DNA of 64,000 nucleotides, from NCBI RefSeq assembly GCF_003595195.1, contig NZ_CP032418.1, positions 570,501 to 634,500 of the forward strand. The letters are read 5' to 3'. The stretch's first letter is position 1. Every line of letters begins with the position of its first letter. This stretch comes from Paenisporosarcina cavernae (lineage in GTDB: Bacteria; Bacillota; Bacilli; Bacillales_A; Planococcaceae). Of the stretch, positions 1 to 64,000 are shown in pieces. The translations under genes were made by a program, and so were the position numbers. Below the pieces are notes generated by a model. It saw only the letters and a program-made list of their open reading frames with translations. It had not been told where the DNA came from and did no database searches.

Positions 1-877
1 TTGTTTAATGGTCGGGATCTCCCGATCCGGTTATTACAAGTGGATGAAAAATTCCCATAAAGAAAGAAAAGCAGAAAAGGATAAAACACTTCTTAACAAG
101 ATGTTGAGTATCTACAATACTCATGCAGGTACATTAGGGAATGAACGAATGAAAAATGAATTAGAAAAGGCTGGAATTAAGGTCAGTGTAAAGCGAATTG
201 CGAGAATGCGAAGAGATTATCATATGCCATTAAAAACAAGTCATAATTGGAAACAAAAATCAAAACCACACGCGATAATCGGAAATCTTTTAAACCGTAA
301 CTTTAAAGCTAAACGTCCAGGAATTAAACTATGTATTGACATTACTTATCTAGAGGTCGAGAGACCTTATAGACATTTTTTATATCTATGTGCCATTAAA
401 GATTTGTGCCATGGAGAGGTAGTCGCCTACTCGATCAGCGATACGATGACGACATCGATGGTTTTACAAGCAGTTGATCAATTGTTGGAGAAAGGTCTTA
501 TGGAAAAGAATGCGATTCTACATAGTGATCAGGGATCGCAATTTACTAGTGCAAGATATTTAAATTACCTTTACCAAAACTCCATAACTCCCTCTATGTC
601 GCGTAGAGGAAACTGTTGGGATAATGCATGCATCGAAAGCTTTTTTGGGAAGCTTAAAGTAGAAATGCCATGTTTTATAATCCCTAAAACAGATGAAGAA
701 ATGATAAAGGCAGTTGAAAATTACATCTCTTATTATAACAATGTTCGACCGCAATTAAAATCAAAGAAGACTCCTAAAGAGCTTTTACTAGAAATGGCTT
801 CTTAAGTAGAAAATGCCTAGGGCGGAAATGAGCGGAATTTGAGCGGACTACTTGTCTACTTGACAGGTAGTAGGTCA
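1..877 (+). mobile_element. Right part of an IS3-family insertion sequence
   Basis: OrfB is followed by about 70 non-coding bases ending in ggtagtaggtca. The terminal CA at 876-877 fits the TG...CA ends of IS3 elements, and the dispersed repeat described next begins immediately after it. The left end lies outside the window, so the boundary is inferred, not shown by paired inverted repeats. Confidence 0.45.
2..805 (+). CDS. IS3-family (IS150-type) transposase OrfB, 5' end off window
   Basis: Integrase-core transposase that cuts and joins the ends of an IS3-group insertion sequence. Counting from the first visible ATG (position 8), the acidic triad is Asp111 in CIDITYL, Asp174 in HSDQGSQF and Glu210 in ACIESFFGK. 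The 35-residue gap between the second Asp and the Glu is the D,D(35)E spacing of the family. An HTH_21-like N-terminal stretch (SRSGYYKW) is present. The frame stays open to the left edge, and IS3 OrfB is normally made by frameshifting from OrfA, so the true start and OrfA lie outside. No stop or frameshift is seen, so the copy may be functional. Confidence 0.9.
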   Translation, partial: CLMVGISRSGYYKWMKNSHKERKAEKDKTLLNKMLSIYNTHAGTLGNERMKNELEKAGIKVSVKRIARMRRDYHMPLKTSHNWKQKSKPHAIIGNLLNRNFKAKRPGIKLCIDITYLEVERPYRHFLYLCAIKDLCHGEVVAYSISDTMTTSMVLQAVDQLLEKGLMEKNAILHSDQGSQFTSARYLNYLYQNSITPSMSRRGNCWDNACIESFFGKLKVEMPCFIIPKTDEEMIKAVENYISYYNNVRPQLKSKKTPKELLLEMAS

Positions 878-1205
878 TCCAGCAAAAATAGTATAGATTC
901 GTCATGCATCGCACACAAATCGAATATATCGCACATAATTTCCAGGTTTCGCCCCGCTAGAGTGTTCTAATACCTATATTTTATATCGAATAAGACATCA
1001 TAAGATGAAGTCAGTGCGTTTTCGCCACAGCGAAAACGGTCCATTCAAACTAATAGGGAGGCTTTCGCACGCGAAAGCTTCTGATTTACCCCCTGGCAAC
1101 TTACTATCCTAAGAATCCAGCAGAAATAGTATAGATTCGTCATGCATCGCACACAAATCGAGTATATCGCACATCATCTCCAAATACCGCACCACTAATG
1201 GGTAC
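878..1205 (+). repeat. Dispersed TCGCACA/double-hairpin repeat, about 1.4 tandem copies
   Basis: Non-coding repeat with a fixed order: an AGCAGAAAT-like lead, two or three ATCGCACAnAAT motifs, a TATATCGAATAAGACAT block, a hairpin cgttttcgcc-acag-cgaaaacg (1017-1038), then GGAGGCTTTCGC with a second hairpin gctttcgcacgcgaaagc (1061-1078). The lead segment starting gtatagattc recurs at 891 and 1129, a period of 238 bp. Related copies lie at 4617-5390 and, inverted, at 39530-39860. No ORF runs through it. Function is unknown. Confidence 0.8.
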
Positions 1206-1383
1206 AAATGATCTCCAATTTCCTATCCTAAACTATTTATCTCTGATTTCAGATGCGAATCCCCGATGAGAACTCCCTATATAAAGCACGCATCTCCCAA
1301 TATAACTTTCTGAATTATTAGAGTTTCAGAAATGAAACATTCCTCCTTTACAAATTTCGCCCCACGAAGTAAACTAATATCTT

Positions 1384-1398
1384 GTTAAGTTACTTAAC
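1384..1398. promoter_or_regulatory. Inverted-repeat operator, probably for the MarR regulator
   Basis: GTTAAGT-T-ACTTAAC is a perfect 7-bp-arm palindrome. A second related half-palindrome, ttaacttgcttaag, follows at 1401-1414 and runs into the ribosome binding site. MarR proteins typically bind 15-20 bp palindromes over their own promoter, so autoregulation of the two-gene efflux operon is inferred. Confidence 0.6.
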
Positions 1399-1425
1399 TA
1401 TTAACTTGCTTAAGGAGTTTTCCAC

Positions 1426-1845
1426 ATGAATCGGCAAGAAGTGACAAAAGAGTTTATTCATTTATTCCGTCAATTAATCCGCACTTCACGTGCCGATCTT
1501 TCTAAGTTGTTAGAAGAATTTATTCCATATAATGAGTACGTATTTTTAGGAATCGTTAGCGAATTCGGTCCTTTGAAACCGAGTGAAGTCGCAATACGTG
1601 TCAATACAACAAAAGCGTACGTTACCATGACGTCCGATAAATTAGTCGAAAAAGGGTTTCTGGAACGGACTCGTTCTGAGGAAGATCGGCGTGCCGTATT
1701 TCTCCACGTGACACCAAAAGGGGAGGAAGTGATTTCTCAAATGCGCGAAATCATAGTGGACTATTTTGATGTGAAATTCGTGGACCTTTCGGAGACGGAA
1801 ATTATCTCTGTGAATGAAACACTCAAGAAAATACCTTTGAAATAG
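1426..1845 (+). CDS. MarR-family transcriptional regulator
   Basis: Winged-helix dimeric repressor of 139 residues, the usual MarR length. The DNA-binding part spans about residues 40-100: helix-turn-helix with KPSEVAIRVNTTKAYVTMTSDKL, then the wing with RTRSEEDRRAVFLHVTPKG, where the DRR motif is typical of the family. The start is ATG 1426 with TAAGGAG eight bases upstream. The gene ends 20 bp before the DHA2 transporter and is evidently its operon partner and likely ligand-responsive repressor, acting at the palindrome 1384-1398. The ligand cannot be told from sequence. Confidence 0.9.
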   Translation: MNRQEVTKEFIHLFRQLIRTSRADLSKLLEEFIPYNEYVFLGIVSEFGPLKPSEVAIRVNTTKAYVTMTSDKLVEKGFLERTRSEEDRRAVFLHVTPKGEEVISQMREIIVDYFDVKFVDLSETEIISVNETLKKIPLK

Positions 1846-1865
1846 AAGAAAAGAAGGAGATATGT

Positions 1866-3437
1866 ATGGAACATTTATCACATAAAGAGAAAATGACAAT
1901 CATTGTTGCGATTATTTCTGCACAATTTTTCGCTGCAGTGAACCAAACAATTGTCGGTAATGCATTACCAAAAATTATCGCCGACCTTGGCGGAATCGAT
2001 TATTATAGCTGGGTATTCACAAGCTTCATGTTAACGTCTGCGATTATGACAGTAGTAGCAGGAAAGCTATCCGATATCTTCGGACGGAAACCTTTCTTCC
2101 TCATCGGGATTGGGGTATTCACAGTAGGTGCGTTTTTAAGTGGATTATCCGCAACGATCGAACAACTCATTATTTTCCGTGCGATCCAAGGGATTGGAGC
2201 AGGTCTCATCATCCCAACCGCTTTCGCTGCAGTCGGAGATTTATTTTCCCCACGTGAACGAGGAAAATGGCAAGGGATTATGAGCTCGGTTTTCGGAATT
2301 TCCTCTGTTATAGGACCAACAATCGGCGGATATATCGTTGATAATTTAGAATGGAAATGGGTATTCTGGGTCTTCTTACCGCTTGGAATCGTCGCGTTCG
2401 TTTTAATCTGGAGACTATTCCCGTCAGTGGAACGCCGTCAAAATGAAACAATCGACTACCTTGGCTCCATCGTATTAGCTGCGACACTCGTATCGTTACT
2501 TCTAGGGTTATCATGGGGTGGCACAGAATACGCGTGGGACTCAGGCGTGATTCTAGGTTTATTCGCAGGAGCAATCATCGGAGTAATCCTCTTTATCTTT
2601 GTGGAAAATCGAGCGAAAAGTCCGATTTTACCACTACACTTGTTTAAATACTCGAACTTTGCGTTCTCGAACTTAATCGGTTTTGCCGTCGGGATCGGAA
2701 TGTTCGGCGGAATTATGTATATCCCGTACTTCTTACAAGGGGTACTCGGATACTCCGCAACGCACTCTAGCTTTATTTCCATGACTATGACACTTGGTCT
2801 AGTTGCAGCGAGTACATTTGGTGGTAACTTAATTACCAAAACCGGGAAATACAAGCGACAAGCAACACTCGGATTATTTTTAACAGTGATTGGTCTGTAC
2901 CTTATGTCTACAATGGACGCAGGAACGAATCAGTTCGTGTTAGTCGGCTATCAACTCTTAGTCGGATTCGGAATCGGGATTGGCTTAACCGTGTTTACAC
3001 TCGTTGCGCAAAACTCGGTCTCACAAGACTATCTCGGGGTTGCGACAGCTGCCACACAACTATTCCGTTCAATCGGTGGTACAGTAGGGGTTGCCGTACT
3101 TGGAACCGTGTTAAATACATCGATGAAAAACAAACTCGAATCGTATGACACATCTGCCATTCCGCCAGAAGCGGCAGAAACACTCGCCAAATTCCAAAAC
3201 CCAGCGTTGCTCCTTGACCATACTCAACTAGATGCAATCGAATCAAAACTACCAGCAGAAATGTTGCCGTTGTTCAACGAAATGATTCACCACCTGCAAG
3301 ACGCACTAACATACGCACTTTCCAACGTGTTCATGTTATCGTCGGTTGTTATGTTAGTTGCGGCGTTACTCACATTCTTCATCAGTGAAGTCCCACTACG
3401 TGGTAAAGCACCAGAAGCAAAAACGAAAGCTGAATAA
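1866..3437 (+). CDS. DHA2-family (EmrB/QacA-type) MFS multidrug efflux transporter
   Basis: Proton-driven drug exporter of the inner membrane, 523 residues, fitting the 14-helix DHA2 group. Motif A is seen between helices 2 and 3 (GKLSDIFGRKP, about residues 67-77), and a motif-C-like glycine-rich segment (SSVIGPTIGGYIVD) in helix 5. A long loop before the last helix (about residues 415-475) is typical of DHA2. The start ATG has GAAGGAGAT upstream. It is co-transcribed with the MarR gene and closes with a terminator. Substrate range is unknown. Confidence 0.9.
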   Translation: MEHLSHKEKMTIIVAIISAQFFAAVNQTIVGNALPKIIADLGGIDYYSWVFTSFMLTSAIMTVVAGKLSDIFGRKPFFLIGIGVFTVGAFLSGLSATIEQLIIFRAIQGIGAGLIIPTAFAAVGDLFSPRERGKWQGIMSSVFGISSVIGPTIGGYIVDNLEWKWVFWVFLPLGIVAFVLIWRLFPSVERRQNETIDYLGSIVLAATLVSLLLGLSWGGTEYAWDSGVILGLFAGAIIGVILFIFVENRAKSPILPLHLFKYSNFAFSNLIGFAVGIGMFGGIMYIPYFLQGVLGYSATHSSFISMTMTLGLVAASTFGGNLITKTGKYKRQATLGLFLTVIGLYLMSTMDAGTNQFVLVGYQLLVGFGIGIGLTVFTLVAQNSVSQDYLGVATAATQLFRSIGGTVGVAVLGTVLNTSMKNKLESYDTSAIPPEAAETLAKFQNPALLLDHTQLDAIESKLPAEMLPLFNEMIHHLQDALTYALSNVFMLSSVVMLVAALLTFFISEVPLRGKAPEAKTKAE

Positions 3438-3450
3438 CAAACTAGAGTCT

Positions 3451-3481
3451 CTAAACCCCAACCGGTTTAGGGGCTTTTTTT
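3451..3481 (+). terminator. Rho-independent terminator of the marR-MFS operon
   Basis: Hairpin ctaaaccccaaccggtttagggg (CCCC/GGGG with an inner aacc/ggtt) followed by seven T residues, 14 bp after the transporter stop. Confidence 0.7.
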
Positions 3482-3705
3482 GGCAATGAAGTGCGGAGCG
3501 TGGAAAGTACCAAAATCGTATTTTCAGGAACTGTCACTTAATCTTACGGACACTAAGTATCGAGGGTGTTTTTCCGGAAAAGAATACATGTAAAATACCC
3601 GAAAATTTTATTTTCAAGGTGGGTTTTAGGGGTGAAATGAATATTCTCATGTTTTACAACAATTTACTCAAAAAGTATGCTCCTTTTTAAAAAGGAGAGA
3701 TTCAC

Positions 3706-4614
3706 ATGCTACTTAAAAAGAAAGAACCAAGTGTCGAACTCGAGAAAATGATTCTGCTTCGAAATCGATTGAGTACTACCCATCCTACTTACCCGAAATT
3801 AAATCGCGACATTCAACAAATAACAGCAGGAGATTTCGGGGAAGAAATCGTCGCGAAATTTATCCAAGCATACAATCATCCAACAAAAGCGTATATTTTG
3901 CACGACTTACTACTAGCTTCTAACTCAGATTTTCAACTGGATCATGTACTTGTCACAAATTCCTGCATTATCATTGTTGAAACGAAACATATAAAAGGGG
4001 ACATACACATACACGACCGTCCGGCACACATGACAAGGCAAATCGACACTGGACCTATTGAACGTTTCGAATCGCCAGTTATGCAGTTGAACCGATCCAT
4101 TTTATTTTTATCGGATTGGTTAATCGAAAGAGGAGTAGATATTCCGGTCAAAGGGATACTAGTATTTTCCCACGCAGATGCGCTCGTCACTTCAGACTCA
4201 AGTGATCATCTAATAACCAAACCAAAATACGTCTCGATGAAATTGAGAGAAATCAGAATAGAAAAAGCAAGTCTAACTTCTCTACAAACAAAGCAACTCG
4301 CCACAGCGATCATGACTTCCCACAAAATCTATGAGAATAAATACTTTCAATCGCAGTATCCATATAAAAAAGAGGACCTTCAAACAGGAGTGCAATGTCA
4401 GAAGTGTGCGAGATTCGGGATGGAGAAAAGAAGGCAAACGTGGATGTGTGAGTGCGGCCATCGTGATAAAAATGCCCATTTATCTGCAATGAAAGACTAC
4501 CAACTACTGCTCGGGAAACTACCAAACACAGAATCTATCATGGATTTCTTGCAGGTACCAAGTCGTTACGTTGCAAGAAGGATTATGAAAAAATATTCTT
4601 TATCAGAATCATAA
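3706..4614 (+). CDS. NERD-domain (nuclease-related) protein with zinc ribbon
   Basis: 302 residues. The NERD domain occupies about residues 40-155, with the conserved core GDFGEEIVAKF, DFQLDHVLV and IIIVETKHIKG; the Asp-Glu-x-Lys arrangement resembles PD-(D/E)xK nucleases. A zinc-ribbon-like segment follows near residues 228-250 (CQKC ... MCECGH), and the C-terminal tail looks like a small helical domain. NERD proteins are thought to act on DNA, but no activity is established for this subfamily. The start is ATG 3706 with AAAAAGGAGAG upstream. It stands alone, flanked downstream by the repeat array. Confidence 0.85.
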   Translation: MLLKKKEPSVELEKMILLRNRLSTTHPTYPKLNRDIQQITAGDFGEEIVAKFIQAYNHPTKAYILHDLLLASNSDFQLDHVLVTNSCIIIVETKHIKGDIHIHDRPAHMTRQIDTGPIERFESPVMQLNRSILFLSDWLIERGVDIPVKGILVFSHADALVTSDSSDHLITKPKYVSMKLREIRIEKASLTSLQTKQLATAIMTSHKIYENKYFQSQYPYKKEDLQTGVQCQKCARFGMEKRRQTWMCECGHRDKNAHLSAMKDYQLLLGKLPNTESIMDFLQVPSRYVARRIMKKYSLSES

Positions 4615-4616
4615 AA

Positions 4617-5390
4617 ATCCAGCAGAAATCGTATTCATGTGACTTGAATCGCACACAATTTGTTTATATCGCACATAATATCAGAATATCGCCCCATGAG
4701 CGTGTTTTTGTACCTACACTTTATATCGAATACGACATAACGAGTATCTGCCACTAAGATCAATGCGTTTTCGCCAATGCGAAAACGGTCCATTACAACC
4801 TAAAGGGAGGCTTTCGCTCGCGAAAGCTTCTGATTTAATCTCTGGCAATCAATGTAGTTTGAATCTCAAACTATAAAAAGCATAATAATCCTTCATACAT
4901 TATATAAAAGCGCCACGAATCGCACAGAATTCTTCTGAATCGCACATAATATCAGAATATCGCACCATGTGAGTGTTTTTGTACCTAAACTTTATATCGA
5001 ATAAGACATAACGAGTATCTGCCACTAAGATCAATGCGTTTTCGCCAATGCGAAAACGGTCCATTACAACCTAATGGGAGGCTTTCGCTCGCGAAAGCTT
5101 CTGATTTGATCTCTGGCAATCAATGTAGTTTGAATCTCAAACTATAAAAAGCATAAGAATCCTTCATACATTATATAAAAGCGCCACGAATCGCACACAT
5201 TTCTTCTGAATCGCACATAATTTCAGAGAATCGCACCATGTGAGTGTTATTTTATCCACTATTTATATCGAATACGGCATAAATATCATCCTAAACCAAA
5301 ATCGATACGTCTTCTCCAAACCGAACACGGTCCACTACAACAAAAATGATGGCTTTCGCGCGCGAAAGCCTCTGATTTCCCTCTTCAACC
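4617..5390 (+). repeat. Tandem array, about 2.8 copies of a 271-bp double-hairpin repeat
   Basis: The sequence gaatcgcaca recurs at 4646, 4917 and 5188, exactly 271 bp apart. Copies 1 and 2 are nearly identical through the two hairpins (cgttttcgccaatgcgaaaacg and gctttcgctcgcgaaagc). Copy 3 is diverged: its first hairpin is lost (gtcttctccaaaccgaacac), while the second (gctttcgcgcgcgaaagc) remains. It belongs to the same family as 878-1205. The long reading frame crossing copy 3 into the EamA gene is not a real N-terminus. Confidence 0.9.
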
Positions 5391-5455
5391 CCATTTACTT
5401 TCGACCTTCGAAATATTATCATCGAACTAACACACCACGAAGGGAGCACCACACC

Positions 5456-6382
5456 ATGAATCTCTGGAAAGTCTACGCCATACTCGTCACCGTCATGTTC
5501 ATCTGGGGATTCAACTTACCAGCGGTCAAATTCCTCGTCGGCTACATCGAGCCGGTGACTATGACCGCATTCCGAATATTACTCGCAAGTCTCACCGTCT
5601 TCGCGATACTCACGGTCTTGAAAATCGTTAGAAAACCTACAAAAAAAGAACTACCCTATATACTTGCCGGAGCACTACTCAACGTTGTCGGACACCATTA
5701 CTTCCTATCCATGGGACTCACCACAACAACCAGTACATCCGCTGGCCTTATTCTAGGAACTGGACCTGTACTTACAGCAGTCATCGCATCCCTCATGCTG
5801 CGAATTTTCCCATCCAAACTTCAATGGATTGGCGTATTTCTTGGACTCGCTGGAGTAAGTATCACCGTCCTATCGACAGGTGGAGAAACCGGCGGACTAT
5901 CAATTGGACAACTGTTTGTCTTTCTTTCGATCCTATCGCAAGTATTTAGCTACATGATCATCGCAAAACTTGCAAAAACACTCGACCCGCGACTACTCAC
6001 AGCGTACATGTTTTTCGTCGGTTCGATTATATTATTTCTCATCAGCCTTATCCAAGAACCAGGCGAAATCGCGAAATTTGCCACCGTACCACCTGTTTTC
6101 TGGGTCTATTTCTTTGGAAGCGGCATGATTGGGACCGCAGTCGGACATATGCTATACAACTACTCCGTCGGGAAAGCTGGTCCATCTAAAGCCGCCATTT
6201 TTATGAACTTGAATACAGTATTTGTCTTACTGGGTTCCGCCATCCTACTTGGCGAAATCATCACAACTCGCCACGTCTTCGGACTTATCTTAATCGTTGC
6301 AGGAGTTATTTTCGGCTCCGGAGCAGCAGAGGATTTATGGAAGAAACGTAAGGTCAAAAGGACTATGAATGCTCTCAAGTGA
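5456..6382 (+). CDS. EamA (DMT-superfamily) transporter
   Basis: Ten-helix inner-membrane transporter of the drug/metabolite superfamily, 308 residues from ATG 5456, which has GAAGGGAGCACC before it. Two EamA repeats are visible. The first opens with VMFIWGFNLPAVKF (about residues 11-24); the second covers about residues 160-290 and ends in the conserved GLILIVAGVIFG. A basic tail (KKRKVKR) follows. Upstream in-frame codons lie inside the repeat and lack a ribosome site, so they were excluded. Many codons end in C (atc, ctc, gtc, tac), unlike the S-layer genes, which may point to a different history. The substrate is unknown. Confidence 0.88.
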   Translation: MNLWKVYAILVTVMFIWGFNLPAVKFLVGYIEPVTMTAFRILLASLTVFAILTVLKIVRKPTKKELPYILAGALLNVVGHHYFLSMGLTTTTSTSAGLILGTGPVLTAVIASLMLRIFPSKLQWIGVFLGLAGVSITVLSTGGETGGLSIGQLFVFLSILSQVFSYMIIAKLAKTLDPRLLTAYMFFVGSIILFLISLIQEPGEIAKFATVPPVFWVYFFGSGMIGTAVGHMLYNYSVGKAGPSKAAIFMNLNTVFVLLGSAILLGEIITTRHVFGLILIVAGVIFGSGAAEDLWKKRKVKRTMNALK

Positions 6383-6486
6383 TAATGTAAATATCTTCAA
6401 ATTAGTTTAAATGGCGGATGTTTCGACAAAGAATTATGTCGATAATAATTATTATAGATACTTCTTTGCCTAAAGGAGGCACACCA

Positions 6487-6855
6487 TTGAACGTAGACGA
6501 ACTACTAGAACGAGTAAACTCATGTGCTGACGACCTCGACCTCGTTGCGGCCAGAAAATACATTGAAGAAAACAGAGAGCTACTTGCAGAAAATCGCCAT
6601 CGACTCAAACGTAACGCTCGTGAACTACTAGATTTCATCTTAAAAATGCAAGACAGTGGTAACAAAGCCTTACAGCGAAACGAAATCGCCGCCATCAACG
6701 CCATCAATAGCTACGCGACGAAATTCGATCTTCGCGGCCTAAAAGTGGCTGTTAAAAATCACTCCGAGCTTATCTTGCGAGACGACGTCATCCCGTACTT
6801 CAACACCGACGCCAAAATCATGCTCGCATCCATGAACGCCATCCCAAAGAGCTAA
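6487..6855 (+). CDS. Small uncharacterised helical protein
   Basis: 122 residues from TTG 6487, preceded by AAAGGAGG at 6473-6480. Not recognised. It is charged and apparently all-helical, with no signal peptide or membrane segment, so cytoplasmic. The pattern LLERVNSC...DLVAARKYIEENRELL suggests short helical-repeat (TPR-like) packing, but this is only an impression. C-ending codons match those of the EamA gene just upstream (104 bp gap). A terminator hairpin overlaps the stop codon, so it is probably a single-gene transcript. Confidence 0.7.
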   Translation: MNVDELLERVNSCADDLDLVAARKYIEENRELLAENRHRLKRNARELLDFILKMQDSGNKALQRNEIAAINAINSYATKFDLRGLKVAVKNHSELILRDDVIPYFNTDAKIMLASMNAIPKS

Positions 6856-6872
6856 ATGACTAGCTCTTTTTC
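6848..6872 (+). terminator. Terminator overlapping the stop codon of the 122-aa protein
   Basis: Hairpin agagcta-aatga-ctagctct followed by TTTTTCTTTT; the left arm includes the TAA stop. Confidence 0.7.
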
Positions 6873-7034
6873 TTTTGGCAATGAAAGAACTCTGCGCTTC
6901 CCCGCGTACCACCACGAAAACCAGATTGCCCCGGCTGGCGACACTCTCTCACCAGGCGTAAAACGCATCTTTCCAGAAATTTTTGTTTCAGCTTCACCTG
7001 AAAAGACCTTATACTAAATCCACCTACAATCTTG

Positions 7035-7040
7035 TATACT
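7035..7040 (+). promoter_or_regulatory. Probable -10 element for patA
   Basis: TATACT preceded by TTG, 36 bp upstream of the ATG. No convincing -35 hexamer is seen 16-18 bp upstream, so this is a weak call. Confidence 0.4.
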
Positions 7041-7075
7041 AATACCAACTTGAACATCCATTAGGAGGGTCTTCC

Positions 7076-8257
7076 ATGTCACCGTCTATCAACCCGCGCG
7101 TTCACGAAATTGCGATTTCTGGCATTCGTCAGTTTGCCAATCAATTAGTCCATTATCCTGATGCGGTTAACTTAACAATTGGGCAGCCCGATTTTCCAAC
7201 TCCCGATAACGTCAAACAAGCAGCCATTTCGGCTATCGAAAATGACTTAACCGGGTATTCCCATAACGCTGGCTTAATTGATCTTCGAAATGCGGTAAGT
7301 AAATTCTTTTACGGCACGTACAACTTAACCTATAACGCGGAAACCGATATCATTATCACAATTGGAGCATCAGAAGCAATCGACACGACATTTCGCGCAA
7401 TTTTAGAACCAGGTGATGAAGTCATTTTACCAGCGCCGTTTTATACAGGGTATGAGCCGATTATTAAACTGCTAGGTTGTACACCCGTTTATTTAAATAC
7501 GTCAGATACTGGCTTTGTACCAGATCCCAAACGATTGGAAGCGTTAATAAACGAGAACACGAAAGCCATTCTATTTAATTTCCCAAGTAATCCGACAGGT
7601 GTCACGATTGAAAAAGAACAAATGGACGCACTCGAACAGGTATTAGCACAAAAAGATGTGTTTATTGTATCCGATGAAATTTATTCCTTGAATACTTTCG
7701 AAGGAACTCATACACCGTTTGCGAGTTATCCTTCATTAAAAGACAAAACATTTACGATTCACGGCTTGTCCAAATCACATTCCATGACAGGCTGGCGAAT
7801 TGGGTTTTTAATGGGACCAACAGACGTCATGAAGCACTGCATTAAAATTCATCAATACAACGCGGTGTGTGCGAGTCTTCCAAGTCAATATGCGGCAATC
7901 GAAGCACTAACAAACGGACGCGACAACCCGGCGAAAATGAACGAACACTATATTAATCGTCGCGACTACTTATTAGAACGCCTTCATGCAATGGGTCTTC
8001 CAGTCGAAATCCCAAAAGGTGCCTTTTATTTATTCCCAAGCATCCAACATCTCGGGATGACATCCTTTGAATTTTGCACAAAACTCCTGCAAGATGGAGG
8101 AGTAGCATGCGTTCCTGGCAGTGCTTTTAGTAGCTACGGTGAAGGGTTCATCCGCATTTCGTACGCGTACAAAATGGACACATTAATCGAAGGAATGGAC
8201 CGCATGGATAAGTTTCTTCAATCGTTAAATAACACTCGAAATGTTGAGAGTGTTTAG
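7076..8257 (+). CDS. patA: Aminotransferase class I, PatA (N-acetyl-LL-diaminopimelate aminotransferase type)
   Basis: PLP enzyme of 393 residues that in Bacillus transaminates the acetylated intermediate of the diaminopimelate/lysine pathway, feeding peptidoglycan. It follows B. subtilis PatA closely from memory: EIAISGIRQFAN, LTIGQPDFPTP, IITIGASEAID, SNPTGVT, and the PLP-lysine segment GLSKSHSMTGWRIGF. It also shares KGAFYLFPSI and PGSAFSSYGEGFIRIS. The start is ATG 7076 with TTAGGAGGG. It is monocistronic in appearance, with a short hairpin over the stop codon (8231-8254) lacking a strong T run. A different aromatic or branched-chain specificity cannot be excluded. Confidence 0.85.
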   Translation: MSPSINPRVHEIAISGIRQFANQLVHYPDAVNLTIGQPDFPTPDNVKQAAISAIENDLTGYSHNAGLIDLRNAVSKFFYGTYNLTYNAETDIIITIGASEAIDTTFRAILEPGDEVILPAPFYTGYEPIIKLLGCTPVYLNTSDTGFVPDPKRLEALINENTKAILFNFPSNPTGVTIEKEQMDALEQVLAQKDVFIVSDEIYSLNTFEGTHTPFASYPSLKDKTFTIHGLSKSHSMTGWRIGFLMGPTDVMKHCIKIHQYNAVCASLPSQYAAIEALTNGRDNPAKMNEHYINRRDYLLERLHAMGLPVEIPKGAFYLFPSIQHLGMTSFEFCTKLLQDGGVACVPGSAFSSYGEGFIRISYAYKMDTLIEGMDRMDKFLQSLNNTRNVESV

Positions 8258-8296
8258 TGAATTTTTGTGGGATGATAATTTTGATGAAAAAATTAG

Positions 8297-8395
8297 CTGT
8301 CGACACCTGCAGGATTAGCGTTAGCAGAAGACCCCGCAATGCTAACTTGTTAGCATGAGGAGGCTGAAGCAACGCCTGCGGTAAGCGACAGCTAA
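8297..8395. repeat. About 100-bp imperfect palindrome, Bacillaceae-type interspersed repeat
   Basis: Outer arms ttagctgtcg (8297) and cgacagctaa (to 8395) are exact complements. Inside, cctgcagg pairs with cctgcgg, and the centre holds gcgttagcagaagaccccgc and gaggaggctgaagc blocks. The order resembles GC-rich palindromic intergenic repeats found in many Bacillaceae genomes, recalled rather than searched. It fills the patA-hydrolase gap and would fold into a long stem in RNA. Confidence 0.65.
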
Positions 8396-8432
8396 AAATT
8401 ATTAAGTAATAAATTGAAAGGATTTGACGCAA

Positions 8433-10025
8433 TTGAACTGGCAAACCGAGCAAGACCTGCGAGCACTTCTTTGTGAACTAGTCAGCTGGAAAAGCATGTC
8501 GAGAACGGACGGAGAACGCGATTTTCCGTATAAAGCACACGCGAAATTGCAGCATATCCCGTATTTTCAAGAACATCCCGAGCATCTAGCTTTAGTCGAT
8601 GCAGATCACCACCGGAAATTACTAACCGCATTGTATAAACACGAAAACGCAACTAAAACAATCGTCTTAATCAGTCACTTTGACACGGTAAATACCGAAG
8701 AATACGGAGACTTAGAAGCACTCGCTTTTGAACCCGAAATGCTAACACAAGCGTTACTCGAACGGACAGAGGAATTACCAGAAGATGCGAGAAGAGATTT
8801 ACTATCTGGGGATTACTTATTTGGACGAGGCACGATGGACATGAAAATGGGACTCGCACTACACATGCAGCTGATTGAAAAAGCGGCAGCGGAAAAATGG
8901 CCGATTAATTTAGTTTTATTAACAGTGCCAGATGAAGAAGTAAGTAGTGTCGGAATGCGAGAAGCCGTACCACATTTAATCACTTTAAAAGAAAAGCATC
9001 AATTGGACTACTTCCTCTTCTTAAACGGAGAGCCCGTATTCGCGCAAGAACCAGGGGATAAGAAAACATATATATACTCGGGAACGATTGGTAAAATCAT
9101 GCCCTCCGCACTCGTATACGGAATGGAAACACATGTCGGAGAGCCGTTATCGGGCGTCACCGCGAACTACTTCGCTTCGTTTCTGACAAAAGAAATGGAA
9201 TTCACCGATCAATTTCGTGAAGCGTTTGAAGAAGAGCAAACGCCAATTCCAGTTTCGCTCATGCAAAAAGATTTGAAAATGGAATACTCTGTTCAGACCC
9301 CGTATCGAGCAGCGCTAATGTGGAACGTCTTCACGTTCAAGCAAAATGCGGGAGATATTATGCAGACATTTGAAAAAGTAGCTAATGTTGCAGCGAAAGA
9401 AGCTAACGAGCATTATACGAGAATTTGCGCAAGAGAAAACGTGGCACCAGTAGGGAAGCTCGAAGTGATACGATATGAAAAACTTGTCGAGTATGCGAAA
9501 GATAAATTTGGAGAAGCGGCAGTCACACGAATGGTCGAGGACGTCTGCCGTTACGCTGAAGGTGACGACCGGGATAAATCCTTTAAAATCGTCGACAAAC
9601 TCATGATTGAATGCCAAGAACTAGCACCAGCGTATGTCATCTTCTATGCACCGCCGTATTATCCAGCAGTCAACTCATCCGATGAAGCGGTCATTCAAGA
9701 TGCAACAGCCTTCATTCAACAAGAAGCGAAGGAGGCTTTCGATTTAACTGTCAATCGCATCCATTACTTCAACGGCATATGTGACTTAAGCTATGTCAAT
9801 TACGCCGACACACGCGGTGGGTGGGAACACTTCGAAAACAACACACCCGTGTGGAACTTAAGCTACACCATCCCGTTCAAAGAAATGGCACAACTCCAAG
9901 CACCAGTCTTTAACGTCGGTCCGTTTGGAAAAGATCCACATAAACGAACAGAACGATTACACATCAACAGCGCATTTGTCGAAACACCGTACTTGTTGGA
10001 AAAATTAATCAGAAACTGGTGTTAA
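8433..10025 (+). CDS. M20-family metallohydrolase, RocB-like
   Basis: 530 residues, longer than ordinary M20 peptidases (about 380-420) and in the range of the RocB (arginine-utilisation) subgroup. Zinc-site motifs are visible: HFDTVN (first His/Asp region, about residue 81), GRGTMDMKMGLA (bridging Asp), and VPDEEVSSVGMR (catalytic Glu pair). No signal peptide, so cytoplasmic. I chose TTG 8433 because GAAAGG at 8416-8421 is nine to ten bases upstream; the earlier in-frame TTG 8424 would sit almost on that site. The role of RocB itself in arginine catabolism is poorly defined, so the substrate is open. Confidence 0.8.
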   Translation: MNWQTEQDLRALLCELVSWKSMSRTDGERDFPYKAHAKLQHIPYFQEHPEHLALVDADHHRKLLTALYKHENATKTIVLISHFDTVNTEEYGDLEALAFEPEMLTQALLERTEELPEDARRDLLSGDYLFGRGTMDMKMGLALHMQLIEKAAAEKWPINLVLLTVPDEEVSSVGMREAVPHLITLKEKHQLDYFLFLNGEPVFAQEPGDKKTYIYSGTIGKIMPSALVYGMETHVGEPLSGVTANYFASFLTKEMEFTDQFREAFEEEQTPIPVSLMQKDLKMEYSVQTPYRAALMWNVFTFKQNAGDIMQTFEKVANVAAKEANEHYTRICARENVAPVGKLEVIRYEKLVEYAKDKFGEAAVTRMVEDVCRYAEGDDRDKSFKIVDKLMIECQELAPAYVIFYAPPYYPAVNSSDEAVIQDATAFIQQEAKEAFDLTVNRIHYFNGICDLSYVNYADTRGGWEHFENNTPVWNLSYTIPFKEMAQLQAPVFNVGPFGKDPHKRTERLHINSAFVETPYLLEKLIRNWC

Positions 10026-10030
10026 AAGTA

Positions 10031-10058
10031 ACCCGCAACGAAACCGTTGCGGGTTTTC
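10031..10058 (+). terminator. Strong terminator after the M20 hydrolase
   Basis: Perfect 10-bp stem acccgcaacg/cgttgcgggt with an aaac loop and TTTT. Confidence 0.9.
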
Positions 10059-10079
10059 TATCGTGGAGAAAAATAAATC

Positions 10080-10160
10080 ACCGTAAATCGAAATCAACAA
10101 CCGAATCCGAGAAACAATAACCTAATCTGACAAACACCAACCCAATACGAATATAGACCT
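10080..10160. repeat. Degenerate AACC(G/C)AAT-type motif array
   Basis: About four loose copies of a 20-22 bp unit: aacaaccgaatccga, aacaataacctaatctga, aacaccaacccaatacga and so on. A similar array lies at 44275-44395, and an inverted one at 27585-27690. Non-coding. Confidence 0.45.
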
Positions 10161-10277
10161 CTAGTACCCAATGTCTCTTCCAGCGGTACCTCTCACTTTC
10201 CTCCTATTTCCATTTCCTCATGAAATCTACCAAATTTTCTGATAACCTAGAACCAAATTGCTAGGGGAGTGATCCAA

Positions 10278-11324
10278 GTGAAAAAACTTTTATTATCCAT
10301 CTTATTTCTCATCTTACTTGTACCAACACAAGCATTAGCTGCTGGATTTTCGGATGTCCCAACGAATCACTGGGCATACGCTTCCATCGATAAACTAACA
10401 AAACAGAATATCTTGAATGGCTACACAAACGGTACCTTTCTACCTTCTAAGCCAGTTACGCGTGCAGAAGCGGCACTAATAATCGCTAGGGCGACTGTAA
10501 ATAATAAACCAACATCTTTCCAAGCGAAATTCACAGATGTTCCTAAGAACCATCCTGCATACAACGCGATTCAATCGTTGACGGAATTAGGTGTTTTTTC
10601 AAATTCGGTAAAGTTCAATCCAGATAAAATCTTGTGGAGAAGTGAAATGTCGAAAATAATCGTGGAAGCTTATGACATTATTGTAGATGACAATAATGAA
10701 GTGTTCTTCCCGGATATGTCACCGAGAACGTGGTATTTCCCATATGCCACCACAATTGCAGAAGTCAAGATTTCAGAGGGACTTACTCCTTTAAAATTTG
10801 GACCAGGGTATGCGACAACTCGTGCACAATTAGCCACATTTATTGATCGTGCAATGACATTTAAACAAAAACGTGACGCTGGAATTATTACGTATGATAA
10901 AACGAAAAAGCAGTACCTAGATTCAACAATTTCTACAACAGACGACTTTGCACTGGAAACAATTCATCTTGTCAATATTGAACGTGCAAAAGAAGGGTTA
11001 AATCCGTTAAAAGAAGATGGATCACTTTCAAAAATCGCTTTTATAAAAGCAAAAGATATGGTGGAAAACGATTATTTCGACCACGTTTCACCAACATACG
11101 GTCAGCCGTGGGACATGGCTAAACACTTTAACTATAGTTATTCCTACTTTGGAGAAAATATTGCATTAGGGCAGCGCACTCCTGCAGAAGTCGTGAATGA
11201 TTGGATGAATTCTTCCGGTCACCGAGCAAATATCTTAAATCCTAACTACACACAAATTGGCGCGTCCGCCTATAAAAATAGTCAAGGCAGAATTTATTGG
11301 GTGCATATGTTTGCGAAAAAATAG
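10278..11324 (+). CDS. SLH-anchored CAP/SCP-domain exoprotein
   Basis: Secreted wall protein of 348 residues. A signal peptide (about 1-22, KKLLLSILFLILL...ALA) is followed by three SLH domains (about 23-190). The first carries SDVPTNHWAYASI and RAEAALIIARA. A CAP (SCP/PR1-like) domain spans about 225-348, with HLVNIERAKEG, FDHVSPTYG, YFGENIALG and GHRANILNPNYTQIG. Bacterial CAP domains of this YkwD type have no agreed activity. GTG 10278 is preferred because AGGGGAG at 10263-10269 is eight bases upstream; the earlier GTG 10269 overlaps that site. First member of the SLH island. Confidence 0.88.
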   Translation: MKKLLLSILFLILLVPTQALAAGFSDVPTNHWAYASIDKLTKQNILNGYTNGTFLPSKPVTRAEAALIIARATVNNKPTSFQAKFTDVPKNHPAYNAIQSLTELGVFSNSVKFNPDKILWRSEMSKIIVEAYDIIVDDNNEVFFPDMSPRTWYFPYATTIAEVKISEGLTPLKFGPGYATTRAQLATFIDRAMTFKQKRDAGIITYDKTKKQYLDSTISTTDDFALETIHLVNIERAKEGLNPLKEDGSLSKIAFIKAKDMVENDYFDHVSPTYGQPWDMAKHFNYSYSYFGENIALGQRTPAEVVNDWMNSSGHRANILNPNYTQIGASAYKNSQGRIYWVHMFAKK

Positions 11325-11351
11325 AGGAACTTTCACGCTTTCTTTTGGAAT

Positions 11352-11380
11352 AAAACACTCCATTAGAAAGTGTGTTTTTC
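11352..11380 (+). terminator. Terminator after the SLH-CAP gene
   Basis: Imperfect hairpin aaaacact...agtgtgttttt ending in a T run. Confidence 0.55.
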
Positions 11381-11432
11381 TTTATAGAACAATTCAGTAT
11401 ATACAGAAGGACTTTACTGATAAACTAAACGT

Positions 11433-11897
11433 ATGAAAAATGGATTATTGTACTTTTATTACTTGGATTTTTTATCTCATCTAGTCAAACGTATACGGAA
11501 CAATCACTTTTGTCCTTCATGATGGAGCATTTTCCTTCAAATACGTACGAAGAGAAGCCAGCAACAATATCGATAAACTACTAGGGAACTGAATTTTCCA
11601 TGGCAACAAATGGATACTACGCATTTTTCGAATTCTTTATTCGTAAAGGTGCCCACTTTGTTTTTTTTCCTATTAGCAGTTGCTCTCTATGCATAGACGA
11701 AAAAGTATCGCTAGATTATCCTTTTTGCAGCGTGGGTGGCCACACTTGATGAAATTCACCAATATATAACTGGTGGCAGAACCCCAACCTGGCGCGATAT
11801 TATCTAAAACTTATCAGGAAGTCTGGCAGCGATTTTCCTCCTCCATTTAGTCCAGTACTTCAGAAATCAAAACAATGAGAGTAGTAAAAAACACTAA
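11433..11897 (+). pseudogene. VanZ-like membrane protein, decayed
   Basis: Conceptual translation across frames gives a recognisable VanZ-family protein. It has an N-terminal helix WIIVLLLLGFF followed by SSSQTYTEQS, a middle FFIRKGAHFVFF, and then the signature TLDEIHQYITGGRTPTWRDI with NLSGSLAAIFLLHL. It is broken by a missing base after the ATG (11433), an in-frame TAG after ISINY, a +1 shift in an eight-T run near 11671, a TAG near 11694 and a TAA after WRDII. VanZ-like proteins are small membrane proteins, some linked to glycopeptide tolerance. The gene is plainly dead here. Confidence 0.8.
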
Positions 11898-12071
11898 AAA
11901 GATCTATTCTTCTAACAGTAGTCGAGCGATTTAGCTAGTAGAAACTGCATACCTAGATTGATCGGCTTTTTGAGTATGGAAACGAATACCTTTAAACAGT
12001 CTATCAAAAGACAACTTTTTCTCCATGTATAGAAGTCTAATTCAAAAGTCACTCGAAAATTGTTATATGAA

Positions 12072-12108
12072 TGTAACCGTTTTCACATTTTTGTAAAGAT
12101 TTCGTAAT
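12072..12108 (+). promoter_or_regulatory. TGTAA-type direct repeats, possible PhoP or WalR site
   Basis: TGTAAC at 12072, TGTAAA at 12092 and CGTAAT at 12103. The last two are spaced by 5 bp, matching the TGTWAH-N5-TGTWAH WalR pattern at 11 of 12 fixed positions. PhoP boxes (TTHACA repeats at 11-bp steps, read on the other strand) look alike, and a secreted nucleotidase is a usual PhoP target. The two cannot be separated by eye. Confidence 0.35.
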
Positions 12109-12186
12109 TAAACTTTTTTTATTCGAAATAGTTTGATAAAGTTAAAGTAATTGAGGTCAAAACCTCATACATAAGGAGGAAGGTTC

Positions 12187-14349
12187 ATGTTGAAAAACAA
12201 AAAGTTTTTAGCAACATCTGTTACGGCAGCAGCAGTAGCAGCGGCATTCGCTCCAGCAGCATTTGCTGATGAAGCAAGCTTCTCAGATGTATCGGATCGC
12301 TATGCAGAAGCAGTTAATTTCTTAACAGGACAAGGAATTACTCAAGGAACTACAGCTACGACATTTGGTACTTCCTCGGATATTATTCGTGCGGATGCAG
12401 CTGTTCTTATTGCTCGTACGTTAGGTTTCGCAGAAGACGGAGAATATGCAGAATCAGGATTTACAGATGTACCTGCTCGTGCTAAATGGGCTGTAGATGC
12501 TTTGAAAGAATACGGTATTGTAAATGGCTACGATGAAGATACTTTCGGATCAAGCGACAAACTAACTCGAGCTCAAACAGCAATTATGCTTGCAAATGCA
12601 GCTGGCTTAGACGTGAACATGAACGTGACAAAAACAGCTTTTACAGATGTAAATGAAGCAAACGCACCATATGTTGATGCGTTAGTTAAAGCAGGTATTA
12701 CGCAAGGGAAAACAGATACAAGTTTCGGTGCATACGCTAATGTAACACGCGGAGAAATGGCATTATTCATTAATCGTGCAAAAGAATTTTTCGGTTATAT
12801 GGATTTAGCGGTTATGCATACAAATGACACACATTCATATTTAGAGCGTGCACCTTATTACGCGACTGCGATCAAAGATATTCGTGAGAGCTATGACAAC
12901 AGCATTTTACTAGATGCAGGTGACGTATTCTCGGGTGATCTTTACTTCAAATTATTTGAAGGACAAGCAACATTAGATATGATGGAGCACCTTGGATATG
13001 ATGCAATGACATTTGGTAACCATGAGTTTGATCTAGGTGGTTCAGAAGATGGCCATGCTGCGTTAGCGAACTTCGTATCAAATGCTTCATTCCCAATGGT
13101 TTCTGCTAACGTAGATTTCTCGGGAGATGACCTATTTGATGGTCTACAATCGAATACGTATGCATCAAACTATCAAGATGGACACATTTATAACGGTGTC
13201 GTATTGGATGTAAATGGTGAAGAAGTAGGGGTATTCGGTTTAACAACTGAAGAAACGCCAGACATTTCTAGCGTTGGATCTGTAGCTTTCTCTAATTACA
13301 TTGATGCAGCGAAGAAATCAGTTAAAGCATTTGAAGATATGGGAGTAAACAAAATCATCGCGTTAACGCACATTGGTTTTGAAGATTCTCTAGTCTATGA
13401 CAATGACAAAGAGCTTGCGAAACGCGTAGAAGGCATTGATATTATTATCGGCGGACATACGCATGTCACAGAAGCTCCTTACTTATCAACTGAATTTGAT
13501 GCTCCAACAGTTATTTCACAAGCTTTCGAATACGGAAAAGCTCTTGGACTAACAGACGTTACGTTCAACCCGTGGGGCGAAGTAACAATGTATGGTGGAG
13601 AAATTATTAACACAGATCCACAAGGTTACCCAGAAGCAACTACTATTCTGCCAGATGCAGATGCACAAAAAATTGTGGACATCTACAAACCTGCTGTTGA
13701 TGAGTTAAAAGCAACTCCAACAGGTGCATCAACGGAAACAGTTCTGAACGGTGAACGTGCTGACGTTCGTGCAAAAGAAACAGAATTAGGTAATTTAATT
13801 ACAGATGGTATGCTTGCAAAAGCAAAAGAAGTAAATCCTGAAACAGTGATTGCTGTTCAAAACTCAGGTGGTATCCGTACATCAATCGATGCTGGCGAGA
13901 TCACGTACGGTGATGTTCTAACGGTTATGCCTTTCGGAAACGCGTTAGGAATCATGAACTTAACAGGTGCTGAAATTATGACTGCTCTTGAGCATTCCGT
14001 TTCTTCATCCCCAGAACCATCAGGTGCATTCTTACAAGTATCTGGTATGAAATTAGAATATAATTCTTCACTTCCAGTCGGAGAGCGTGTAACAAAAGTA
14101 GAAGTGCTTGAAGGCGGCGAGTATGTAGCTTTAGATGAAGCGAAAAACTACTATGTTGCGACAAACACATTTACGATGAAAGGCGGAGACGGATACGATG
14201 TATTCGAAGCTGCTTATTTAGATGGACGCGGTTCTGAACCTGGTATCGTAGATTACGAGTCATTCATTGACTATTTAGTCTCGTTAGATGTAGTAGCACC
14301 AACTGTTGAAGGGCGCATTGTTGATGTAGCTACTCCAGCTGCACAATAA
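12187..14349 (+). CDS. SLH-anchored 5'-nucleotidase (UshA/YfkN-type)
   Basis: Secreted enzyme of 720 residues that hydrolyses nucleotides to nucleoside and phosphate outside the membrane. Signal peptide about 1-27 (KKFLATSVTAAAVAAAFAPAAFA) and three SLH domains about 30-200. The metallophosphoesterase domain runs about 208-440, with MHTNDTH (residue 210), LDAGDVFSGD, TFGNHEFD and GGHTHV. The 5'-nucleotidase C-terminal substrate domain is about 510-680 (NLITDGML, QNSGGIR, GDGYDVF). ATG 12187 has AAGGAGGAAGG before it. It is monocistronic, with its own terminator. Phosphate scavenging is inferred. Confidence 0.92.
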   Translation: MLKNKKFLATSVTAAAVAAAFAPAAFADEASFSDVSDRYAEAVNFLTGQGITQGTTATTFGTSSDIIRADAAVLIARTLGFAEDGEYAESGFTDVPARAKWAVDALKEYGIVNGYDEDTFGSSDKLTRAQTAIMLANAAGLDVNMNVTKTAFTDVNEANAPYVDALVKAGITQGKTDTSFGAYANVTRGEMALFINRAKEFFGYMDLAVMHTNDTHSYLERAPYYATAIKDIRESYDNSILLDAGDVFSGDLYFKLFEGQATLDMMEHLGYDAMTFGNHEFDLGGSEDGHAALANFVSNASFPMVSANVDFSGDDLFDGLQSNTYASNYQDGHIYNGVVLDVNGEEVGVFGLTTEETPDISSVGSVAFSNYIDAAKKSVKAFEDMGVNKIIALTHIGFEDSLVYDNDKELAKRVEGIDIIIGGHTHVTEAPYLSTEFDAPTVISQAFEYGKALGLTDVTFNPWGEVTMYGGEIINTDPQGYPEATTILPDADAQKIVDIYKPAVDELKATPTGASTETVLNGERADVRAKETELGNLITDGMLAKAKEVNPETVIAVQNSGGIRTSIDAGEITYGDVLTVMPFGNALGIMNLTGAEIMTALEHSVSSSPEPSGAFLQVSGMKLEYNSSLPVGERVTKVEVLEGGEYVALDEAKNYYVATNTFTMKGGDGYDVFEAAYLDGRGSEPGIVDYESFIDYLVSLDVVAPTVEGRIVDVATPAAQ

Positions 14350-14393
14350 TCGATTTCCATTACCACATACTCGATTTAATTCGAGACTTAATG

Positions 14394-14437
14394 ACTGTAG
14401 ACTTGCTCACTTAATTAGAGCGAGTCTGCAGTTTTTT
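14394..14437 (+). terminator. Terminator after the 5'-nucleotidase gene
   Basis: Long stem ctgtagacttgctc / gagcgagtctgcag followed by six T residues. Confidence 0.85.
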
Positions 14438-14608
14438 GAAATTAAAATTTACTAAATAAATCTTGCAAACCTTCGACATCTTTCTCCATTCATGAATAAA
14501 ATCAACAAATACTCCTATCTCCCTATTAACAATCTCATTACCATAATAATCCTATGATATATTACAAAATTTAGCCCCTTAGTAATATGGTCTTTTTTGT
14601 CATTTTCT

Positions 14609-14625
14609 TGTAACCTAACTGTACA
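14609..14625 (+). promoter_or_regulatory. Near-match WalR box before the amidase gene
   Basis: TGTAAC-CTAAC-TGTACA fits TGTWAH-N5-TGTWAH except for one base in the second half. It lies 23-39 bp before the start codon, close to the ribosome site, a position that would suit repression better than activation. Confidence 0.35.
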
Positions 14626-14647
14626 AATAGAGAAACGGAGGAAATGA

Positions 14648-16120
14648 TTGTTGAAGAAACTTCTTACTGTGTTAAGCGCTGCAGTCATGATTTTTGCATT
14701 AGCACCTGCAAATTCATCCAGTGCAAGCACACTTTTTTCAGATGTTGGAACGACGCACCGGGCTCAGGCAGAAATCTATTACTTACTTGATGGTGGAATT
14801 ACTGGGGGAATCTCAGCCACTAAATTTGGAACAGATCAATTAGTTACACGGGAACAAGCTGCAGCACTCATCGGCCGTTCGTTAGGATTAAACGGAGAAA
14901 AACGTGCAACAGACTTCCCAGATGTTTCGACAAACAATTTTGCTTCTGGTTACATTCAACAAATGGTAGATAAAGGAATTATCTCTGGATTTAAAGATGG
15001 CTCATTTGGACCAAAACAAACATTAACGCGAGGACAAATGGCAGTTTTAATTAGCCGTGCCTACAATTACGGTGCAACTTCTACTGCTGCTGCGACAAAC
15101 GCTCTAATGGAAAAAGGTATTTCTCTTGGAATGGAAGATGGATCGTTTGGGGAAGATTTAACGATTAAACGTGCAGACTTTGCTGTATTCTTAGCGCGAG
15201 GCATTAACGCTTCATTCCGTAAAGATGCAAACGTAACGTTTAGCCGAGAAATGTTCGTCAATGTAAATGATTTAAATTTCCGTCAAGGACCTAGTACCGA
15301 TTTCCCTTCAATGGGCAAATTAAACAATGGTGACAAAGTGGAATATGCTTACACGATTGGACAATGGTCGTATGTTCGTGCAAATGGACAAACAGGCTTT
15401 TTGCACAATGCGTATTTACAATTAACAAAACCAGATACAACAACACCACCGCCGACACCAACTCCAGTTCCAACGGAAAAGCCATTGGACGAGCTAGTTG
15501 TTATTATTGATCCAGGTCATGGTGGAACAGATCCAGGTGGAACAGGTAATGGATTTGTGGAAAAAAATGTTGTCTTAAATGTAGCGCGTCACATGAACAG
15601 TTATTTCCAAGCAACACCATTAAAACCGAAAATGACTCGTACAGGTGATTACTTTATTACGCTTGATTATCGTACAGAATTTGCTGCGCGTGAAAAAGGG
15701 GATGTGTTTGTCAGTCTTCATACGAACGCATTAAACGGTTCAGCAAATGGACAAGAAACTTTCTACTATGCAAAAACAGCATCAACCAATCCAAATGTTG
15801 CGCAATCTCGCGCACTTGCTATCTACCTACAAGCCCGTATGCAAGAAGCATGGGATCTTTCGAATCGCGGGGTAAACCCATTCGGATATGGAAACTTGCA
15901 TGTGCTTCGTGAAAATACGATGCCTGCAGCGTTAATTGAAATGGGCTTTATCGATAGCCCGAAAGATATTGAATATATTAAATTGGAATCACAACGTAAA
16001 TTAATGGGGAAAGCTTTGTACCTTGGAGTACTAGACTATTACTATCACTACAAAGGTCGTGAAGATGTACTTCCTCTTTACAACATTACCGGTGACTCGC
16101 CAAGCAAACGCCTTCATTAA
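14648..16120 (+). CDS. SLH-anchored N-acetylmuramoyl-L-alanine amidase (Amidase_3) with SH3 domain
   Basis: Autolysin of 490 residues cleaving the bond between MurNAc and the stem peptide. Signal peptide about 1-25; three SLH domains about 27-190; SH3b domain about 197-260 (NDLNFRQGPSTDFPSMGKL). A Pro/Thr linker (TTPPPTPTPVPTEKP) follows, then Amidase_3 about 280-475. Zinc ligands are His in DPGHGG (about residue 291), Glu in EKNVVLN and His in SLHTNA; the catalytic Glu is in LIEMGFID. TTG 14648 or TTG 14651 are both served by CGGAGG at 14636-14641. Terminator follows. Confidence 0.92.
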   Translation: MLKKLLTVLSAAVMIFALAPANSSSASTLFSDVGTTHRAQAEIYYLLDGGITGGISATKFGTDQLVTREQAAALIGRSLGLNGEKRATDFPDVSTNNFASGYIQQMVDKGIISGFKDGSFGPKQTLTRGQMAVLISRAYNYGATSTAAATNALMEKGISLGMEDGSFGEDLTIKRADFAVFLARGINASFRKDANVTFSREMFVNVNDLNFRQGPSTDFPSMGKLNNGDKVEYAYTIGQWSYVRANGQTGFLHNAYLQLTKPDTTTPPPTPTPVPTEKPLDELVVIIDPGHGGTDPGGTGNGFVEKNVVLNVARHMNSYFQATPLKPKMTRTGDYFITLDYRTEFAAREKGDVFVSLHTNALNGSANGQETFYYAKTASTNPNVAQSRALAIYLQARMQEAWDLSNRGVNPFGYGNLHVLRENTMPAALIEMGFIDSPKDIEYIKLESQRKLMGKALYLGVLDYYYHYKGREDVLPLYNITGDSPSKRLH

Positions 16121-16127
16121 TTACATG

Positions 16128-16161
16128 GAACTCTAGGGAATATTTTCTCTAGAGTTCTTTT
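16128..16161 (+). terminator. Terminator after the amidase gene
   Basis: Perfect 9-bp stem gaactctag/ctagagttc followed by TTTT. Confidence 0.85.
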
Positions 16162-16236
16162 CGTCTATCCACAAATGGGTTATGATTAGGCAAACATAGG
16201 GTATGAGATTACTATCTAGTGAATGGAAGGTTGGAA

Positions 16237-18135
16237 ATGATGAAAAATATACTAATGAGTGCGATTCTGTTGCTGACAGTACTTGTCCCGTTTTCTGTAC
16301 AAGCAGAAACAACTTCAGACTATTTGATTTACTCTCCCAAAAATGTCCAACAAATACAACAACACATTGGCAAAGATGCACGTGCATTTGATTTGTTGCC
16401 TATGATTGAAACATCTTTATCTATCTCTCAAGTTCAATATATACAAAGTAAATATCCTGATGCAACCATTACAAAAGAGAAGATGTACTATACGGCAGCA
16501 GATAAAGTTCCATTTCAATTTTCCATCATTGGCGCAGAACCGAAAGTCACCACTCCTTACACAGGAAAAGGAGTGAAAGTAGCGGTCATTGATACAGGAA
16601 TCGATGCACAACATGCAGATTTATCGATTGCTGGGGGAACATGTACTTTAAAAGAATTTTGTCCGTCACCAATCTCATATGACGACAATAATGGACATGG
16701 CACACATGTTGCCGGCATTATCGCGGCAAAAAAGAATGAGTATGGAATTGTTGGTGTTGCGCCAAACGTTGAATTATATGCGGTAAAGTCGATGAATCGC
16801 TCTGGTGGCGGAGAGACAGCTGCGATTGTACGTGGAGTTGAATGGGCAATAAAAAATAATATGGATATTATTAATATGAGTCTTACAATTACAAACGCTG
16901 ATTTACCTTTAGAGTTAATGATAAAAGAAGCCTCCAAAAAAGGTATTTTAGTTGTAGGAGCAGCTGGTAACGTAGGAGATGGAATGACTGATACCGTCCA
17001 ATACCCTGCGAGATATCCTGAAGTGATTGCAGTTTCCGCTACTGATGGTTTTGACAAAACGGTGCAAGAATCTTCCACTGGACCCAAAGTCGAGGTAGCA
17101 GCTCCGGGGGTGGATATAACAAGTACGTGGCCAACAGAACTAGACACTTTAGATGGAACGAAAGATGGCTACTACACAGAATCCGGTACTTCTATGGCTG
17201 CACCACATATTACAGGTGTCTTAGCATTGTATAAAGAGAGATTCCCTTCCTTTTCAGCAGACCGTCTGCGTAACTTGTTAAGTGTGACAAGTACCGATCT
17301 AGGGGAGCAAGGACGAGATGACCTATTTGGATATGGTCGAGTGATGTATAAAAAAGAGATTACCGAAATACCATATACCGTCGCAACAGATCAAAACGGA
17401 AAAATTGCCGTTAAAATAATGAATTCGACAGGAATTTCAGAAGCAGAAGCGAACATGAACGGAATCACCTATAAATCGACATCTGATAATGAGTGGGAGC
17501 TATATGCGTTAAATGGCACAACCTCTGTGGATGTGGCATTCAAAGATACGGATGGTCAGATCATTAATGACAAAGTATCGGTGAAAATAAATGCCGCATC
17601 ATTTAGCGACCTATCGAATAATCGTTGGTATTCTCCTCATGTTGCGTACCTTGCTTACAATAATTTCATTCAAGGGATGAAAGATGGCTCGTTCCAACCT
17701 GGTAGAAATATTTTACGGTCAGAAGCAATTGCTTTACTTGGTCGTGTGGTAGGGCTAAATGGAGAGCAACGTTCGACAACTTTTTCTGACGTAAGCAGTG
17801 GCAGTTTTGCTTCTGGTTACATCCAATCAGCATACGAACAAAACTTACTTTCTGGTTTCCCAGACGGTACGTTCCGACCTAACCAACCCGTTACACGTGC
17901 AGAAATGGCGATTCTATTGCAAAATGCCTATGACTTCAAGGTAAATGAAGCAAACGAAAATCCTTTCGAAGACGTCAATTCTGGCATGGTAAGCTTTGAA
18001 GCCATCCAAGCGATTACCCAGCAAAACATAACAAGAGGTGTCACACCAACAACGTTTGAGCCGTCTGATTTTATGACCCGTGCAACCTATAGTGTATTCA
18101 TCGCACGAGCAGAACGAGGCGATTTGTTTAAATAA
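16237..18135 (+). CDS. SLH-anchored subtilisin-like serine protease (S8)
   Basis: Secreted protease of 632 residues. Signal peptide about 1-22. A short propeptide-like region comes before the S8 catalytic domain (about 95-375), with triad Asp119 (VAVIDTGID), His154 (NGHGTHVAG) and Ser319 (SGTSMAAPH). A beta-rich spacer follows. Three C-terminal SLH domains sit at about 455-630 (SFSDLSNNRWYSPHVAYL; TFSDVSSGSFASGYIQ; PFEDVNSG). ATG 16237 follows GGAAGG at 16225-16230; the upstream GTG 16219 lacks a site. The SLH order is C-terminal here and N-terminal in most neighbours. It could process S-layer or autolysins; the substrate is unknown. Confidence 0.92.
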   Translation: MMKNILMSAILLLTVLVPFSVQAETTSDYLIYSPKNVQQIQQHIGKDARAFDLLPMIETSLSISQVQYIQSKYPDATITKEKMYYTAADKVPFQFSIIGAEPKVTTPYTGKGVKVAVIDTGIDAQHADLSIAGGTCTLKEFCPSPISYDDNNGHGTHVAGIIAAKKNEYGIVGVAPNVELYAVKSMNRSGGGETAAIVRGVEWAIKNNMDIINMSLTITNADLPLELMIKEASKKGILVVGAAGNVGDGMTDTVQYPARYPEVIAVSATDGFDKTVQESSTGPKVEVAAPGVDITSTWPTELDTLDGTKDGYYTESGTSMAAPHITGVLALYKERFPSFSADRLRNLLSVTSTDLGEQGRDDLFGYGRVMYKKEITEIPYTVATDQNGKIAVKIMNSTGISEAEANMNGITYKSTSDNEWELYALNGTTSVDVAFKDTDGQIINDKVSVKINAASFSDLSNNRWYSPHVAYLAYNNFIQGMKDGSFQPGRNILRSEAIALLGRVVGLNGEQRSTTFSDVSSGSFASGYIQSAYEQNLLSGFPDGTFRPNQPVTRAEMAILLQNAYDFKVNEANENPFEDVNSGMVSFEAIQAITQQNITRGVTPTTFEPSDFMTRATYSVFIARAERGDLFK

Positions 18136-18168
18136 ATCAATTAATGTAGGTCTAAATAATATAACTTG

Positions 18169-18208
18169 AAAAAAGATTGGAAATGTATTTTCATTTCCAA
18201 TCTTTTTT
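18169..18208 (+). terminator. Terminator after the SLH-subtilase gene
   Basis: Perfect long stem aaaagattggaaatg / catttccaatctttt with a T-rich end. Confidence 0.9.
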
Positions 18209-18558
18209 GATGTTCTTTGACTTTATGTTGAATGAAAAAAGTAAAAGGCTACTCGTATAAAAAAATCGCGAGATTGACTCTTTGTTGAAGAGATTTAAAG
18301 TGACAGAGCGTTAAGAGAAGTTAGTTTCTCCTTTCACAATTCTTCGTGTCAATATCCAAAAATGTTTACTAAAAATATACAAAAGTATCTCTTCCCCTGT
18401 CTTCTTAAAACCCCATTTAGATGAAAAAAAGAGAATTACCAGAAAAATTGTTACAATTCGCAAAAGTCAATTGCAAAAAAAGATTGTAATATTTGAAATA
18501 GTAACCCTTCAAGCCTAGTAATATCAATTGTTCACACTAGTTTTGAGAAATAAACCTG

Positions 18559-18575
18559 TGTTACACAACTGTAAT
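18559..18575 (+). promoter_or_regulatory. WalR (YycF) box, full match
   Basis: TGTTAC-ACAAC-TGTAAT satisfies TGTWAH-N5-TGTWAH at every fixed position. It lies about 98 bp before the start of an NlpC/P60 hydrolase gene, the enzyme class (LytE, CwlO, YocH-related) that WalRK controls in B. subtilis. Activation is inferred from the distance. Confidence 0.65.
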
Positions 18576-18672
18576 ATTAACGTAACGTAAAATACATGAT
18601 ATATCTGTTAAAATTCTAATCAGGTTGTTAAAACTATGATAACAATGTAATCAAACACATCAGAGGTGGAAA

Positions 18673-19701
18673 ATGAAAAAACGCATCATGCAAGTACTTG
18701 TGGCAGTGTTAGTACTGTCCATTGTCTTACCGTTTATGTCGACGAAAGCCAGTGCAGCAACAGGGAACGAGATCGTATCATACTCGAAGACTTTACTAGG
18801 AGTTCCTTATCGATACGGAGGAACTACAGCTTCAGGGTTTGATTGTTCAGGATTCACGTCATATGTATACAAAAAAATAGGCGTTTCATTAAATCGTACA
18901 GCGGCTGATCAGTATCGCCAAGGTACATCAGTTAGCAAGTCAAACTTGCAACCTGGAGACTTAGTTTTCTTCAATAATTTTGCTCCTGTATCTCATGTAG
19001 GAATTTATATCGGATCAGGAAAATTCATTTCTGCGGAATCAGAAGGGATTGCCATCAGCAGCATTAACGACTCATACTATTGGGGGAAATATTATATTGG
19101 TGCAAAGCGTATTATTAAAGCTACGGTAGCAACACCGCCGCCTGCGCCTCCTGTAACAGATGGTAACTTCGCGGATGTGACATCCTCTCACCCAGCATAT
19201 GAAGCAATTAAAACATTAAATGTTGATGGGGTTATTAATGGATTTGATAACCAAGAATTCCGTCCCGAAGCATCAGTCACTCGTGGACAAGCAGCCGCAA
19301 TGGTAAATCGCGTGCTAAAACTAACACCAAAAAGCACTTCTAAGTATTCAGATGTAGGAACAACACATACATTTGCGAAAGATATTCAAGCAATGACAGA
19401 AGCAGGTATTCTTCAAGGTTACACAACAGGTAAATTCGGTGTAAGTGATACATTAACGAAAGCGCAATTAGCTGTCATTATGGATCGCGCATTTAAAATC
19501 ACTTCCACTGCTAACAATCAAGCACACGTAGCGTCCACATATCAAGATGTTGCAGCATCTTTTTGGGCGTATGACTCAATTATTGCATTGAAAGTGATTG
19601 ACCAAACAACATTATTCCAAACTTCTAATTTTGGAACTACTAAATCAGCAGATCGCGCTGAATTTTCTGCGGCATTATATAGTGCTATCGAAACAAATTA
19701 A
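18673..19701 (+). CDS. NlpC/P60 peptidoglycan endopeptidase with three SLH domains
   Basis: Secreted cysteine peptidase of 342 residues cutting stem peptides (D,L-endopeptidase class). Signal peptide about 1-29 (ends KASAA). NlpC/P60 domain about 33-155, with catalytic Cys58 in FDCSGFTSYV and His108 in SHVGIYIG. It also has YRYGG, which opens the family fold. A proline linker (TPPPAPPVT) leads to three SLH domains about 165-340 (NFADVTSSHPAYEAI...). The start is ATG 18673 with AGAGGTGG. Preceded by a WalR box and followed by a terminator, so probably an independent WalRK-controlled unit. Confidence 0.92.
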   Translation: MKKRIMQVLVAVLVLSIVLPFMSTKASAATGNEIVSYSKTLLGVPYRYGGTTASGFDCSGFTSYVYKKIGVSLNRTAADQYRQGTSVSKSNLQPGDLVFFNNFAPVSHVGIYIGSGKFISAESEGIAISSINDSYYWGKYYIGAKRIIKATVATPPPAPPVTDGNFADVTSSHPAYEAIKTLNVDGVINGFDNQEFRPEASVTRGQAAAMVNRVLKLTPKSTSKYSDVGTTHTFAKDIQAMTEAGILQGYTTGKFGVSDTLTKAQLAVIMDRAFKITSTANNQAHVASTYQDVAASFWAYDSIIALKVIDQTTLFQTSNFGTTKSADRAEFSAALYSAIETN

Positions 19702-19715
19702 ATACAATTTCAAAC

Positions 19716-19754
19716 GGGTTATTCTTCCTTGCAGGGAGGAATGACCCTTCTTTT
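19716..19754 (+). terminator. Terminator after the NlpC/P60 gene
   Basis: Stem gggttattcttcc / ggaggaatgaccc (two G-U pairs) followed by TTCTTTT. Confidence 0.75.
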
Positions 19755-20021
19755 GTAATAATACCCAGTTTCTCTTTTTTGAAACATAAATACATAGTAA
19801 AATAATGAAAGTACGTAAAAAACAAAAATAGTAGATTTTCTTTGCTTGATCTATTAGACGTATCACACCGAATAACGTTTCAAAAAAGATTCATTATGTA
19901 GAATGATCTCTACCGGGAATCGCTCATTTTACTCTCGCTATACCAATGCCAATGTCTCCATGAACTAGTTTTTAACATCTATCTCTCACAACTTACTACA
20001 ATTTTAGGAGGAATGAACGAC
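19755..20021. other. Intergenic leader before the glucosaminidase gene
   Basis: No coding frame, repeat or clear promoter recognised; the AGGAGG at 20006-20011 belongs to the next gene. Confidence 0.5.
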
Positions 20022-22100
20022 GTGAATCGACTGAAACAATTTATCGCAACAATGCTCGTGGCTACCTTCTTAGTCATACAACTAGCAATACCGCAAAAAG
20101 CTTCCGCGGATGAATTAACTGGGAAAGCACTCGAAAAAGAAATGCGTGCAATGATTGAAGCTGGCGTATTAACCGGCTATACAGATGGTACTTACAAACC
20201 AGCCGAAAAAGTAACTAGAGCACAGTTTGCAGCATTTATCTCTCGTGCATTAGAATTACCTGAGGGATCTGCAAGCTTTACAGATGTATCTTCCAATATG
20301 ACACTTGCACCATTCATCTATAAAGTAACTTCTGCAGGTATTATGGGCGGGTATAGTGATAACACGTTTAAACCGGATCAAAATATTACCCGTGAGCAAA
20401 TGATGCTTGCAATGCAAAATGTTCTTACATATTCTGAAATGGCGTTAACTGAAAAACGAATAGACTTTACGGATATGGATGCGTTTGGTGGCTCGGTCAG
20501 TATTAAAGCAGCCTTTATTGCTGCAAACTACGACATCACAAGTGGCTTCCCGAATGCGGATGGTACAGTTAGTTTCCAACCTAAAGCGGATACGACGCGA
20601 GAACAAGCTGCTGCTTTCATATACCGTTTCTTAGAAGCGAAGAAAAACTACGTTCCGCCAGTAGTGGAAGAACCAGGAGAACCGGAACCCCCTCTGCCTC
20701 CACCAGTGGTTAAAAAGTACAAAGTAGCAACCGTGCAAAATAATCAATTAGTAAATGGAAGTACGGAATATGAAACGTATGACAAAGCATTAGCAGCATA
20801 TAATGCGAATACATCGTATGATGCAATAACATTTGGGGTAGATATTATTAAAACTCGTAGTGGAGCAATTGCTTATGGGAATGCAACAACTACAACTGGT
20901 ATCCCTTCCACTACTACCGTGTATTTTGACCAAGACTTTGCGAAACAAGCAACTTATATAGAGTATGGTAGAGAAATGCGCTATTATGACTCAAATGATA
21001 AATTTATCAAAGTGCAAGTTGGCGCAACGATTGGATATGTGAAACATTCTCAGACAGAGTTGAAACCTGCAGAAATGATTCAGCCGCTAGAACGCGATCG
21101 TTATTCGAAAACGATTTTTGGATCACTTGCCCATACGACATACAACCATGCACGAGAAAAAATTGCAGGTACGTATATAAACGGACCAGCACCAGATTTC
21201 ATGCAGTCCGGAGCCACTTATTATAGCTATGACGGTATTCATTTTATGAATGACCGAGGAACAAATGTCGGTGCACATGTACCTTATTTTCAATACTTAT
21301 CAATCCGTGCGTTAAGTTCGTATTCAGCGGAAGAAATAGATGCATATATCGTTCGGAAAGTGCAGGAGAAATTCCCTGACACGTGGCAGGCATCGAAATT
21401 AATCGGAATAGGCGCAACACTTAAGAAAATGGAAACAGAGCAACGAGTGAACGCCCTCATGATTCTGTCACTTGGAATAAATGAAAGTAACTGGGGAATG
21501 AGTAAATACGCACAAAAATGTAATAACCTTTTTGGGTTGTATGTGAATGACACATTTGTTGGGGAATGTCCGGCAAAAGGAAATTTCCCTACAATAGAGG
21601 ACGGGGTTCGAGAGCTTGTTATTTCATTCTTCAATACAAGATACTCCGATCCGACAAATTCACAAGTGCCTGCGCGTAATATGGGTGCAGCTTTTGGGAA
21701 TAAAACAACAGGTTTCAATGTGAACTATGCATCCGACCCAACATGGGGTGCGAAAGCTGCTGGTCACCTTTATACATTTGATCAAGAACTAGGTGGAAAA
21801 GACTTTAGACAATACAAGAAAATTGCTTTCACGAATCTAAACAATCAGTCTATTAATGTTCGCACAGCACCTACGACTGCTTCCAATATCCTTTTCACTT
21901 ATCGTGCTCGAAATGTTGGAGCGTATAAAGACAATCCTCCAGTGAGTTATGCAGAGGGCTATCCTTTAACAATCGTCGAAGAAAAAGCAGTGGATGGTTA
22001 CACTTGGTACAAAGTTTATTCCGATTGGTATGTAAATGAAACTTCTGCACAATACGGATGGATCCGCGGTGACCTATTGAGTATAGTAGAATATCCATAA
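20022..22100 (+). CDS. SLH-anchored beta-N-acetylglucosaminidase (GH73-type) with SH3 domain
   Basis: Autolysin of 692 residues cleaving glycan strands. Signal peptide about 1-30. Three SLH domains about 32-205 and a Pro/Glu linker (EEPGEPEPPLPPP) near 212-225. A module of unknown fold covers about 228-330. The glucosaminidase domain runs about 385-605 with catalytic Glu488 in GINESNWGMS and NNLFGLY. A C-terminal SH3-like domain (INVRTAPTTASNILF) ends the protein. GTG 20022 is preferred over ATG 20013 because AGGAGG ends at 20011, ten bases upstream. Own terminator. Confidence 0.9.
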   Translation: MNRLKQFIATMLVATFLVIQLAIPQKASADELTGKALEKEMRAMIEAGVLTGYTDGTYKPAEKVTRAQFAAFISRALELPEGSASFTDVSSNMTLAPFIYKVTSAGIMGGYSDNTFKPDQNITREQMMLAMQNVLTYSEMALTEKRIDFTDMDAFGGSVSIKAAFIAANYDITSGFPNADGTVSFQPKADTTREQAAAFIYRFLEAKKNYVPPVVEEPGEPEPPLPPPVVKKYKVATVQNNQLVNGSTEYETYDKALAAYNANTSYDAITFGVDIIKTRSGAIAYGNATTTTGIPSTTTVYFDQDFAKQATYIEYGREMRYYDSNDKFIKVQVGATIGYVKHSQTELKPAEMIQPLERDRYSKTIFGSLAHTTYNHAREKIAGTYINGPAPDFMQSGATYYSYDGIHFMNDRGTNVGAHVPYFQYLSIRALSSYSAEEIDAYIVRKVQEKFPDTWQASKLIGIGATLKKMETEQRVNALMILSLGINESNWGMSKYAQKCNNLFGLYVNDTFVGECPAKGNFPTIEDGVRELVISFFNTRYSDPTNSQVPARNMGAAFGNKTTGFNVNYASDPTWGAKAAGHLYTFDQELGGKDFRQYKKIAFTNLNNQSINVRTAPTTASNILFTYRARNVGAYKDNPPVSYAEGYPLTIVEEKAVDGYTWYKVYSDWYVNETSAQYGWIRGDLLSIVEYP

Positions 22101-22108
22101 TATAGTAG

Positions 22109-22174
22109 AACCCCATTTAATCTTGGAATGTTAGTTTAAAGCAGTTTACATTCCTAGATATTATGGGGTTTTTT
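22109..22174 (+). terminator. Terminator after the glucosaminidase gene
   Basis: Nested hairpin: outer aaccccat/atggggtt, inner ggaatg/cattcc, followed by TTTTTT. Confidence 0.75.
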
Positions 22175-23077
22175 AGGTTGTAAATCTAACTAAAAAATAT
22201 CTCAAATAAAATTACAATATATTACATATTGTTTTGGAGGTGATTTTTAAGACTTAAATAATTGAATAAAAAGTTGATTAAGTAATTACCAATCTTGCTC
22301 TTCAAGAGCGCGGAGTAGAAGAAGTTCTTTTATTCATCTCTGATGGCCTAAAAGGAATTCAAGACCGGATCTCTGAAGTATATCCAACTTCAAAGTATCA
22401 GACGTGTATGGTCCATCTTGCACGTAATATCCAGCACAAAGTGCGTGTGGCAGATCGCAAAGAAATCTGTGAAGATGTCAAAAAAGTCTATCGTGCAGAG
22501 AATAAAGAGATGGCGAAGGAATCCCTTACCTCATTCATAGCCAAATGGAAAAAACATATCCCAATGTGACTAAATCTTTAGAGGACAAGGAATGTAAGTT
22601 TACTTTTTATGAATTCCCAAAGTTTATTTGGAGAAGCATCTATTCCACGAACTTAATTGAATCCTTTAGTAAGAAAATAAAGAAGTATAGTAAACGCAAG
22701 GAACAACTTCCTAATGAAGAATCACTCGAAAGATTCCTAGTTTCTCAATTTGAGGGATATAACCAATTATTCGCTACCCGTTGTCACTTAGGTTTTGATC
22801 AAGCTCGAGCAGAGTTAGCAGAGATGTTTAAAAACAATTAAAACGTGACTACTACATAGAAAAGAATTTCTATTTACACAAAATTATTGACGAACCCGCA
22901 AGTTGAATAGGATTTTTATCCTTAATACGATAGAAATTTAAAGAACAAATTTTCTTCTAATAGAAATATTACATTTATCTAAATTTCCTGTAAATTTATC
23001 GATTCCTTCTAGTTTAATCAGAAATAGAGAAGTATAATGGAAATGTTTCTAAATTTTTCTAATAAGGGGAGAAACCA
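22175..23077. other. Stretch between SLH genes holding the IS256 relic and a leader
   Basis: Outside the relic, 22842-23077 is AT-rich leader with AAGGGGAG before ATG 23078. Nothing else is supported. Confidence 0.5.
22291..22841 (+). pseudogene. IS256-family transposase relic
   Basis: C-terminal part of a mutator-type (IS256) transposase. The first segment reads LALQERGVEEVLLFISDGLKG, with the second catalytic Asp in ISDG, then CMVHLARNIQHKV. A one-base shift near 22550 moves the frame into YPNVTKSL..., with STNLIESFSKKIKK (catalytic Glu) and the end RAELAEMFKNN. The N-terminal third, including the first Asp, is missing, and no inverted ends were found. It is dead and sits between two SLH genes. 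Confidence 0.85.
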
Positions 23078-25441
23078 ATGACATTGTGGAAAAAGGTAAC
23101 AGCTTCTGCACTTGCAGTAGGATTGATTACATCAAGTGCTGGAATGAATGCAGGAGCTGCAGGAAAAGCTCCAAGTGTAACACGAGGGGAATTTGTTAAA
23201 TCCTTGATTTCTGGTTTGGATGTTTCATTAGGAAATGGTTCGACTGTTACGTTTAAAGATGTGGACAAGAGTTTAGCGCCATATGTGGAGAAAGCGGTTG
23301 AACTTGGGCTTGTAAACGGTTTAAGTGCTTCGGAGTTCGGAACGAACAATACGTTACGTCGCGAACAAGCATTTGCGATTGCTGCTCGTGGAATTGACAC
23401 ACAGAAATCGTATCCGGTTTCTAATTTAAAGCAATTTAAAGATGTGAATCACATGAGCCACTCGTTATTGCCAGATATGGCGAAAGGTGTGGGAATTGGC
23501 TTGCTACTGGGGTATGCAGATCATACGGTCAAACCTCAACGTGTCGTTTCACCTGGAGAAATGCGTTCAATCGTACAACGTTTCTTGAAAGAATATAGTC
23601 CAAGTCAAGCAAATACAAGTGTTGCACTTCGCATTATGGGAACGTCTGATATTCATACGAATATTATGGCGTATGACTATTACAAAGACATGCCATCAAA
23701 TAGCTTAGGCTTAGCAAAAACGGCAACTCTTATTAAAAATGCACGAAAAGAAAATCCGAACAATCTTCTTGTAGATAATGGAGATTTAATCCAAGGAACT
23801 CCGCTAGGTTCGTATAAAGCAATCGTTCCAACTGGAAAATTAAAGGATGGAGAAGAACATCCTTCAGTTAAAGTATTAGAGCTTCTGGGATATGATGCTG
23901 CAACAGCTGGAAATCATGAGTTTAACTATGGATTAGATTATTTAGATGAAGTGTTAGATGATGTGGATTATGAGTATGTGAATGCCAATGTTAAGAAAGC
24001 TTCAACAGGCGAGAATTACTTCAAACCATATACAGTAATGACGAAGAAAATGAAAGACTCAAAAGGCAATGAAGTATCTGTCAAAGTTGGTATTACAGGT
24101 ATCGTTCCTCCAGATATTTTGAAATGGGATAAATCTCATTTAGAAGGTAAGGTGACGGTTCAAGATTCAGTGGATGCAGTGGAGGCAGTCATTCCGAAAA
24201 TGAAAGCTGAAGGTGCGGACGTTATTTTAGTTCTTTCTCACTCTGGTATGGGCGATGCAGTACATACAGACGGGGAAGAAGATGTGACATATTTATTAAC
24301 CAAAGTAGAGGGTGTGGATGCGATTGTCACTGGACATGCGCATGCAGTATTCCCTGGAGCTTATAAGGATCTACCGGGTGTTGATACAGAAAACGGAACG
24401 ATTAATGGTGTTCCTGTTGTTATGCCTGGTAAATTCGGAAGTCATTTAGGGGTCATTGACTTAACGCTTGCGAAAAAAGGTAGCAAGTGGAATGTTACGA
24501 ACTCACACGCAGAAGTTCGTGCGATTGTGAAAGAAGATGCATCAGATGTCGATGCTTCTGTAGTAGAAGCGGTAAAAGCTGCACATGAAGGAACACTTGC
24601 GTATGTTCGTGAAGCAGTTGGAACAATCACATCTGATATTCATAGCTACTTCGCATTAGTACAAGACGATCCGTCGATTCAAATTGTCACAGATGCTCAA
24701 AAACAATATGTTGAAGGTAAGATTGCTGGAACAGAATATGCAGATCTTCCAGTATTGTCTGCAGGTGCGCCATTTAAAGCGGGAACACGTGGAGATGCGG
24801 AGTATTTCACGTTTGTACCAAAAGGTGAAATAGCGATTAAAAACGTTGCAGACCTTTATCTATATGACAACACACTTGCTGCATTAGTTGTAACTGGAGC
24901 AGATGTGAAAGAATGGTTAGAGATGTCTGCAGGACAATTTAATCAAATTGACCCAACGGCAACTGGTGAGCAGTCACTTATTAATACCGATTTCCGTACG
25001 TATAATTTTGACGTCATTGACGGTGTCACATATAAAATTGATGTTACGCAACCAGCGAAATACGACGTCGATGGGAATGTCGTCAATGAAGACGCTAGCC
25101 GTATTACGGATTTAATGTATGACGGGAAACCAATTGACTTAACACAAAAATTCGTTGTTGCGACAAACAACTATCGTGCGAACGGGAAGTTCCCAGGAGT
25201 ACGTAACAAATCAGCGGTTATTATGTATCCAGATGAAAACCGCCAAGCGGTTGTCGATTATATTGCAGGTAGAACAATTGATCCATCAGCAGATGGAAAC
25301 TGGTCATTTGCAACATTACCAGCTTCTGCATCAGTTGTCTTTGAATCATCTCCTTCAGCAAAAGCATTTGTTCCTGTAACAGGTAACATTGCTTATGTTG
25401 GAGAAGGTACAGATGGTTTTGCGAAATATTCATTGAAATAA
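23078..25441 (+). CDS. SLH-anchored 2',3'-cyclic-nucleotide 2'-phosphodiesterase/3'-nucleotidase (CpdB/YfkN-type)
   Basis: Secreted metallophosphoesterase of 787 residues that degrades cyclic and 3'-nucleotides. Signal peptide about 1-28. SLH region about 30-170: the first domain is weak (SVTRGEFVKSL), the next two clearer (TFKDVDKSLAPYVEKA; QFKDVNHMSHSLLPDM). Metallophosphatase about 185-480 with MGTSDIHTN, VDNGDLIQGTPL, TAGNHEFNYG and VTGHAHAVFPG. C-terminal nucleotidase domain about 520-745. GDLIQGTPLG is typical of CpdB rather than UshA. The start is ATG 23078 with AAGGGGAG. Own terminator. With the 12187 enzyme it gives two surface nucleotidases. Confidence 0.9.
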   Translation: MTLWKKVTASALAVGLITSSAGMNAGAAGKAPSVTRGEFVKSLISGLDVSLGNGSTVTFKDVDKSLAPYVEKAVELGLVNGLSASEFGTNNTLRREQAFAIAARGIDTQKSYPVSNLKQFKDVNHMSHSLLPDMAKGVGIGLLLGYADHTVKPQRVVSPGEMRSIVQRFLKEYSPSQANTSVALRIMGTSDIHTNIMAYDYYKDMPSNSLGLAKTATLIKNARKENPNNLLVDNGDLIQGTPLGSYKAIVPTGKLKDGEEHPSVKVLELLGYDAATAGNHEFNYGLDYLDEVLDDVDYEYVNANVKKASTGENYFKPYTVMTKKMKDSKGNEVSVKVGITGIVPPDILKWDKSHLEGKVTVQDSVDAVEAVIPKMKAEGADVILVLSHSGMGDAVHTDGEEDVTYLLTKVEGVDAIVTGHAHAVFPGAYKDLPGVDTENGTINGVPVVMPGKFGSHLGVIDLTLAKKGSKWNVTNSHAEVRAIVKEDASDVDASVVEAVKAAHEGTLAYVREAVGTITSDIHSYFALVQDDPSIQIVTDAQKQYVEGKIAGTEYADLPVLSAGAPFKAGTRGDAEYFTFVPKGEIAIKNVADLYLYDNTLAALVVTGADVKEWLEMSAGQFNQIDPTATGEQSLINTDFRTYNFDVIDGVTYKIDVTQPAKYDVDGNVVNEDASRITDLMYDGKPIDLTQKFVVATNNYRANGKFPGVRNKSAVIMYPDENRQAVVDYIAGRTIDPSADGNWSFATLPASASVVFESSPSAKAFVPVTGNIAYVGEGTDGFAKYSLK

Positions 25442-25451
25442 GAATGCATAG

Positions 25452-25492
25452 AAAAGCATCTCATCGGTAGTTAGCCAATGAGATGCTTTTTT
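25452..25492 (+). terminator. Terminator after the CpdB-like gene
   Basis: Perfect 13-bp stem aaaagcatctcat/atgagatgctttt followed by TT. Confidence 0.9.
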
Positions 25493-25647
25493 GAAGGTTT
25501 GGTCCGGGTGTGAGAAACACTAAAGAGATCTAGAAATGAGAGAATGTCAACATGCATGGTGAGATTGCACTTGGTTTAGGAAAGATAGAGAGAATGTTGA
25601 TTTTAAGGAACATTGAATTTGGGAAGTCATAATAGAATCAGGGAAAT

Positions 25648-25693
25648 AAAAACGCTGCAATTATTCCGAGTAGAATAAAATTGCAGCGTTTTA
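25648..25693 (-). terminator. Terminator of the SLH transglycosylase gene (minus strand)
   Basis: Perfect stem aaaacgctgcaatt/aattgcagcgtttt just downstream of the minus-strand stop. T runs on both strands mean it could also stop plus-strand transcription. Confidence 0.85.
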
Positions 25694-25705
25694 AAGTGCC
25701 ATATT

Positions 25706-27157
25706 TTATTTGACACTCTGTGATGGTGCGTATAAATAGCGTGTCATACCGTTTTGATTCACTGCAACCGGGTACCAAACGAAATTGTTAGGTGCGTTAG
25801 AAGATAAATCATATAAAGGTGCTCCTAAAATCTCGACGAGGGTTCCAATCGGAACAGTTACAGCTTCTGCGGATGTACTAGGCTCCGTTCTTAAACGAGA
25901 GTTTGTTAAATATGCAGGGTAACCTTCCCCAAACCGATCTCTCGTGTGAGTACCGATAAAATCTAACTCCATGTTTTTTCTATTAAAAACAATACTTTCG
26001 TTTGTTTCAGGACCGTAAGTGAAGTCTTCAGGTTTCATTAGGATGGAGTGACTGGTTACCTCCAATTGGCTTGAGGTACGAATTGCTTGAAAAACTTTTT
26101 CTTGGTATGAGGATAAATTCTTTTCACCGGTGGCTTTGTAAAACGGACTGTTAACCGACTTTGTTCCGTTGTACGCCATAATAGCGAAATACCAATTTTC
26201 TAATCGGTTAGGATCTTTTTCGCTTATTTTAGGTAAATCGGTTCGTTTGAAATGATTGATTAACATGGAGATTCCCGCTTCGATATTATACTCAATATCA
26301 TATTTTAATTTTTCCACATCGAAATTTTGCACATTCGTAATTTGCATTAAACCGATTCCGCCATCAGCAGATATAATTGGTTCTCCGTTTTCTTGGAAAT
26401 GTTTCCAATTTCCATTTTCAACGTTAACAATACCTTTTACAATTTCCGGTGGAATTTCACCTTGTGTTGCTCTTGCTGCGTTGGTGATCATACAGTTTAA
26501 TACTTGGCGTGGAGGGTTTGTACGTGAATCTACATTGTATCCGCAACTTGACGCTTCTAAACGTAATTCTTCATTTAAGCCACGAGCAAGAAAAGCTGCG
26601 AAATGTTGTCTAGATACATAACCACCTGGATTGAAATGATTTTCGTCCACACCACCTGTAATGCCAAATGCTTGTATTTTCCGAATTGCTGTATATGCCA
26701 CAGAGTTCATCTTAACATCATCGAATTCTGTAGCGGATTGTTCTTTTAAATGAAAAGCTCTTTCAAGTAACATTGCCATCTGTTCTCTCGTTATTTTCTC
26801 ACTAGGTGAAAAGGTTGTTTCACTCGTTCCGAAAATAATGTGCGCTTCATATGCAGACTGAACAGCTCCAGACAAACGAGTATTCACATCTTTAAAAACA
26901 GTTTCACGTGGTGTAAGGTCTAAGTCAAATGCTCGAGCAATCATCATCGCAGCTTCACCACGAGTCAAATTTGTGTACGGTTTGAAGTACCCATTATCAT
27001 ATCCATTTATGATCCCATCACCCGTTAAGTAGTGAATATGCTCGTAAAAAGGTTGAGACTTAGGTACATCTGGAAATTCATTACTTTCAGCTACTGCAGA
27101 TGTAGCAATTGACATACTTACTGCAAAAATACTTAGAACAACTAATTTTTTTATCAT
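25706..27157 (-). CDS. SLH-anchored lytic transglycosylase-like (SLT) protein with SH3 domain
   Basis: Secreted protein of 483 residues, the only minus-strand member of the island. Signal peptide about 1-24. Three SLH domains about 25-195 (EFPDVPKSQPFYEHI; VFKDVNTRLSGAVQ; EFDDVKMNSVAYTAI). An SLT-like lysozyme-fold domain spans about 232-360, with a candidate catalytic Glu247 in NVENGNW and GGIGLMQITNV. A C-terminal SH3-like segment is about 415-480 (SRLRTEPSTSAEAVTVPIG). The start codon is preceded by AAAGGAGG on the minus strand. Two Cys (205, 222) flank the catalytic domain. The SLT assignment rests on motifs only. Confidence 0.85.
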   Translation of the reverse strand: MIKKLVVLSIFAVSMSIATSAVAESNEFPDVPKSQPFYEHIHYLTGDGIINGYDNGYFKPYTNLTRGEAAMMIARAFDLDLTPRETVFKDVNTRLSGAVQSAYEAHIIFGTSETTFSPSEKITREQMAMLLERAFHLKEQSATEFDDVKMNSVAYTAIRKIQAFGITGGVDENHFNPGGYVSRQHFAAFLARGLNEELRLEASSCGYNVDSRTNPPRQVLNCMITNAARATQGEIPPEIVKGIVNVENGNWKHFQENGEPIISADGGIGLMQITNVQNFDVEKLKYDIEYNIEAGISMLINHFKRTDLPKISEKDPNRLENWYFAIMAYNGTKSVNSPFYKATGEKNLSSYQEKVFQAIRTSSQLEVTSHSILMKPEDFTYGPETNESIVFNRKNMELDFIGTHTRDRFGEGYPAYLTNSRLRTEPSTSAEAVTVPIGTLVEILGAPLYDLSSNAPNNFVWYPVAVNQNGMTRYLYAPSQSVK

Positions 27158-27546
27158 CTACCAAACCTCCTTTATTTTAGTATAAAGGAAAATATAGGAA
27201 AAAAACACCGTTTGATATATTTTTGTTAGTAAATCCGAAAAATATGTCATAAGATTTATCTTGAGTTGTAACTAAATACCTACTAACAAGAAATCTTCTT
27301 GAAGTATTATAGTTGTTCCGTAAAATAACTATATAGTAAAGTAAAAATAACTTTAGAAAAATTTAAAATTAATATTATTGTGGTTTCCATAAAAAATAAC
27401 TTATAGGCTCGAGCGTCGAATGCGTATTTGAAGGTTTACAATATTTCGAGTAGACTGAATGAAACAGTAATATTGCTTTCGAAAAATAGTTGATGCTGAC
27501 ATCGCTATTAATGGGTTATCGAAAAACTTCATGTATGGAGGTTACT

Positions 27547-27576
27547 AGATGAGGCAATTGTGACTCGTCTTTTTTT
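27547..27576 (+). terminator. Orphan terminator-like hairpin
   Basis: agatgag-gcaattgtga-ctcgtct then TTTTTTT. No plus-strand gene precedes it; the gene to its left is transcribed away on minus. It may end an unannotated short RNA. Confidence 0.5.
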
Positions 27577-27584
27577 CGGTTGGA

Positions 27585-27690
27585 GTTTTGGTAAATGGGT
27601 TGCGGCCAGGTGTAATACGGTGATTGCTCTGGAAATTAGTTTGCAGACCAGTGTGATTCGGTTATTGTTTGGGATATTGGATGTTGAGTT
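27585..27690 (-). repeat. Inverted degenerate AACC(G/C)AAT-type motif array
   Basis: The reverse complement reads ccaatatcccaaacaataaccgaatcac and related blocks, like the arrays at 10080-10160 and 44275-44395. Confidence 0.4.
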
Positions 27691-27698
27691 GAGTTCAA

Positions 27699-27718
27699 AT
27701 TATTTCCTAGGAAATAAT
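27699..27718. other. 20-bp perfect palindrome over the GT2 stop codon
   Basis: attatttccta/ggaaataat arms meet at a CCTAGG centre. No T run follows on the minus strand, so it is a poor terminator and may instead be a protein site or an mRNA 3' end. Confidence 0.5.
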
Positions 27719-29070
27719 GAGTGCATTTGCAGGTCATTTTTGACTACGACGCTTCCACTACGCTCGAGTTTGTTCCATTTATGTCGATTGCCTGTAAAAT
27801 AAAGGACGGTGCCGATAAGAAAGAAAAATGTGTCGAGGAGTCGGTAGGTAACGGTTTCAACAAGTGTGAAGAAGATGATTTGAACCCAACTCCTTTTGGA
27901 GAAGGTGAATCCTAATTTTAAGGCTTGTATATAACCTGCTACTCGAATGAGGATTTCGCTTAATGCAACAAGAAGAAGGAGTGCAATTAAACCAGGCGTT
28001 AAAGTGTCAGTAAGAAGTTTGTATGGGAGTAAAAGAAATGCAGATACTCCGACTAAGCTAAAGAGTAGAGATTCGCTGAGTAAAAAGAGCGAGAATCGAA
28101 AACTTAACTTATGGAAGAAACAAAGTTTGTAGCGGTTCAGGCAGTCTAAAAATCCTTTTTGCCAACGAATGCGTTGATGAAAAAGCGAAGAGAATTGTTC
28201 TGGGACTTCAGTGTAACAAACGGCTGTTGGAAGAAATGCGAGACGCTCGTTCTGGTTACGATTGTGAATGTAGTGCTGCAAACGAAAGGTAATTTCCATG
28301 TCTTCTCCGATTGTGTCGACAAACCCTCCGATTTCTTGGAGGACGGTTTTACGAAATGCACCAAATGCGCCGGATACAACACCAATTACATTCCAGGAAG
28401 ATTGAAGTCTTTTGCGAATGTAAAAAGAGGATAGATACCCGGAGAGTTGATAGCGCAGTAAGTTGTTAGTTGGATACTCAGATGTTCCTTTTGCATGTAT
28501 GACTTGCCCGACGTGAACCATGCCACCAAGTGCCAGAACTTTCCTGTTTTCGAACGCTTGATTCACTTTCAGTAAGCTGTCTTGTTCTAAAATAGAGTCC
28601 GCGTCTAGTGTGACGATTATTTCTCCAGAAGCTAACGCAATTCCGCGGTTTAATGCAGCCGCTTTTCCCGCATTCACTTGGTCTACGACAAGTATTTCTG
28701 GGTACAATCTCGATCGGTAGCAACACTTCAGTCCATAAAAGACTGCTGGTGATTCAGTCGATGGGGCTTCGAGGGTTAAATCCAGTAAATCATTCAAAAT
28801 CTGCACGGTATTATCAGTTGATCCGTCGCTAATAATGATCGCTTCTTTGTTGTGGTAGAGGATGTTTTTCCAGCCATGAAGACACTTTTCTAAAACAAGT
28901 TCTTCGTTATATGCAGGAATGAGAACGGATATTTTTCGTTCTTTTTTAGGAATGAATGTATGTTCGGAGAATCCATTGTGATGCCACCTAGGATCTCGAA
29001 GTGAAGTGAGGAGGTACATGAGCTGTAGCGCCATGTAACATCCAAAAATGAATAAGAGCGCGGTGCTCAA
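27700..29070 (-). CDS. Membrane glycosyltransferase family 2 (processive polysaccharide synthase type)
   Basis: 456 residues. N-terminal helix, then a GT2 domain about 50-300 with VLIPAYNEE, IISDGSTDNT, the metal-binding TLDADS, GEDMEI and QRIRWQKG (a QxxRW motif). Three to four C-terminal helices follow. This layout is that of IcaA/cellulose-synthase-like enzymes that polymerise and extrude a glycan. I chose TTG 29070 because AAAGGAGG precedes it and the GH16 stop is only 13 bp upstream. Translation is probably coupled to GH16. A 20-bp palindrome overlaps the stop. The polymer is unknown. Confidence 0.88.
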   Translation of the reverse strand: MSTALLFIFGCYMALQLMYLLTSLRDPRWHHNGFSEHTFIPKKERKISVLIPAYNEELVLEKCLHGWKNILYHNKEAIIISDGSTDNTVQILNDLLDLTLEAPSTESPAVFYGLKCCYRSRLYPEILVVDQVNAGKAAALNRGIALASGEIIVTLDADSILEQDSLLKVNQAFENRKVLALGGMVHVGQVIHAKGTSEYPTNNLLRYQLSGYLSSFYIRKRLQSSWNVIGVVSGAFGAFRKTVLQEIGGFVDTIGEDMEITFRLQHYIHNRNQNERLAFLPTAVCYTEVPEQFSSLFHQRIRWQKGFLDCLNRYKLCFFHKLSFRFSLFLLSESLLFSLVGVSAFLLLPYKLLTDTLTPGLIALLLLVALSEILIRVAGYIQALKLGFTFSKRSWVQIIFFTLVETVTYRLLDTFFFLIGTVLYFTGNRHKWNKLERSGSVVVKNDLQMHSLFPRK

Positions 29071-29083
29071 GTGTTTCCTCCTT

Positions 29084-29845
29084 TTACGTATCTCGTTCGT
29101 AGATCCGGACATAATCGACAACCATTTCAGTTGAGGTTGGTGTTGATGCGTCAGGTGTTTCAGCCCACACTCCACCAACTGCGACATTCATCCATACATA
29201 CATCGGTGTGTGACTGATATTGGCTGTACGAAATGTTTCGACACCATTTAAGGAGAAGATTAAGTTCTCTTTTGACCAATCGAGCGTGTAAATATTCCAG
29301 TCTGCACCAATATAATCGGTGGTAACGAAATTGTCGTTGGTTGTTTCATTCACATGCGCCACATGCCAGAGTTCTTCAGGCTTTTGTCCAATCATTTCGA
29401 CAATGTCAATTTCAGGGAAGGCTTCGTTGTTTGCAGGGAGTAGCCAAATCGCTGGGAACATTCCTTTTCCTTCGGGGAGCTTGGCGCGGATGACAAATTT
29501 CCCGTAAAGAGGCTCAAATCGGTTTTGAGTGGTGACCGCGCCGCTTCGGTAGGCAAATTCTTTGTAGGGTATGTTGTCTGTTTGTAAATGAAGCATGCCA
29601 TTTTCAATGGAGACTTGTTCGGGTAGGTAGTGGTGCAGGCGACCATGTGCGGTAGTTCCAAGGTGTACTTTATTCCAAAGAAGTGTACTTGTTTCTGGGT
29701 CGTCAAATTCATCTTGAAAAACGAGGTTCCAGCCAGGAACTGCAAATGTCGTTGGTTTTGCGATGGGGATTGGATCTGAATGTGTTTCTGCGGGTGCAGA
29801 GGAACAGCCACTTAATAGAAGCAAAAGTAAAACGATGTGTTTCAA
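29084..29845 (-). CDS. GH16-family glycoside hydrolase, lipoprotein
   Basis: Exported glycanase of 253 residues. A lipoprotein signal ends in LSGC with Cys14 as the lipidation site. GH16 fold about 35-250: WNLVFQDEFDDPETS at the start, catalytic motif EIDIVEMIG (nucleophile and acid/base Glu around residues 137-142), and YTLDWSKENLIFSLNGV. GH16 enzymes cleave beta-1,3 or beta-1,3/1,4 glucans, galactans and related polymers. The start is TTG 29845 with AGGAGG nine bases upstream. First gene of a two-gene operon with the GT2 synthase, so a role in trimming or releasing that polymer is inferred. Confidence 0.9.
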   Translation of the reverse strand: MKHIVLLLLLLSGCSSAPAETHSDPIPIAKPTTFAVPGWNLVFQDEFDDPETSTLLWNKVHLGTTAHGRLHHYLPEQVSIENGMLHLQTDNIPYKEFAYRSGAVTTQNRFEPLYGKFVIRAKLPEGKGMFPAIWLLPANNEAFPEIDIVEMIGQKPEELWHVAHVNETTNDNFVTTDYIGADWNIYTLDWSKENLIFSLNGVETFRTANISHTPMYVWMNVAVGGVWAETPDASTPTSTEMVVDYVRIYERDT

Positions 29846-29960
29846 GTGATCATGCCTCCTACATGCATACGATACAATTTATGCAAGACGCAGGATATGT
29901 ATGAATGGAAGATCGACGAGTCCAACCAGAAGTGATAGTGTGATGATAGGGGGAATGAAA

Positions 29961-30257
29961 ATGGAACGATTTCGATTTTTACTATATATTGCATTGCTAG
30001 TTGAAGGTATCATGGCTCTGCCTATTTTAGGATATATCGTGGCTGCAGGAACAGCCTATCTCTTGCTTGTCGTAAGTTTCGTCATCCATGTGATAAACTT
30101 TATGTATTTATCCAGATGGGGAGCGAACAATCGTCCAGCTATTATGGGAATTGTATCGAGTGTACTTGGGTTCATTCCATTCATTGGGTTTGTCTTACAT
30201 GTGATTACATTTCTTATGTATTTAGCGGCGGTACAAAAACGGGAATATATTTTTTAA
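29961..30257 (+). CDS. Small four-helix membrane protein, paralogue 1
   Basis: 98 residues from ATG 29961, chosen because AGGGGG at 29948-29953 is seven bases upstream; ATG 29955 is too close. About four hydrophobic helices. Not recognised. It aligns by eye along its whole length with the next gene: LEGIMALPILGYIV against LEAILAVPLIGGTIV, FVIHVINFMYLS against FVIHLIILVLAA, and IPFIGFVLHVITFLMYL against IPVLGWVLHCVTAILYA. Divergent from the GH16 operon. Confidence 0.75.
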   Translation: MERFRFLLYIALLVEGIMALPILGYIVAAGTAYLLLVVSFVIHVINFMYLSRWGANNRPAIMGIVSSVLGFIPFIGFVLHVITFLMYLAAVQKREYIF

Positions 30258-30314
30258 AGGAAAATGAAACTTTTTACTTTCTCAACCGTATTGATGGCAT
30301 AGGGAGGAATGGTC

Positions 30315-30605
30315 ATGAGTAATTTACGTACATTCAAAATTGTCGCATTAGTATTAGAAGCAATTTTAGCAGTACCACTAATTGGAGGTACCATTGTTAT
30401 AGGATCAGGTTATTTCGCATTAGGCTTAATGTTTGTGATCCATTTAATCATTTTAGTGTTAGCAGCGAAAACGTATACGTCTAAAACAGCAGCAATCGCT
30501 GGACTTATCACAAGTGCAATCGCATGGATTCCTGTTTTAGGATGGGTGTTACACTGTGTAACAGCGATTTTATATGCGATTGAAGTCATTGCGAATCGAG
30601 ATTAA
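30315..30605 (+). CDS. Small four-helix membrane protein, paralogue 2
   Basis: 96 residues from ATG 30315; GGGAGG at 30302-30307 sets the start, with ATG 30309 too near the site. A tandem paralogue of 29961-30257, 57 bp downstream and probably in the same transcript. No catalytic residues stand out; a single Cys (VLHCVT) and a conserved His in two helices are the only polar landmarks. A weak terminator follows. Confidence 0.75.
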   Translation: MSNLRTFKIVALVLEAILAVPLIGGTIVIGSGYFALGLMFVIHLIILVLAAKTYTSKTAAIAGLITSAIAWIPVLGWVLHCVTAILYAIEVIANRD

Positions 30606-30619
30606 GCATTAAAAAGTTT

Positions 30620-30662
30620 AAACCCTGATTGTTGGAAATTATCCGGCGGTTGGGGTTTTCTT
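30620..30662 (+). terminator. Weak terminator after the small membrane pair
   Basis: Imperfect hairpin aaccctgattgttgg / ccggcggttggggtt with several G-U pairs, ending in TTTTC. Confidence 0.45.
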
Positions 30663-30672
30663 ATGAGGAAAT

Positions 30673-30781
30673 TGTGGATAACAAAGTGGAAAATGTGTAT
30701 AAGTTTGTGTTTATTGTGAATAAAAAGAAGTGTTTGGGGATAATGAGGAGTATTTTATTGCATAAAATAAACTTATTCACA
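30673..30781. promoter_or_regulatory. Cluster of DnaA-box-like sites with helical phasing
   Basis: On one strand: TGTGGATAA (30673, the consensus TTATCCACA reversed), TGTGTATAA (30694), TGTGAATAA (30715) and the weaker TGGGGATAA (30735). Steps are 21, 21 and 20 bp, close to two helical turns. An opposite-strand TTATTCACA lies at 30773, and a degenerate TGTTCATAA at 30797. No dnaA, dnaN or AT-rich unwinding tract is near, so this is not evidently an origin; a titration or regulatory cluster is possible. Confidence 0.55.
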
Positions 30782-30883
30782 AGGCTGTTAATAAGTTGTT
30801 CATAACATGACGACATTATGTGGCATACATTCTGCTCAATCGGGGTAATGATGAAGTATTACGGTGGAGTGGGAGGAACAAAG

Positions 30884-31447
30884 ATGCAACCAAAAAACAA
30901 GATGAATAAAGGAATCATAGCAGCGTTGTCTGCAATTGGACTTGCCCAAGGTTTAAAAATTGTGACACATAAACGATTGACTGGAAATTGGGATGTGAAA
31001 CAAGCGTTGACAACAGGTGGAATGCCAAGCTCACATTCAGCAGGTGTCATGGCTTTAGCATCATATGTCGCGACAAATAAAGGATGGCGCCATACAGAAA
31101 CAGCGCTTGCGACAGTATTTGGCGTAATTGTGATGTATGATGCGCAAGGAATTCGCCGGCATACAGGAGAAATTGCGACACTTGTAAATGATCTAGAAGA
31201 TCAAGTGACGAAAATTTCCGGGACGTTTCCGTCTTTTGAATATACCGAACGTGAAAAAGAACTGAAAGAATTACTCGGACATCAACCAGTTGAAGTGTTT
31301 GTCGGTGCAATGCTAGGAATTTTACACGGTTATATTGCCGCGAAATTAGAGGATGATTGGAAGAGACACAAAGTAGCACAAAATACGAATAAACGGCTCA
31401 ATCATGAACAGTACGAACGCATGGCACAGCGGGGAAGCTGGGATTAA
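30884..31447 (+). CDS. Divergent PAP2-family membrane protein (YuiD/DUF212-like)
   Basis: 187 residues from ATG 30884, with GGGAGG seven bases upstream. Hydrophobic segments are near residues 9-25, 55-85 and 130-150. The DUF212 hallmarks are GGMPSSHSAGVMALA and DAQGIRRHTGEIA, both typical of the YuiD group; the latter supplies the conserved Arg/His. The family is related to acid phosphatases of the PAP2 type but its activity is not established. The C-terminus is about 25 residues longer than in the Bacillus family as I recall it. Upstream lies the DnaA-box-like cluster. Confidence 0.85.
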   Translation: MQPKNKMNKGIIAALSAIGLAQGLKIVTHKRLTGNWDVKQALTTGGMPSSHSAGVMALASYVATNKGWRHTETALATVFGVIVMYDAQGIRRHTGEIATLVNDLEDQVTKISGTFPSFEYTEREKELKELLGHQPVEVFVGAMLGILHGYIAAKLEDDWKRHKVAQNTNKRLNHEQYERMAQRGSWD

Positions 31448-31506
31448 GATTTTTCATGTATAATTTGCGTTTCAACTCACATGCTATGAAAAAGGATGTG
31501 GGGCGA

Positions 31507-31641
31507 TTGAAACGTGTGTCATTTTTCGGGAGAAAAATTGCGCAAGGCAAGTTGAATAAGTTATCGGAGAAAGAAAAAAGACGGTTGAAAATAAAAGATG
31601 GTCAACATGAACATCATGTCGACGAACGCGGAGGAAATTAA
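31507..31641 (+). CDS. Small basic hypothetical protein
   Basis: 44 residues from TTG 31507, with AAGGATGTGGGG-type sequence upstream. Very basic in its first half (FFGRKIAQGKLNKLSEKEKRRLKIK) with a His/Glu-rich tail. The frame extends up to ATG 31456, but that codon overlaps a TATAAT-like box and has no ribosome site. Not recognised. A terminator immediately after supports a real transcript end. Confidence 0.4.
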   Translation: MKRVSFFGRKIAQGKLNKLSEKEKRRLKIKDGQHEHHVDERGGN

Positions 31642-31656
31642 TCCTTCGTGTTTTTT
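31623..31656 (+). terminator. Terminator after the PAP2-like/small protein unit
   Basis: Stem acgcggagga/tccttcgtgt (two G-U pairs) followed by TTTTTTT. Confidence 0.65.
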
Positions 31657-31887
31657 TGTAGGTTTGTGAAATCCTGTCGAAGTTTGTTGAAAAAGAAGGA
31701 TTTAAAGTGGTATTAATAGAATACATCTGTTGGGAATAATTTTTAAAAATATTTTTGTATAATGACAAAAAAATAATAGAAAAACTGAATTCATTTCCGG
31801 ATTTTTTAGTTCTTTTGTCTATCTTAAAACTTTTTATCTCATAGCAAGAGTGATATATTTTAACTACATAGGTTTTGGGGTGATGAG

Positions 31888-34140
31888 ATGTTAAAATTTC
31901 TAGATAATTATTGGATATATGGACTTCTTTTTGTCGCATTTTTGTATTTATTTTTAGTGGAAGGCTTACACGTTTTCGGTGATTATCTAGGGCAATTACA
32001 TCTGTGGACTATTTTATCGTTTGGCGTGTTGTTTTTCATTGGTGGGGCACTACATTTTCAAACGAAGTATCGAAAAGAAGAATTAAAACAGTTAGCCGAG
32101 TTAAATGAAGCAGTATATACCACAATCGAACGTTCGGAAATTGGCACGTATGTGTTTCAAGATTCTCGCGTGATTTATGCGAATCAACGATTTTGCGATA
32201 TTTTCGGTTATCCGAAAGATTTTGTTTATACGGAAAAATTTCAACAAACGGTATTTACCGATGATGTGCTCGAACTATTAAGAGGAAATTGGGAAGAACA
32301 ATTAAATGAACAATTGAGTTCTTCCTCTTATTTGACGTCGTTTCGCAATAGCGAAGGGGAGACACGCGTTATTGAAGTGTACCCAGAAATTGTGACACTT
32401 CAAGGAAATAAAGCGATTGCAGGAAGTATTATCGATGTGACACACCGAGAAGAAATGGAACAGTTACTTGCGAAAAATGAACAGAATTATCGATCACTGT
32501 TTGACTATAACCCGAATGCAGTGTATTCCATGACTTTAGATGGTACGTTGACGAATATTAACCATGTGTTAGAAGAAATACTTGGAGCACCAAAAGAAGA
32601 AATTGAAAATGTGAATTTTCGAGATTTTGTTCTCCCTCAATTTATGGAGACTACTGTCGAACATTTTGAAAAAGCAAAACGAGGAGAGCCGCAGAATTAC
32701 TACACAGCTGGAGTACAGCGAGACGGATCGCATGCGGATTTACTGATTACAAACATTCCTATTTATGACAAAGGGGAAGTTGTGGGTGTTTATGGAATCG
32801 CGCAAGATATTACAGCACAAAAGGCTGCAGAGAGAAAGTTAGAATCGATTGCGTATTTGGATCATTTGACGGGATTGCCAAATCGGTTTCATTTTCATTC
32901 GCATTTAGAAGAGGCGATGAAACGCGCAGATGAAAGCGGAAAATCTATAGCCGTTCTATTTATCGATTTTGATCATTTTAAAGGGATAAATGACACGCTT
33001 GGCCATCGAATGGGAGACGAGTTGCTCATCCAGCTTTCGAAACGCATGAAAGCAGAATTGCGGGCTGGAGATTTCATTTCCAGACAAGGTGGAGATGAGT
33101 TTCTTCTATTATTTGAAGATATTACGAAGGAAGAAATGCATGATTTAGTAGGGCGATTAGTGGCAACCATTTCTACTCCCATTCTAGTAAAAGATCATGA
33201 GTTAAAAATGACCCCTAGTATAGGAGTGGCAATGTATCCCCTGTTTGGAGAGACTCCGGACCATCTAATCAAAAATGCCGATATGGCCATGTATGCGGCG
33301 AAAGAAAAAGGACGAAACAACTACCAGTTTTACTCAGAAGAATTAGACGTTCGCGTGACACGGAAAATTAATATTGAAGCACAGCTACAAAAAGCGATTG
33401 AAAAAAATGAGTTATCACTTGTCTATCAACCACAACTCGACTTAGCGACATTGGAAGTGGTTGGAGTAGAAGCGCTGTTACGCTGGAATCCGGAAGATAT
33501 GAACGTGACGCCTTCCGAATTTATCCCAATTGCCGAACAAACAGGATTGATCTTGCCTATCGGAGAATGGGTATTAAAAACGGCTTGTAATCAAATGAAG
33601 CAGTGGATCGATGAGTGCGGAGAACTTAATATCGCTATTTCCGTCAATGTATCGAGTCGACAATTAGTTGAGTCCGATTTTTTAGAAGTAGTGGAAAAAG
33701 CATTAAAAGAAGCAAATTTAGCTCCACATCTACTTGAAATAGAGATAACCGAAAGCGTGTTACTAGATGTCGATCGCACGACACAAGTGATTCAAGCACT
33801 TAAAAATTTAGGCGTTCGTATTTCTATCGATGATTTCGGGGCAGGACATTCTTCTCTAAATGTTCTACGCAATGTGCAAATTGATACGTTGAAGCTTGAC
33901 CGATCACTCGTGATGGATGTGCATAAAGGAAATCGAATGGAAGTTCTTGTGACAAGTATTATTGAGTTAGGGAAAAAGCTACATACAGGAGTTGTCGTCG
34001 AAGGAATCGAGACAGCACAACAAGCAGACCATTTCCGAGCGTTTAATGTGATTGGACAAGGATATTACTTCAGTCGACCAGTGCCGGCTGCAGAAATACG
34101 CGCGAAATGGTTACGATGTAATAAAGGAAGAAAGTTTTGA
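31888..34140 (+). CDS. Membrane PAS-PAS-GGDEF-EAL cyclic-di-GMP enzyme
   Basis: 750 residues. Two N-terminal membrane helices (about 10-55) and two PAS domains (about 75-190 and 195-310; YVFQDSRVIYANQRF, YSMTLDGTLTNINH). A GGDEF domain (about 320-480) has an intact RQGGDEF and the inhibitory I-site RAGD five residues before it. An EAL domain (about 495-745) has EALLRW, DDFGAGHSSL and EGIET. Both cyclase and phosphodiesterase sites look intact, so the net direction is unknown. Start ATG 31888. First gene of a run with another GGDEF-EAL and a DUF342 gene. Confidence 0.92.
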   Translation: MLKFLDNYWIYGLLFVAFLYLFLVEGLHVFGDYLGQLHLWTILSFGVLFFIGGALHFQTKYRKEELKQLAELNEAVYTTIERSEIGTYVFQDSRVIYANQRFCDIFGYPKDFVYTEKFQQTVFTDDVLELLRGNWEEQLNEQLSSSSYLTSFRNSEGETRVIEVYPEIVTLQGNKAIAGSIIDVTHREEMEQLLAKNEQNYRSLFDYNPNAVYSMTLDGTLTNINHVLEEILGAPKEEIENVNFRDFVLPQFMETTVEHFEKAKRGEPQNYYTAGVQRDGSHADLLITNIPIYDKGEVVGVYGIAQDITAQKAAERKLESIAYLDHLTGLPNRFHFHSHLEEAMKRADESGKSIAVLFIDFDHFKGINDTLGHRMGDELLIQLSKRMKAELRAGDFISRQGGDEFLLLFEDITKEEMHDLVGRLVATISTPILVKDHELKMTPSIGVAMYPLFGETPDHLIKNADMAMYAAKEKGRNNYQFYSEELDVRVTRKINIEAQLQKAIEKNELSLVYQPQLDLATLEVVGVEALLRWNPEDMNVTPSEFIPIAEQTGLILPIGEWVLKTACNQMKQWIDECGELNIAISVNVSSRQLVESDFLEVVEKALKEANLAPHLLEIEITESVLLDVDRTTQVIQALKNLGVRISIDDFGAGHSSLNVLRNVQIDTLKLDRSLVMDVHKGNRMEVLVTSIIELGKKLHTGVVVEGIETAQQADHFRAFNVIGQGYYFSRPVPAAEIRAKWLRCNKGRKF

Positions 34141-34205
34141 GGTAGATTTTTTCCGAAAATAACGATTTTCACAGTTTACAAGTTGAATGTAAAGAGGTGA
34201 ATTGG

Positions 34206-36224
34206 ATGAATGAATCAAGTCAAATGTTGCAACAAATCATCGATGCATTAGAAGATCATACGGTTATTACCGATTCAAACGGGGACATTTTATATGCCAA
34301 TACGTCGTGGGAAAAATTTTGTCTTGAAAACAATGGCATTATGGAACGGGCATCTGTTGGAACTAATTATTTGGATGTACTAAGTAAGAGTCAAATGGTT
34401 GTTGAACATCGTGCGTTTCAGTCGATTGTAGACGGTTCGATAGAAGAATTCACCATGGAATATCCGTGTCATTCGGAGATAGAAACTCGTTGGTTCCGTA
34501 TGACTGCTCGTGCATTGACGATTAATGAGGCTACAACAGGATTGATCATCCGTCACCGAGATATCTCCACGGAAAATATGCTTAAAATGGAAACGGAAAA
34601 TTTCCTGGAAAGCATAACTGATGCTTTCTACACACTCGATGCCGAATTTAGATTTGTGCATTTAAATACGGTTGCGATGAAACAATTAAATAAACCTTTA
34701 GAAAGATTAATCGGTCAAAACATCTGGAAAGTCTATCCCGAAACTATTGGAACCGATATTTACACCAATTATATTGAATCGATGGAAGACAGAAAGCCAC
34801 GAAATTTCGATACATTTTATTTGCCAGCCCAAAAGTGGTATTCGATGCATTTACATCCTTCGCGAGATGGGGGATTAACAGTTTACTTCCAAGATATAAC
34901 GTTTCGAAAATCCTTTGAAACAGAACTGAAGCAGTATGCGTATTTTGATGAACTAACCAATTTACCGAATCGCCGCTGGATGATTGAACGAATTGAAGCG
35001 GCAATATCGGACGGGACGAAGTGTGCAATTTTATATATGGATATTGACGGCTTTAAAAATATCAACGATCTATATGGCCATGTAAAAGGGGATGTCTTGC
35101 TCTCGAAAGTTGGAGAGAAGTTGATGAGAGCGGTAGAAGGACATGGCAAGATTGGGCGCATTGGTGGCGACGAATTTTTAGTGTTCGTCAAAGACAAAAG
35201 CATGTTTGAACTCGAAATTTTGGCAAGACAGATTTTGTCGATTTTTTCAAAACCGATTGCGATTGATGAGTATTTCTCGTTTTCCGTCAGTGTCAGTATC
35301 GGAATTAGTCGTTTTCCGGAAAATTCCAGTGATTTACATGAATTGATGAGCTATGCCGATACGTCGATGTATCGTGCAAAGAAACTACGCGGCAATCAGT
35401 TTCGCTTTTACGAGTCGGAAATGACAAAAGAATTATCGAGAAGAATTCATATTGAAAATGAGTTGGCGAAGGATCTAAAAGAGCGAGGGGTATATTTTCA
35501 TTACCAACCACAAATTGACTATACCACAAGGCACTTAGTCGGCTTTGAAGTGCTGTCTCGTTGGAATCATCCAAGTTTAGGTCCGATTTCTCCTTTGGAA
35601 TTTATCGAAATTGCGGAGGAAAGTGGCAATATTCTAAAACTGACACACCATTTAATGGCGGAAGTCTTTTCAAATATGACTCGGTGGAAAAAACAATTTC
35701 AATTCACGAAACCCGTGTCGATCAATGTGACACCGTATTTGTTGTCTCAGCGAACGTTTTTCGATGACTTTTTTGATCTACTGGAGAGGTATGAGATTGA
35801 ACCGTCGATGATCGAATTGGAAATTACGGAAGACACAGAAATTGTTGCGTCAGAAGAAACACTTGCCAATATGCGGTTGTGTAAAGATAAAGGAATACGG
35901 ATTGCGATTGATGACTTTGGAACTGGCTATTCGATGTTAAAATCACTTAGTTATTTTCCGGTCAATAAAATCAAAATCGATCGGTATTTTATTAACCAAA
36001 TTGGTAAAGACCCGATTATCGAATCCATCATTAAATCCATTGTCGATTTCTCATACAATTTGGACTGCCAGCTTGTTGCTGAAGGGGTAGAAACATACGA
36101 GGAAGCGGAGTTTTTAGCGGCAAATGGATGTAGCGTACATCAAGGGTTTTATCTAGAAGCACCGCTTGATGCGCTAGAGTTTGAAGAGAAATATATTGTG
36201 AAGACGCAAGTTGGGGAGGTGTGA
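34206..36224 (+). CDS. Cytoplasmic PAS-GGDEF-EAL cyclic-di-GMP enzyme
   Basis: 672 residues from ATG 34206, eight bases after GAGG; the earlier GTG 34197 overlaps that site. No membrane helix. PAS domains about 10-120 (DSNGDILYANTSWEKF) and 130-235. GGDEF domain about 245-400 has RIGGDEF but no RxxD I-site at the usual place (GHGKIGRIGGDEF). EAL domain about 415-670 carries EVLSRW instead of EALLRW, with DDFGTGYSML and EGVETYEEA kept. EVL variants are common among active phosphodiesterases. 65 bp after the previous gene, so probably co-transcribed. Loss of product inhibition distinguishes it from its neighbour. Confidence 0.92.
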   Translation: MNESSQMLQQIIDALEDHTVITDSNGDILYANTSWEKFCLENNGIMERASVGTNYLDVLSKSQMVVEHRAFQSIVDGSIEEFTMEYPCHSEIETRWFRMTARALTINEATTGLIIRHRDISTENMLKMETENFLESITDAFYTLDAEFRFVHLNTVAMKQLNKPLERLIGQNIWKVYPETIGTDIYTNYIESMEDRKPRNFDTFYLPAQKWYSMHLHPSRDGGLTVYFQDITFRKSFETELKQYAYFDELTNLPNRRWMIERIEAAISDGTKCAILYMDIDGFKNINDLYGHVKGDVLLSKVGEKLMRAVEGHGKIGRIGGDEFLVFVKDKSMFELEILARQILSIFSKPIAIDEYFSFSVSVSIGISRFPENSSDLHELMSYADTSMYRAKKLRGNQFRFYESEMTKELSRRIHIENELAKDLKERGVYFHYQPQIDYTTRHLVGFEVLSRWNHPSLGPISPLEFIEIAEESGNILKLTHHLMAEVFSNMTRWKKQFQFTKPVSINVTPYLLSQRTFFDDFFDLLERYEIEPSMIELEITEDTEIVASEETLANMRLCKDKGIRIAIDDFGTGYSMLKSLSYFPVNKIKIDRYFINQIGKDPIIESIIKSIVDFSYNLDCQLVAEGVETYEEAEFLAANGCSVHQGFYLEAPLDALEFEEKYIVKTQVGEV

Positions 36225-36225
36225 G

Positions 36226-38205
36226 ATGATGCAGCCTTCCGTGACAATCAAATCAGAAACAATTGAAGATGCGATTCAACAAGCATTGAGTATTTTAGAT
36301 GCATCGATTGATGAAGTGGATATTTCCGTGTTGTCTTCTCCCACTAAGTCGATTTTTGGCAATCAAAAAGCACTTGCAGAAGTGAAAATTACGAAACTGG
36401 CGCCAAAAGACGAGTTAACGATCGAATCATTTGTGGATCAGTTCGAAACTCACGTAGAAGAAGAAAACACTGTATGCGGAATATGGATTATCGACGAAAA
36501 AGTGCATGTGTCATCGACGAAAAACCGTTACCCGATTTTAGAAGTTGGTCAAGGGGTCGAGGTATGGATTAACGGCGTACAAGTGACGCAGCGGCAAGTG
36601 ATTGCATCCGATGATCAAATGAGATTGAAAACAACGGATGAATTGGTTCCTGCTACGTTTTCAATTGAGCTAGAACCGCAAAATATGACTGCTTATTTAG
36701 ATGTAAAACAAGGAAAACGCGTGAAGCGACGTGTCAAAGACGTTCCAATGAGTGATTCCGTCGTGGTGGAAGCAGAGGAAGAAGTGCTTCCGATGTTTGA
36801 TTTGAAGATGGAAGAAGTAATGGAAAAAGTGAAAATCATGAACATGGTCGGTGTGGACTATGCAGCGATTGCTTCTGCTGTCAATTCCTTAGAAGGTGGA
36901 CGTGTGGCGATTGCGAAAGGAACTCCACCTGTGAAAGGTCGAGATGGATACTTAGAAATTTTGTATGACAACGATGTATTTCAATCCGTTCGTGATCAAC
37001 GTGCACGGGTTGATTTCCGAGAGAAAAACGCCATTCTTACAGTGGAAGAAGGGGATGTTCTCGCGCAAATTATACCAGCGACAAACGGAAAGCCAGGAAA
37101 AGATGTGTTTGGAAACGTCATCCTTCCGCCAGTGGTGCAAGAAGTGGATTTACGACTGACGAATCATGTTGCACAAAAGGAAGCGCGTATTATCGCGGTC
37201 ACATCTGGAAGACCACTGATTGAAACGCGCGGCCGTCTTGTTAAAGTGGACATCGTCAAAGAATTAATTCACCACGGTGACGTCACGATTGAATCGGGAA
37301 ACATACGATTCCAAGGGGATGTTGTCATAAAAGGAGATATCGACGATTCTATGGTGGTGGAAGCTGCTGGCCGAATTACGATTGATGGAAACTGTACGAA
37401 AGCGGAAATTACGTCCGCTCAGTCAGTGCTTGTTCGTAAGAATGTCTTTTCGACGTCCATTAATGTCGGGAAAGCAAATATCATCATTAATGAATTAGTG
37501 TTGATGCTACGCGGTATTGTACCTCAATTTGAACAAATGCGAACGGCAATTCGTCAAATTATGGAAGTGAATAACCAGACGAAAGAAGAATTGCAAGTAC
37601 ATCAGTTGCATCATTTGATTCGCTTATTAATGGAAAAGAAATTTCCTTTATTAAAAGAAAAGGTCCATATGCTCATTCAAAAAGTGCGTGAAAATCACGC
37701 GGTTCTGGATCGTGAATGGACCGATATGGCCGATAAATTAAATCAACACATTCTCGTGTTATCGACGCAAACGAATACGAATGATTATTCCCCACTAGTC
37801 GATGAAGTGCGCGAGTTATACGAAATGTATTGTATCCCGCCAGAGCCAAAGTCGAATTTGTCGTTGTCGTACGCGATTAATAGCCATTTGTATTGTAGTG
37901 GGAATATCTTTGTGACAGATCAGGGAGCTTATCATTGTAATATCCAAGCAGGGAATGCAGTGCGCATCGCAAATGTTTGCCGTGGAGGCATGATTGTTGC
38001 GGGGAAAAATGCGACATTTGATGAACTAGGTTCGGAAATTGGCGTGAAAACGATTGTTCAAGTGCCGCATGATGGGTTAATTCAAATCAATCACGTCTAT
38101 CAAGGGACAGAAATTCACATTGGTAATCGCCGCCATACATTTGCAGTCGAGGAGTATCACGTGAAAGCGCACATTGGAGCAGATGGCATGATTGCTTTGA
38201 GATAG
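36226..38205 (+). CDS. Jag_N plus DUF342 (FapA-like) protein
   Basis: 659 residues from ATG 36226 (or 36229) with GGGGAGG at 36213-36219, one base after the preceding stop, so translationally coupled. An N-terminal Jag_N-like domain covers about 1-55 (IEDAIQQALSILDASIDEVDISVL). The DUF342 beta-helical region follows (IPATNGKPGKDVFGN, GDVTIESGNIRFQGDVVIKGDI), interrupted by a coiled-coil stretch about 430-540. FapA-type proteins of this family are linked to polar or flagellar localisation in Vibrio; the Bacillales role is unknown. Position after two cyclic-di-GMP genes suggests a signalling or polymer link. Confidence 0.85.
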   Translation: MMQPSVTIKSETIEDAIQQALSILDASIDEVDISVLSSPTKSIFGNQKALAEVKITKLAPKDELTIESFVDQFETHVEEENTVCGIWIIDEKVHVSSTKNRYPILEVGQGVEVWINGVQVTQRQVIASDDQMRLKTTDELVPATFSIELEPQNMTAYLDVKQGKRVKRRVKDVPMSDSVVVEAEEEVLPMFDLKMEEVMEKVKIMNMVGVDYAAIASAVNSLEGGRVAIAKGTPPVKGRDGYLEILYDNDVFQSVRDQRARVDFREKNAILTVEEGDVLAQIIPATNGKPGKDVFGNVILPPVVQEVDLRLTNHVAQKEARIIAVTSGRPLIETRGRLVKVDIVKELIHHGDVTIESGNIRFQGDVVIKGDIDDSMVVEAAGRITIDGNCTKAEITSAQSVLVRKNVFSTSINVGKANIIINELVLMLRGIVPQFEQMRTAIRQIMEVNNQTKEELQVHQLHHLIRLLMEKKFPLLKEKVHMLIQKVRENHAVLDREWTDMADKLNQHILVLSTQTNTNDYSPLVDEVRELYEMYCIPPEPKSNLSLSYAINSHLYCSGNIFVTDQGAYHCNIQAGNAVRIANVCRGGMIVAGKNATFDELGSEIGVKTIVQVPHDGLIQINHVYQGTEIHIGNRRHTFAVEEYHVKAHIGADGMIALR

Positions 38206-38254
38206 TGCATGAAGTGGTTTAGAAATAGAAGGAGTTTTGAAAGGGGAATGGGAG

Positions 38255-39058
38255 ATGGAAAATAAGCATCAGATGACAGTGCAAGGTAAAGGGGAGGAAG
38301 TTCTTCTTTTTTCAAATGGTTACGGTTGCGATCAGAGTATGTGGCGGAATGTCACGCCAGCTTTTGTCGATGAGTACAAAGTCGTGACATTTAATCATGT
38401 CGGATCTGGGAAATCGGACGTCTCCTTTTATTCCAGCGAAAAGTACGGTTCGCTTCACGGTTATGCGGAGGATGTCATTGAAATTATTGTGTCACTTGGT
38501 GGCGATCCGGTTCATTATGTCGGGCATTCGGTGAGTGGTATGATTGGTATTTTAGCAGCGAACAAACGACCCGAGTTGTTTCGAGAGTTAATTTTAATTG
38601 GGCCATCTGCTCGTTATTTGAATGATTATCCGGATTACATTGGGGGCTTTGAAGAAAAGGATTTACAAGAACTTTTCGGATTAATGGAAGCCAATTTCGA
38701 CGAATGGGCGAAATACTTAGCGCCAATCGTGATGGAAAATGAAGACCGCCCTTATTTGAAGCAAGAACTCGTCGATAATTTTACTACTGGGAATAAAGAA
38801 ATTTCGAAGGAATTCGCGCGTGTTACGTTTTATTGTGACCATCGCCGAGATGTACGGCATGTGCGAGTGCCAGTTCATATTTTACAAACGAAGCATGACG
38901 GTGTCGTTCCGCTTGAAGCAGCAGAATATTTAGTCGAAACCATTCCGGATGCATCGATTCAAATAATGGAAGCGACTGGTCATTACCCGCAACTATCGCA
39001 ACCTGAAGAAACAATTCGCCACATCCAATCGAAAGTGAAGGGTGATGATCCTTCGTGA
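38255..39058 (+). CDS. rsbQ: Alpha/beta hydrolase RsbQ
   Basis: 267 residues, matching RsbQ length. Recalled B. subtilis RsbQ shares SNGYGCDQSMWRNV, VGSGKSDVS, YAEDV, GHSVSGMIG with the nucleophile Ser, GPSARYLNDYPDYIGGFEE, and the catalytic Asp/His regions TKHDGVVP and TGHYPQLS. RsbQ supplies a small hydrophobic cofactor to the PAS domain of the phosphatase RsbP and so activates sigma-B on energy stress. ATG 38255 follows AGGGG by eight bases. The stop overlaps the start of the next, broken PAS gene by four bases, the usual rsbQ-rsbP order. Confidence 0.88.
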   Translation: MENKHQMTVQGKGEEVLLFSNGYGCDQSMWRNVTPAFVDEYKVVTFNHVGSGKSDVSFYSSEKYGSLHGYAEDVIEIIVSLGGDPVHYVGHSVSGMIGILAANKRPELFRELILIGPSARYLNDYPDYIGGFEEKDLQELFGLMEANFDEWAKYLAPIVMENEDRPYLKQELVDNFTTGNKEISKEFARVTFYCDHRRDVRHVRVPVHILQTKHDGVVPLEAAEYLVETIPDASIQIMEATGHYPQLSQPEETIRHIQSKVKGDDPS

Positions 39059-39441
39059 ATGAACGATTACAACATGCGCAGGTAGGATTTGTGCACCTTG
39101 ATGATGAAGGAAGAGTGATTCAAGTGAACAACCATGTGCTGTCTTAGACAGGGTTGCTGCACTACGAAGTGGAAGGGGTTTCATTTCAAGAATTATTGAC
39201 ACTCGCTTCACGAGTATATTTTCAATCGTTCTTTTTACCGAACATTAACTTGAAGCGCAATATTGCGGAGATGTACGTTACGCTGCGGGCTGTGAAAGAG
39301 GATTTACCGATTGTCCTAAATGGACAGCTGTTAGAAAACGGTGAAATTGAAATTTATTTCATTGCAGTGCCAACACGAGAACGGTATGTGCGGAAGATAA
39401 ATGAAGAGCGAGAAGTATTGATCGCCCAACGGAATATGTAG
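39055..39441 (+). pseudogene. RsbP-like PAS-domain gene, broken and truncated
   Basis: Reading from GTG 39055 gives NERLQHAQVGFVHLDDEG, then an in-frame TAG at 39145-39147 inside the PAS domain. The same frame continues with FQSFFLPNINLKRNIAEMYVTLRA to a stop at 39441. Order and motifs follow the PAS part of RsbP (YFFPLLKLEHHIEEIYISLKA in B. subtilis, from memory). The PP2C phosphatase domain that should come next is absent; repeats follow instead. The GTG overlaps the rsbQ stop. A natural suppressor is unlikely; a sequencing error could remove the TAG but not restore PP2C. Confidence 0.75.
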
Positions 39442-39447
39442 GAGAGT

Positions 39448-39480
39448 ACCCTAGTTAGCAGATGATTGCTGACTAGGGTT
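39448..39480 (+). terminator. Hairpin after the rsbP remnant
   Basis: Stem accctagttagca/tgctgactagggt with no real T run. The right half, gattgctgact, is repeated at 39913. Confidence 0.45.
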
Positions 39481-40085
39481 ATGTTATTAGGAGTAGTGGA
39501 TTCGTAGCAATTCTGTGACAAGAGAGGCTATCTAAAGACGCACTTTGGTGCGATTCTGGCGATTTATGTGCGATACAGCGGAATTGTGTGCGATTCGTGC
39601 CGCTTTTTTATAATTTCTGCAGGATTATTAAGCTTTTTATATCTTGAGATCCAAACTACTTTGATTGGCAGAGATTAAATTGGACCGTTTTCGCATTAGC
39701 GAAAACGCACTCATCATAGTTTGAGATATCATTTATGTCTTATTCGATATAAAGAATAGGTACTACACCACATTCATGGTGCGATATTTTGAGATTTTGT
39801 GCGATAGTAGGTCGTGTTGGTGCGATAAATCGGGAAAATGTAATAGAAAGACAAATATGTGATAGTTCGCATGGAAGAACATCTTCAACGCTTGTGAGGA
39901 GATGGAGTTAGATGATTGCTGACTGGATTATTAGGAGTAGTGGAATTGTATTAATACTGTTAAGAGAGAGGCTATCTAAAGACGCACTTTGGTGCGATTC
40001 TGGCGATTTATGTGCGATAGAGGGTTATGTTGGTGCGATTGATCGGGAAAATGTAATAGAAAGACAAATATGTGATAGTTCGCAG
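39461..40085 (+). repeat. Direct duplication, about 445-450 bp offset, at the edge of the repeat
   Basis: The segment from gattgctgact through gaggctatctaaagacgcactttggtgcgattctggcgatttatgtgcgat at 39463-39574 recurs at 39913-40018. The block gtaatagaaagacaaatatgtgatagttcgca recurs at 39840 and 40052. The duplicated flank plus the repeat suggests slippage or unequal recombination. Confidence 0.75.
39530..39860 (-). repeat. Inverted copy of the TCGCACA/double-hairpin repeat
   Basis: Read on minus it gives the family order, including gcacgaatcgcacac, aataatcctgcagaaat, TATCGAATAAGACAT and the hairpin with arms ttttcgc/gcgaaaa (39685-39706). The second, GCTTTCGC hairpin is absent. Confidence 0.75.
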
Positions 40086-40177
40086 TGTGATGCGAGACTT
40101 GCCACATTCCCAGTTCCCTATTAAATTGCGCTTTCGATTCCGGCATTTTATGATAGATAGAGGAGGTGCGCAATGTT

Positions 40178-40561
40178 ATGAAGAATACATATTATAGTAA
40201 TTTACTTTTACGAGTGGCGGCAATTTTCGGATTGATTGGTGCAGTACTAGGGAGTCATATGGCGGGTTCGATGGATTATAGTTGGCGACCTGTTCATGCA
40301 CATATTTTGGTGGTGGGGTGGCTGTCTTTATTCGCATGGGCAGTGTTTTACCGTGTGTTTAAACCGGTGCCGAACTGGATGAGTGCGCTGCATGTGTACT
40401 GTGCGATTATCGGCGTGACGCTGTTAACGCTTGGAATGGCGATGAATATTTTCGTTGATATTCCTAGAGCGCTCTATTTGTTTGTGTATATTGGTGGCGG
40501 CGTAACGGTGTTAGTCAGTTTTGGGGCATTTGTTTTGCAGACGTGGAGAAAACAAGAATAG
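40178..40561 (+). CDS. Small four-helix membrane protein, haem-copper-oxidase-like
   Basis: 127 residues from ATG 40178, with AGGAGG at 40161-40166. Four hydrophobic helices. The segment VHAHILVVGWLSLFAWAVFYRVF resembles the His-containing helix of cytochrome oxidase or nitric-oxide reductase subunit I-like proteins (a HAHxxxxGW pattern). It is much too short to be a full oxidase subunit. Known small homologues are annotated only as hypothetical or oxidase-like. Haem binding is inference. 15 bp upstream of the epimerase gene, so co-transcribed. Confidence 0.65.
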   Translation: MKNTYYSNLLLRVAAIFGLIGAVLGSHMAGSMDYSWRPVHAHILVVGWLSLFAWAVFYRVFKPVPNWMSALHVYCAIIGVTLLTLGMAMNIFVDIPRALYLFVYIGGGVTVLVSFGAFVLQTWRKQE

Positions 40562-40576
40562 TTGGAGGGGATGGGT

Positions 40577-41452
40577 ATGAAACGTGCACTTGTAATGGGA
40601 GGAACTCGATTTTTTGGGGTTCGCTTGGTCGAGGGGTTACTGGAAAAAGGGTATGATGTCACGATTGCCACTCGTGGAGTGACGAGTGATTCGTTTGGAG
40701 ATCGAGTAAATCGCCTTGTGATAGATCGAGATGATTTGCATGCGTCGAAGGAATCGCTTCAACAACCCTGGGATGTCGTGTTTGACAACATTTGTTATGC
40801 ATCGAAAGACGCGATGGAGGCGGTCGAGATTTTCGAAGGATATGTGAAAAAGTATGTTGTGACTTCTTCTAAATCCGTGTATTCATCGAAAGAAAACATC
40901 GGAGACTACACAGAAGAACATTTTGAACCAGTTGGGTATGAAATTGTAATTAATGATAAATCTGCATTTGCATATGACGAAGGAAAGCGCCAAGTAGAAG
41001 CGGTCTTTTTTCAACGAGCATCTTTTCCTGTAGTCGCAGTTCGCTTCCCAATTGTGCTAGGTGACAATGATTATACGAAGCGACTCGATTTTTATATCGA
41101 ACATATTTTAACAGATCAACCATTTAAACTAGATCATCCAGAAGCGGCAATGGACTTCATTTCGGAAGAAGAAGCAGGGAGATTTCTTGTATGGGCAGGA
41201 GAATGTGATTTCGTCGGTCCTGTGAATGCTGACGCAAATGGACATGTCGAGATGGGAGAGCTTGTTCGGATGATCGAAGAAGTGACAGAAAAGTCAGCGG
41301 TCATCGAAGAAGAAGGAGAAAATTCTCCGTATAACCTCGAAAAGACGTGGTTGATTAGCAATAAACTGGCTGAATCAGCTGGCTTTCAATTTACTCAGTT
41401 AGTAGATTGGTTACCCGGACTAATTGAGAGACGAGTAAATGAATTATCCTAA
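40577..41452 (+). CDS. NAD(P)-dependent epimerase/reductase (extended SDR)
   Basis: 291 residues. Rossmann start ALVMGGTRFFGVRLVEGLL with a GGTRFxG nucleotide motif, an SDR-like VTSSKSVYSS strand, YDEGKRQVEAV (Tyr-x3-Lys-like), and AVRFPIVLGDND. It resembles atypical NAD-dependent epimerase/dehydratase proteins rather than GalE. ATG 40577 is six bases after GGAGGGG; ATG 40571 is too near. The substrate is unknown. Followed by a terminator. Confidence 0.8.
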   Translation: MKRALVMGGTRFFGVRLVEGLLEKGYDVTIATRGVTSDSFGDRVNRLVIDRDDLHASKESLQQPWDVVFDNICYASKDAMEAVEIFEGYVKKYVVTSSKSVYSSKENIGDYTEEHFEPVGYEIVINDKSAFAYDEGKRQVEAVFFQRASFPVVAVRFPIVLGDNDYTKRLDFYIEHILTDQPFKLDHPEAAMDFISEEEAGRFLVWAGECDFVGPVNADANGHVEMGELVRMIEEVTEKSAVIEEEGENSPYNLEKTWLISNKLAESAGFQFTQLVDWLPGLIERRVNELS

Positions 41453-41457
41453 GGTAA

Positions 41458-41485
41458 AGATGAGGCTACGGTCTCATCTTTTTTT
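41458..41485 (+). terminator. Terminator after the epimerase gene
   Basis: Stem agatgag with a tctcatct partner, followed by a seven-T run. Confidence 0.8.
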
Positions 41486-41591
41486 ATATTTTTCTTGTAA
41501 ATAGTTTTTTAATTATCTAAAACAGTTCAATTAGATTATATAAAAATGGTACTATCATACGATAATAATACAAAAGAAAGGAGATACCTTC

Positions 41592-43355
41592 ATGAAAAAA
41601 ATTATCTTATTTATTCCTATCCTCTTCCTATCATTCTTCTTCTTCTCTCCTCAAACGATGAATGCCACAATAACGGATAAAGCACGTGTCATCGTGACAT
41701 TTGAAGATTCTATTAGCTCTCGTGCGTTACAAAAAGCACAAGCAGACATAACGATGACAAGTGAGAATGAGGAAATTGTTGCTGCGGAAATTCCAGTTTC
41801 CTACATCGATGATTTACGACGTGATCCAAGCGTTCAAAAAGTGGAATTAGATCCAATCGTCAAAGTGAATGCAGATTTTATGGAATATGGACTTACGCTT
41901 ACAGAAATTCCACAAGCTTGGAATGAAAACTTTTTTGGCAATGGTGTGAAAGTGGCTATTATCGACAGTGGAATTGCTTCACATGAAGATTTACATATTG
42001 CAGGTGGTGTGTCATTCGTCGATTATACAACGAGTTTTTCTGATGATAATGGACACGGTACGCATGTCGCTGGAATTATTGCTGCACAACATAATTCTAT
42101 TGGGGTTGCTGGAATTGCGCCAAATGTGGATTTATTTTCTGTCAAATCGATGAATCAAGACGGCGAATCGTATTTGTCCGATGTTATCGCGGGGATCGAC
42201 TGGTCCATTGAACACCAAATGGACATAATCAACATGAGTTTTGGCACACAAGTGGATTCGTTCGCGTTCCACACCATTTTACAAAAAGCAGAAGCGGCTG
42301 GCATTCTGTTAGTAGGTGCTGCGGGAAATGATGGGACAGGGTTTGGAGATACAGTGGATTATCCAGCAAAATACGAAGAAGTAATCGCAGTAAGTGCAGT
42401 GGATCAAAATTCACGTCATGCTTCGTTTTCATCTACTGGTCCTGCATTAGAAATTGCAGCTCCAGGTGTTGGAATTGCGAGTACGTATATTGGAAATCAA
42501 TACGCTCGAATGAGCGGAACTTCTATGGCTGCTCCGTATGTAGCTGGGTACGCTGCGTTATTAAAACAAGCTTATCCAACAAAAAGTACAACAGAATTGC
42601 GAAAAATCTTAACGGCAACAAGCACAGATTTAGGTGATATAGGACGTGATATCCTATATGGATTCGGTCTTCTTCACGCTTCGTCTTTAGATGTGGATAG
42701 TGAAACGACGTCTCCTACTCAACCAGTCAATGAACCCACTGCCACAGATACAGTAGACAATGAAAAAGTGGTACCCCCACTCTTACCAGAACCTACTCCA
42801 GATGAATCACCTGAGCCCGAAAAAACTCCTGCAAAAAGTCCGGAATTTGTAGATGTTCCAACTAATTTTTGGGCACATGATGCAATTCAACAGCTTACGG
42901 AGTTAGGAATTATTAACGGTTTTCCTAATGGAACATTTGCTCCGTCTAATTCGATTCGAAGAGACCATGTTGCCGCTATGTTGTACCGGCTAAATCCAGT
43001 GGAAAGCCCTTCTACTGAAGAGGTATTTAAAGACGTATCTTCATCGTATTCATTTTACAAAGAAATTTATGCAATGAAACAACAAGGTGTTTTTTCTGGA
43101 AATAATGGTTACTTCTTTCCTCGTGAAAAATTAACACGTGCAGAAATGGCGAAAATTTTAGTCGAAGTTTTTGATTTAACTGGTAGCGCGGATGCTCCAT
43201 TTAAAGATGTTTCTCAAAATATGTGGGCTAAAACATATATAGATATTTTATATGCAAATAATATTACAAAAGGATCTGCTGGTAATTTCCATCCGGCTGC
43301 ACCTGTTACACGTGCAGAATTCGCAGTGTTCGTTACAAGAGCACTGGAAAAATAG
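41592..43355 (+). CDS. Subtilisin-like serine protease (S8) with C-terminal SLH domains
   Basis: Secreted protease of 587 residues. Signal peptide about 1-27; an I9-like propeptide about 30-95 (RVIVTFEDSISS...VQKVELDPIVKV). S8 domain about 100-370 has Asp125 (VAIIDSGI), His155 (NGHGTHVAG) and Ser311 (SGTSMAAPY). A Pro/Glu/Thr linker (about 375-415) leads to three SLH domains (about 417-585; EFVDVPTNFWAHDAI, VFKDVSSSYSFYKEI, PFKDVSQNMWAKTYI). Related to the 16237 protease but with a clear propeptide. ATG 41592 has AAAGGAGAT. No terminator is obvious after it. Confidence 0.92.
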   Translation: MKKIILFIPILFLSFFFFSPQTMNATITDKARVIVTFEDSISSRALQKAQADITMTSENEEIVAAEIPVSYIDDLRRDPSVQKVELDPIVKVNADFMEYGLTLTEIPQAWNENFFGNGVKVAIIDSGIASHEDLHIAGGVSFVDYTTSFSDDNGHGTHVAGIIAAQHNSIGVAGIAPNVDLFSVKSMNQDGESYLSDVIAGIDWSIEHQMDIINMSFGTQVDSFAFHTILQKAEAAGILLVGAAGNDGTGFGDTVDYPAKYEEVIAVSAVDQNSRHASFSSTGPALEIAAPGVGIASTYIGNQYARMSGTSMAAPYVAGYAALLKQAYPTKSTTELRKILTATSTDLGDIGRDILYGFGLLHASSLDVDSETTSPTQPVNEPTATDTVDNEKVVPPLLPEPTPDESPEPEKTPAKSPEFVDVPTNFWAHDAIQQLTELGIINGFPNGTFAPSNSIRRDHVAAMLYRLNPVESPSTEEVFKDVSSSYSFYKEIYAMKQQGVFSGNNGYFFPREKLTRAEMAKILVEVFDLTGSADAPFKDVSQNMWAKTYIDILYANNITKGSAGNFHPAAPVTRAEFAVFVTRALEK

Positions 43356-44119
43356 ATTCTTTAGAGTTTTTCATTTTAATAATAGTTTTAGGTCTCTCAT
43401 TTTTAAAATAAATTTCCTGGATCAAAGAATCCTATCAAAATATGATGCAAAATAGTCTTACTATCATATGTCTCTGTAACAATTACAATACAGTTGGAAT
43501 AGGTTTAAATTACGTTTTGATGTACTCATTTCTATCCAAATTCCACCTGTATACCTTTAATCATCATCTGGAATAAAACCGCAAAATTATAGTGTCAGAA
43601 AAAATGCGACCCGAAAAAGGCATCTATTGTAATGAATTAGTACTTAAACTATTCAACTAACAAAAGATGTTTTTTTCGATTTCCATTTGACAATAGAATA
43701 TTATACGGTTCAAGCTAAGGATACTTTTAGAGTGAGTTTGTATCAGGGAGTGTACATGACGAATGATTGATATCGAAATCATAAAGGAGAAACCACTATA
43801 AATCTTTCGACATCAAAAATCTAACGCTCTTGGTACAACGACATCCACATACAGAAAAGCGATAAAAATCTCGCCTGATTTCTAAGATGTCTCGCTTCTC
43901 CACTCCTATCTACCAATTATTTCATCCTGGATTTTTTTACATAGTTTGGATTTAAAATTCAGAGCACTGATCATTGCAATTAAAATATCAAAGTTGTTAC
44001 CGTTTCTTTTTTTAGTTTTTACACAAACCATAAGAACATGTTAATTTCCTTGTAAACATATAATTTTATAAAGACAATTTCTTCCAATCAGTTGATTTCA
44101 ATAATTAATAATAAGATAC

Positions 44120-44160
44120 CGAAAACTCATCTCACTTTCAGGAGTGATGAACGGTTTTTT
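44120..44160 (+). terminator. Orphan terminator-like hairpin
   Basis: aaaactcatctcac-tttcag-gagtgatgaacggtttttt, imperfect stem with a T run, about 760 bp after the protease gene. It may end a long 3' UTR or a small RNA. Confidence 0.45.
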
Positions 44161-44274
44161 GTAAACTTGATAAATTAAGCAGCTAAATAATAATGTAGCA
44201 CTATATTTTTTAAAAAAACTTGGAAGCTAACGAATTATGATTCAATCAGATTTCGCCTTCTCCTAATCTTCACA

Positions 44275-44395
44275 ATAACCCAATTCGACAAAACAATATC
44301 CTATTCGGTAGAGTATGCAACCCGATTTCGAAATCCCCAACCCAATCACGATCGTCCGTAACCGAATACGCCATTTTCCAACCCATTCAATTCTC
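44275..44395. repeat. Degenerate AACCCAAT-type motif array
   Basis: Loose 20-22 bp units: aacccaattcgaca, atcctattcggta, aacccgatttcga, aacccaatcacga, aaccgaatacgcc, aacccattcaatt. Same style as 10080-10160. Confidence 0.5.
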
Positions 44396-44402
44396 ACCAA
44401 AC

Positions 44403-44439
44403 AAAAAAGTGACTCGCGCCAAGCGAATCACTCTTTTTT
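44403..44439 (-). terminator. Terminator of the murJ-GT4-csaB operon (minus)
   Basis: Hairpin aaaaaagtga-ctcgc / gcga-atcactctttttt, read on minus just after the murJ stop. Confidence 0.8.
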
Positions 44440-45952
44440 ACCGTTTTATCATGTTGACCATTCTCGTAAAGCCTGTTGGATAAATTAGTCGCAAAGTACA
44501 AACGTATACGACAACGCCAATCGCTACAAGCACCCCAAGTTGGATCAATGAGTACCAATTTTCTTCGGGTAAAAACATTTTCACTGCATAGAGTACCGCT
44601 CCCATTACAACTCCTGGAATAAGAACTCGCCACGCCATATCACCGACTCGACGAAGTTGATTCCATCCTAAATCGCGGTAGACAACGATTAACGAAACTG
44701 TAAAGTAATACACACTAACCACAGATGCTGCAAAGGCGAGTGCTGGATACCCATATTCATCCACTAAAAACCAGTTCATCGCGAAGTTGACGGCAATTGT
44801 TGTGACACTGATGGAAAAGACAACTGCCGTTTTTCCGCGTGCATACATCGACTTCGATAAGATCAATTGCATACCTTGGAATAATATAATCGGTAAATAC
44901 CATAACAATGCTACAAACGTTCTCTCGACATCGATATCGGTAAATCTACCACGCTCGTACACAAACGATAGCGCGGCTTCTCCCACAAAAAATAACCCAA
45001 TCGTTATCGGTAGCAATGTCACAAACGATATTTCCATACCACGAAATACAGTATCGCGGAATTTCTTCCCATCATCGATTTGTTCACTCATTAACGTAAA
45101 AATAATAGCCGCTAGAGTTGTTGCATAAATCGCATTGGGAATACTTATCAAGAGCGAGGCATTATTTAAATATGTGACAGAACCTTCTAACACGCCGTCT
45201 CCAGAAGCAAATGCTTTATTCACAAACAAATTAATTTGCCCGACGACCGAATTTAAGAGGGAAGGAACGATAAGGATAAGAAATGCTTTTTGAAAATCTT
45301 TTTCCATTCGCATGTCGGGTTTCCATTTGTAATCGGATTTCCTTAAGTAAATTAGCTGAATTACAACTCCAACAATCGTTCCGAAAATGAAGCCGTACAC
45401 AAGAGAATAAATTCCCCACACGTCGCTAAAGAGTAGTGCAAAGACTGCTGCCATCAAAGTTGCAAGTAATTTCGCTAATTGACTTGGAACGAAAATCCGT
45501 CGACTTTGTAAATAAGAGTCGAGCAACCCGGTTAACGCAATCACCGTCATAAAGGCGAAAAATACTTGTGTCATTCCAATTGCATAAGGTGCAATGGAGT
45601 CTTTCATATTTCCGTAAATGAGTGGAACAAATGTCGGTGCGAAAATCCATCCGACAATACTTATGCCGATAAAGACGACCATCGTCCAGTTCAACAAGGC
45701 ATTGGCGTTTTGATCAGAAGAGTCGACTCCTGATTTCTTTCGTTTCACATACATCGGCAAAAACACATTATTAAACCCTGTTGCGATCATTGCCACGACA
45801 AGTGTGATGAATCCGAACGCTAAAAAGTAGCCATCTGTTTGTGCAGAAGCACCGAATTCTTTTGCGACAATCGCTTCACGTAAAAAACCGGACAACTTCA
45901 AAAGAAGTGCCAGTCCGGTCGTCCAAATTGCGGCTTTTTTTAAACTACTCAT
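44438..45952 (-). CDS. murJ: MurJ/MviN-family lipid-linked precursor flippase
   Basis: Polytopic inner-membrane protein of 504 residues (about 14 helices) of the MOP superfamily that flips lipid-linked saccharides outward. The N-terminal MVIN signature is clear: LLKLSGFLREAIVAKEFGAS.QTDGYF. It also has FVYERGRFTDIDVERT. Its start overlaps the end of the GT4 gene by 8 bp, so it is the last gene of a csaB-GT4-murJ operon. In this setting it could export the wall-polymer unit rather than lipid II; sequence alone does not decide. Confidence 0.82.
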   Translation of the reverse strand: MSSLKKAAIWTTGLALLLKLSGFLREAIVAKEFGASAQTDGYFLAFGFITLVVAMIATGFNNVFLPMYVKRKKSGVDSSDQNANALLNWTMVVFIGISIVGWIFAPTFVPLIYGNMKDSIAPYAIGMTQVFFAFMTVIALTGLLDSYLQSRRIFVPSQLAKLLATLMAAVFALLFSDVWGIYSLVYGFIFGTIVGVVIQLIYLRKSDYKWKPDMRMEKDFQKAFLILIVPSLLNSVVGQINLFVNKAFASGDGVLEGSVTYLNNASLLISIPNAIYATTLAAIIFTLMSEQIDDGKKFRDTVFRGMEISFVTLLPITIGLFFVGEAALSFVYERGRFTDIDVERTFVALLWYLPIILFQGMQLILSKSMYARGKTAVVFSISVTTIAVNFAMNWFLVDEYGYPALAFAASVVSVYYFTVSLIVVYRDLGWNQLRRVGDMAWRVLIPGVVMGAVLYAVKMFLPEENWYSLIQLGVLVAIGVVVYVCTLRLIYPTGFTRMVNMIKR

Positions 45953-47126
45953 GTGAAATCCCTAACGCTTTCTTGTAAATCGACTCATACTTTTCTGCTG
46001 CGGCAAAATGAGAATATTCCGCCTCGATTTTTGCTCGAGCTGCTTTGGCTAATGAAGAACCTTCCTCATTATTCTGGAGAAGTCGAATCATCGCATCGCT
46101 CAATGCGTCAATGTTACGTTCCTCTACAAGTAACCCATCGTTCTCGTGAGAGACGATTTCTTTTAACCCACCTACTGCACATGCGATTAATGGTACACCA
46201 GCACCCATTGCTTCCAATGCAGAAATGGATGTTGCTTCCTCTACGCCTGCACTATATATAGAAGGAACTAAAATCACATCACTAAGTGCGTAATAATCCA
46301 GCATATCTTTGTGATCGATTGCACCTAACATCGTAATGTGATCTTTAACCCCAAGTTCCGTAGCTTTAGCTTTTATTTCGTCAAACATTTCTCCCGTCCC
46401 AGCAAACACAATTCGTGAATTTGGAAACTTCTCTAAAACAGGAGGAAATGCCAATACTGGATAAATAACGCCGTTTTTACGTGTGAGACGTCGTGGAACA
46501 AAGAAAATTTTCTCGTCCAGACCAAATCCGTATTTTTGACGGAACTCATTACGTTTTTCGACGTTCGGTCGGAATGACTCGACGTCGATAAAGTTTTTAA
46601 TCATTGTTCCATTAACGCCTGTTTCTTTCTTCACGTAATCCTTAATGCGTGTATCCACAGTAATGACTTCACGTGTGGCGGTGTAGCCTACTCGTTCGAC
46701 TGCCATTAAGTGATCCGCGTGTTTGGAGTTTTCAGCAACGGAACCTTTCGAAATTCCTTCATACGTTAAATAACCATGTACCGTTGTAACTGTAGGAAGT
46801 CCCGCTTCTAAGGAAGCTCGAGTCGCGAAAACATCTTGGGCATTTATCACATCATACTGTTTGTATTTCGCTTGTTTTAACATGTCTGTTAAAAAACCTT
46901 GTCTACGTTCAAGCGTCCAAACATATCCTGCGCCTAATGAGACCTTATTTAATAAGAAGGAAGGGCCTCTTGCGATAAAATCGCGTTTCCATTTTGGAAC
47001 ATCTGAGAAAGACAACGTGTCCACTTGATGACCGCGATTTTCTAGACCAGCTTTGAGCGTTGTCATATGTGTGGATAATCCACCTAAATGAGGGTAATCA
47101 TAAGAAGTAACTAATAGTATTTTCAT
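45945..47126 (-). CDS. Glycosyltransferase family 4
   Basis: Retaining GT-B glycosyltransferase of 393 residues, cytoplasmic. N-terminal acceptor half opens with SYDYPHLGGLSTHMTTL, the GG(L/V)xxH pattern typical of GT4. The donor half has FFVPRRLTRKNGV, VFAGTGEM and the E-x7-E-like EATSISALEAMGAGVPLIA. It lies between csaB and murJ, 12 bp from csaB and overlapping murJ, so wall-polymer assembly is the likely job. The sugar is unknown. Confidence 0.88.
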   Translation of the reverse strand: MKILLVTSYDYPHLGGLSTHMTTLKAGLENRGHQVDTLSFSDVPKWKRDFIARGPSFLLNKVSLGAGYVWTLERRQGFLTDMLKQAKYKQYDVINAQDVFATRASLEAGLPTVTTVHGYLTYEGISKGSVAENSKHADHLMAVERVGYTATREVITVDTRIKDYVKKETGVNGTMIKNFIDVESFRPNVEKRNEFRQKYGFGLDEKIFFVPRRLTRKNGVIYPVLAFPPVLEKFPNSRIVFAGTGEMFDEIKAKATELGVKDHITMLGAIDHKDMLDYYALSDVILVPSIYSAGVEEATSISALEAMGAGVPLIACAVGGLKEIVSHENDGLLVEERNIDALSDAMIRLLQNNEEGSSLAKAARAKIEAEYSHFAAAEKYESIYKKALGISHE

Positions 47127-47138
47127 TATTCAATACCT

Positions 47139-48248
47139 TTACTTTCCGAATTTTTCTTTCAATAATGTTACGTTACGTCTTGCTTCTTGACGAAGTGCTT
47201 CGACGTTCGGTTCCATCGTTTGTTGTGCGGTATCTTTATTATCAAGTAAATATAATGCATTCTGTAAAAGCTTTTGTTCATCAATTTCGCCTAATCGGAA
47301 GGAGTAGTCCCACATTCCAGATCGTTTCAAGAAACTTTCTACTTTTTTATCATAGCTAAATCCTAAATGCGGCACATTACTGAGTGCAGAGAAGATAAGG
47401 GCGTGGAGTCTTAGGCCAATCGTCAAGTCAGCATGTTGGATGAAATTCAAAAATTGATTCGGCGTGTAGTCCGAACCCAACATTCTCGTTTTGTCCGCAT
47501 GTTTCATGAGGGATAACACGTCATTCGAAGCAGGAACATCGTATTTTCCTTCCATTGGAACGAAAACAGGAAGTACTCCTCGTTCTTCGATTAATGCATC
47601 TAATACGTGTGCCATTTTTTCGATATAATCTGGATGATCGAACCAAGGTCGAACGGTAACAGCAACAATTTTTTCATTGCCAGTTAATGCAAGGGATTCA
47701 TACGCTATGTCATCTTGGTCCGCTTGAAAAGCAAAGACGATATCAGCTGTTACAACCGTTTCCGGACGCTTTACACCTAAAGAATGTAAATACTCTTTCG
47801 AGTAGCTATCCCGAACTGTGACAAAGTCCGCCATGTTCGCAAAAACCTTCATCAAGATTTTGCCCCACGTAGATGTAACAGGTCCGATTCCTTGGGAGAA
47901 AAACATCACTTTTGCCCCGCATAGTTTTGCGAGGAAAACGATGAGTAAGTAATATGGAAGTGGACCAAACAAGAATTTCGTGGGGTACGTATCTTGAAGT
48001 AATCCGCCACCACCAGAAACGAGTAAATCTGCTTCACGAAGTGCTTGTACTTTTTCTTTGTTTTGATGTCTCCAACCACGGTAAATGGATTTAACGTTGT
48101 GTTCTTTTGCGGTATTTTCTGGCGATAATGAAAAGACGGTAATATCTGGGTTATCTAATTCGACACGTAAATTGTCGACAATTGCTTTTAAAATTGCTTC
48201 ATCACCTGTATTGCCAAGGCCATAAAAGCCTGAAAGTACGATTTTCAA
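47139..48248 (-). CDS. csaB: Polysaccharide pyruvyl transferase CsaB
   Basis: Enzyme of 369 residues that adds a ketal-linked pyruvate from phosphoenolpyruvate to the secondary cell wall polymer, creating the ligand of SLH domains (established in Bacillus anthracis and Paenibacillus). Family marks: GFYGLGNTGDEAIL at the N-terminus, VSGGGGLLQDTYP, FFSQGIGPV, and LTIGLRLHALIFSA near the C-terminus. TTG 48248 has TAGGAGG on the minus strand. First gene of the minus operon, divergent from tagA. At least twelve SLH proteins in the window depend on this modification. Confidence 0.93.
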   Translation of the reverse strand: MKIVLSGFYGLGNTGDEAILKAIVDNLRVELDNPDITVFSLSPENTAKEHNVKSIYRGWRHQNKEKVQALREADLLVSGGGGLLQDTYPTKFLFGPLPYYLLIVFLAKLCGAKVMFFSQGIGPVTSTWGKILMKVFANMADFVTVRDSYSKEYLHSLGVKRPETVVTADIVFAFQADQDDIAYESLALTGNEKIVAVTVRPWFDHPDYIEKMAHVLDALIEERGVLPVFVPMEGKYDVPASNDVLSLMKHADKTRMLGSDYTPNQFLNFIQHADLTIGLRLHALIFSALSNVPHLGFSYDKKVESFLKRSGMWDYSFRLGEIDEQKLLQNALYLLDNKDTAQQTMEPNVEALRQEARRNVTLLKEKFGK

Positions 48249-48369
48249 AATGTGTTCCTCCTATTGACATATGACCAAATTTTATCACTTGTCCGTACGT
48301 CTGTGCAACTAACCGCAGAATCTGCTATACTATGTAAATTGAATGCGCATGAATGGTAGGTAGAAATGA
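48249..48369. promoter_or_regulatory. Divergent promoter region csaB / tagA
   Basis: On plus, TGCTATACT (48319-48327) is an extended -10 box about 45 bp before tagA. On minus, TTGCAC-18 bp-TAAAAT gives a plausible sigma-A promoter for csaB. Shared control of the two polymer operons is possible. Confidence 0.5.
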
Positions 48370-49083
48370 ATGGAAACGTACTTAAATATTAAGGTTTCTT
48401 CGTATACATATGAGGGAATTATAGAGCAGTTGGACAAGCGTATAGCCACTGGTGAGCAATCGACCATTATCGCGGTAAATCCAGAAAAAATAATTGCAGC
48501 ACAAAAGAATGATGAATTGAAAACATTAATCAATGAATCGACCTTCCAAATTCCAGATGGAGTTGGCGTGTTGCTTGCCTCCAAGTTGAAAAATGGAACT
48601 ATTCGTTCCCGCGTTACCGGTGTCGATATGATGGCGAGATTACTTGATTTTGCTGCTGAAAAAGGGCTTCCTGTCTATTTTTATGGCGCAAAAGAAGAAG
48701 TGGTTACAAAAGCAATTTCTTCTATTAAAAAAGATCGACCCAATTTACAAGTCGCAGGATACGACAATGGATATGTGCATGATGAAGAGAAACTTGTCGA
48801 ACGAATACATACTTCAGGAGCTCGAATCTTGTTTGTTGCACTGGGAAGTCCGAAGCAGGAACTTTTCATAAAACGGAACTTAGCAAACTTACCTAACGTC
48901 AAAGTATTTCAAGGAGTCGGTGGAAGCTTTGATGTGTTCTCAGGAACCGTTAAGAGAGCGCCAGCGATTTTTAGAAAATTTGGATTGGAATGGTTGTACC
49001 GATTAATGAGCAATCCAAGTCGAATCAAACGACAAATGAATTTACCCATCTTTTTATTCAAAATTTTAACCGATAAAAAATGA
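48370..49083 (+). CDS. tagA: WecG/TagA/CpsF-family glycosyltransferase
   Basis: GT26 enzyme of 237 residues that transfers N-acetylmannosamine (or a related sugar) to lipid-linked GlcNAc, the second step of wall-polymer linkage-unit synthesis. Typical marks: AVNPEKIIAAQ, FQIPDGVGVL (catalytic Asp region), RVTGVDMMARL, FYGAKEEV, and VALGSPKQELFI with a C-terminal basic segment. It starts the plus-strand polymer operon. The TagA name follows family and place; the exact sugar is inferred. Confidence 0.87.
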   Translation: METYLNIKVSSYTYEGIIEQLDKRIATGEQSTIIAVNPEKIIAAQKNDELKTLINESTFQIPDGVGVLLASKLKNGTIRSRVTGVDMMARLLDFAAEKGLPVYFYGAKEEVVTKAISSIKKDRPNLQVAGYDNGYVHDEEKLVERIHTSGARILFVALGSPKQELFIKRNLANLPNVKVFQGVGGSFDVFSGTVKRAPAIFRKFGLEWLYRLMSNPSRIKRQMNLPIFLFKILTDKK

Positions 49084-49097
49084 GAAGGAGCACCAAC

Positions 49098-50384
49098 ATG
49101 AAAAAGTCAATTTGTGTTGTAGGTCTTGGATACATTGGACTTCCTACAGCGGTGATGTTTGCCAACCACGGACACAAAGTCCACGGGATGGACGTAAATA
49201 GTAAAGCAGTCGACATGATTGCAGCGAAACAATTACATATTGAAGAAAATGGTTTACAAGAACGATTAAATGATGCCATCGATTCAGGTAATCTCACTGT
49301 ATCGACTTCACCTGTTAAAGCAGATGTCTTTATCATTGCTGTGCCTTCTCCAATTAAAGAAGACAAGACAGCTAATCTAGAATATGTTCGTACCGCTACA
49401 GCATCAGTCGTACCATTTTTAGAAAAAGGCAATTTAGTCGTATTGGAATCGACTGTTCCACCACGTACAGTGGAAGACGTTATGATGCCAGAGCTTATTC
49501 AAGCGGGATTAGAAATCGGCACGGAATTATTTGTTTCTCATTCACCTGAGCGTGTGATTCCAGGACGAGTATTTGAAGAACTAGTGTCAAACGATCGTAT
49601 CATCGGTGGTATAAATTCGGCATCCGCTAAAATGACAACGGAATTATACGAATCCTTTGTTGTGGGGAAAATGCATGAAACAGATGCGACAACAGCTGAA
49701 CTTGTTAAAGTGATGGAAAACACCTATCGTGACGTGAATATCGCATTTGCCAACGAGCTTGCAAAAATTGCAAAAACACTTGGCGTAAATATTTGGGAGG
49801 CAATCAGGCTTGCGAACTTCCATCCACGCGTGAATATTCATATGCCTGGACCAGGCGTTGGTGGGCACTGTATCGCCGTCGATCCATGGTTTTTAGTCGA
49901 GCTTGATCCAGAACAAGCGAAAATCATTCACCTTGCTCGTCAAACAAATGACGGCATGCCATCATATACGGCTCAAATGACGGTCGACCTACTTCGAGCA
50001 AAAGGAATTGATGCACCGAAAGTCGCTGTATTTGGACTAGCTTTTAAAGGGAACATCGATGACATGCGTGAAAGTCCTTCAGTTGATGTCGTGAAGCAAT
50101 TGCGCGGACGGAAAGTTAATTTAACTGCGTTTGACCCGCATATTAAACTCAATAATTTAGACGAACAAACGCAAAATCAACAAGAAGCATTAAAAGACGC
50201 AAATGGGTTACTCATTTTAACGGATCATCAAGCATTCCGAGCACTAGATCCGGAACAAGTAGGAAAAGAAATGGCGACAAGAGTAGTCATCGATACGAAA
50301 AATTGTTTAGATCGTTCGAAGTGGGAAGAAGCAGGATTTGATGTGTACGTTTTAGGAGACTCGAAAAATGGAGGGGACTATTAA
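49098..50384 (+). CDS. wecC: UDP-N-acetyl-D-mannosamine dehydrogenase (WecC-type)
   Basis: NAD-dependent four-electron sugar-nucleotide dehydrogenase of 428 residues making the ManNAc uronic acid donor. Rossmann motif [35 protein letters not shown]; the catalytic Cys in [15 protein letters not shown], whose CIAVDPWF form is that of WecC rather than UDP-glucose dehydrogenases; [18 protein letters not shown] 49098 follows AAGGAG. Fits a ManNAcA-containing wall polymer together with tagA. Confidence 0.87.
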
Positions 50385-50385
50385 T

Positions 50386-51258
50386 ATGAAGAAAGTCCGT
50401 AAAGCCATTATCCCAGCCGCAGGGCTAGGCACTCGATTCCTTCCTGCAACAAAGGCAATGCCAAAAGAAATGTTGCCAATTGTTGATAAACCGACCATTC
50501 AGTATATCGTCGAGGAAGCGATTGCTTCTGGTATAGAAGATATTATTATTGTCACTGGGAAAGACAAGCGTGCAATAGAGGATCACTTTGATACAAACAC
50601 GTTGCTTGAAACGACGTTAAAAGATAAAAACAAAATGGAATTGCTAGAGGAAGTGCAAGAGTCGGGTAAAGTGGAAATACACTACATCCGTCAAAAAGCA
50701 CCCCTTGGCCTTGGACATGCCGTATGGACAGCGCGCAAATTCATTGGTGATGAACCCTTTGCTGTTCTTCTCGGAGATGACATAGTTCAAGCCGAAACAC
50801 CATGCTTAAAACAATTAATTGACCAATACGAAAAAACGCAATCATCCGTCATTGGAGTGATGGAAGTACCAGAAGATGAAACGCATCGGTATGGGGTTAT
50901 TGATCCTGAAAGTAAGGAAGGACCACTGTATGATGTGAAAAAGTTTGTGGAAAAACCAGCTGCTGGGACTGCTCCATCGAACATGGCAATCATCGGTCGC
51001 TACGTCTTCACTCCTGAAATCTTTTCATTTTTAGAAGAAAAGGAAATTGGTGCAGGTGGCGAAATACAATTAACAGATGCGATTGAAAAGTTAAACGGAG
51101 AGCAGTCGGTTTATGCGTATGCATTTGAAGGAAGCCGATACGACGTGGGAGAAAAACTAGGTTTTGTGGAAACAACTATTGAATTTGCGTTGAAGCGTCC
51201 TGAACTTCGGGATGATTTACTTGCCTATATGAAAAAGCAAGTGGAGAAGTATTCATGA
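50386..51258 (+). CDS. galU: UTP-glucose-1-phosphate uridylyltransferase GalU
   Basis: Enzyme of 290 residues making UDP-glucose. Signature [26 protein letters not shown] at the N-terminus (G-x-G-T-R nucleotide loop and K-E-M), [15 protein letters not shown] with the metal Asp, and EKP at about residue 189. ATG 50386 follows GGAGGG by ten bases and begins one base after the dehydrogenase stop. Length and motifs are those of Bacillus GtaB/GalU. Supplies glucose for the polymer or glycolipids. Confidence 0.93.
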
Positions 51259-52361
51259 AGATTTTGTTAGTAGCAAATATGTACCCATCAAAAGCATTTC
51301 CGAGCTACGGTGTATTTGTGCGAAATACAGAGAATATTTTGCTAGATGCTGGCTTTAATGTGGAAAAAGTAGTGCTTCAGAAAAAAATGGGGAAAGTGGC
51401 AAAGTTACTTGGATATGCGAAATACTATGCCTCCATTGTGAAAAACGGCTTACGGACTGACATTGATGTTTTGTATGTCCATTATGCTGCACATAACGCA
51501 TTCCCACTTTTATTGCTAAAAAAAATGAAACCTTCTGTAAAAATTGTGACTAATGTGCATGGTAGTGATGTTGTTCCTGAAGTACAATCGCAGGAAAAGT
51601 TTCAGCCATATGTTAAGCGATTGCTCGAAATATCAACCACAATTATTACACCATCAAATTATTATAAGAAGCTTGTTCGAAAAAAATACGGTGTTACAAC
51701 TCCAATCGAGGTATTCCCTTCTGGTGGAGTGAATGAAACGGTATTTTACCCGCAACACGAAAATCGTGACTCATTGTGTTCTGACTTAGGACTAGATCCA
51801 AGTTTTCGCTACGTAGGATTAGTAAATCGGTTAGACGTAGGTAAAGGATGGCAATTCTTTGTAGAAGCGGCCGCCCAATACATTCAGGAGAATAGAGATT
51901 CTGATGTTCGTTTTATTGTGGTGGGTTCTGGAAAAGAAGAGGACGCTTTCAAACAAAGCGTTCTTGATCAAAACCTTCAAAACCATCTTATTCATTTTCC
52001 ATTGATGAAACAACAAGACTTAGCGAAAATCTACAATGTCATTGAAGTATTCGTCTTTCCAACCATACGAGAAGGCGAGAGCTTAGGTCTAGTTGGACTA
52101 GAGTCAATGGCTTGTCGCACACCTATTATTGGAAGTGCGATGGCTGGGTTGCTGGATTATACAGTAGACGGAAAAAATGGGTGGTTATTTGAACCAAGCA
52201 ATGCGAACGATTTATATGTAAAACTAGTGCATGTGTTATCTCTTTCTAGGTTAGAACGAGAAAAAATTGCGGAACAAGCGTACCTTACGGCGCAAACGTA
52301 TGAACAAAAAGCAGTACAACCAAAATTAGCTCAAATTTTTTCTTCAATTGAGCAGGGATGA
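51255..52361 (+). CDS. Glycosyltransferase family 4
   Basis: GT-B enzyme of 368 residues; its ATG overlaps the galU stop (ATGA), showing translational coupling. Acceptor half: [23 protein letters not shown] and [12 protein letters not shown]. Donor half: [26 protein letters not shown] and [21 protein letters not shown] (the E-x7-E motif). Cytoplasmic, peripheral. A part in polymer assembly is inferred from the operon. Confidence 0.88.
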
Positions 52362-52374
52362 AAAGGATTTTAAA

Positions 52375-53748
52375 ATGATACAAACATTACTTCAAAAAAA
52401 ATATCTTCTATATATACTTGCATTCATTATCGTTCAACCGGTAATCGATGTGTTAACAACATTCTCCATTTACGTGTTAGAAATTGATGTTACATTTGGT
52501 GTAATAATCCGTGTAGCATTTATGGTGCTTATGGGAGTTCTCCTCTTACTATTTGCGATGAAATCGAAACAAGCAAAACTCTTTGTCGTCTATTTAATAG
52601 GGCTTGCTATCATGATCGTCATCAATATCTATCTAAATACTTCCACTAAAGATCCGTACTATTTATTTGACGAACTAAAGTTTTTCAATAAAGTGGTCTA
52701 TTTCCACGTTGTTTTCCTAGGGTTCTTACTTGTTTATGAGGAGTTAACTCGATTAAAAGTAGATGTAGAAAAAAAGACAACTTCTTATTTATTCTACTCA
52801 GGAGTTATCATTGGACTTGTCTTTATTTTGGCTCAAATAACGGGTACAAGCCTAGCGAACTATGCATCCTACAAAAAAGGATTTTCTGGATGGTTCTTTG
52901 CAGGAAACGAAATCGGAGCAATCATGGCAATGGTGCTTCCAATCGTCGCTTTGTATGCAATTGAACGGACTGCCAATGCGAAAAAACCATGGTTTTGGAT
53001 TCCGTTTGTCATGCTTTCAATGGGAATGCTAGCACTTGGAACAAAGGTGGGGTATGGTGGAATTCTTGTCGTGTTACTTTCAGTTGCAATCGGTAGCCTG
53101 ATTATTTGGTTTTGGAAAAAAGAAGCAACAAAAAAAGTGAAATCTAATTTCGTCGTTTCTGTTTCTCTTATAGTTTTACTTGCTGTTGCTACACCTTTCA
53201 CACCTGTTTTTAGTAACATGTATGCGCACCTTGACTTATTAAACATTGATTTTGGTGGAGAAGACGCACCAGGTGAAGTAGAACCTGAAGATGAAGAACC
53301 GGTTATTACAGAAGAAGAATTTCAAAATCTGGTCTTTAGTTCAAGAGAGAAATACGTAAAAGAATTTGCTCAAGACTTCAATCAAGCACCAACTACACAA
53401 AAGATATTCGGTATGGGATTTGCTGGTAATTACGATGAGAAAGAACTTGGAAAAGATCTGAAAATGATAGAAATGGATTTTTACGATTTGTTTTACTCAT
53501 TTGGATGGCTAGGTTTCATCTATTTAATGACACCTTTTTTCTATTATGCAGTCCGCATAATTGTAAAATTCGTTAAAAATCTGAAAGAATATTTCACATA
53601 CGAATATATGTTATATGGTGTAGCATTATTACTAGGATTAGGAATAGCATATACAGCTGGACATGTCTTTACTGCTCCAGCAGTGTCTATCTATTTAGCA
53701 ATGCTTCTTGCATTTATGAACCGATGGACACCGACTATTAAACTATAA
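52375..53748 (+). CDS. O-antigen ligase/polymerase-like membrane protein (Wzy/WaaL type)
   Basis: 457 residues, ten or more hydrophobic helices, with one large extracytoplasmic loop (about 300-385) rich in acidic residues (GEVEPEDEEPVITEEEFQ) before FGMGFAGNYDEKELG. This layout matches O-antigen ligase-like proteins that polymerise or attach lipid-linked glycans. In Gram-positive bacteria such genes act in polymer assembly, but the substrate is unknown. ATG 52375 follows AAAGGA by seven bases, 13 bp after the GT4 stop. Last gene of the operon; strong terminator next. Confidence 0.8.
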   Translation: MIQTLLQKKYLLYILAFIIVQPVIDVLTTFSIYVLEIDVTFGVIIRVAFMVLMGVLLLLFAMKSKQAKLFVVYLIGLAIMIVINIYLNTSTKDPYYLFDELKFFNKVVYFHVVFLGFLLVYEELTRLKVDVEKKTTSYLFYSGVIIGLVFILAQITGTSLANYASYKKGFSGWFFAGNEIGAIMAMVLPIVALYAIERTANAKKPWFWIPFVMLSMGMLALGTKVGYGGILVVLLSVAIGSLIIWFWKKEATKKVKSNFVVSVSLIVLLAVATPFTPVFSNMYAHLDLLNIDFGGEDAPGEVEPEDEEPVITEEEFQNLVFSSREKYVKEFAQDFNQAPTTQKIFGMGFAGNYDEKELGKDLKMIEMDFYDLFYSFGWLGFIYLMTPFFYYAVRIIVKFVKNLKEYFTYEYMLYGVALLLGLGIAYTAGHVFTAPAVSIYLAMLLAFMNRWTPTIKL

Positions 53749-53756
53749 AACTTCAG

Positions 53757-53795
53757 AAAATAGGCCAATCGGTGTGCGACCGATTGGCCTATTTT
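53757..53795 (+). terminator. Terminator of the tagA-wecC-galU-GT4-ligase operon
   Basis: Perfect 17-bp stem aaaataggccaatcggt/accgattggcctatttt. Confidence 0.93.
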
Positions 53796-53836
53796 GGTAA
53801 TTTTCTAAAAATATACGTGAAATATACAGATATTAG

Positions 53837-53864
53837 TTGATATTCATTATTTATTTGCTAAAAT
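53837..53864 (+). promoter_or_regulatory. Strong sigma-A-type promoter of the S-layer gene
   Basis: TTGATA-16 bp-TAAAAT with TGC before the -10 (extended -10). It sets a leader of about 190 nt before the start codon at 54062. The leader holds a perfect hairpin aatattc/gaatatt at 53931-53948. Long stable leaders are common for S-layer mRNAs. Confidence 0.65.
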
Positions 53865-54061
53865 AGAATAGAAGTTTAAAGAGTGGCAACTTTTTACTGT
53901 TCTACCATTCTAGAAATGTAAACGGAATTTAATATTCTCGTGAATATTGTCAAAGAATAGTAGCATATAGTGAGAATTGTTGTTACAATTTAAACTGTGT
54001 AATAATGTTGGAGAATCCAACCAAATCACAGAAGAACGAAAAAACAGGAGGAATACTACAC

Positions 54062-56578
54062 ATGGCTTATCAACCAAAGTCGTACAAAAAGTTCGTTGCA
54101 ACTGCAGCGACAGCTACATTAGTAGCATCAGCAATCGCTCCAGTAGCGTCTGCAAACTCTAACACAGCAGCATTCACGGATGTTTCTGCAAACTACAAAG
54201 TGGCAGTAGACTACTTAGTAGAAAACAATATCTCACAAGGATATACAGAAACTCAATTTGGCGTTCAAATGGACATCAAACGTGGGGATGCAGCAATCAT
54301 CCTTGCAAAAGCTTTAGGAATCGTTGAAGACGAAAACGCTGCTCCATCTGGTTTCTCTGACGTTCCTACTCGTGGAGCTCTATTCATCAACACGTTAAAA
54401 GAAGCAGGTATCATTAATGGTAAAACTGCTACTAACTTTGGATTTAACGATCCAATCACTCGTGGTGAAGTTGCTTTAATTATGGCACGTGCTGCAGCTT
54501 ATAACTTAGAAGGTGATGTTTCTGAATTGAAATTCACTGACGTTGCTGATCGTTATAAAGAAGCAGTTGCTGGATTAGTAGAAGCTGGAATCACTCAAGG
54601 TAAATCAGCTACTCAATTCGGAACTAACGATCCAATCACTCGTGGAGAGTATGCAATCTTTGTTTACAAAGCGGAGACTATGACTCCAGCAACTCCTGAA
54701 GTTGTTTCAGTAAGTGCGATTAACGCAACTGAAGTAGTTGTAGACTTTAGCGTATTACTTGATAAAACTGATGCTGAAACTGTAGGAAACTACAAAATTG
54801 GTGCTGTATCTCCAACTTCAGCAACATTAAATAGCGACAAAAAATCCGTTACTTTGAAGTTTGCTAATGCAAGCGATGTTGAAGTAACTAATTCTGTATT
54901 TGTAGTAGAGCCAATTCAAACTGCTGCTGATGCTTCAGTTGAAACAGCTAAATATACACAAGTATTTTCTTTTGAAGATACAATTCGTCCAACTGTAACT
55001 GGAGTTTCATACCCAACTAATGCAACTGCTAAAGTTACATTATCAGAAGCTGTTGACGTTTTAGATGGAACAGAACTAGCAGATTACATCACTGTAACAG
55101 ATGCTAATGGAGCAGATATCACTGATACTACTCTTTATACTTTATCAGCTGACAAAAAATCTTTCACAGTAAATACTGCTGGTTTCACTAAAGGATTAGC
55201 ATACTCATTATCAATCGTGGGATTAAAAGATCTTGGTGGAAATTTAATTTCTCCTAACCCAGCTGTTGTTAATATTACAAAAACTGAAGTAGATTCAGTT
55301 CTTCCAACAGTAACAAGTGTTACTTCTTTGGATACTAACAAATTTAAAGTAGTATTCTCTGAAGCACTTGATACTACTGGAACTTACTTCACTTATGATG
55401 TAGACGCTTCTGGTACACCTGTAACAGTAAACAGTGCAAATGCTACTATGAATGACGCTGGAACAGAATTTATTGTTGACTTAGGTGCACCACTATCAGC
55501 TGGTCCACATGCTATTGCAATTGATTCTTATGAAGATCCTTCTGCTAACGCTGGTAATCCTTACAGCAAATTAGTAAACTTTGCTGCAGATACTACTAAT
55601 CCTACTGTAGCTTCAACTTCAGTAAAAACATTATCAGGTGTTCGTTATATAGCTGTAACTTTCACTGAGGAAGTAACATTAAATGCGCAAACAGTTAATT
55701 TCTCTTATGTACAAGATGGAGTTTACAAAACTGGTACAATTGCAGCTTCTTCTCTAGCAGCTGTTGATTTAGATGAAAATGGCGTTGATGAATCAGTACT
55801 TATCAATACAGAGGATTTCGATGGTTTAGGAAATGCACTTAAATCTGGAGTTTACTCAATTTCTTTACCTTCTGGTTTAGTTACTGATACATCTCAAAAC
55901 ACTAACGATAACGCTGCAACTACTGTAAAAGTTACTTTAGGTGACCTTACTTCTACAGATACTACTAAACCTGGTATCGCAGGAGTTGACGTTCAATCTA
56001 TCGATAACGATACAGTTGAAGTTACATTTAGCGAAGATGTTTCAAACGAAACTGCATTAAATCTAGCTAACTATACAGTTGAAGGAAAACAAGTATTCGA
56101 TTCTGCTGTATTCTATGGTGACAAAACGACAGTTCGTTTAACATTAAAAGCAGGTGCTATTAAGTTAAACGGTGACTATCAAGTTGTCATTAAAAACATT
56201 AAAGATACTGCTGGAAATCTTATGAATACTGTTACACGTATTGAGACTTTCACTGAAAACACAGCTCCTGCTTTATCTTCAGCTGTATTAACTGCTAACA
56301 ATGTTATTACTTTAAAATTCAATGAAGATATGAATGTTCTTAGCATTCAAGAAGCACTTGCTGAAGCTGATTTTGAAGTATTCGTTAATGGAGTAGCTGA
56401 AACTGGAGTTACTGAAGCATCAACTGATGCTAGAACATTTACATTAACTTTAGCTGATGCATTAAATGCTACAGAATATAACTCTACAATTACGCTTAAA
56501 CCAACTGTAGATTTCGATGTTGAAGATGCTAATGGTAATGCGCATCCAACATTCACTTCTGTAACTGTAACTAAATAA
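54062..56578 (+). CDS. Major S-layer protein candidate (SLH plus Ig-like domains)
   Basis: 838 residues from ATG 54062, with CAGGAGG upstream; the earlier in-frame ATG 54005 has no ribosome site. Signal peptide about 1-31 (ATLVASAIAPVASA). Three SLH domains about 33-205 (AFTDVSANYKVAVDYL, GFSDVPTRGALFINTL, KFTDVADRYKEAVAGL). Four to five Ig-like beta domains follow (TPEVVSVSAINATEVVVDFS; RPTVTGVSYPTNATAKVTLS; and so on). Almost no Cys, Met-poor, Thr/Val/Ala-rich, with codons like those of highly expressed genes (act, gct, gaa). Strong promoter and terminator, directly after the wall-polymer operon. Other SLH proteins could be the main lattice, but this is the best candidate here. Confidence 0.88.
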   Translation: MAYQPKSYKKFVATAATATLVASAIAPVASANSNTAAFTDVSANYKVAVDYLVENNISQGYTETQFGVQMDIKRGDAAIILAKALGIVEDENAAPSGFSDVPTRGALFINTLKEAGIINGKTATNFGFNDPITRGEVALIMARAAAYNLEGDVSELKFTDVADRYKEAVAGLVEAGITQGKSATQFGTNDPITRGEYAIFVYKAETMTPATPEVVSVSAINATEVVVDFSVLLDKTDAETVGNYKIGAVSPTSATLNSDKKSVTLKFANASDVEVTNSVFVVEPIQTAADASVETAKYTQVFSFEDTIRPTVTGVSYPTNATAKVTLSEAVDVLDGTELADYITVTDANGADITDTTLYTLSADKKSFTVNTAGFTKGLAYSLSIVGLKDLGGNLISPNPAVVNITKTEVDSVLPTVTSVTSLDTNKFKVVFSEALDTTGTYFTYDVDASGTPVTVNSANATMNDAGTEFIVDLGAPLSAGPHAIAIDSYEDPSANAGNPYSKLVNFAADTTNPTVASTSVKTLSGVRYIAVTFTEEVTLNAQTVNFSYVQDGVYKTGTIAASSLAAVDLDENGVDESVLINTEDFDGLGNALKSGVYSISLPSGLVTDTSQNTNDNAATTVKVTLGDLTSTDTTKPGIAGVDVQSIDNDTVEVTFSEDVSNETALNLANYTVEGKQVFDSAVFYGDKTTVRLTLKAGAIKLNGDYQVVIKNIKDTAGNLMNTVTRIETFTENTAPALSSAVLTANNVITLKFNEDMNVLSIQEALAEADFEVFVNGVAETGVTEASTDARTFTLTLADALNATEYNSTITLKPTVDFDVEDANGNAHPTFTSVTVTK

Positions 56579-56630
56579 TACCAACAAGAGGTATTCCTGG
56601 TTAATTTATACTATTTTGTAATAGTATTAA

Positions 56631-56662
56631 AATCCCTGTAGAAATTCTACAGGGATTTTTTT
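56631..56662 (+). terminator. Terminator after the S-layer gene
   Basis: Perfect stem aatccctgtagaa/ttctacagggatt with TTTTT. Confidence 0.92.
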
Positions 56663-56804
56663 ATACATAATATTCTTGTTTTAAGGTTTGTGATTATTTT
56701 GATTATTAGAAAATCATCTTTTATATAAAGTATTTATATAGTCGAACTATTATATTATCAATATGTAATTCTATTTTTTAGTGGAACATTAAGGAGGATA
56801 TTCT

Positions 56805-57298
56805 ATGTTTGAAAAATTCAGAAAGAAAAAACAAGATGTTTTTGAAGTATGTGATGAACAGATAAACCCAGATGAATCAAACTTGAAGAAATAGAATTAG
56901 TTACGAAGACTATTGAGGAACCAAGAATGCAAGAACATGAAAAATATTACTCAAATGAAGGATCTTGGAATAAAGTTCAAATATTCGCAAAAAAGGCAGG
57001 TTCCAATGTTATATATGCTGTACTAATACTTTATTTCACATTGCAGAAACCTGATATTCCTTTGAGAGCTAAAGCTACTATAGCAGGGGCATTAGGTTAT
57101 TTTATATTCCCTATTGATATAATTCCAGATGTCACTTTGGGAGTAGGTTTTGTTGATGATTTAGGTATGATAACTGCGGCATTGTTTCAAGTAGCTATGT
57201 ATATTGATGAAGACATAAAAAAACATGCAAAAGATAAGCTTAAAGATTGGTTTGGAGAAAATATAGATACATCTGAAATAGATGATAAATTGAAATAG
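56805..57298 (+). pseudogene. DUF1232 (YkvA-like) membrane protein, frameshifted
   Basis: ATG 56805 has a perfect AAGGAGG but its frame stops at 56892-56894 after 29 residues. A frame with one base less near 56880 continues ...LEEIELVTKTIEEP into the internal ATG 56927. From there, 123 residues give the DUF1232 core ALGYFIFPIDIIPDVTLGVGFVDDLGM. A GAGGA eight bases before 56927 could allow reinitiation, so a short product is possible. The DUF1232 family is widespread and of unknown function. The gene sits between the two S-layer sequences. Confidence 0.7.
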
Positions 57299-57368
57299 TT
57301 AATATATTGTATTTCGTTTTTCTAAACATTAAGGTATTCATCTACTAATCTAGAAAATGCTAAATTAA

Positions 57369-58997
57369 CAAATTGAAAAAATTGATGTTGAAGTAACAGA
57401 TGTTATATTTGTAGTTAATCCTGTCGCAACTGCTGAGGATACTTCGGTTAAAACTGAAAAGTTTACACAAGTTTTCACATATGAAGATACAACTCGTCCT
57501 GTTATCACTAGCACAACTTACTCAGATTATCAGCATTCTGTTATTCATTTTAGTGAGCCAATGGCTAACTTAGGGACTGTAACTGTTTCTAATAGTAATA
57601 TAGCTATTGGTTCATTATCAACAGATGGAAAATCAGTAGCTGTTGATTTATCAGCAGCACCTGAGGGTTCATATACTGTTACGATGGTTGGTGCTTATGA
57701 TAAGGGAAATAACCTAATCACTCCAAACCCTGTGACAGTTAACGTAGTTAAGTCTAAAACAGATACAGTTGCTCCTACAGTTACCGGTGTTACTACTTCT
57801 GGAACTTCAAATCTATCTGTGAAATTCTCTGAAGCACTTTCAGCGGTTCCTGTTGTAACAGTAACTGGTGGTGGAGCTGCAACGGTTACACAAGATTTGA
57901 CAGATCCTACTAAATATAACGTAACTTTAACCACTCCTGTAACTGGTGTACAAACAGTTTCAGTAACTGCTGGATATACAGATCCAAGTGGAAATGCTGG
58001 TTTAGCTTACTCTACATTAGCTCAATTTACAGCTGATACTACTGCACCTACGTATGTTAAACACTCAGTTCAAACAATTGCTGGCGTACAATACCTTGTT
58101 GTTAGAAATAACGAAGCTGTTGCTTCTACTGCAGGCGTTGTATCTGGAACTTACACAGACGCTAACTCAGTTACACAAAATGTTGCTAATCTTGGAGCTA
58201 CAAGCTTGTATGATGCTAATGGAGACGGTATTAATGAATCAGTTAGAGTTAATTTAACTGGTAATACTGCGGGTAACTACACAGTAACTCTTCCTGCTGG
58301 TTATGCTACAGATGCATCAACTAATGCAAGTGCTAGTAAATCAGTTAGTTTTGCTCTAGGTACAGTTGCTAATACAGCTAAACCTACAGTGAACAGTGTT
58401 ATTACTCAATTTACAATTGGAGATGTTAATAAGTTTACTGTCAACTTCAGTGATCTTGTAACAGCTGCTACTGCATTAAACGTTAATAACTACAAAGTTG
58501 AAGGGCAGTCAGTATTTAGCAGTGCTATTTTTGACGGTGACCAACAAACAGTTACATTAACTTTAAAAGATGGAGCTATTACAACTGATGGACTTAGAAA
58601 CTTCACAGTTAATAATGTTACAGGCGTTAATGTAGTAGTAATGGATGCTCATACAGAGCAAGTTATCTTTGATGAAAATGTAGAACCGACAATTACTTCT
58701 GCAACTTTAACTGCTGCTGATACAATTGCATTAAACTTCTCTGAATTAATGACTGCTGCTTCACTTACAGATAATGATAACTTCGAAGTTTATATCAATG
58801 GTTCAAAAGCAACAGTTACTACTGTAGCAGCTGGAGCAGACAATTCTAAGTACATTATTACATTGGATGCTACTACTGTTGTAAACAACTTAAGTGACAC
58901 AGTGACTGTTAACGTACTAAATACGAATGATGTTACTGATGCTGGTACACCTGCAAATACACTTAAAACTACAGGTTCAATCTCTGTAGCTAAATAA
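57369..58997 (+). pseudogene. 5'-truncated second S-layer cassette (silent)
   Basis: Open frame of 542 codons from just after a TAA (57366), with no start codon or ribosome site before ATG 57561. It begins with homology to residue 272 onward of the 54062 protein: DVEVTDVIFVVNPVATAEDTS against DVEVTNSVFVVEPIQTAADAS, then KFTQVF.YEDTTRP. The paralogy runs to the end (TALNVNNYKVEG against TALNLANYTVEG). Signal peptide and SLH domains are missing. Direct orientation, own terminator. Could serve as a donor for S-layer recombination, or be a dead duplicate. Confidence 0.85.
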
Positions 58998-59008
58998 TTT
59001 TATTTTTA

Positions 59009-59042
59009 AAACTCTGTGAGAAAATTCTCACAGAGTTTTTTT
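59009..59042 (+). terminator. Terminator after the silent S-layer cassette
   Basis: Perfect stem aaactctgtgag/ctcacagagttt with a seven-T run. Confidence 0.92.
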
Positions 59043-59249
59043 GTTTATATTAATTTTTACGGTTCTACATTAAATGTGAGATATGTCTATAATTTAAAGC
59101 ATGAAAAATTTTACAGGTGCTAGTGTTCAAAACAATTCAGATATTGTCTATAATTTGATTGGATTTTCGCTTATGAGGAGGTCTTTTCTCTTGTTGTTTC
59201 ACGATTTTCAAAACCTCTTATGTTACACTTTTTATAGGAGGTGTTTCGA

Positions 59250-60359
59250 ATGATCAAACAAGAGATAAAATCGATCTATTATTTGCGGTTGTCGGCGATG
59301 ATGATGGTAGTATTGATTCATACGACTGCGCAGTATCGACATTTGTTTGATGTAAACACGTTCCAATCTCGTTTTTATCATTTTATTAATAATATAACGC
59401 GTGTAGAGTCTGGTATTTTTATCATGCTTGTTGGAATTGTTTTCTTTTATAATTATCAAGATCGAAAGTTTGATATGCCGCCGTTACTTACTTATTGGAA
59501 AAAGCGTGTTGTATACATATTAATTCCATTTGTTGTTTGGTCGCTTGTTTATGAGATCCATGCAGTTTATTTACAAACGAGAGAATGGAATTCATCAGAT
59601 GTTTTAAATAGAATTGTTACCGGACAAAGTCATTATCAATTATATTTTATCTTTATTGTTGTACAATTTTATCTTGTGTTTCCTTTAGTTATGAGCATTG
59701 TAAAATGGTTACCTTCGGTCAAAAAATATTTAGCTCTTATCGGTATATTCATTGAATTTGTTTTTTTCTTGCTTGATTATACATTTCGTCTTATTGATAT
59801 TCCGTTCTTTTTAGAATCCTTTGGTTCGTTTTTAGTCGGAGGTTGGATAGGTCTTACAATTCAAGAACAGCAATTGAAGGTATCGAACAAAAAGATCAGT
59901 ATATGGGGAATTATTTTTGCTATCGCTGGAATAGCTACTGTCTTCATTCGGTACCAAAATATGTATATAGCGACTCTTAGTATTCCAATTGAATTGTACC
60001 GTCTTATTACGATGACATTTATTATAGGAGGAAGTTATTTCGTCTACTTGCTTTCCGAAAAACTTGTTTTGACTCTTTCTACCAATATGACCTCCATGAT
60101 TAAGTCTATTGCCTATTATTCTTTTGGTTTCTATTTACTCCATCCACTTGTTTTGTATTATGTCATGGAGTGGATACCAACTCGAGGCACTCCAGGATCA
60201 TTTCACTTAACGATTATGATTCAGTATATTTTCACGCTCTTATTATGCTATCTCATCATCTGGTCATTCCACCGATTTGTGCCTTTTGCAAGTTTTGTTT
60301 TTGGAAAACTTCCAAAAAACTCCTACCTACCTTGGCAAGCATATAAAAAAGTCAATTAA
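59250..60359 (+). CDS. Membrane acyltransferase (acyltransferase_3 family)
   Basis: 369 residues from ATG 59250; AGGAGG at 59235-59240 is nine bases upstream, whereas GTG 59241 touches it. Ten hydrophobic helices. The first has YYLRLSAMMMVVLIHTT with the conserved Arg and His of the OafA/IcaC group. These proteins O-acylate exported sugars (succinyl or acetyl). No SGNH domain is attached. Probably decorates the wall polymer or the GT2 glycan, by place; unproven. Confidence 0.87.
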   Translation: MIKQEIKSIYYLRLSAMMMVVLIHTTAQYRHLFDVNTFQSRFYHFINNITRVESGIFIMLVGIVFFYNYQDRKFDMPPLLTYWKKRVVYILIPFVVWSLVYEIHAVYLQTREWNSSDVLNRIVTGQSHYQLYFIFIVVQFYLVFPLVMSIVKWLPSVKKYLALIGIFIEFVFFLLDYTFRLIDIPFFLESFGSFLVGGWIGLTIQEQQLKVSNKKISIWGIIFAIAGIATVFIRYQNMYIATLSIPIELYRLITMTFIIGGSYFVYLLSEKLVLTLSTNMTSMIKSIAYYSFGFYLLHPLVLYYVMEWIPTRGTPGSFHLTIMIQYIFTLLLCYLIIWSFHRFVPFASFVFGKLPKNSYLPWQAYKKVN

Positions 60360-60366
60360 TTATTTC

Positions 60367-60405
60367 AAATGCTTTTCTAATCGTATGATTGGAAAAGCAT
60401 TTTTT
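60367..60405 (+). terminator. Terminator after the acyltransferase gene
   Basis: Stem aatgcttttctaatc/gattggaaaagcatt with TTTTT. Confidence 0.9.
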
Positions 60406-60512
60406 AAACTCATTCAAATGAACTAGCGAATATAAGGGGATTAGTCTATTCGCTTCATATTCAGACTATTCTTTTTTTATGTATACTATTAAGAAGAGAG
60501 GAGAATGGTGGA

Positions 60513-62105
60513 ATGTGTAGAAAAATATGGTATTCCGCATTAATTGTTTGTTTTTGTAAGATTTTATTTATTTCTCCGGTGAAAGCAGAAGAACAATTTG
60601 TTGTGGAAATTGAGAAAGGTATTTCTATTTTTGTTTCTCCAGATTCTACTTCGACAATTCTTACAGTCACTAGTCAAAAATCAAATTGGACTATTCTTCA
60701 CACATCGCCCAACTATTTTGAGGTGAGTAACGGTGAAATCCAAGGATACGTGAAGACGAAAGAATCTCATGTTTTGTTTCCGGAAACGGTTAAAAAGTTT
60801 GAAGTATATGCTGCTAGTGTTCCTTATTATATCTTAAAAAACGGCAAACTACTGGAGAAAGGGAATATATTTCCTGGAGTTGCTTGGAAACGGGATGGAC
60901 AAACGGATGAGTATCATATCATTCATGTTGGAAATCAACTTGTGTATGTTCCAATTGAAGGAACTATGCCTACTTCTTTAGAAGTGAACGCTTCCGCACC
61001 TCGGAAAGCTGTAATACCGACTACTCTTTTGGCAGAAAATCATTTACCTGTATTTAGTCCAGAAGGTGAACGTTTAGGTACATATCCTCGTAGTTACCCT
61101 GTAGCGATAAATGGAATCGATGGAGAATACGCGATCGTCAATTTTATCGGACGGGAAGCGAAGGTTCCATTTAACTTACTTTACTCCAAGGATTTATTCC
61201 AAGGAGCTCAAACTGTTTCGCATAGTGAAATGAGTTTTTACACACAAGTAATTCATGCGATGTATCCTGAGTTTACGGAGCTGAAACAAATTGGATTGTC
61301 TTTGGAAGGTCGCGCTATATATGCCTTAAAAATCGGAAAAGGGAAGAAAGAGGTATTGTTCGATGCAGCCCTTCATGCGCGTGAGCATATGACGACAAAT
61401 GTTCTATTAGAGATGATGGATTCGTATAGTATTCATTATCGAAATAATGCATCTTGGGCGGGTTACAAACCTAGAGAAGTATTGGATAAAGTGGCCATAT
61501 GGTTTGTTCCGATGATGAATCCTGATGGCGTTACGCTTGTTCAAGGCGGGATGAAGGCTGTTAAAAACGGTGAACTTGCTCGTAAGATTAATGGTGGAAG
61601 CACTAATTTTGCAAGATGGAAGTCGAACGTTCGAGGAGTTGATTTAAATAATAACTTTGACTCCGAGTGGAGCGCATTGAATGTGTCTGCCAAAAAACCT
61701 GCCTATCATTTATACAAAGGCCCTAAAGCATTTTCAGAACCAGAATCACAAGCGCTTCGAGATTTTATCAATAGTAGAGATTTCTTATCTAATATGTCCT
61801 ATCATACGTCTGGACAAGTGATTTACTGGTTTAATTGGCAAAAAGGTTCGGATTTAAACAGAGATGTTGGTTTAGCAGGGAAAGTATCTCGTTTAACAGG
61901 CTATCGTGTGTTGGATCCGATGTATTTAATCGGGTCTGGATCCTCTGCTGATTGGTTTATTCAAGAGAAAAAGCGACCAGCATTAACGATTGAAATATCT
62001 CCTTTTGTGGGAGATAGACCGGTTCCAACTTCGTATTGGCCAGCAATATGGAAACAGAATCATAAGGTAGGTATGTTTATCGCGACAGAGGCGGCATCAA
62101 GATAA
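60513..62105 (+). CDS. Secreted M14-family zinc carboxypeptidase with SH3-like N-terminal region
   Basis: 530 residues. A signal-like hydrophobic start (about 1-24, ends VKAEE) and an SH3-like region about 28-90 (FVSPDSTSTILTVTSQ). The M14 domain covers about 245-525: zinc ligands His288 and Glu291 in ALHAREHMTTN and His431 in SYHTSGQ, Arg/Asn substrate residues in VRGVDLNNNF, and catalytic Glu in LTIEISPF. M14 bacterial members trim peptidoglycan stem peptides (gamma-D-Glu-meso-DAP type) or proteins; which is unclear. 18 bp before an SLH gene, so one operon. Confidence 0.9.
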   Translation: MCRKIWYSALIVCFCKILFISPVKAEEQFVVEIEKGISIFVSPDSTSTILTVTSQKSNWTILHTSPNYFEVSNGEIQGYVKTKESHVLFPETVKKFEVYAASVPYYILKNGKLLEKGNIFPGVAWKRDGQTDEYHIIHVGNQLVYVPIEGTMPTSLEVNASAPRKAVIPTTLLAENHLPVFSPEGERLGTYPRSYPVAINGIDGEYAIVNFIGREAKVPFNLLYSKDLFQGAQTVSHSEMSFYTQVIHAMYPEFTELKQIGLSLEGRAIYALKIGKGKKEVLFDAALHAREHMTTNVLLEMMDSYSIHYRNNASWAGYKPREVLDKVAIWFVPMMNPDGVTLVQGGMKAVKNGELARKINGGSTNFARWKSNVRGVDLNNNFDSEWSALNVSAKKPAYHLYKGPKAFSEPESQALRDFINSRDFLSNMSYHTSGQVIYWFNWQKGSDLNRDVGLAGKVSRLTGYRVLDPMYLIGSGSSADWFIQEKKRPALTIEISPFVGDRPVPTSYWPAIWKQNHKVGMFIATEAASR

Positions 62106-62123
62106 AAAGAAAGGATGGATGGA

Positions 62124-63359
62124 ATGAAAAAATGGTTAGCAAGTTTAGCAATAGCGACGATGGTGACGACTAGTATTGGAACAGCAGAAGCAGCATCAGC
62201 TTCCGTTCGAGAATCTGTATTTAGTGATTTATCGATAAATAACAAGTTATATGAATCCGTTTATACGATGTATGTGCGTGAAGTAATGGAGTTTGAGGAA
62301 GGGCTCGCATTAAATGGTGGAGACAGAGTATATCCTTTGCAGGAAATTAGCAGAGCGCAAGCTGCACAGTTTTTATATAATTTATTGGGTCTTACATTAG
62401 AAGGAAAAACTGCTTTTACGGATGTGTCAGCGAATCATCCTAATTATGAAGCAATATCAACATTAGCATCAAACCATGTGGTGGATGGATATCCTGATGG
62501 ATCGTTCCATCCAAGTGAAAAATTAACACGTGCACAGATGTCGAAAATTATTGCAAATGCGTTCCAATTGAAAGAATCTACAGAGCCAATCCCATTTACA
62601 GATGTAAATGAACGATTCTTTCCATATGTCTCAGCTATTTACGCGAAAAACATCACTGATGGGAAAACGGCAACTCAGTATGGTTCGAATGAGTTCATCA
62701 CGAAACAAGAAATGGCAGCATTTATGGACAGAGGCTATAATTTCCGCAATGCCAGTGAATACAATGATAATGAAATAAAGATGAAAACCAACGAATTGAC
62801 TAGAAAAATCCGTATTCTAATGGTACAAGGATTCCTCGCAAGACATCCTAAACCACAACAGTTGTCGGATATTGAATCAGATTTAAAGTTACTGACGATT
62901 GAACCTGCCTACTCAATGATTGGCAATATCTATAAAGCTAGTTGTGTCGCTTGTGATGTTCCTTTTGTAATGAACGATATGAATTTTGAGCTAAAGTACA
63001 ATGTGCTTGCAAAGTCAGATACACGAATCGTGATTGAATCCGCTGTAGCGGAAAATCTTTTCGATCTAGGTGGAAATTATGAGTTAGAGATGACAAAGCA
63101 AAATGGTACCTGGAAATTAAAGAACTGGAAACTAAAGTCTTTTGACGAGGAACCACTTCAGTTGTCAGATGATGAAACGCAAGAGTATTTAATATCTAAA
63201 CTAAGCTCCATGTATGGAGGAATCGTCCGTTCATTAACTTACAACGGAAGAAGTGAAAATGGCTTATATGACAGATACCAATTCACTGTTAACGGAGAGA
63301 CATTTAGAATCTTTTACAAACCTTCTAGCGCCATGATTCAAGAAGATTTAGGCATTTAA
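62124..63359 (+). CDS. SLH protein with unknown C-terminal domain, tandem paralogue 1
   Basis: 411 residues from ATG 62124. Signal peptide about 1-24 (ends AEAAS). Three SLH-type domains about 30-215: SVFSDLSINNKLYESVYTM (divergent), AFTDVSANHPNYEAI, PFTDVNERFFPYVSAI. The C-terminal part (about 225-411) is not recognised; it looks alpha/beta, with FELKYNVLAKSDTRIVIES and NGTWKLKNWKLKSF, in the style of NTF2-like folds. Two Cys (ASCVACD) form a CxxC. Follows the M14 gene in an operon. Confidence 0.85.
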   Translation: MKKWLASLAIATMVTTSIGTAEAASASVRESVFSDLSINNKLYESVYTMYVREVMEFEEGLALNGGDRVYPLQEISRAQAAQFLYNLLGLTLEGKTAFTDVSANHPNYEAISTLASNHVVDGYPDGSFHPSEKLTRAQMSKIIANAFQLKESTEPIPFTDVNERFFPYVSAIYAKNITDGKTATQYGSNEFITKQEMAAFMDRGYNFRNASEYNDNEIKMKTNELTRKIRILMVQGFLARHPKPQQLSDIESDLKLLTIEPAYSMIGNIYKASCVACDVPFVMNDMNFELKYNVLAKSDTRIVIESAVAENLFDLGGNYELEMTKQNGTWKLKNWKLKSFDEEPLQLSDDETQEYLISKLSSMYGGIVRSLTYNGRSENGLYDRYQFTVNGETFRIFYKPSSAMIQEDLGI

Positions 63360-63378
63360 TAGGAAAGGAGTCATTCAA

Positions 63379-64000
63379 ATGAAAAAATGGATCGCGAGTT
63401 TAGCAATAGCGGCGATGGTGACAACAAGTATGGGAACAGCAGAAGCAGCATCAACTTCTGTACGAGAATCTGTATTTAGTGATCTGTCGATAAATAACAA
63501 GTTGTATGAATCCGTTTACACCATGTATGTTCGTGAAGTGATGGAGTATGAGGAAGGTATCGCATTAAATGGAGGGGATCGAGTATATCCCTTGCAGGAA
63601 ATTAGCCGCGCACAAGCAGCTCAGTATTTATATAATTTGCTCGGGATGACATTAATTGAGGAGAATGGATTTAGTGATGTGCCCTCAACTCATCCTAATT
63701 ATGACGCGATAGCCACGATGGCAGCGAACGAAGTGTTAGATGGATTTCCAGATGGAACGTTCCATCCGAATGAAAAATTGACTCGTGCTCAAATGGCAAA
63801 AATTGTTACCAATGCATTTGAGTTAAAAGAATCAAATGAAGCTATTCCTTTTACAGATGTAAATGAACGATTCTATCCATACGTATCTGCGATTTATGCG
63901 AAAAATATTACGGGTGGGAAAACGGCCACTCAGTATGGTTCGAATGAGTTTATCACGAAACAAGAAATGGCTGCATTTATGGACCGTGCACATAAGATAA
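63379..64000 (+). CDS. SLH protein, tandem paralogue 2, cut by the window end
   Basis: Starts at ATG 63379 after AGGAAAGGAG, 19 bp from the previous stop, and runs open to the right edge (207 codons seen). Signal peptide and three SLH domains are near copies of paralogue 1: SVRESVFSDLSINNKLYESV, then GFSDVPSTHPNYDAI, PFTDVNERFYPYVSAI, KTATQYGSNEFITKQEM. No stop in the visible part. The C-terminal domain lies outside, so whether it too is duplicated is unknown. Confidence 0.88.
   Translation, partial: MKKWIASLAIAAMVTTSMGTAEAASTSVRESVFSDLSINNKLYESVYTMYVREVMEYEEGIALNGGDRVYPLQEISRAQAAQYLYNLLGMTLIEENGFSDVPSTHPNYDAIATMAANEVLDGFPDGTFHPNEKLTRAQMAKIVTNAFELKESNEAIPFTDVNERFYPYVSAIYAKNITGGKTATQYGSNEFITKQEMAAFMDRAHKI

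Follow-up and report, generated by a model that had tools for sequence, protein, structure and literature searches.

An S-layer gene is followed by a headless copy of its outer part

The window, by which we mean the whole 64,000-nt stretch of Paenisporosarcina cavernae DNA analysed here, covers C1:570501-634500 of a 2.54 Mb genome assembled as one contig. It contains an S-layer gene, which we call gene A (54062-56578), encoding an apparent signal peptide in front of three SLH domains and Ig-like repeats. Further downstream lies a second frame, B, which a first-pass annotation had described as a silent, promoterless repeat of the outer part of A from residue 272 on. Our comparison bears out the anatomy. 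From residue 272 of A and residue 6 of B, the two align over 530 columns with 39.2% protein identity and 53.4% DNA identity; B stands in direct orientation to A and has a terminator of its own (Table 1). The frame opens after a TAA at 57366 and continues to its end free of stops, while the other five frames of the same stretch hold between 15 and 82. B also lacks what it was said to lack: there is no match to the SLH domains of A, no signal peptide by eye and no start in the first 64 codons, the first in-frame ATG, GTG or TTG being at 57561. Promoter-like sites show no excess across 53600-59300 (23 versus 24.3 in shuffles), with a weak 9-of-12 promoter-like match at 57382, at the start of B. 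When B was searched against the genome at E <= 0.001, the only matches were A and B themselves.

Table 1. Features of the S-layer locus, in window coordinates
Feature	Position	Strand	Remarks
Head of S-layer gene A	54062..54715	+	signal peptide (by eye), three SLH domains
Exchange word GCGATTAACGC (codons A-I-N-A) inside GTAAGTGCGATTAAC	54716..54726	+	
Present tail of gene A, Ig-like repeats	54727..56578	+	
Hairpin and T run 3' of gene A	56630..56662	+	read from the sequence; the terminator scan has no such entry
DUF1232 (YkvA-like) gene in split frames	56805..57298	+	N-terminal part 56805-56894, body 56927-57298
Headless tail B, 542 codons	57369..58997	+	corresponds to A residues 272-838; no head, start or exchange word
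Terminator of B	59008..59039	+	14-bp stem and T run

Compared with the heads at five loci of the genus, the head of gene A shows 51-55% identity. Directly behind it stands a short word that recurs throughout this work, and in gene A it is the sole match to the pattern GCGATTAACGCNNNNNARNT genome-wide. Third-position GC is 12% in the tail of gene A versus 26% in its SLH part. As proof of a foreign tail this is weak, since third-position GC also falls in 17 other S-layer genes, by 0.07 on average (the gene in the window was outside the filter).

The surroundings of the two frames can be described in turn. The DUF1232 gene between A and B is frameshifted relative to its relatives in loci L042 and L048, and for its body the identity is 74% with a gene of another genus (G062) but at most 51% with those of congeners. 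Given the frameshift and the closer match outside the genus, this gene may be foreign and decaying. SLH-domain matches are concentrated around the S-layer locus, with 32 of the 35 in the genome falling within G000:C1:580000-638000. The genome itself is smaller than those of eight congeners (2.8-4.1 Mb).

The S-layer tail changes directly behind the same word in two sister genomes

Relatives of B were found in 94 of 261 genomes of the bacterial family, the Planococcaceae, at E <= 1e-10; a first scan of named genomes with B showed none. Within the genus, five loci keep the order udg, S-layer gene, M14 peptidase and SLH protein, with GT and waaL following udg in three of them. The sister genomes G005 and G006 were compared in 100-nt windows. 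They are 96-100% identical upstream and through the S-layer head, apart from two windows at 90-91%; identity is 47-74% in the S-layer tail, and the match resumes behind the gene at 96.9% over 3.6 kb. The fitted change point lies directly after GCGATTAACG, where identity drops from 0.99 to 0.62. Behind the S-layer gene of G006, the gap contains a broken stretch that matches the end of the G005 tail at 88% identity over 209 nt. We read this pair as a case in which the tail was probably replaced at GCGATTAACG and the old one left to decay. Among 41 gene pairs with similar heads, some of them not S-layer genes, a few break points fall near the border of head and tail and many fall elsewhere; the word stands at the break only in G005/G006.

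Related elements separate head-bearing genes from headless tails

In a number of other relatives, the space between a head-bearing gene and a headless tail is occupied by an integrative element. Its genes encode two tyrosine recombinases (Int1 and Int2), a helicase or primase, a partner protein of about 250 aa and, often, RadC. In G169 and G146, for example, Int1, a DUF927/Cch-like helicase, Int2 and a partner of about 270 aa lie between the head-bearing gene and the headless tail, and the G169 element also has RadC. Helicases of this type are carried by several elements; that of G169 matches NF047345 at E 4.6e-75, below the cut-off of that family. The partner protein has no Pfam assignment above cut-off and none in NCBIfam, and its C-terminal part matches phrog_2727, a phage family of unknown function, at 1.3e-14.

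We used the partner protein to follow the element through the family. A three-row profile found it in 23 of 261 family genomes at 1e-5 and a 15-row profile in 21 of 261 at 1e-8; among sampled genomes of the class, the 15-row profile found it in 31 of 398, from 12 of 145 genera. A headless surface tail lies within about 5 kb of the Int2/partner pair in 16 of the 21 partner-bearing family genomes (G044, G046, G059, G076, G144, G146, G169, G171, G192, G194, G200, G210, G230, G235, G236 and G247). This count includes G192 and G247, which have no clear A-I-N and the latter of which was judged by eye, G210, where the tail is divergent, and G171 and G194, where further element genes stand in between. 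In the remaining five, three have partner fragments only (G060, G124 and G226), the two sequences of G071 stop behind the partner, and no headless tail was seen near the partner of G256. Outside the family, two small regions (G457 and G438) show no same-strand headless tail behind the partner. In G457 there is a frame resembling a surface protein, but it is encoded on the opposite strand, points towards the partner and is truncated where the region ends.

A scan of named genomes with Int1 gave at least 77 loci. Among the matches listed, 17 (L323-L339) are at least 49% identical to Int1, three of them already in the family set (L323 is G169, L333 is G200 and L338 is G210); the other 60, at 25-32%, look like housekeeping XerC/D. 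A headless tail in the context of an element is present in 12 of these 17 loci, from 11 genomes, among the matches listed. The tail is of S-layer type in Sporosarcina gallistercoris, Anoxybacillus tengchongensis, Neobacillus paridis, Sporosarcina sp. JAI121, Cytobacillus firmus, Bacillus sp. SJS (with the recombinase pair reversed), Salimicrobium flavidum (with the tail cut by the end of the locus) and a Sporosarcina MAG. It is of flagellin type in Neobacillus vireti, where it is split over two frames, in Bacillus massiliglaciei and in Heyndrickxia sporothermodurans (L325, L336), where two elements stand in tandem at the flagellin gene with a headless flagellin after each. As for the other five loci, the sequences of L330 and L334 stop too early, L327 and L339 show decay, and the only headless tail of L328 precedes RadC-Int1.

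In the genus of the window, profile searches found no partner protein in nine genomes, and the Int1 matches in these genomes score like XerC/D. A degenerate pattern for the element end, allowing two mismatches, matched four times in G000, the genome of the window, versus five times with the reversed control, so that no end stood out from the background.

The element boundary falls on a conserved word

Where the arrangement is best preserved, the element interrupts an S-layer gene at codons A-I-N (GCGATTAAC) or a flagellin gene at R-Q-L (CGTCAGTT). The head is joined to a new tail, and the old tail lies headless behind the element with the same word at its start. Comparison of the sequences places the boundary at a conserved codon word within the reading frame, and the host head runs in frame into the element-side tail. 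The word occurs in both the upstream gene and the displaced tail in 12 of 14 S-layer cases, and its nine letters are identical within 11 of the 12 pairs, L326 being one letter off. Eight pairs are spelled GCGATTAAC, while G230 has GCGGTTAAC, G235 has GCGACTAAC and G059 has GCTATCAAC. G044 and G144 have a second upstream gene with another spelling, and the nearer gene was used for pairing. No recognisable upstream word was present within the region examined in G194 and G200. Among flagellin cases, the pairs in G236, L332 and L324 share CGTCAGTT plus one base; L325 has a different reading in its upstream flagellin.

The element end preceding the word is also recognisable. GGTT stands 10-12 nt ahead of the word in nine of 11 distinct ends, often as AGGTTGCTTTT, with L333 and L337 differing. 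These ends are alike for S-layer and flagellin targets, and this similarity supports the word as the boundary. At one flagellin locus (L261, from G236), the head-bearing flagellin beside the element (31-1116) lacks the usual C-terminal end, which the displaced headless copy has.

Headless tails were also surveyed independently of the word, in 75 sequences made up of the window and 74 loci chosen because their proteins are similar to A or B. For four of the 74 the reason was a short matching frame, and none was chosen for the word. Apart from that of the window, headless S-layer frames were found in G171, G206 (two), G146, G169 and G250; a frame in L149 was excluded because the locus sequence begins inside it. 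The start lies at most 26 codons from GCGATTAACGC in five of these six frames, the exception being G250. With loci selected by the word left out, 10 of 19 A-I-N-A motifs are spelled GCGATTAACGC, although GCG makes up only 9% of alanine codons in the S-layer genes surveyed. The word is conserved at the DNA level and not just in the protein.

Some displaced tails match tails that are joined to a head elsewhere: that of G146 is 69% identical to G259, that of G194 71% to Sporosarcina sp. P34 and that of G046 64% to G076. Others reach only about 30% to any head-bearing tail, and the tail of L335 has no match in the set compared. The displaced tail of G046 lacks about 37 codons behind the site, and B lacks 53.

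Several further arrangements were observed at these loci. In L114 (G206), the two headless S-layer tails (2401-5136 and 6947-8908) have opposite orientations and both start near GCGATTAACGC; nearby are integrase-like genes, one confirmed by Pfam, and an IS-like gene, with no partner protein, possibly representing another type of element. In L294 (G147) and L338 (G210), the genes for Int2 and a partner-like protein point away from a headless tail whose start is near A-I-N codons. Genes which we take to be comM-like lie near displaced tails or recombinases in L112, L115, L256, L287 and L292, and in L112 two partial comM-like copies stand on either side of an IS-like gene. The DUF1232 gene of the window has no relative among loci L206-L322, and we rejected it as a candidate for element cargo for that reason.

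Frame B as a probable displaced S-layer tail

We think that B is probably a former S-layer tail that was displaced, after which its first 53 codons, the site and the element were lost. In this scenario, the element, or DNA exchanged at its site, would have entered the gene at GCGATTAAC (54716), directly behind the head that anchors the protein to the cell wall. The gene would have retained its promoter, signal peptide and anchor and been joined to a new surface-exposed tail, giving today's A; the present tail of gene A would then be the newer one. The old tail would have been pushed downstream, without promoter or start, and later deletion would have taken away the genes of the element and the duplicate site, along with the first 53 codons of B. 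With these parts deleted, B could no longer be switched back by excision.

The break at the word in G005/G006, together with the same word in gene A, makes a displaced tail the most likely origin of B. At its border of head and tail (54716-54726), gene A has GTAAGTGCGATTAACGC, a word of the type at which elements sit, and a headless tail in direct orientation follows downstream (57369-58997). B is still open though its divergence from A is old. The second word is absent from the start of B, which begins 159 nt inside the tail, the genome having its one match to the pattern in gene A. Between the two tails, the recombinase pair and partner are absent and only the frameshifted DUF1232 gene is present; nor was a recombinase, element end or second site found in the window. 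Also against a displaced tail are the start of B inside the tail, the DUF1232 gene with no relative in L206-L322, the single case with the word at the break among the 41 gene pairs, and the several displaced tails that lack a close head-bearing match. The window would therefore be, at most, a relic of an element event. Sequence comparison establishes the anatomy of A and B, the arrangement with a resident element in relatives and, in the genus, the break at precisely this word; that such an event took place at this locus, with the recombinases as its agents, is what we infer.

The main rival is that B is a decapitated tandem paralogue, the remainder of two complete neighbouring S-layer genes of which the second recently lost its head by deletion. 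Tandem S-layer genes are known in the family, with runs of three consecutive matches in G154, G155 and G158, and the intact frame of B is compatible with a head lost recently. A tail tree of 36 rows groups A and B as sisters (98/94), on branches of 1.02 and 0.69 changes per column; such a placement is also expected from an old local duplication and counts against a displaced tail. However, five of the six comparable headless tails start near the exchange word and not at random, one sister pair in the genus swaps its tail exactly at the word, and at none of the five other genus loci compared is the S-layer gene immediately followed by another complete one. We therefore regard decapitation as a serious but rather unlikely origin of B.

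It is much less probable that B is a working silent cassette, kept as a donor for gene conversion of A in the manner of Campylobacter fetus sap. In favour of this, the frame of B is free of stops and in direct orientation, and its first 30 codons are the part most similar to A, at 73% DNA identity. Of these 30 residues, 19 are alike, 12 of them with the same codon, and the high DNA likeness is there because the protein is conserved. Over the whole alignment, synonymous sites are near-saturated, and identical residues share their codon in 109 of 208 cases where 100 are expected from codon usage. Nothing points to a recent exchange between the two, and gene conversion was rejected for lack of any high-identity patch. 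The genome also holds one cassette only, with no shared head. The first-pass annotation had proposed a crossover site at 54875 and 57384 and an alignment at the DNA level to look for it. The 14-nt repeat gatgttgaagtaac does exist at both positions, but the longest exact match between A and B measures 16 nt, a length that 7 of 200 synonymous shuffles of B equal or exceed (mean 13.5), so the block is at chance level. The exchange point seen in relatives is instead at 54716 (GCGATTAAC), 159 nt upstream of the 54875 block, and has no copy in B. From the idea of silent-cassette switching, two points survive: the headless tail is silent as far as can be read from its sequence, and the gene family does swap tails by recombination. 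The relatives suggest site-specific insertion of an element in place of homologous switching between cassettes.

A simple dead duplicate of A that decayed in place, which the same annotation had named as the plain alternative, has slightly less in its favour again. The absence of a promoter excess and of a head would fit it, as would the frameshift in the adjoining DUF1232 gene, but divergence at synonymous sites is near saturation and B has no stop. With substitutions alone, the probability of finding no stop in B is 0.011 at 0.1 neutral changes per site and 1e-4 at 0.2, and it is lower with frameshifts. As the frame is still free of stops, B has not been silent for long unless it is under selection. 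Least probable of all is that B is translated from the in-frame ATG at 57561 as a small intracellular or otherwise exported protein, as it has neither an SLH anchor nor a visible signal peptide and its first Ig-like unit is cut mid-way.

An element family that may rewrite the bacterial surface

We lean, by a modest degree, towards a broader model in which a family of elements in the Bacilli rewrites the surface of its host. These elements would insert into S-layer or flagellin genes at A-I-N or R-Q-L words, supply a new exposed tail and store the old one headless behind them; the window would be a relic of this process. The recombinase pair would carry out both integration and excision, and the displaced tail would stay silent. 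Excision between the two words would restore the old protein, making an intact locus a reversible switch, and the locus in the window would be locked.

S-layer proteins and flagellin are the first contact for phages, predators and immune systems, and an exchange of tails may benefit the host against phages or other surface-directed attack. Mobile DNA that replaces the exposed part only would explain why anchors are constant and tails differ among sister species, and would also explain the existence of headless 'cryptic' S-layer genes. Surface change would become testable as site-specific, possibly reversible, recombination, and the recombinase pair with its undescribed partner protein is offered for study.

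Comparison with known systems

No published report of such elements was found in titles and the opening parts of abstracts, a search whose scope did not extend to subscription journals and preprints. In the parts of the Lysinibacillus SlpC paper that we consulted, the terms 'cryptic' and 'silent' do not occur (PMC4213006). The sap locus of Campylobacter fetus holds several S-layer homologues at one locus, and antigen change is described there as proceeding via DNA recombination (PMC4943207); according to a title in the reference list of that paper, the silent homologues share a conserved N-terminus. The locus described here resembles sap in having S-layer homologues at one locus. It differs in that the tail is headless and, in relatives, lies behind an element with tyrosine recombinases, and the extended identity for homologous exchange of the C. 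fetus type is absent (53% at the DNA level, with 16 nt as the longest exact match). Nor is B an SLH-anchored S-layer gene in its own right, as it has no SLH domains and consists of a tail only.

The closest likeness by position may be in Bacillus sphaericus 2362, where Bowditch in 1989 reportedly described a cryptic S-layer gene downstream of the 125-kDa gene. This too is a second, silent S-layer-like frame downstream of an active gene, in the same bacterial family; to our knowledge, no element or exchange word has been described for it. In rhs and polymorphic toxin genes, a constant head gains a new tail and displaced headless tails stay downstream. There, the exchanged parts are toxin tips, whereas here they are S-layer and flagellin tails and come with a recombinase element. 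SCC elements are brought to mind by the DUF927/Cch-like helicase, but they use ccr serine recombinases, while the elements described here have tyrosine recombinases and target a surface-protein gene. Integrons express the newest insert, next to the promoter, and keep older ones silent. The present elements differ in that no attC-like cassettes have been shown and every insert amounts to a complete element that brings its own recombinases; they are alike in that the promoter-proximal insert would be expressed, and in the stacked copies of Heyndrickxia sporothermodurans.
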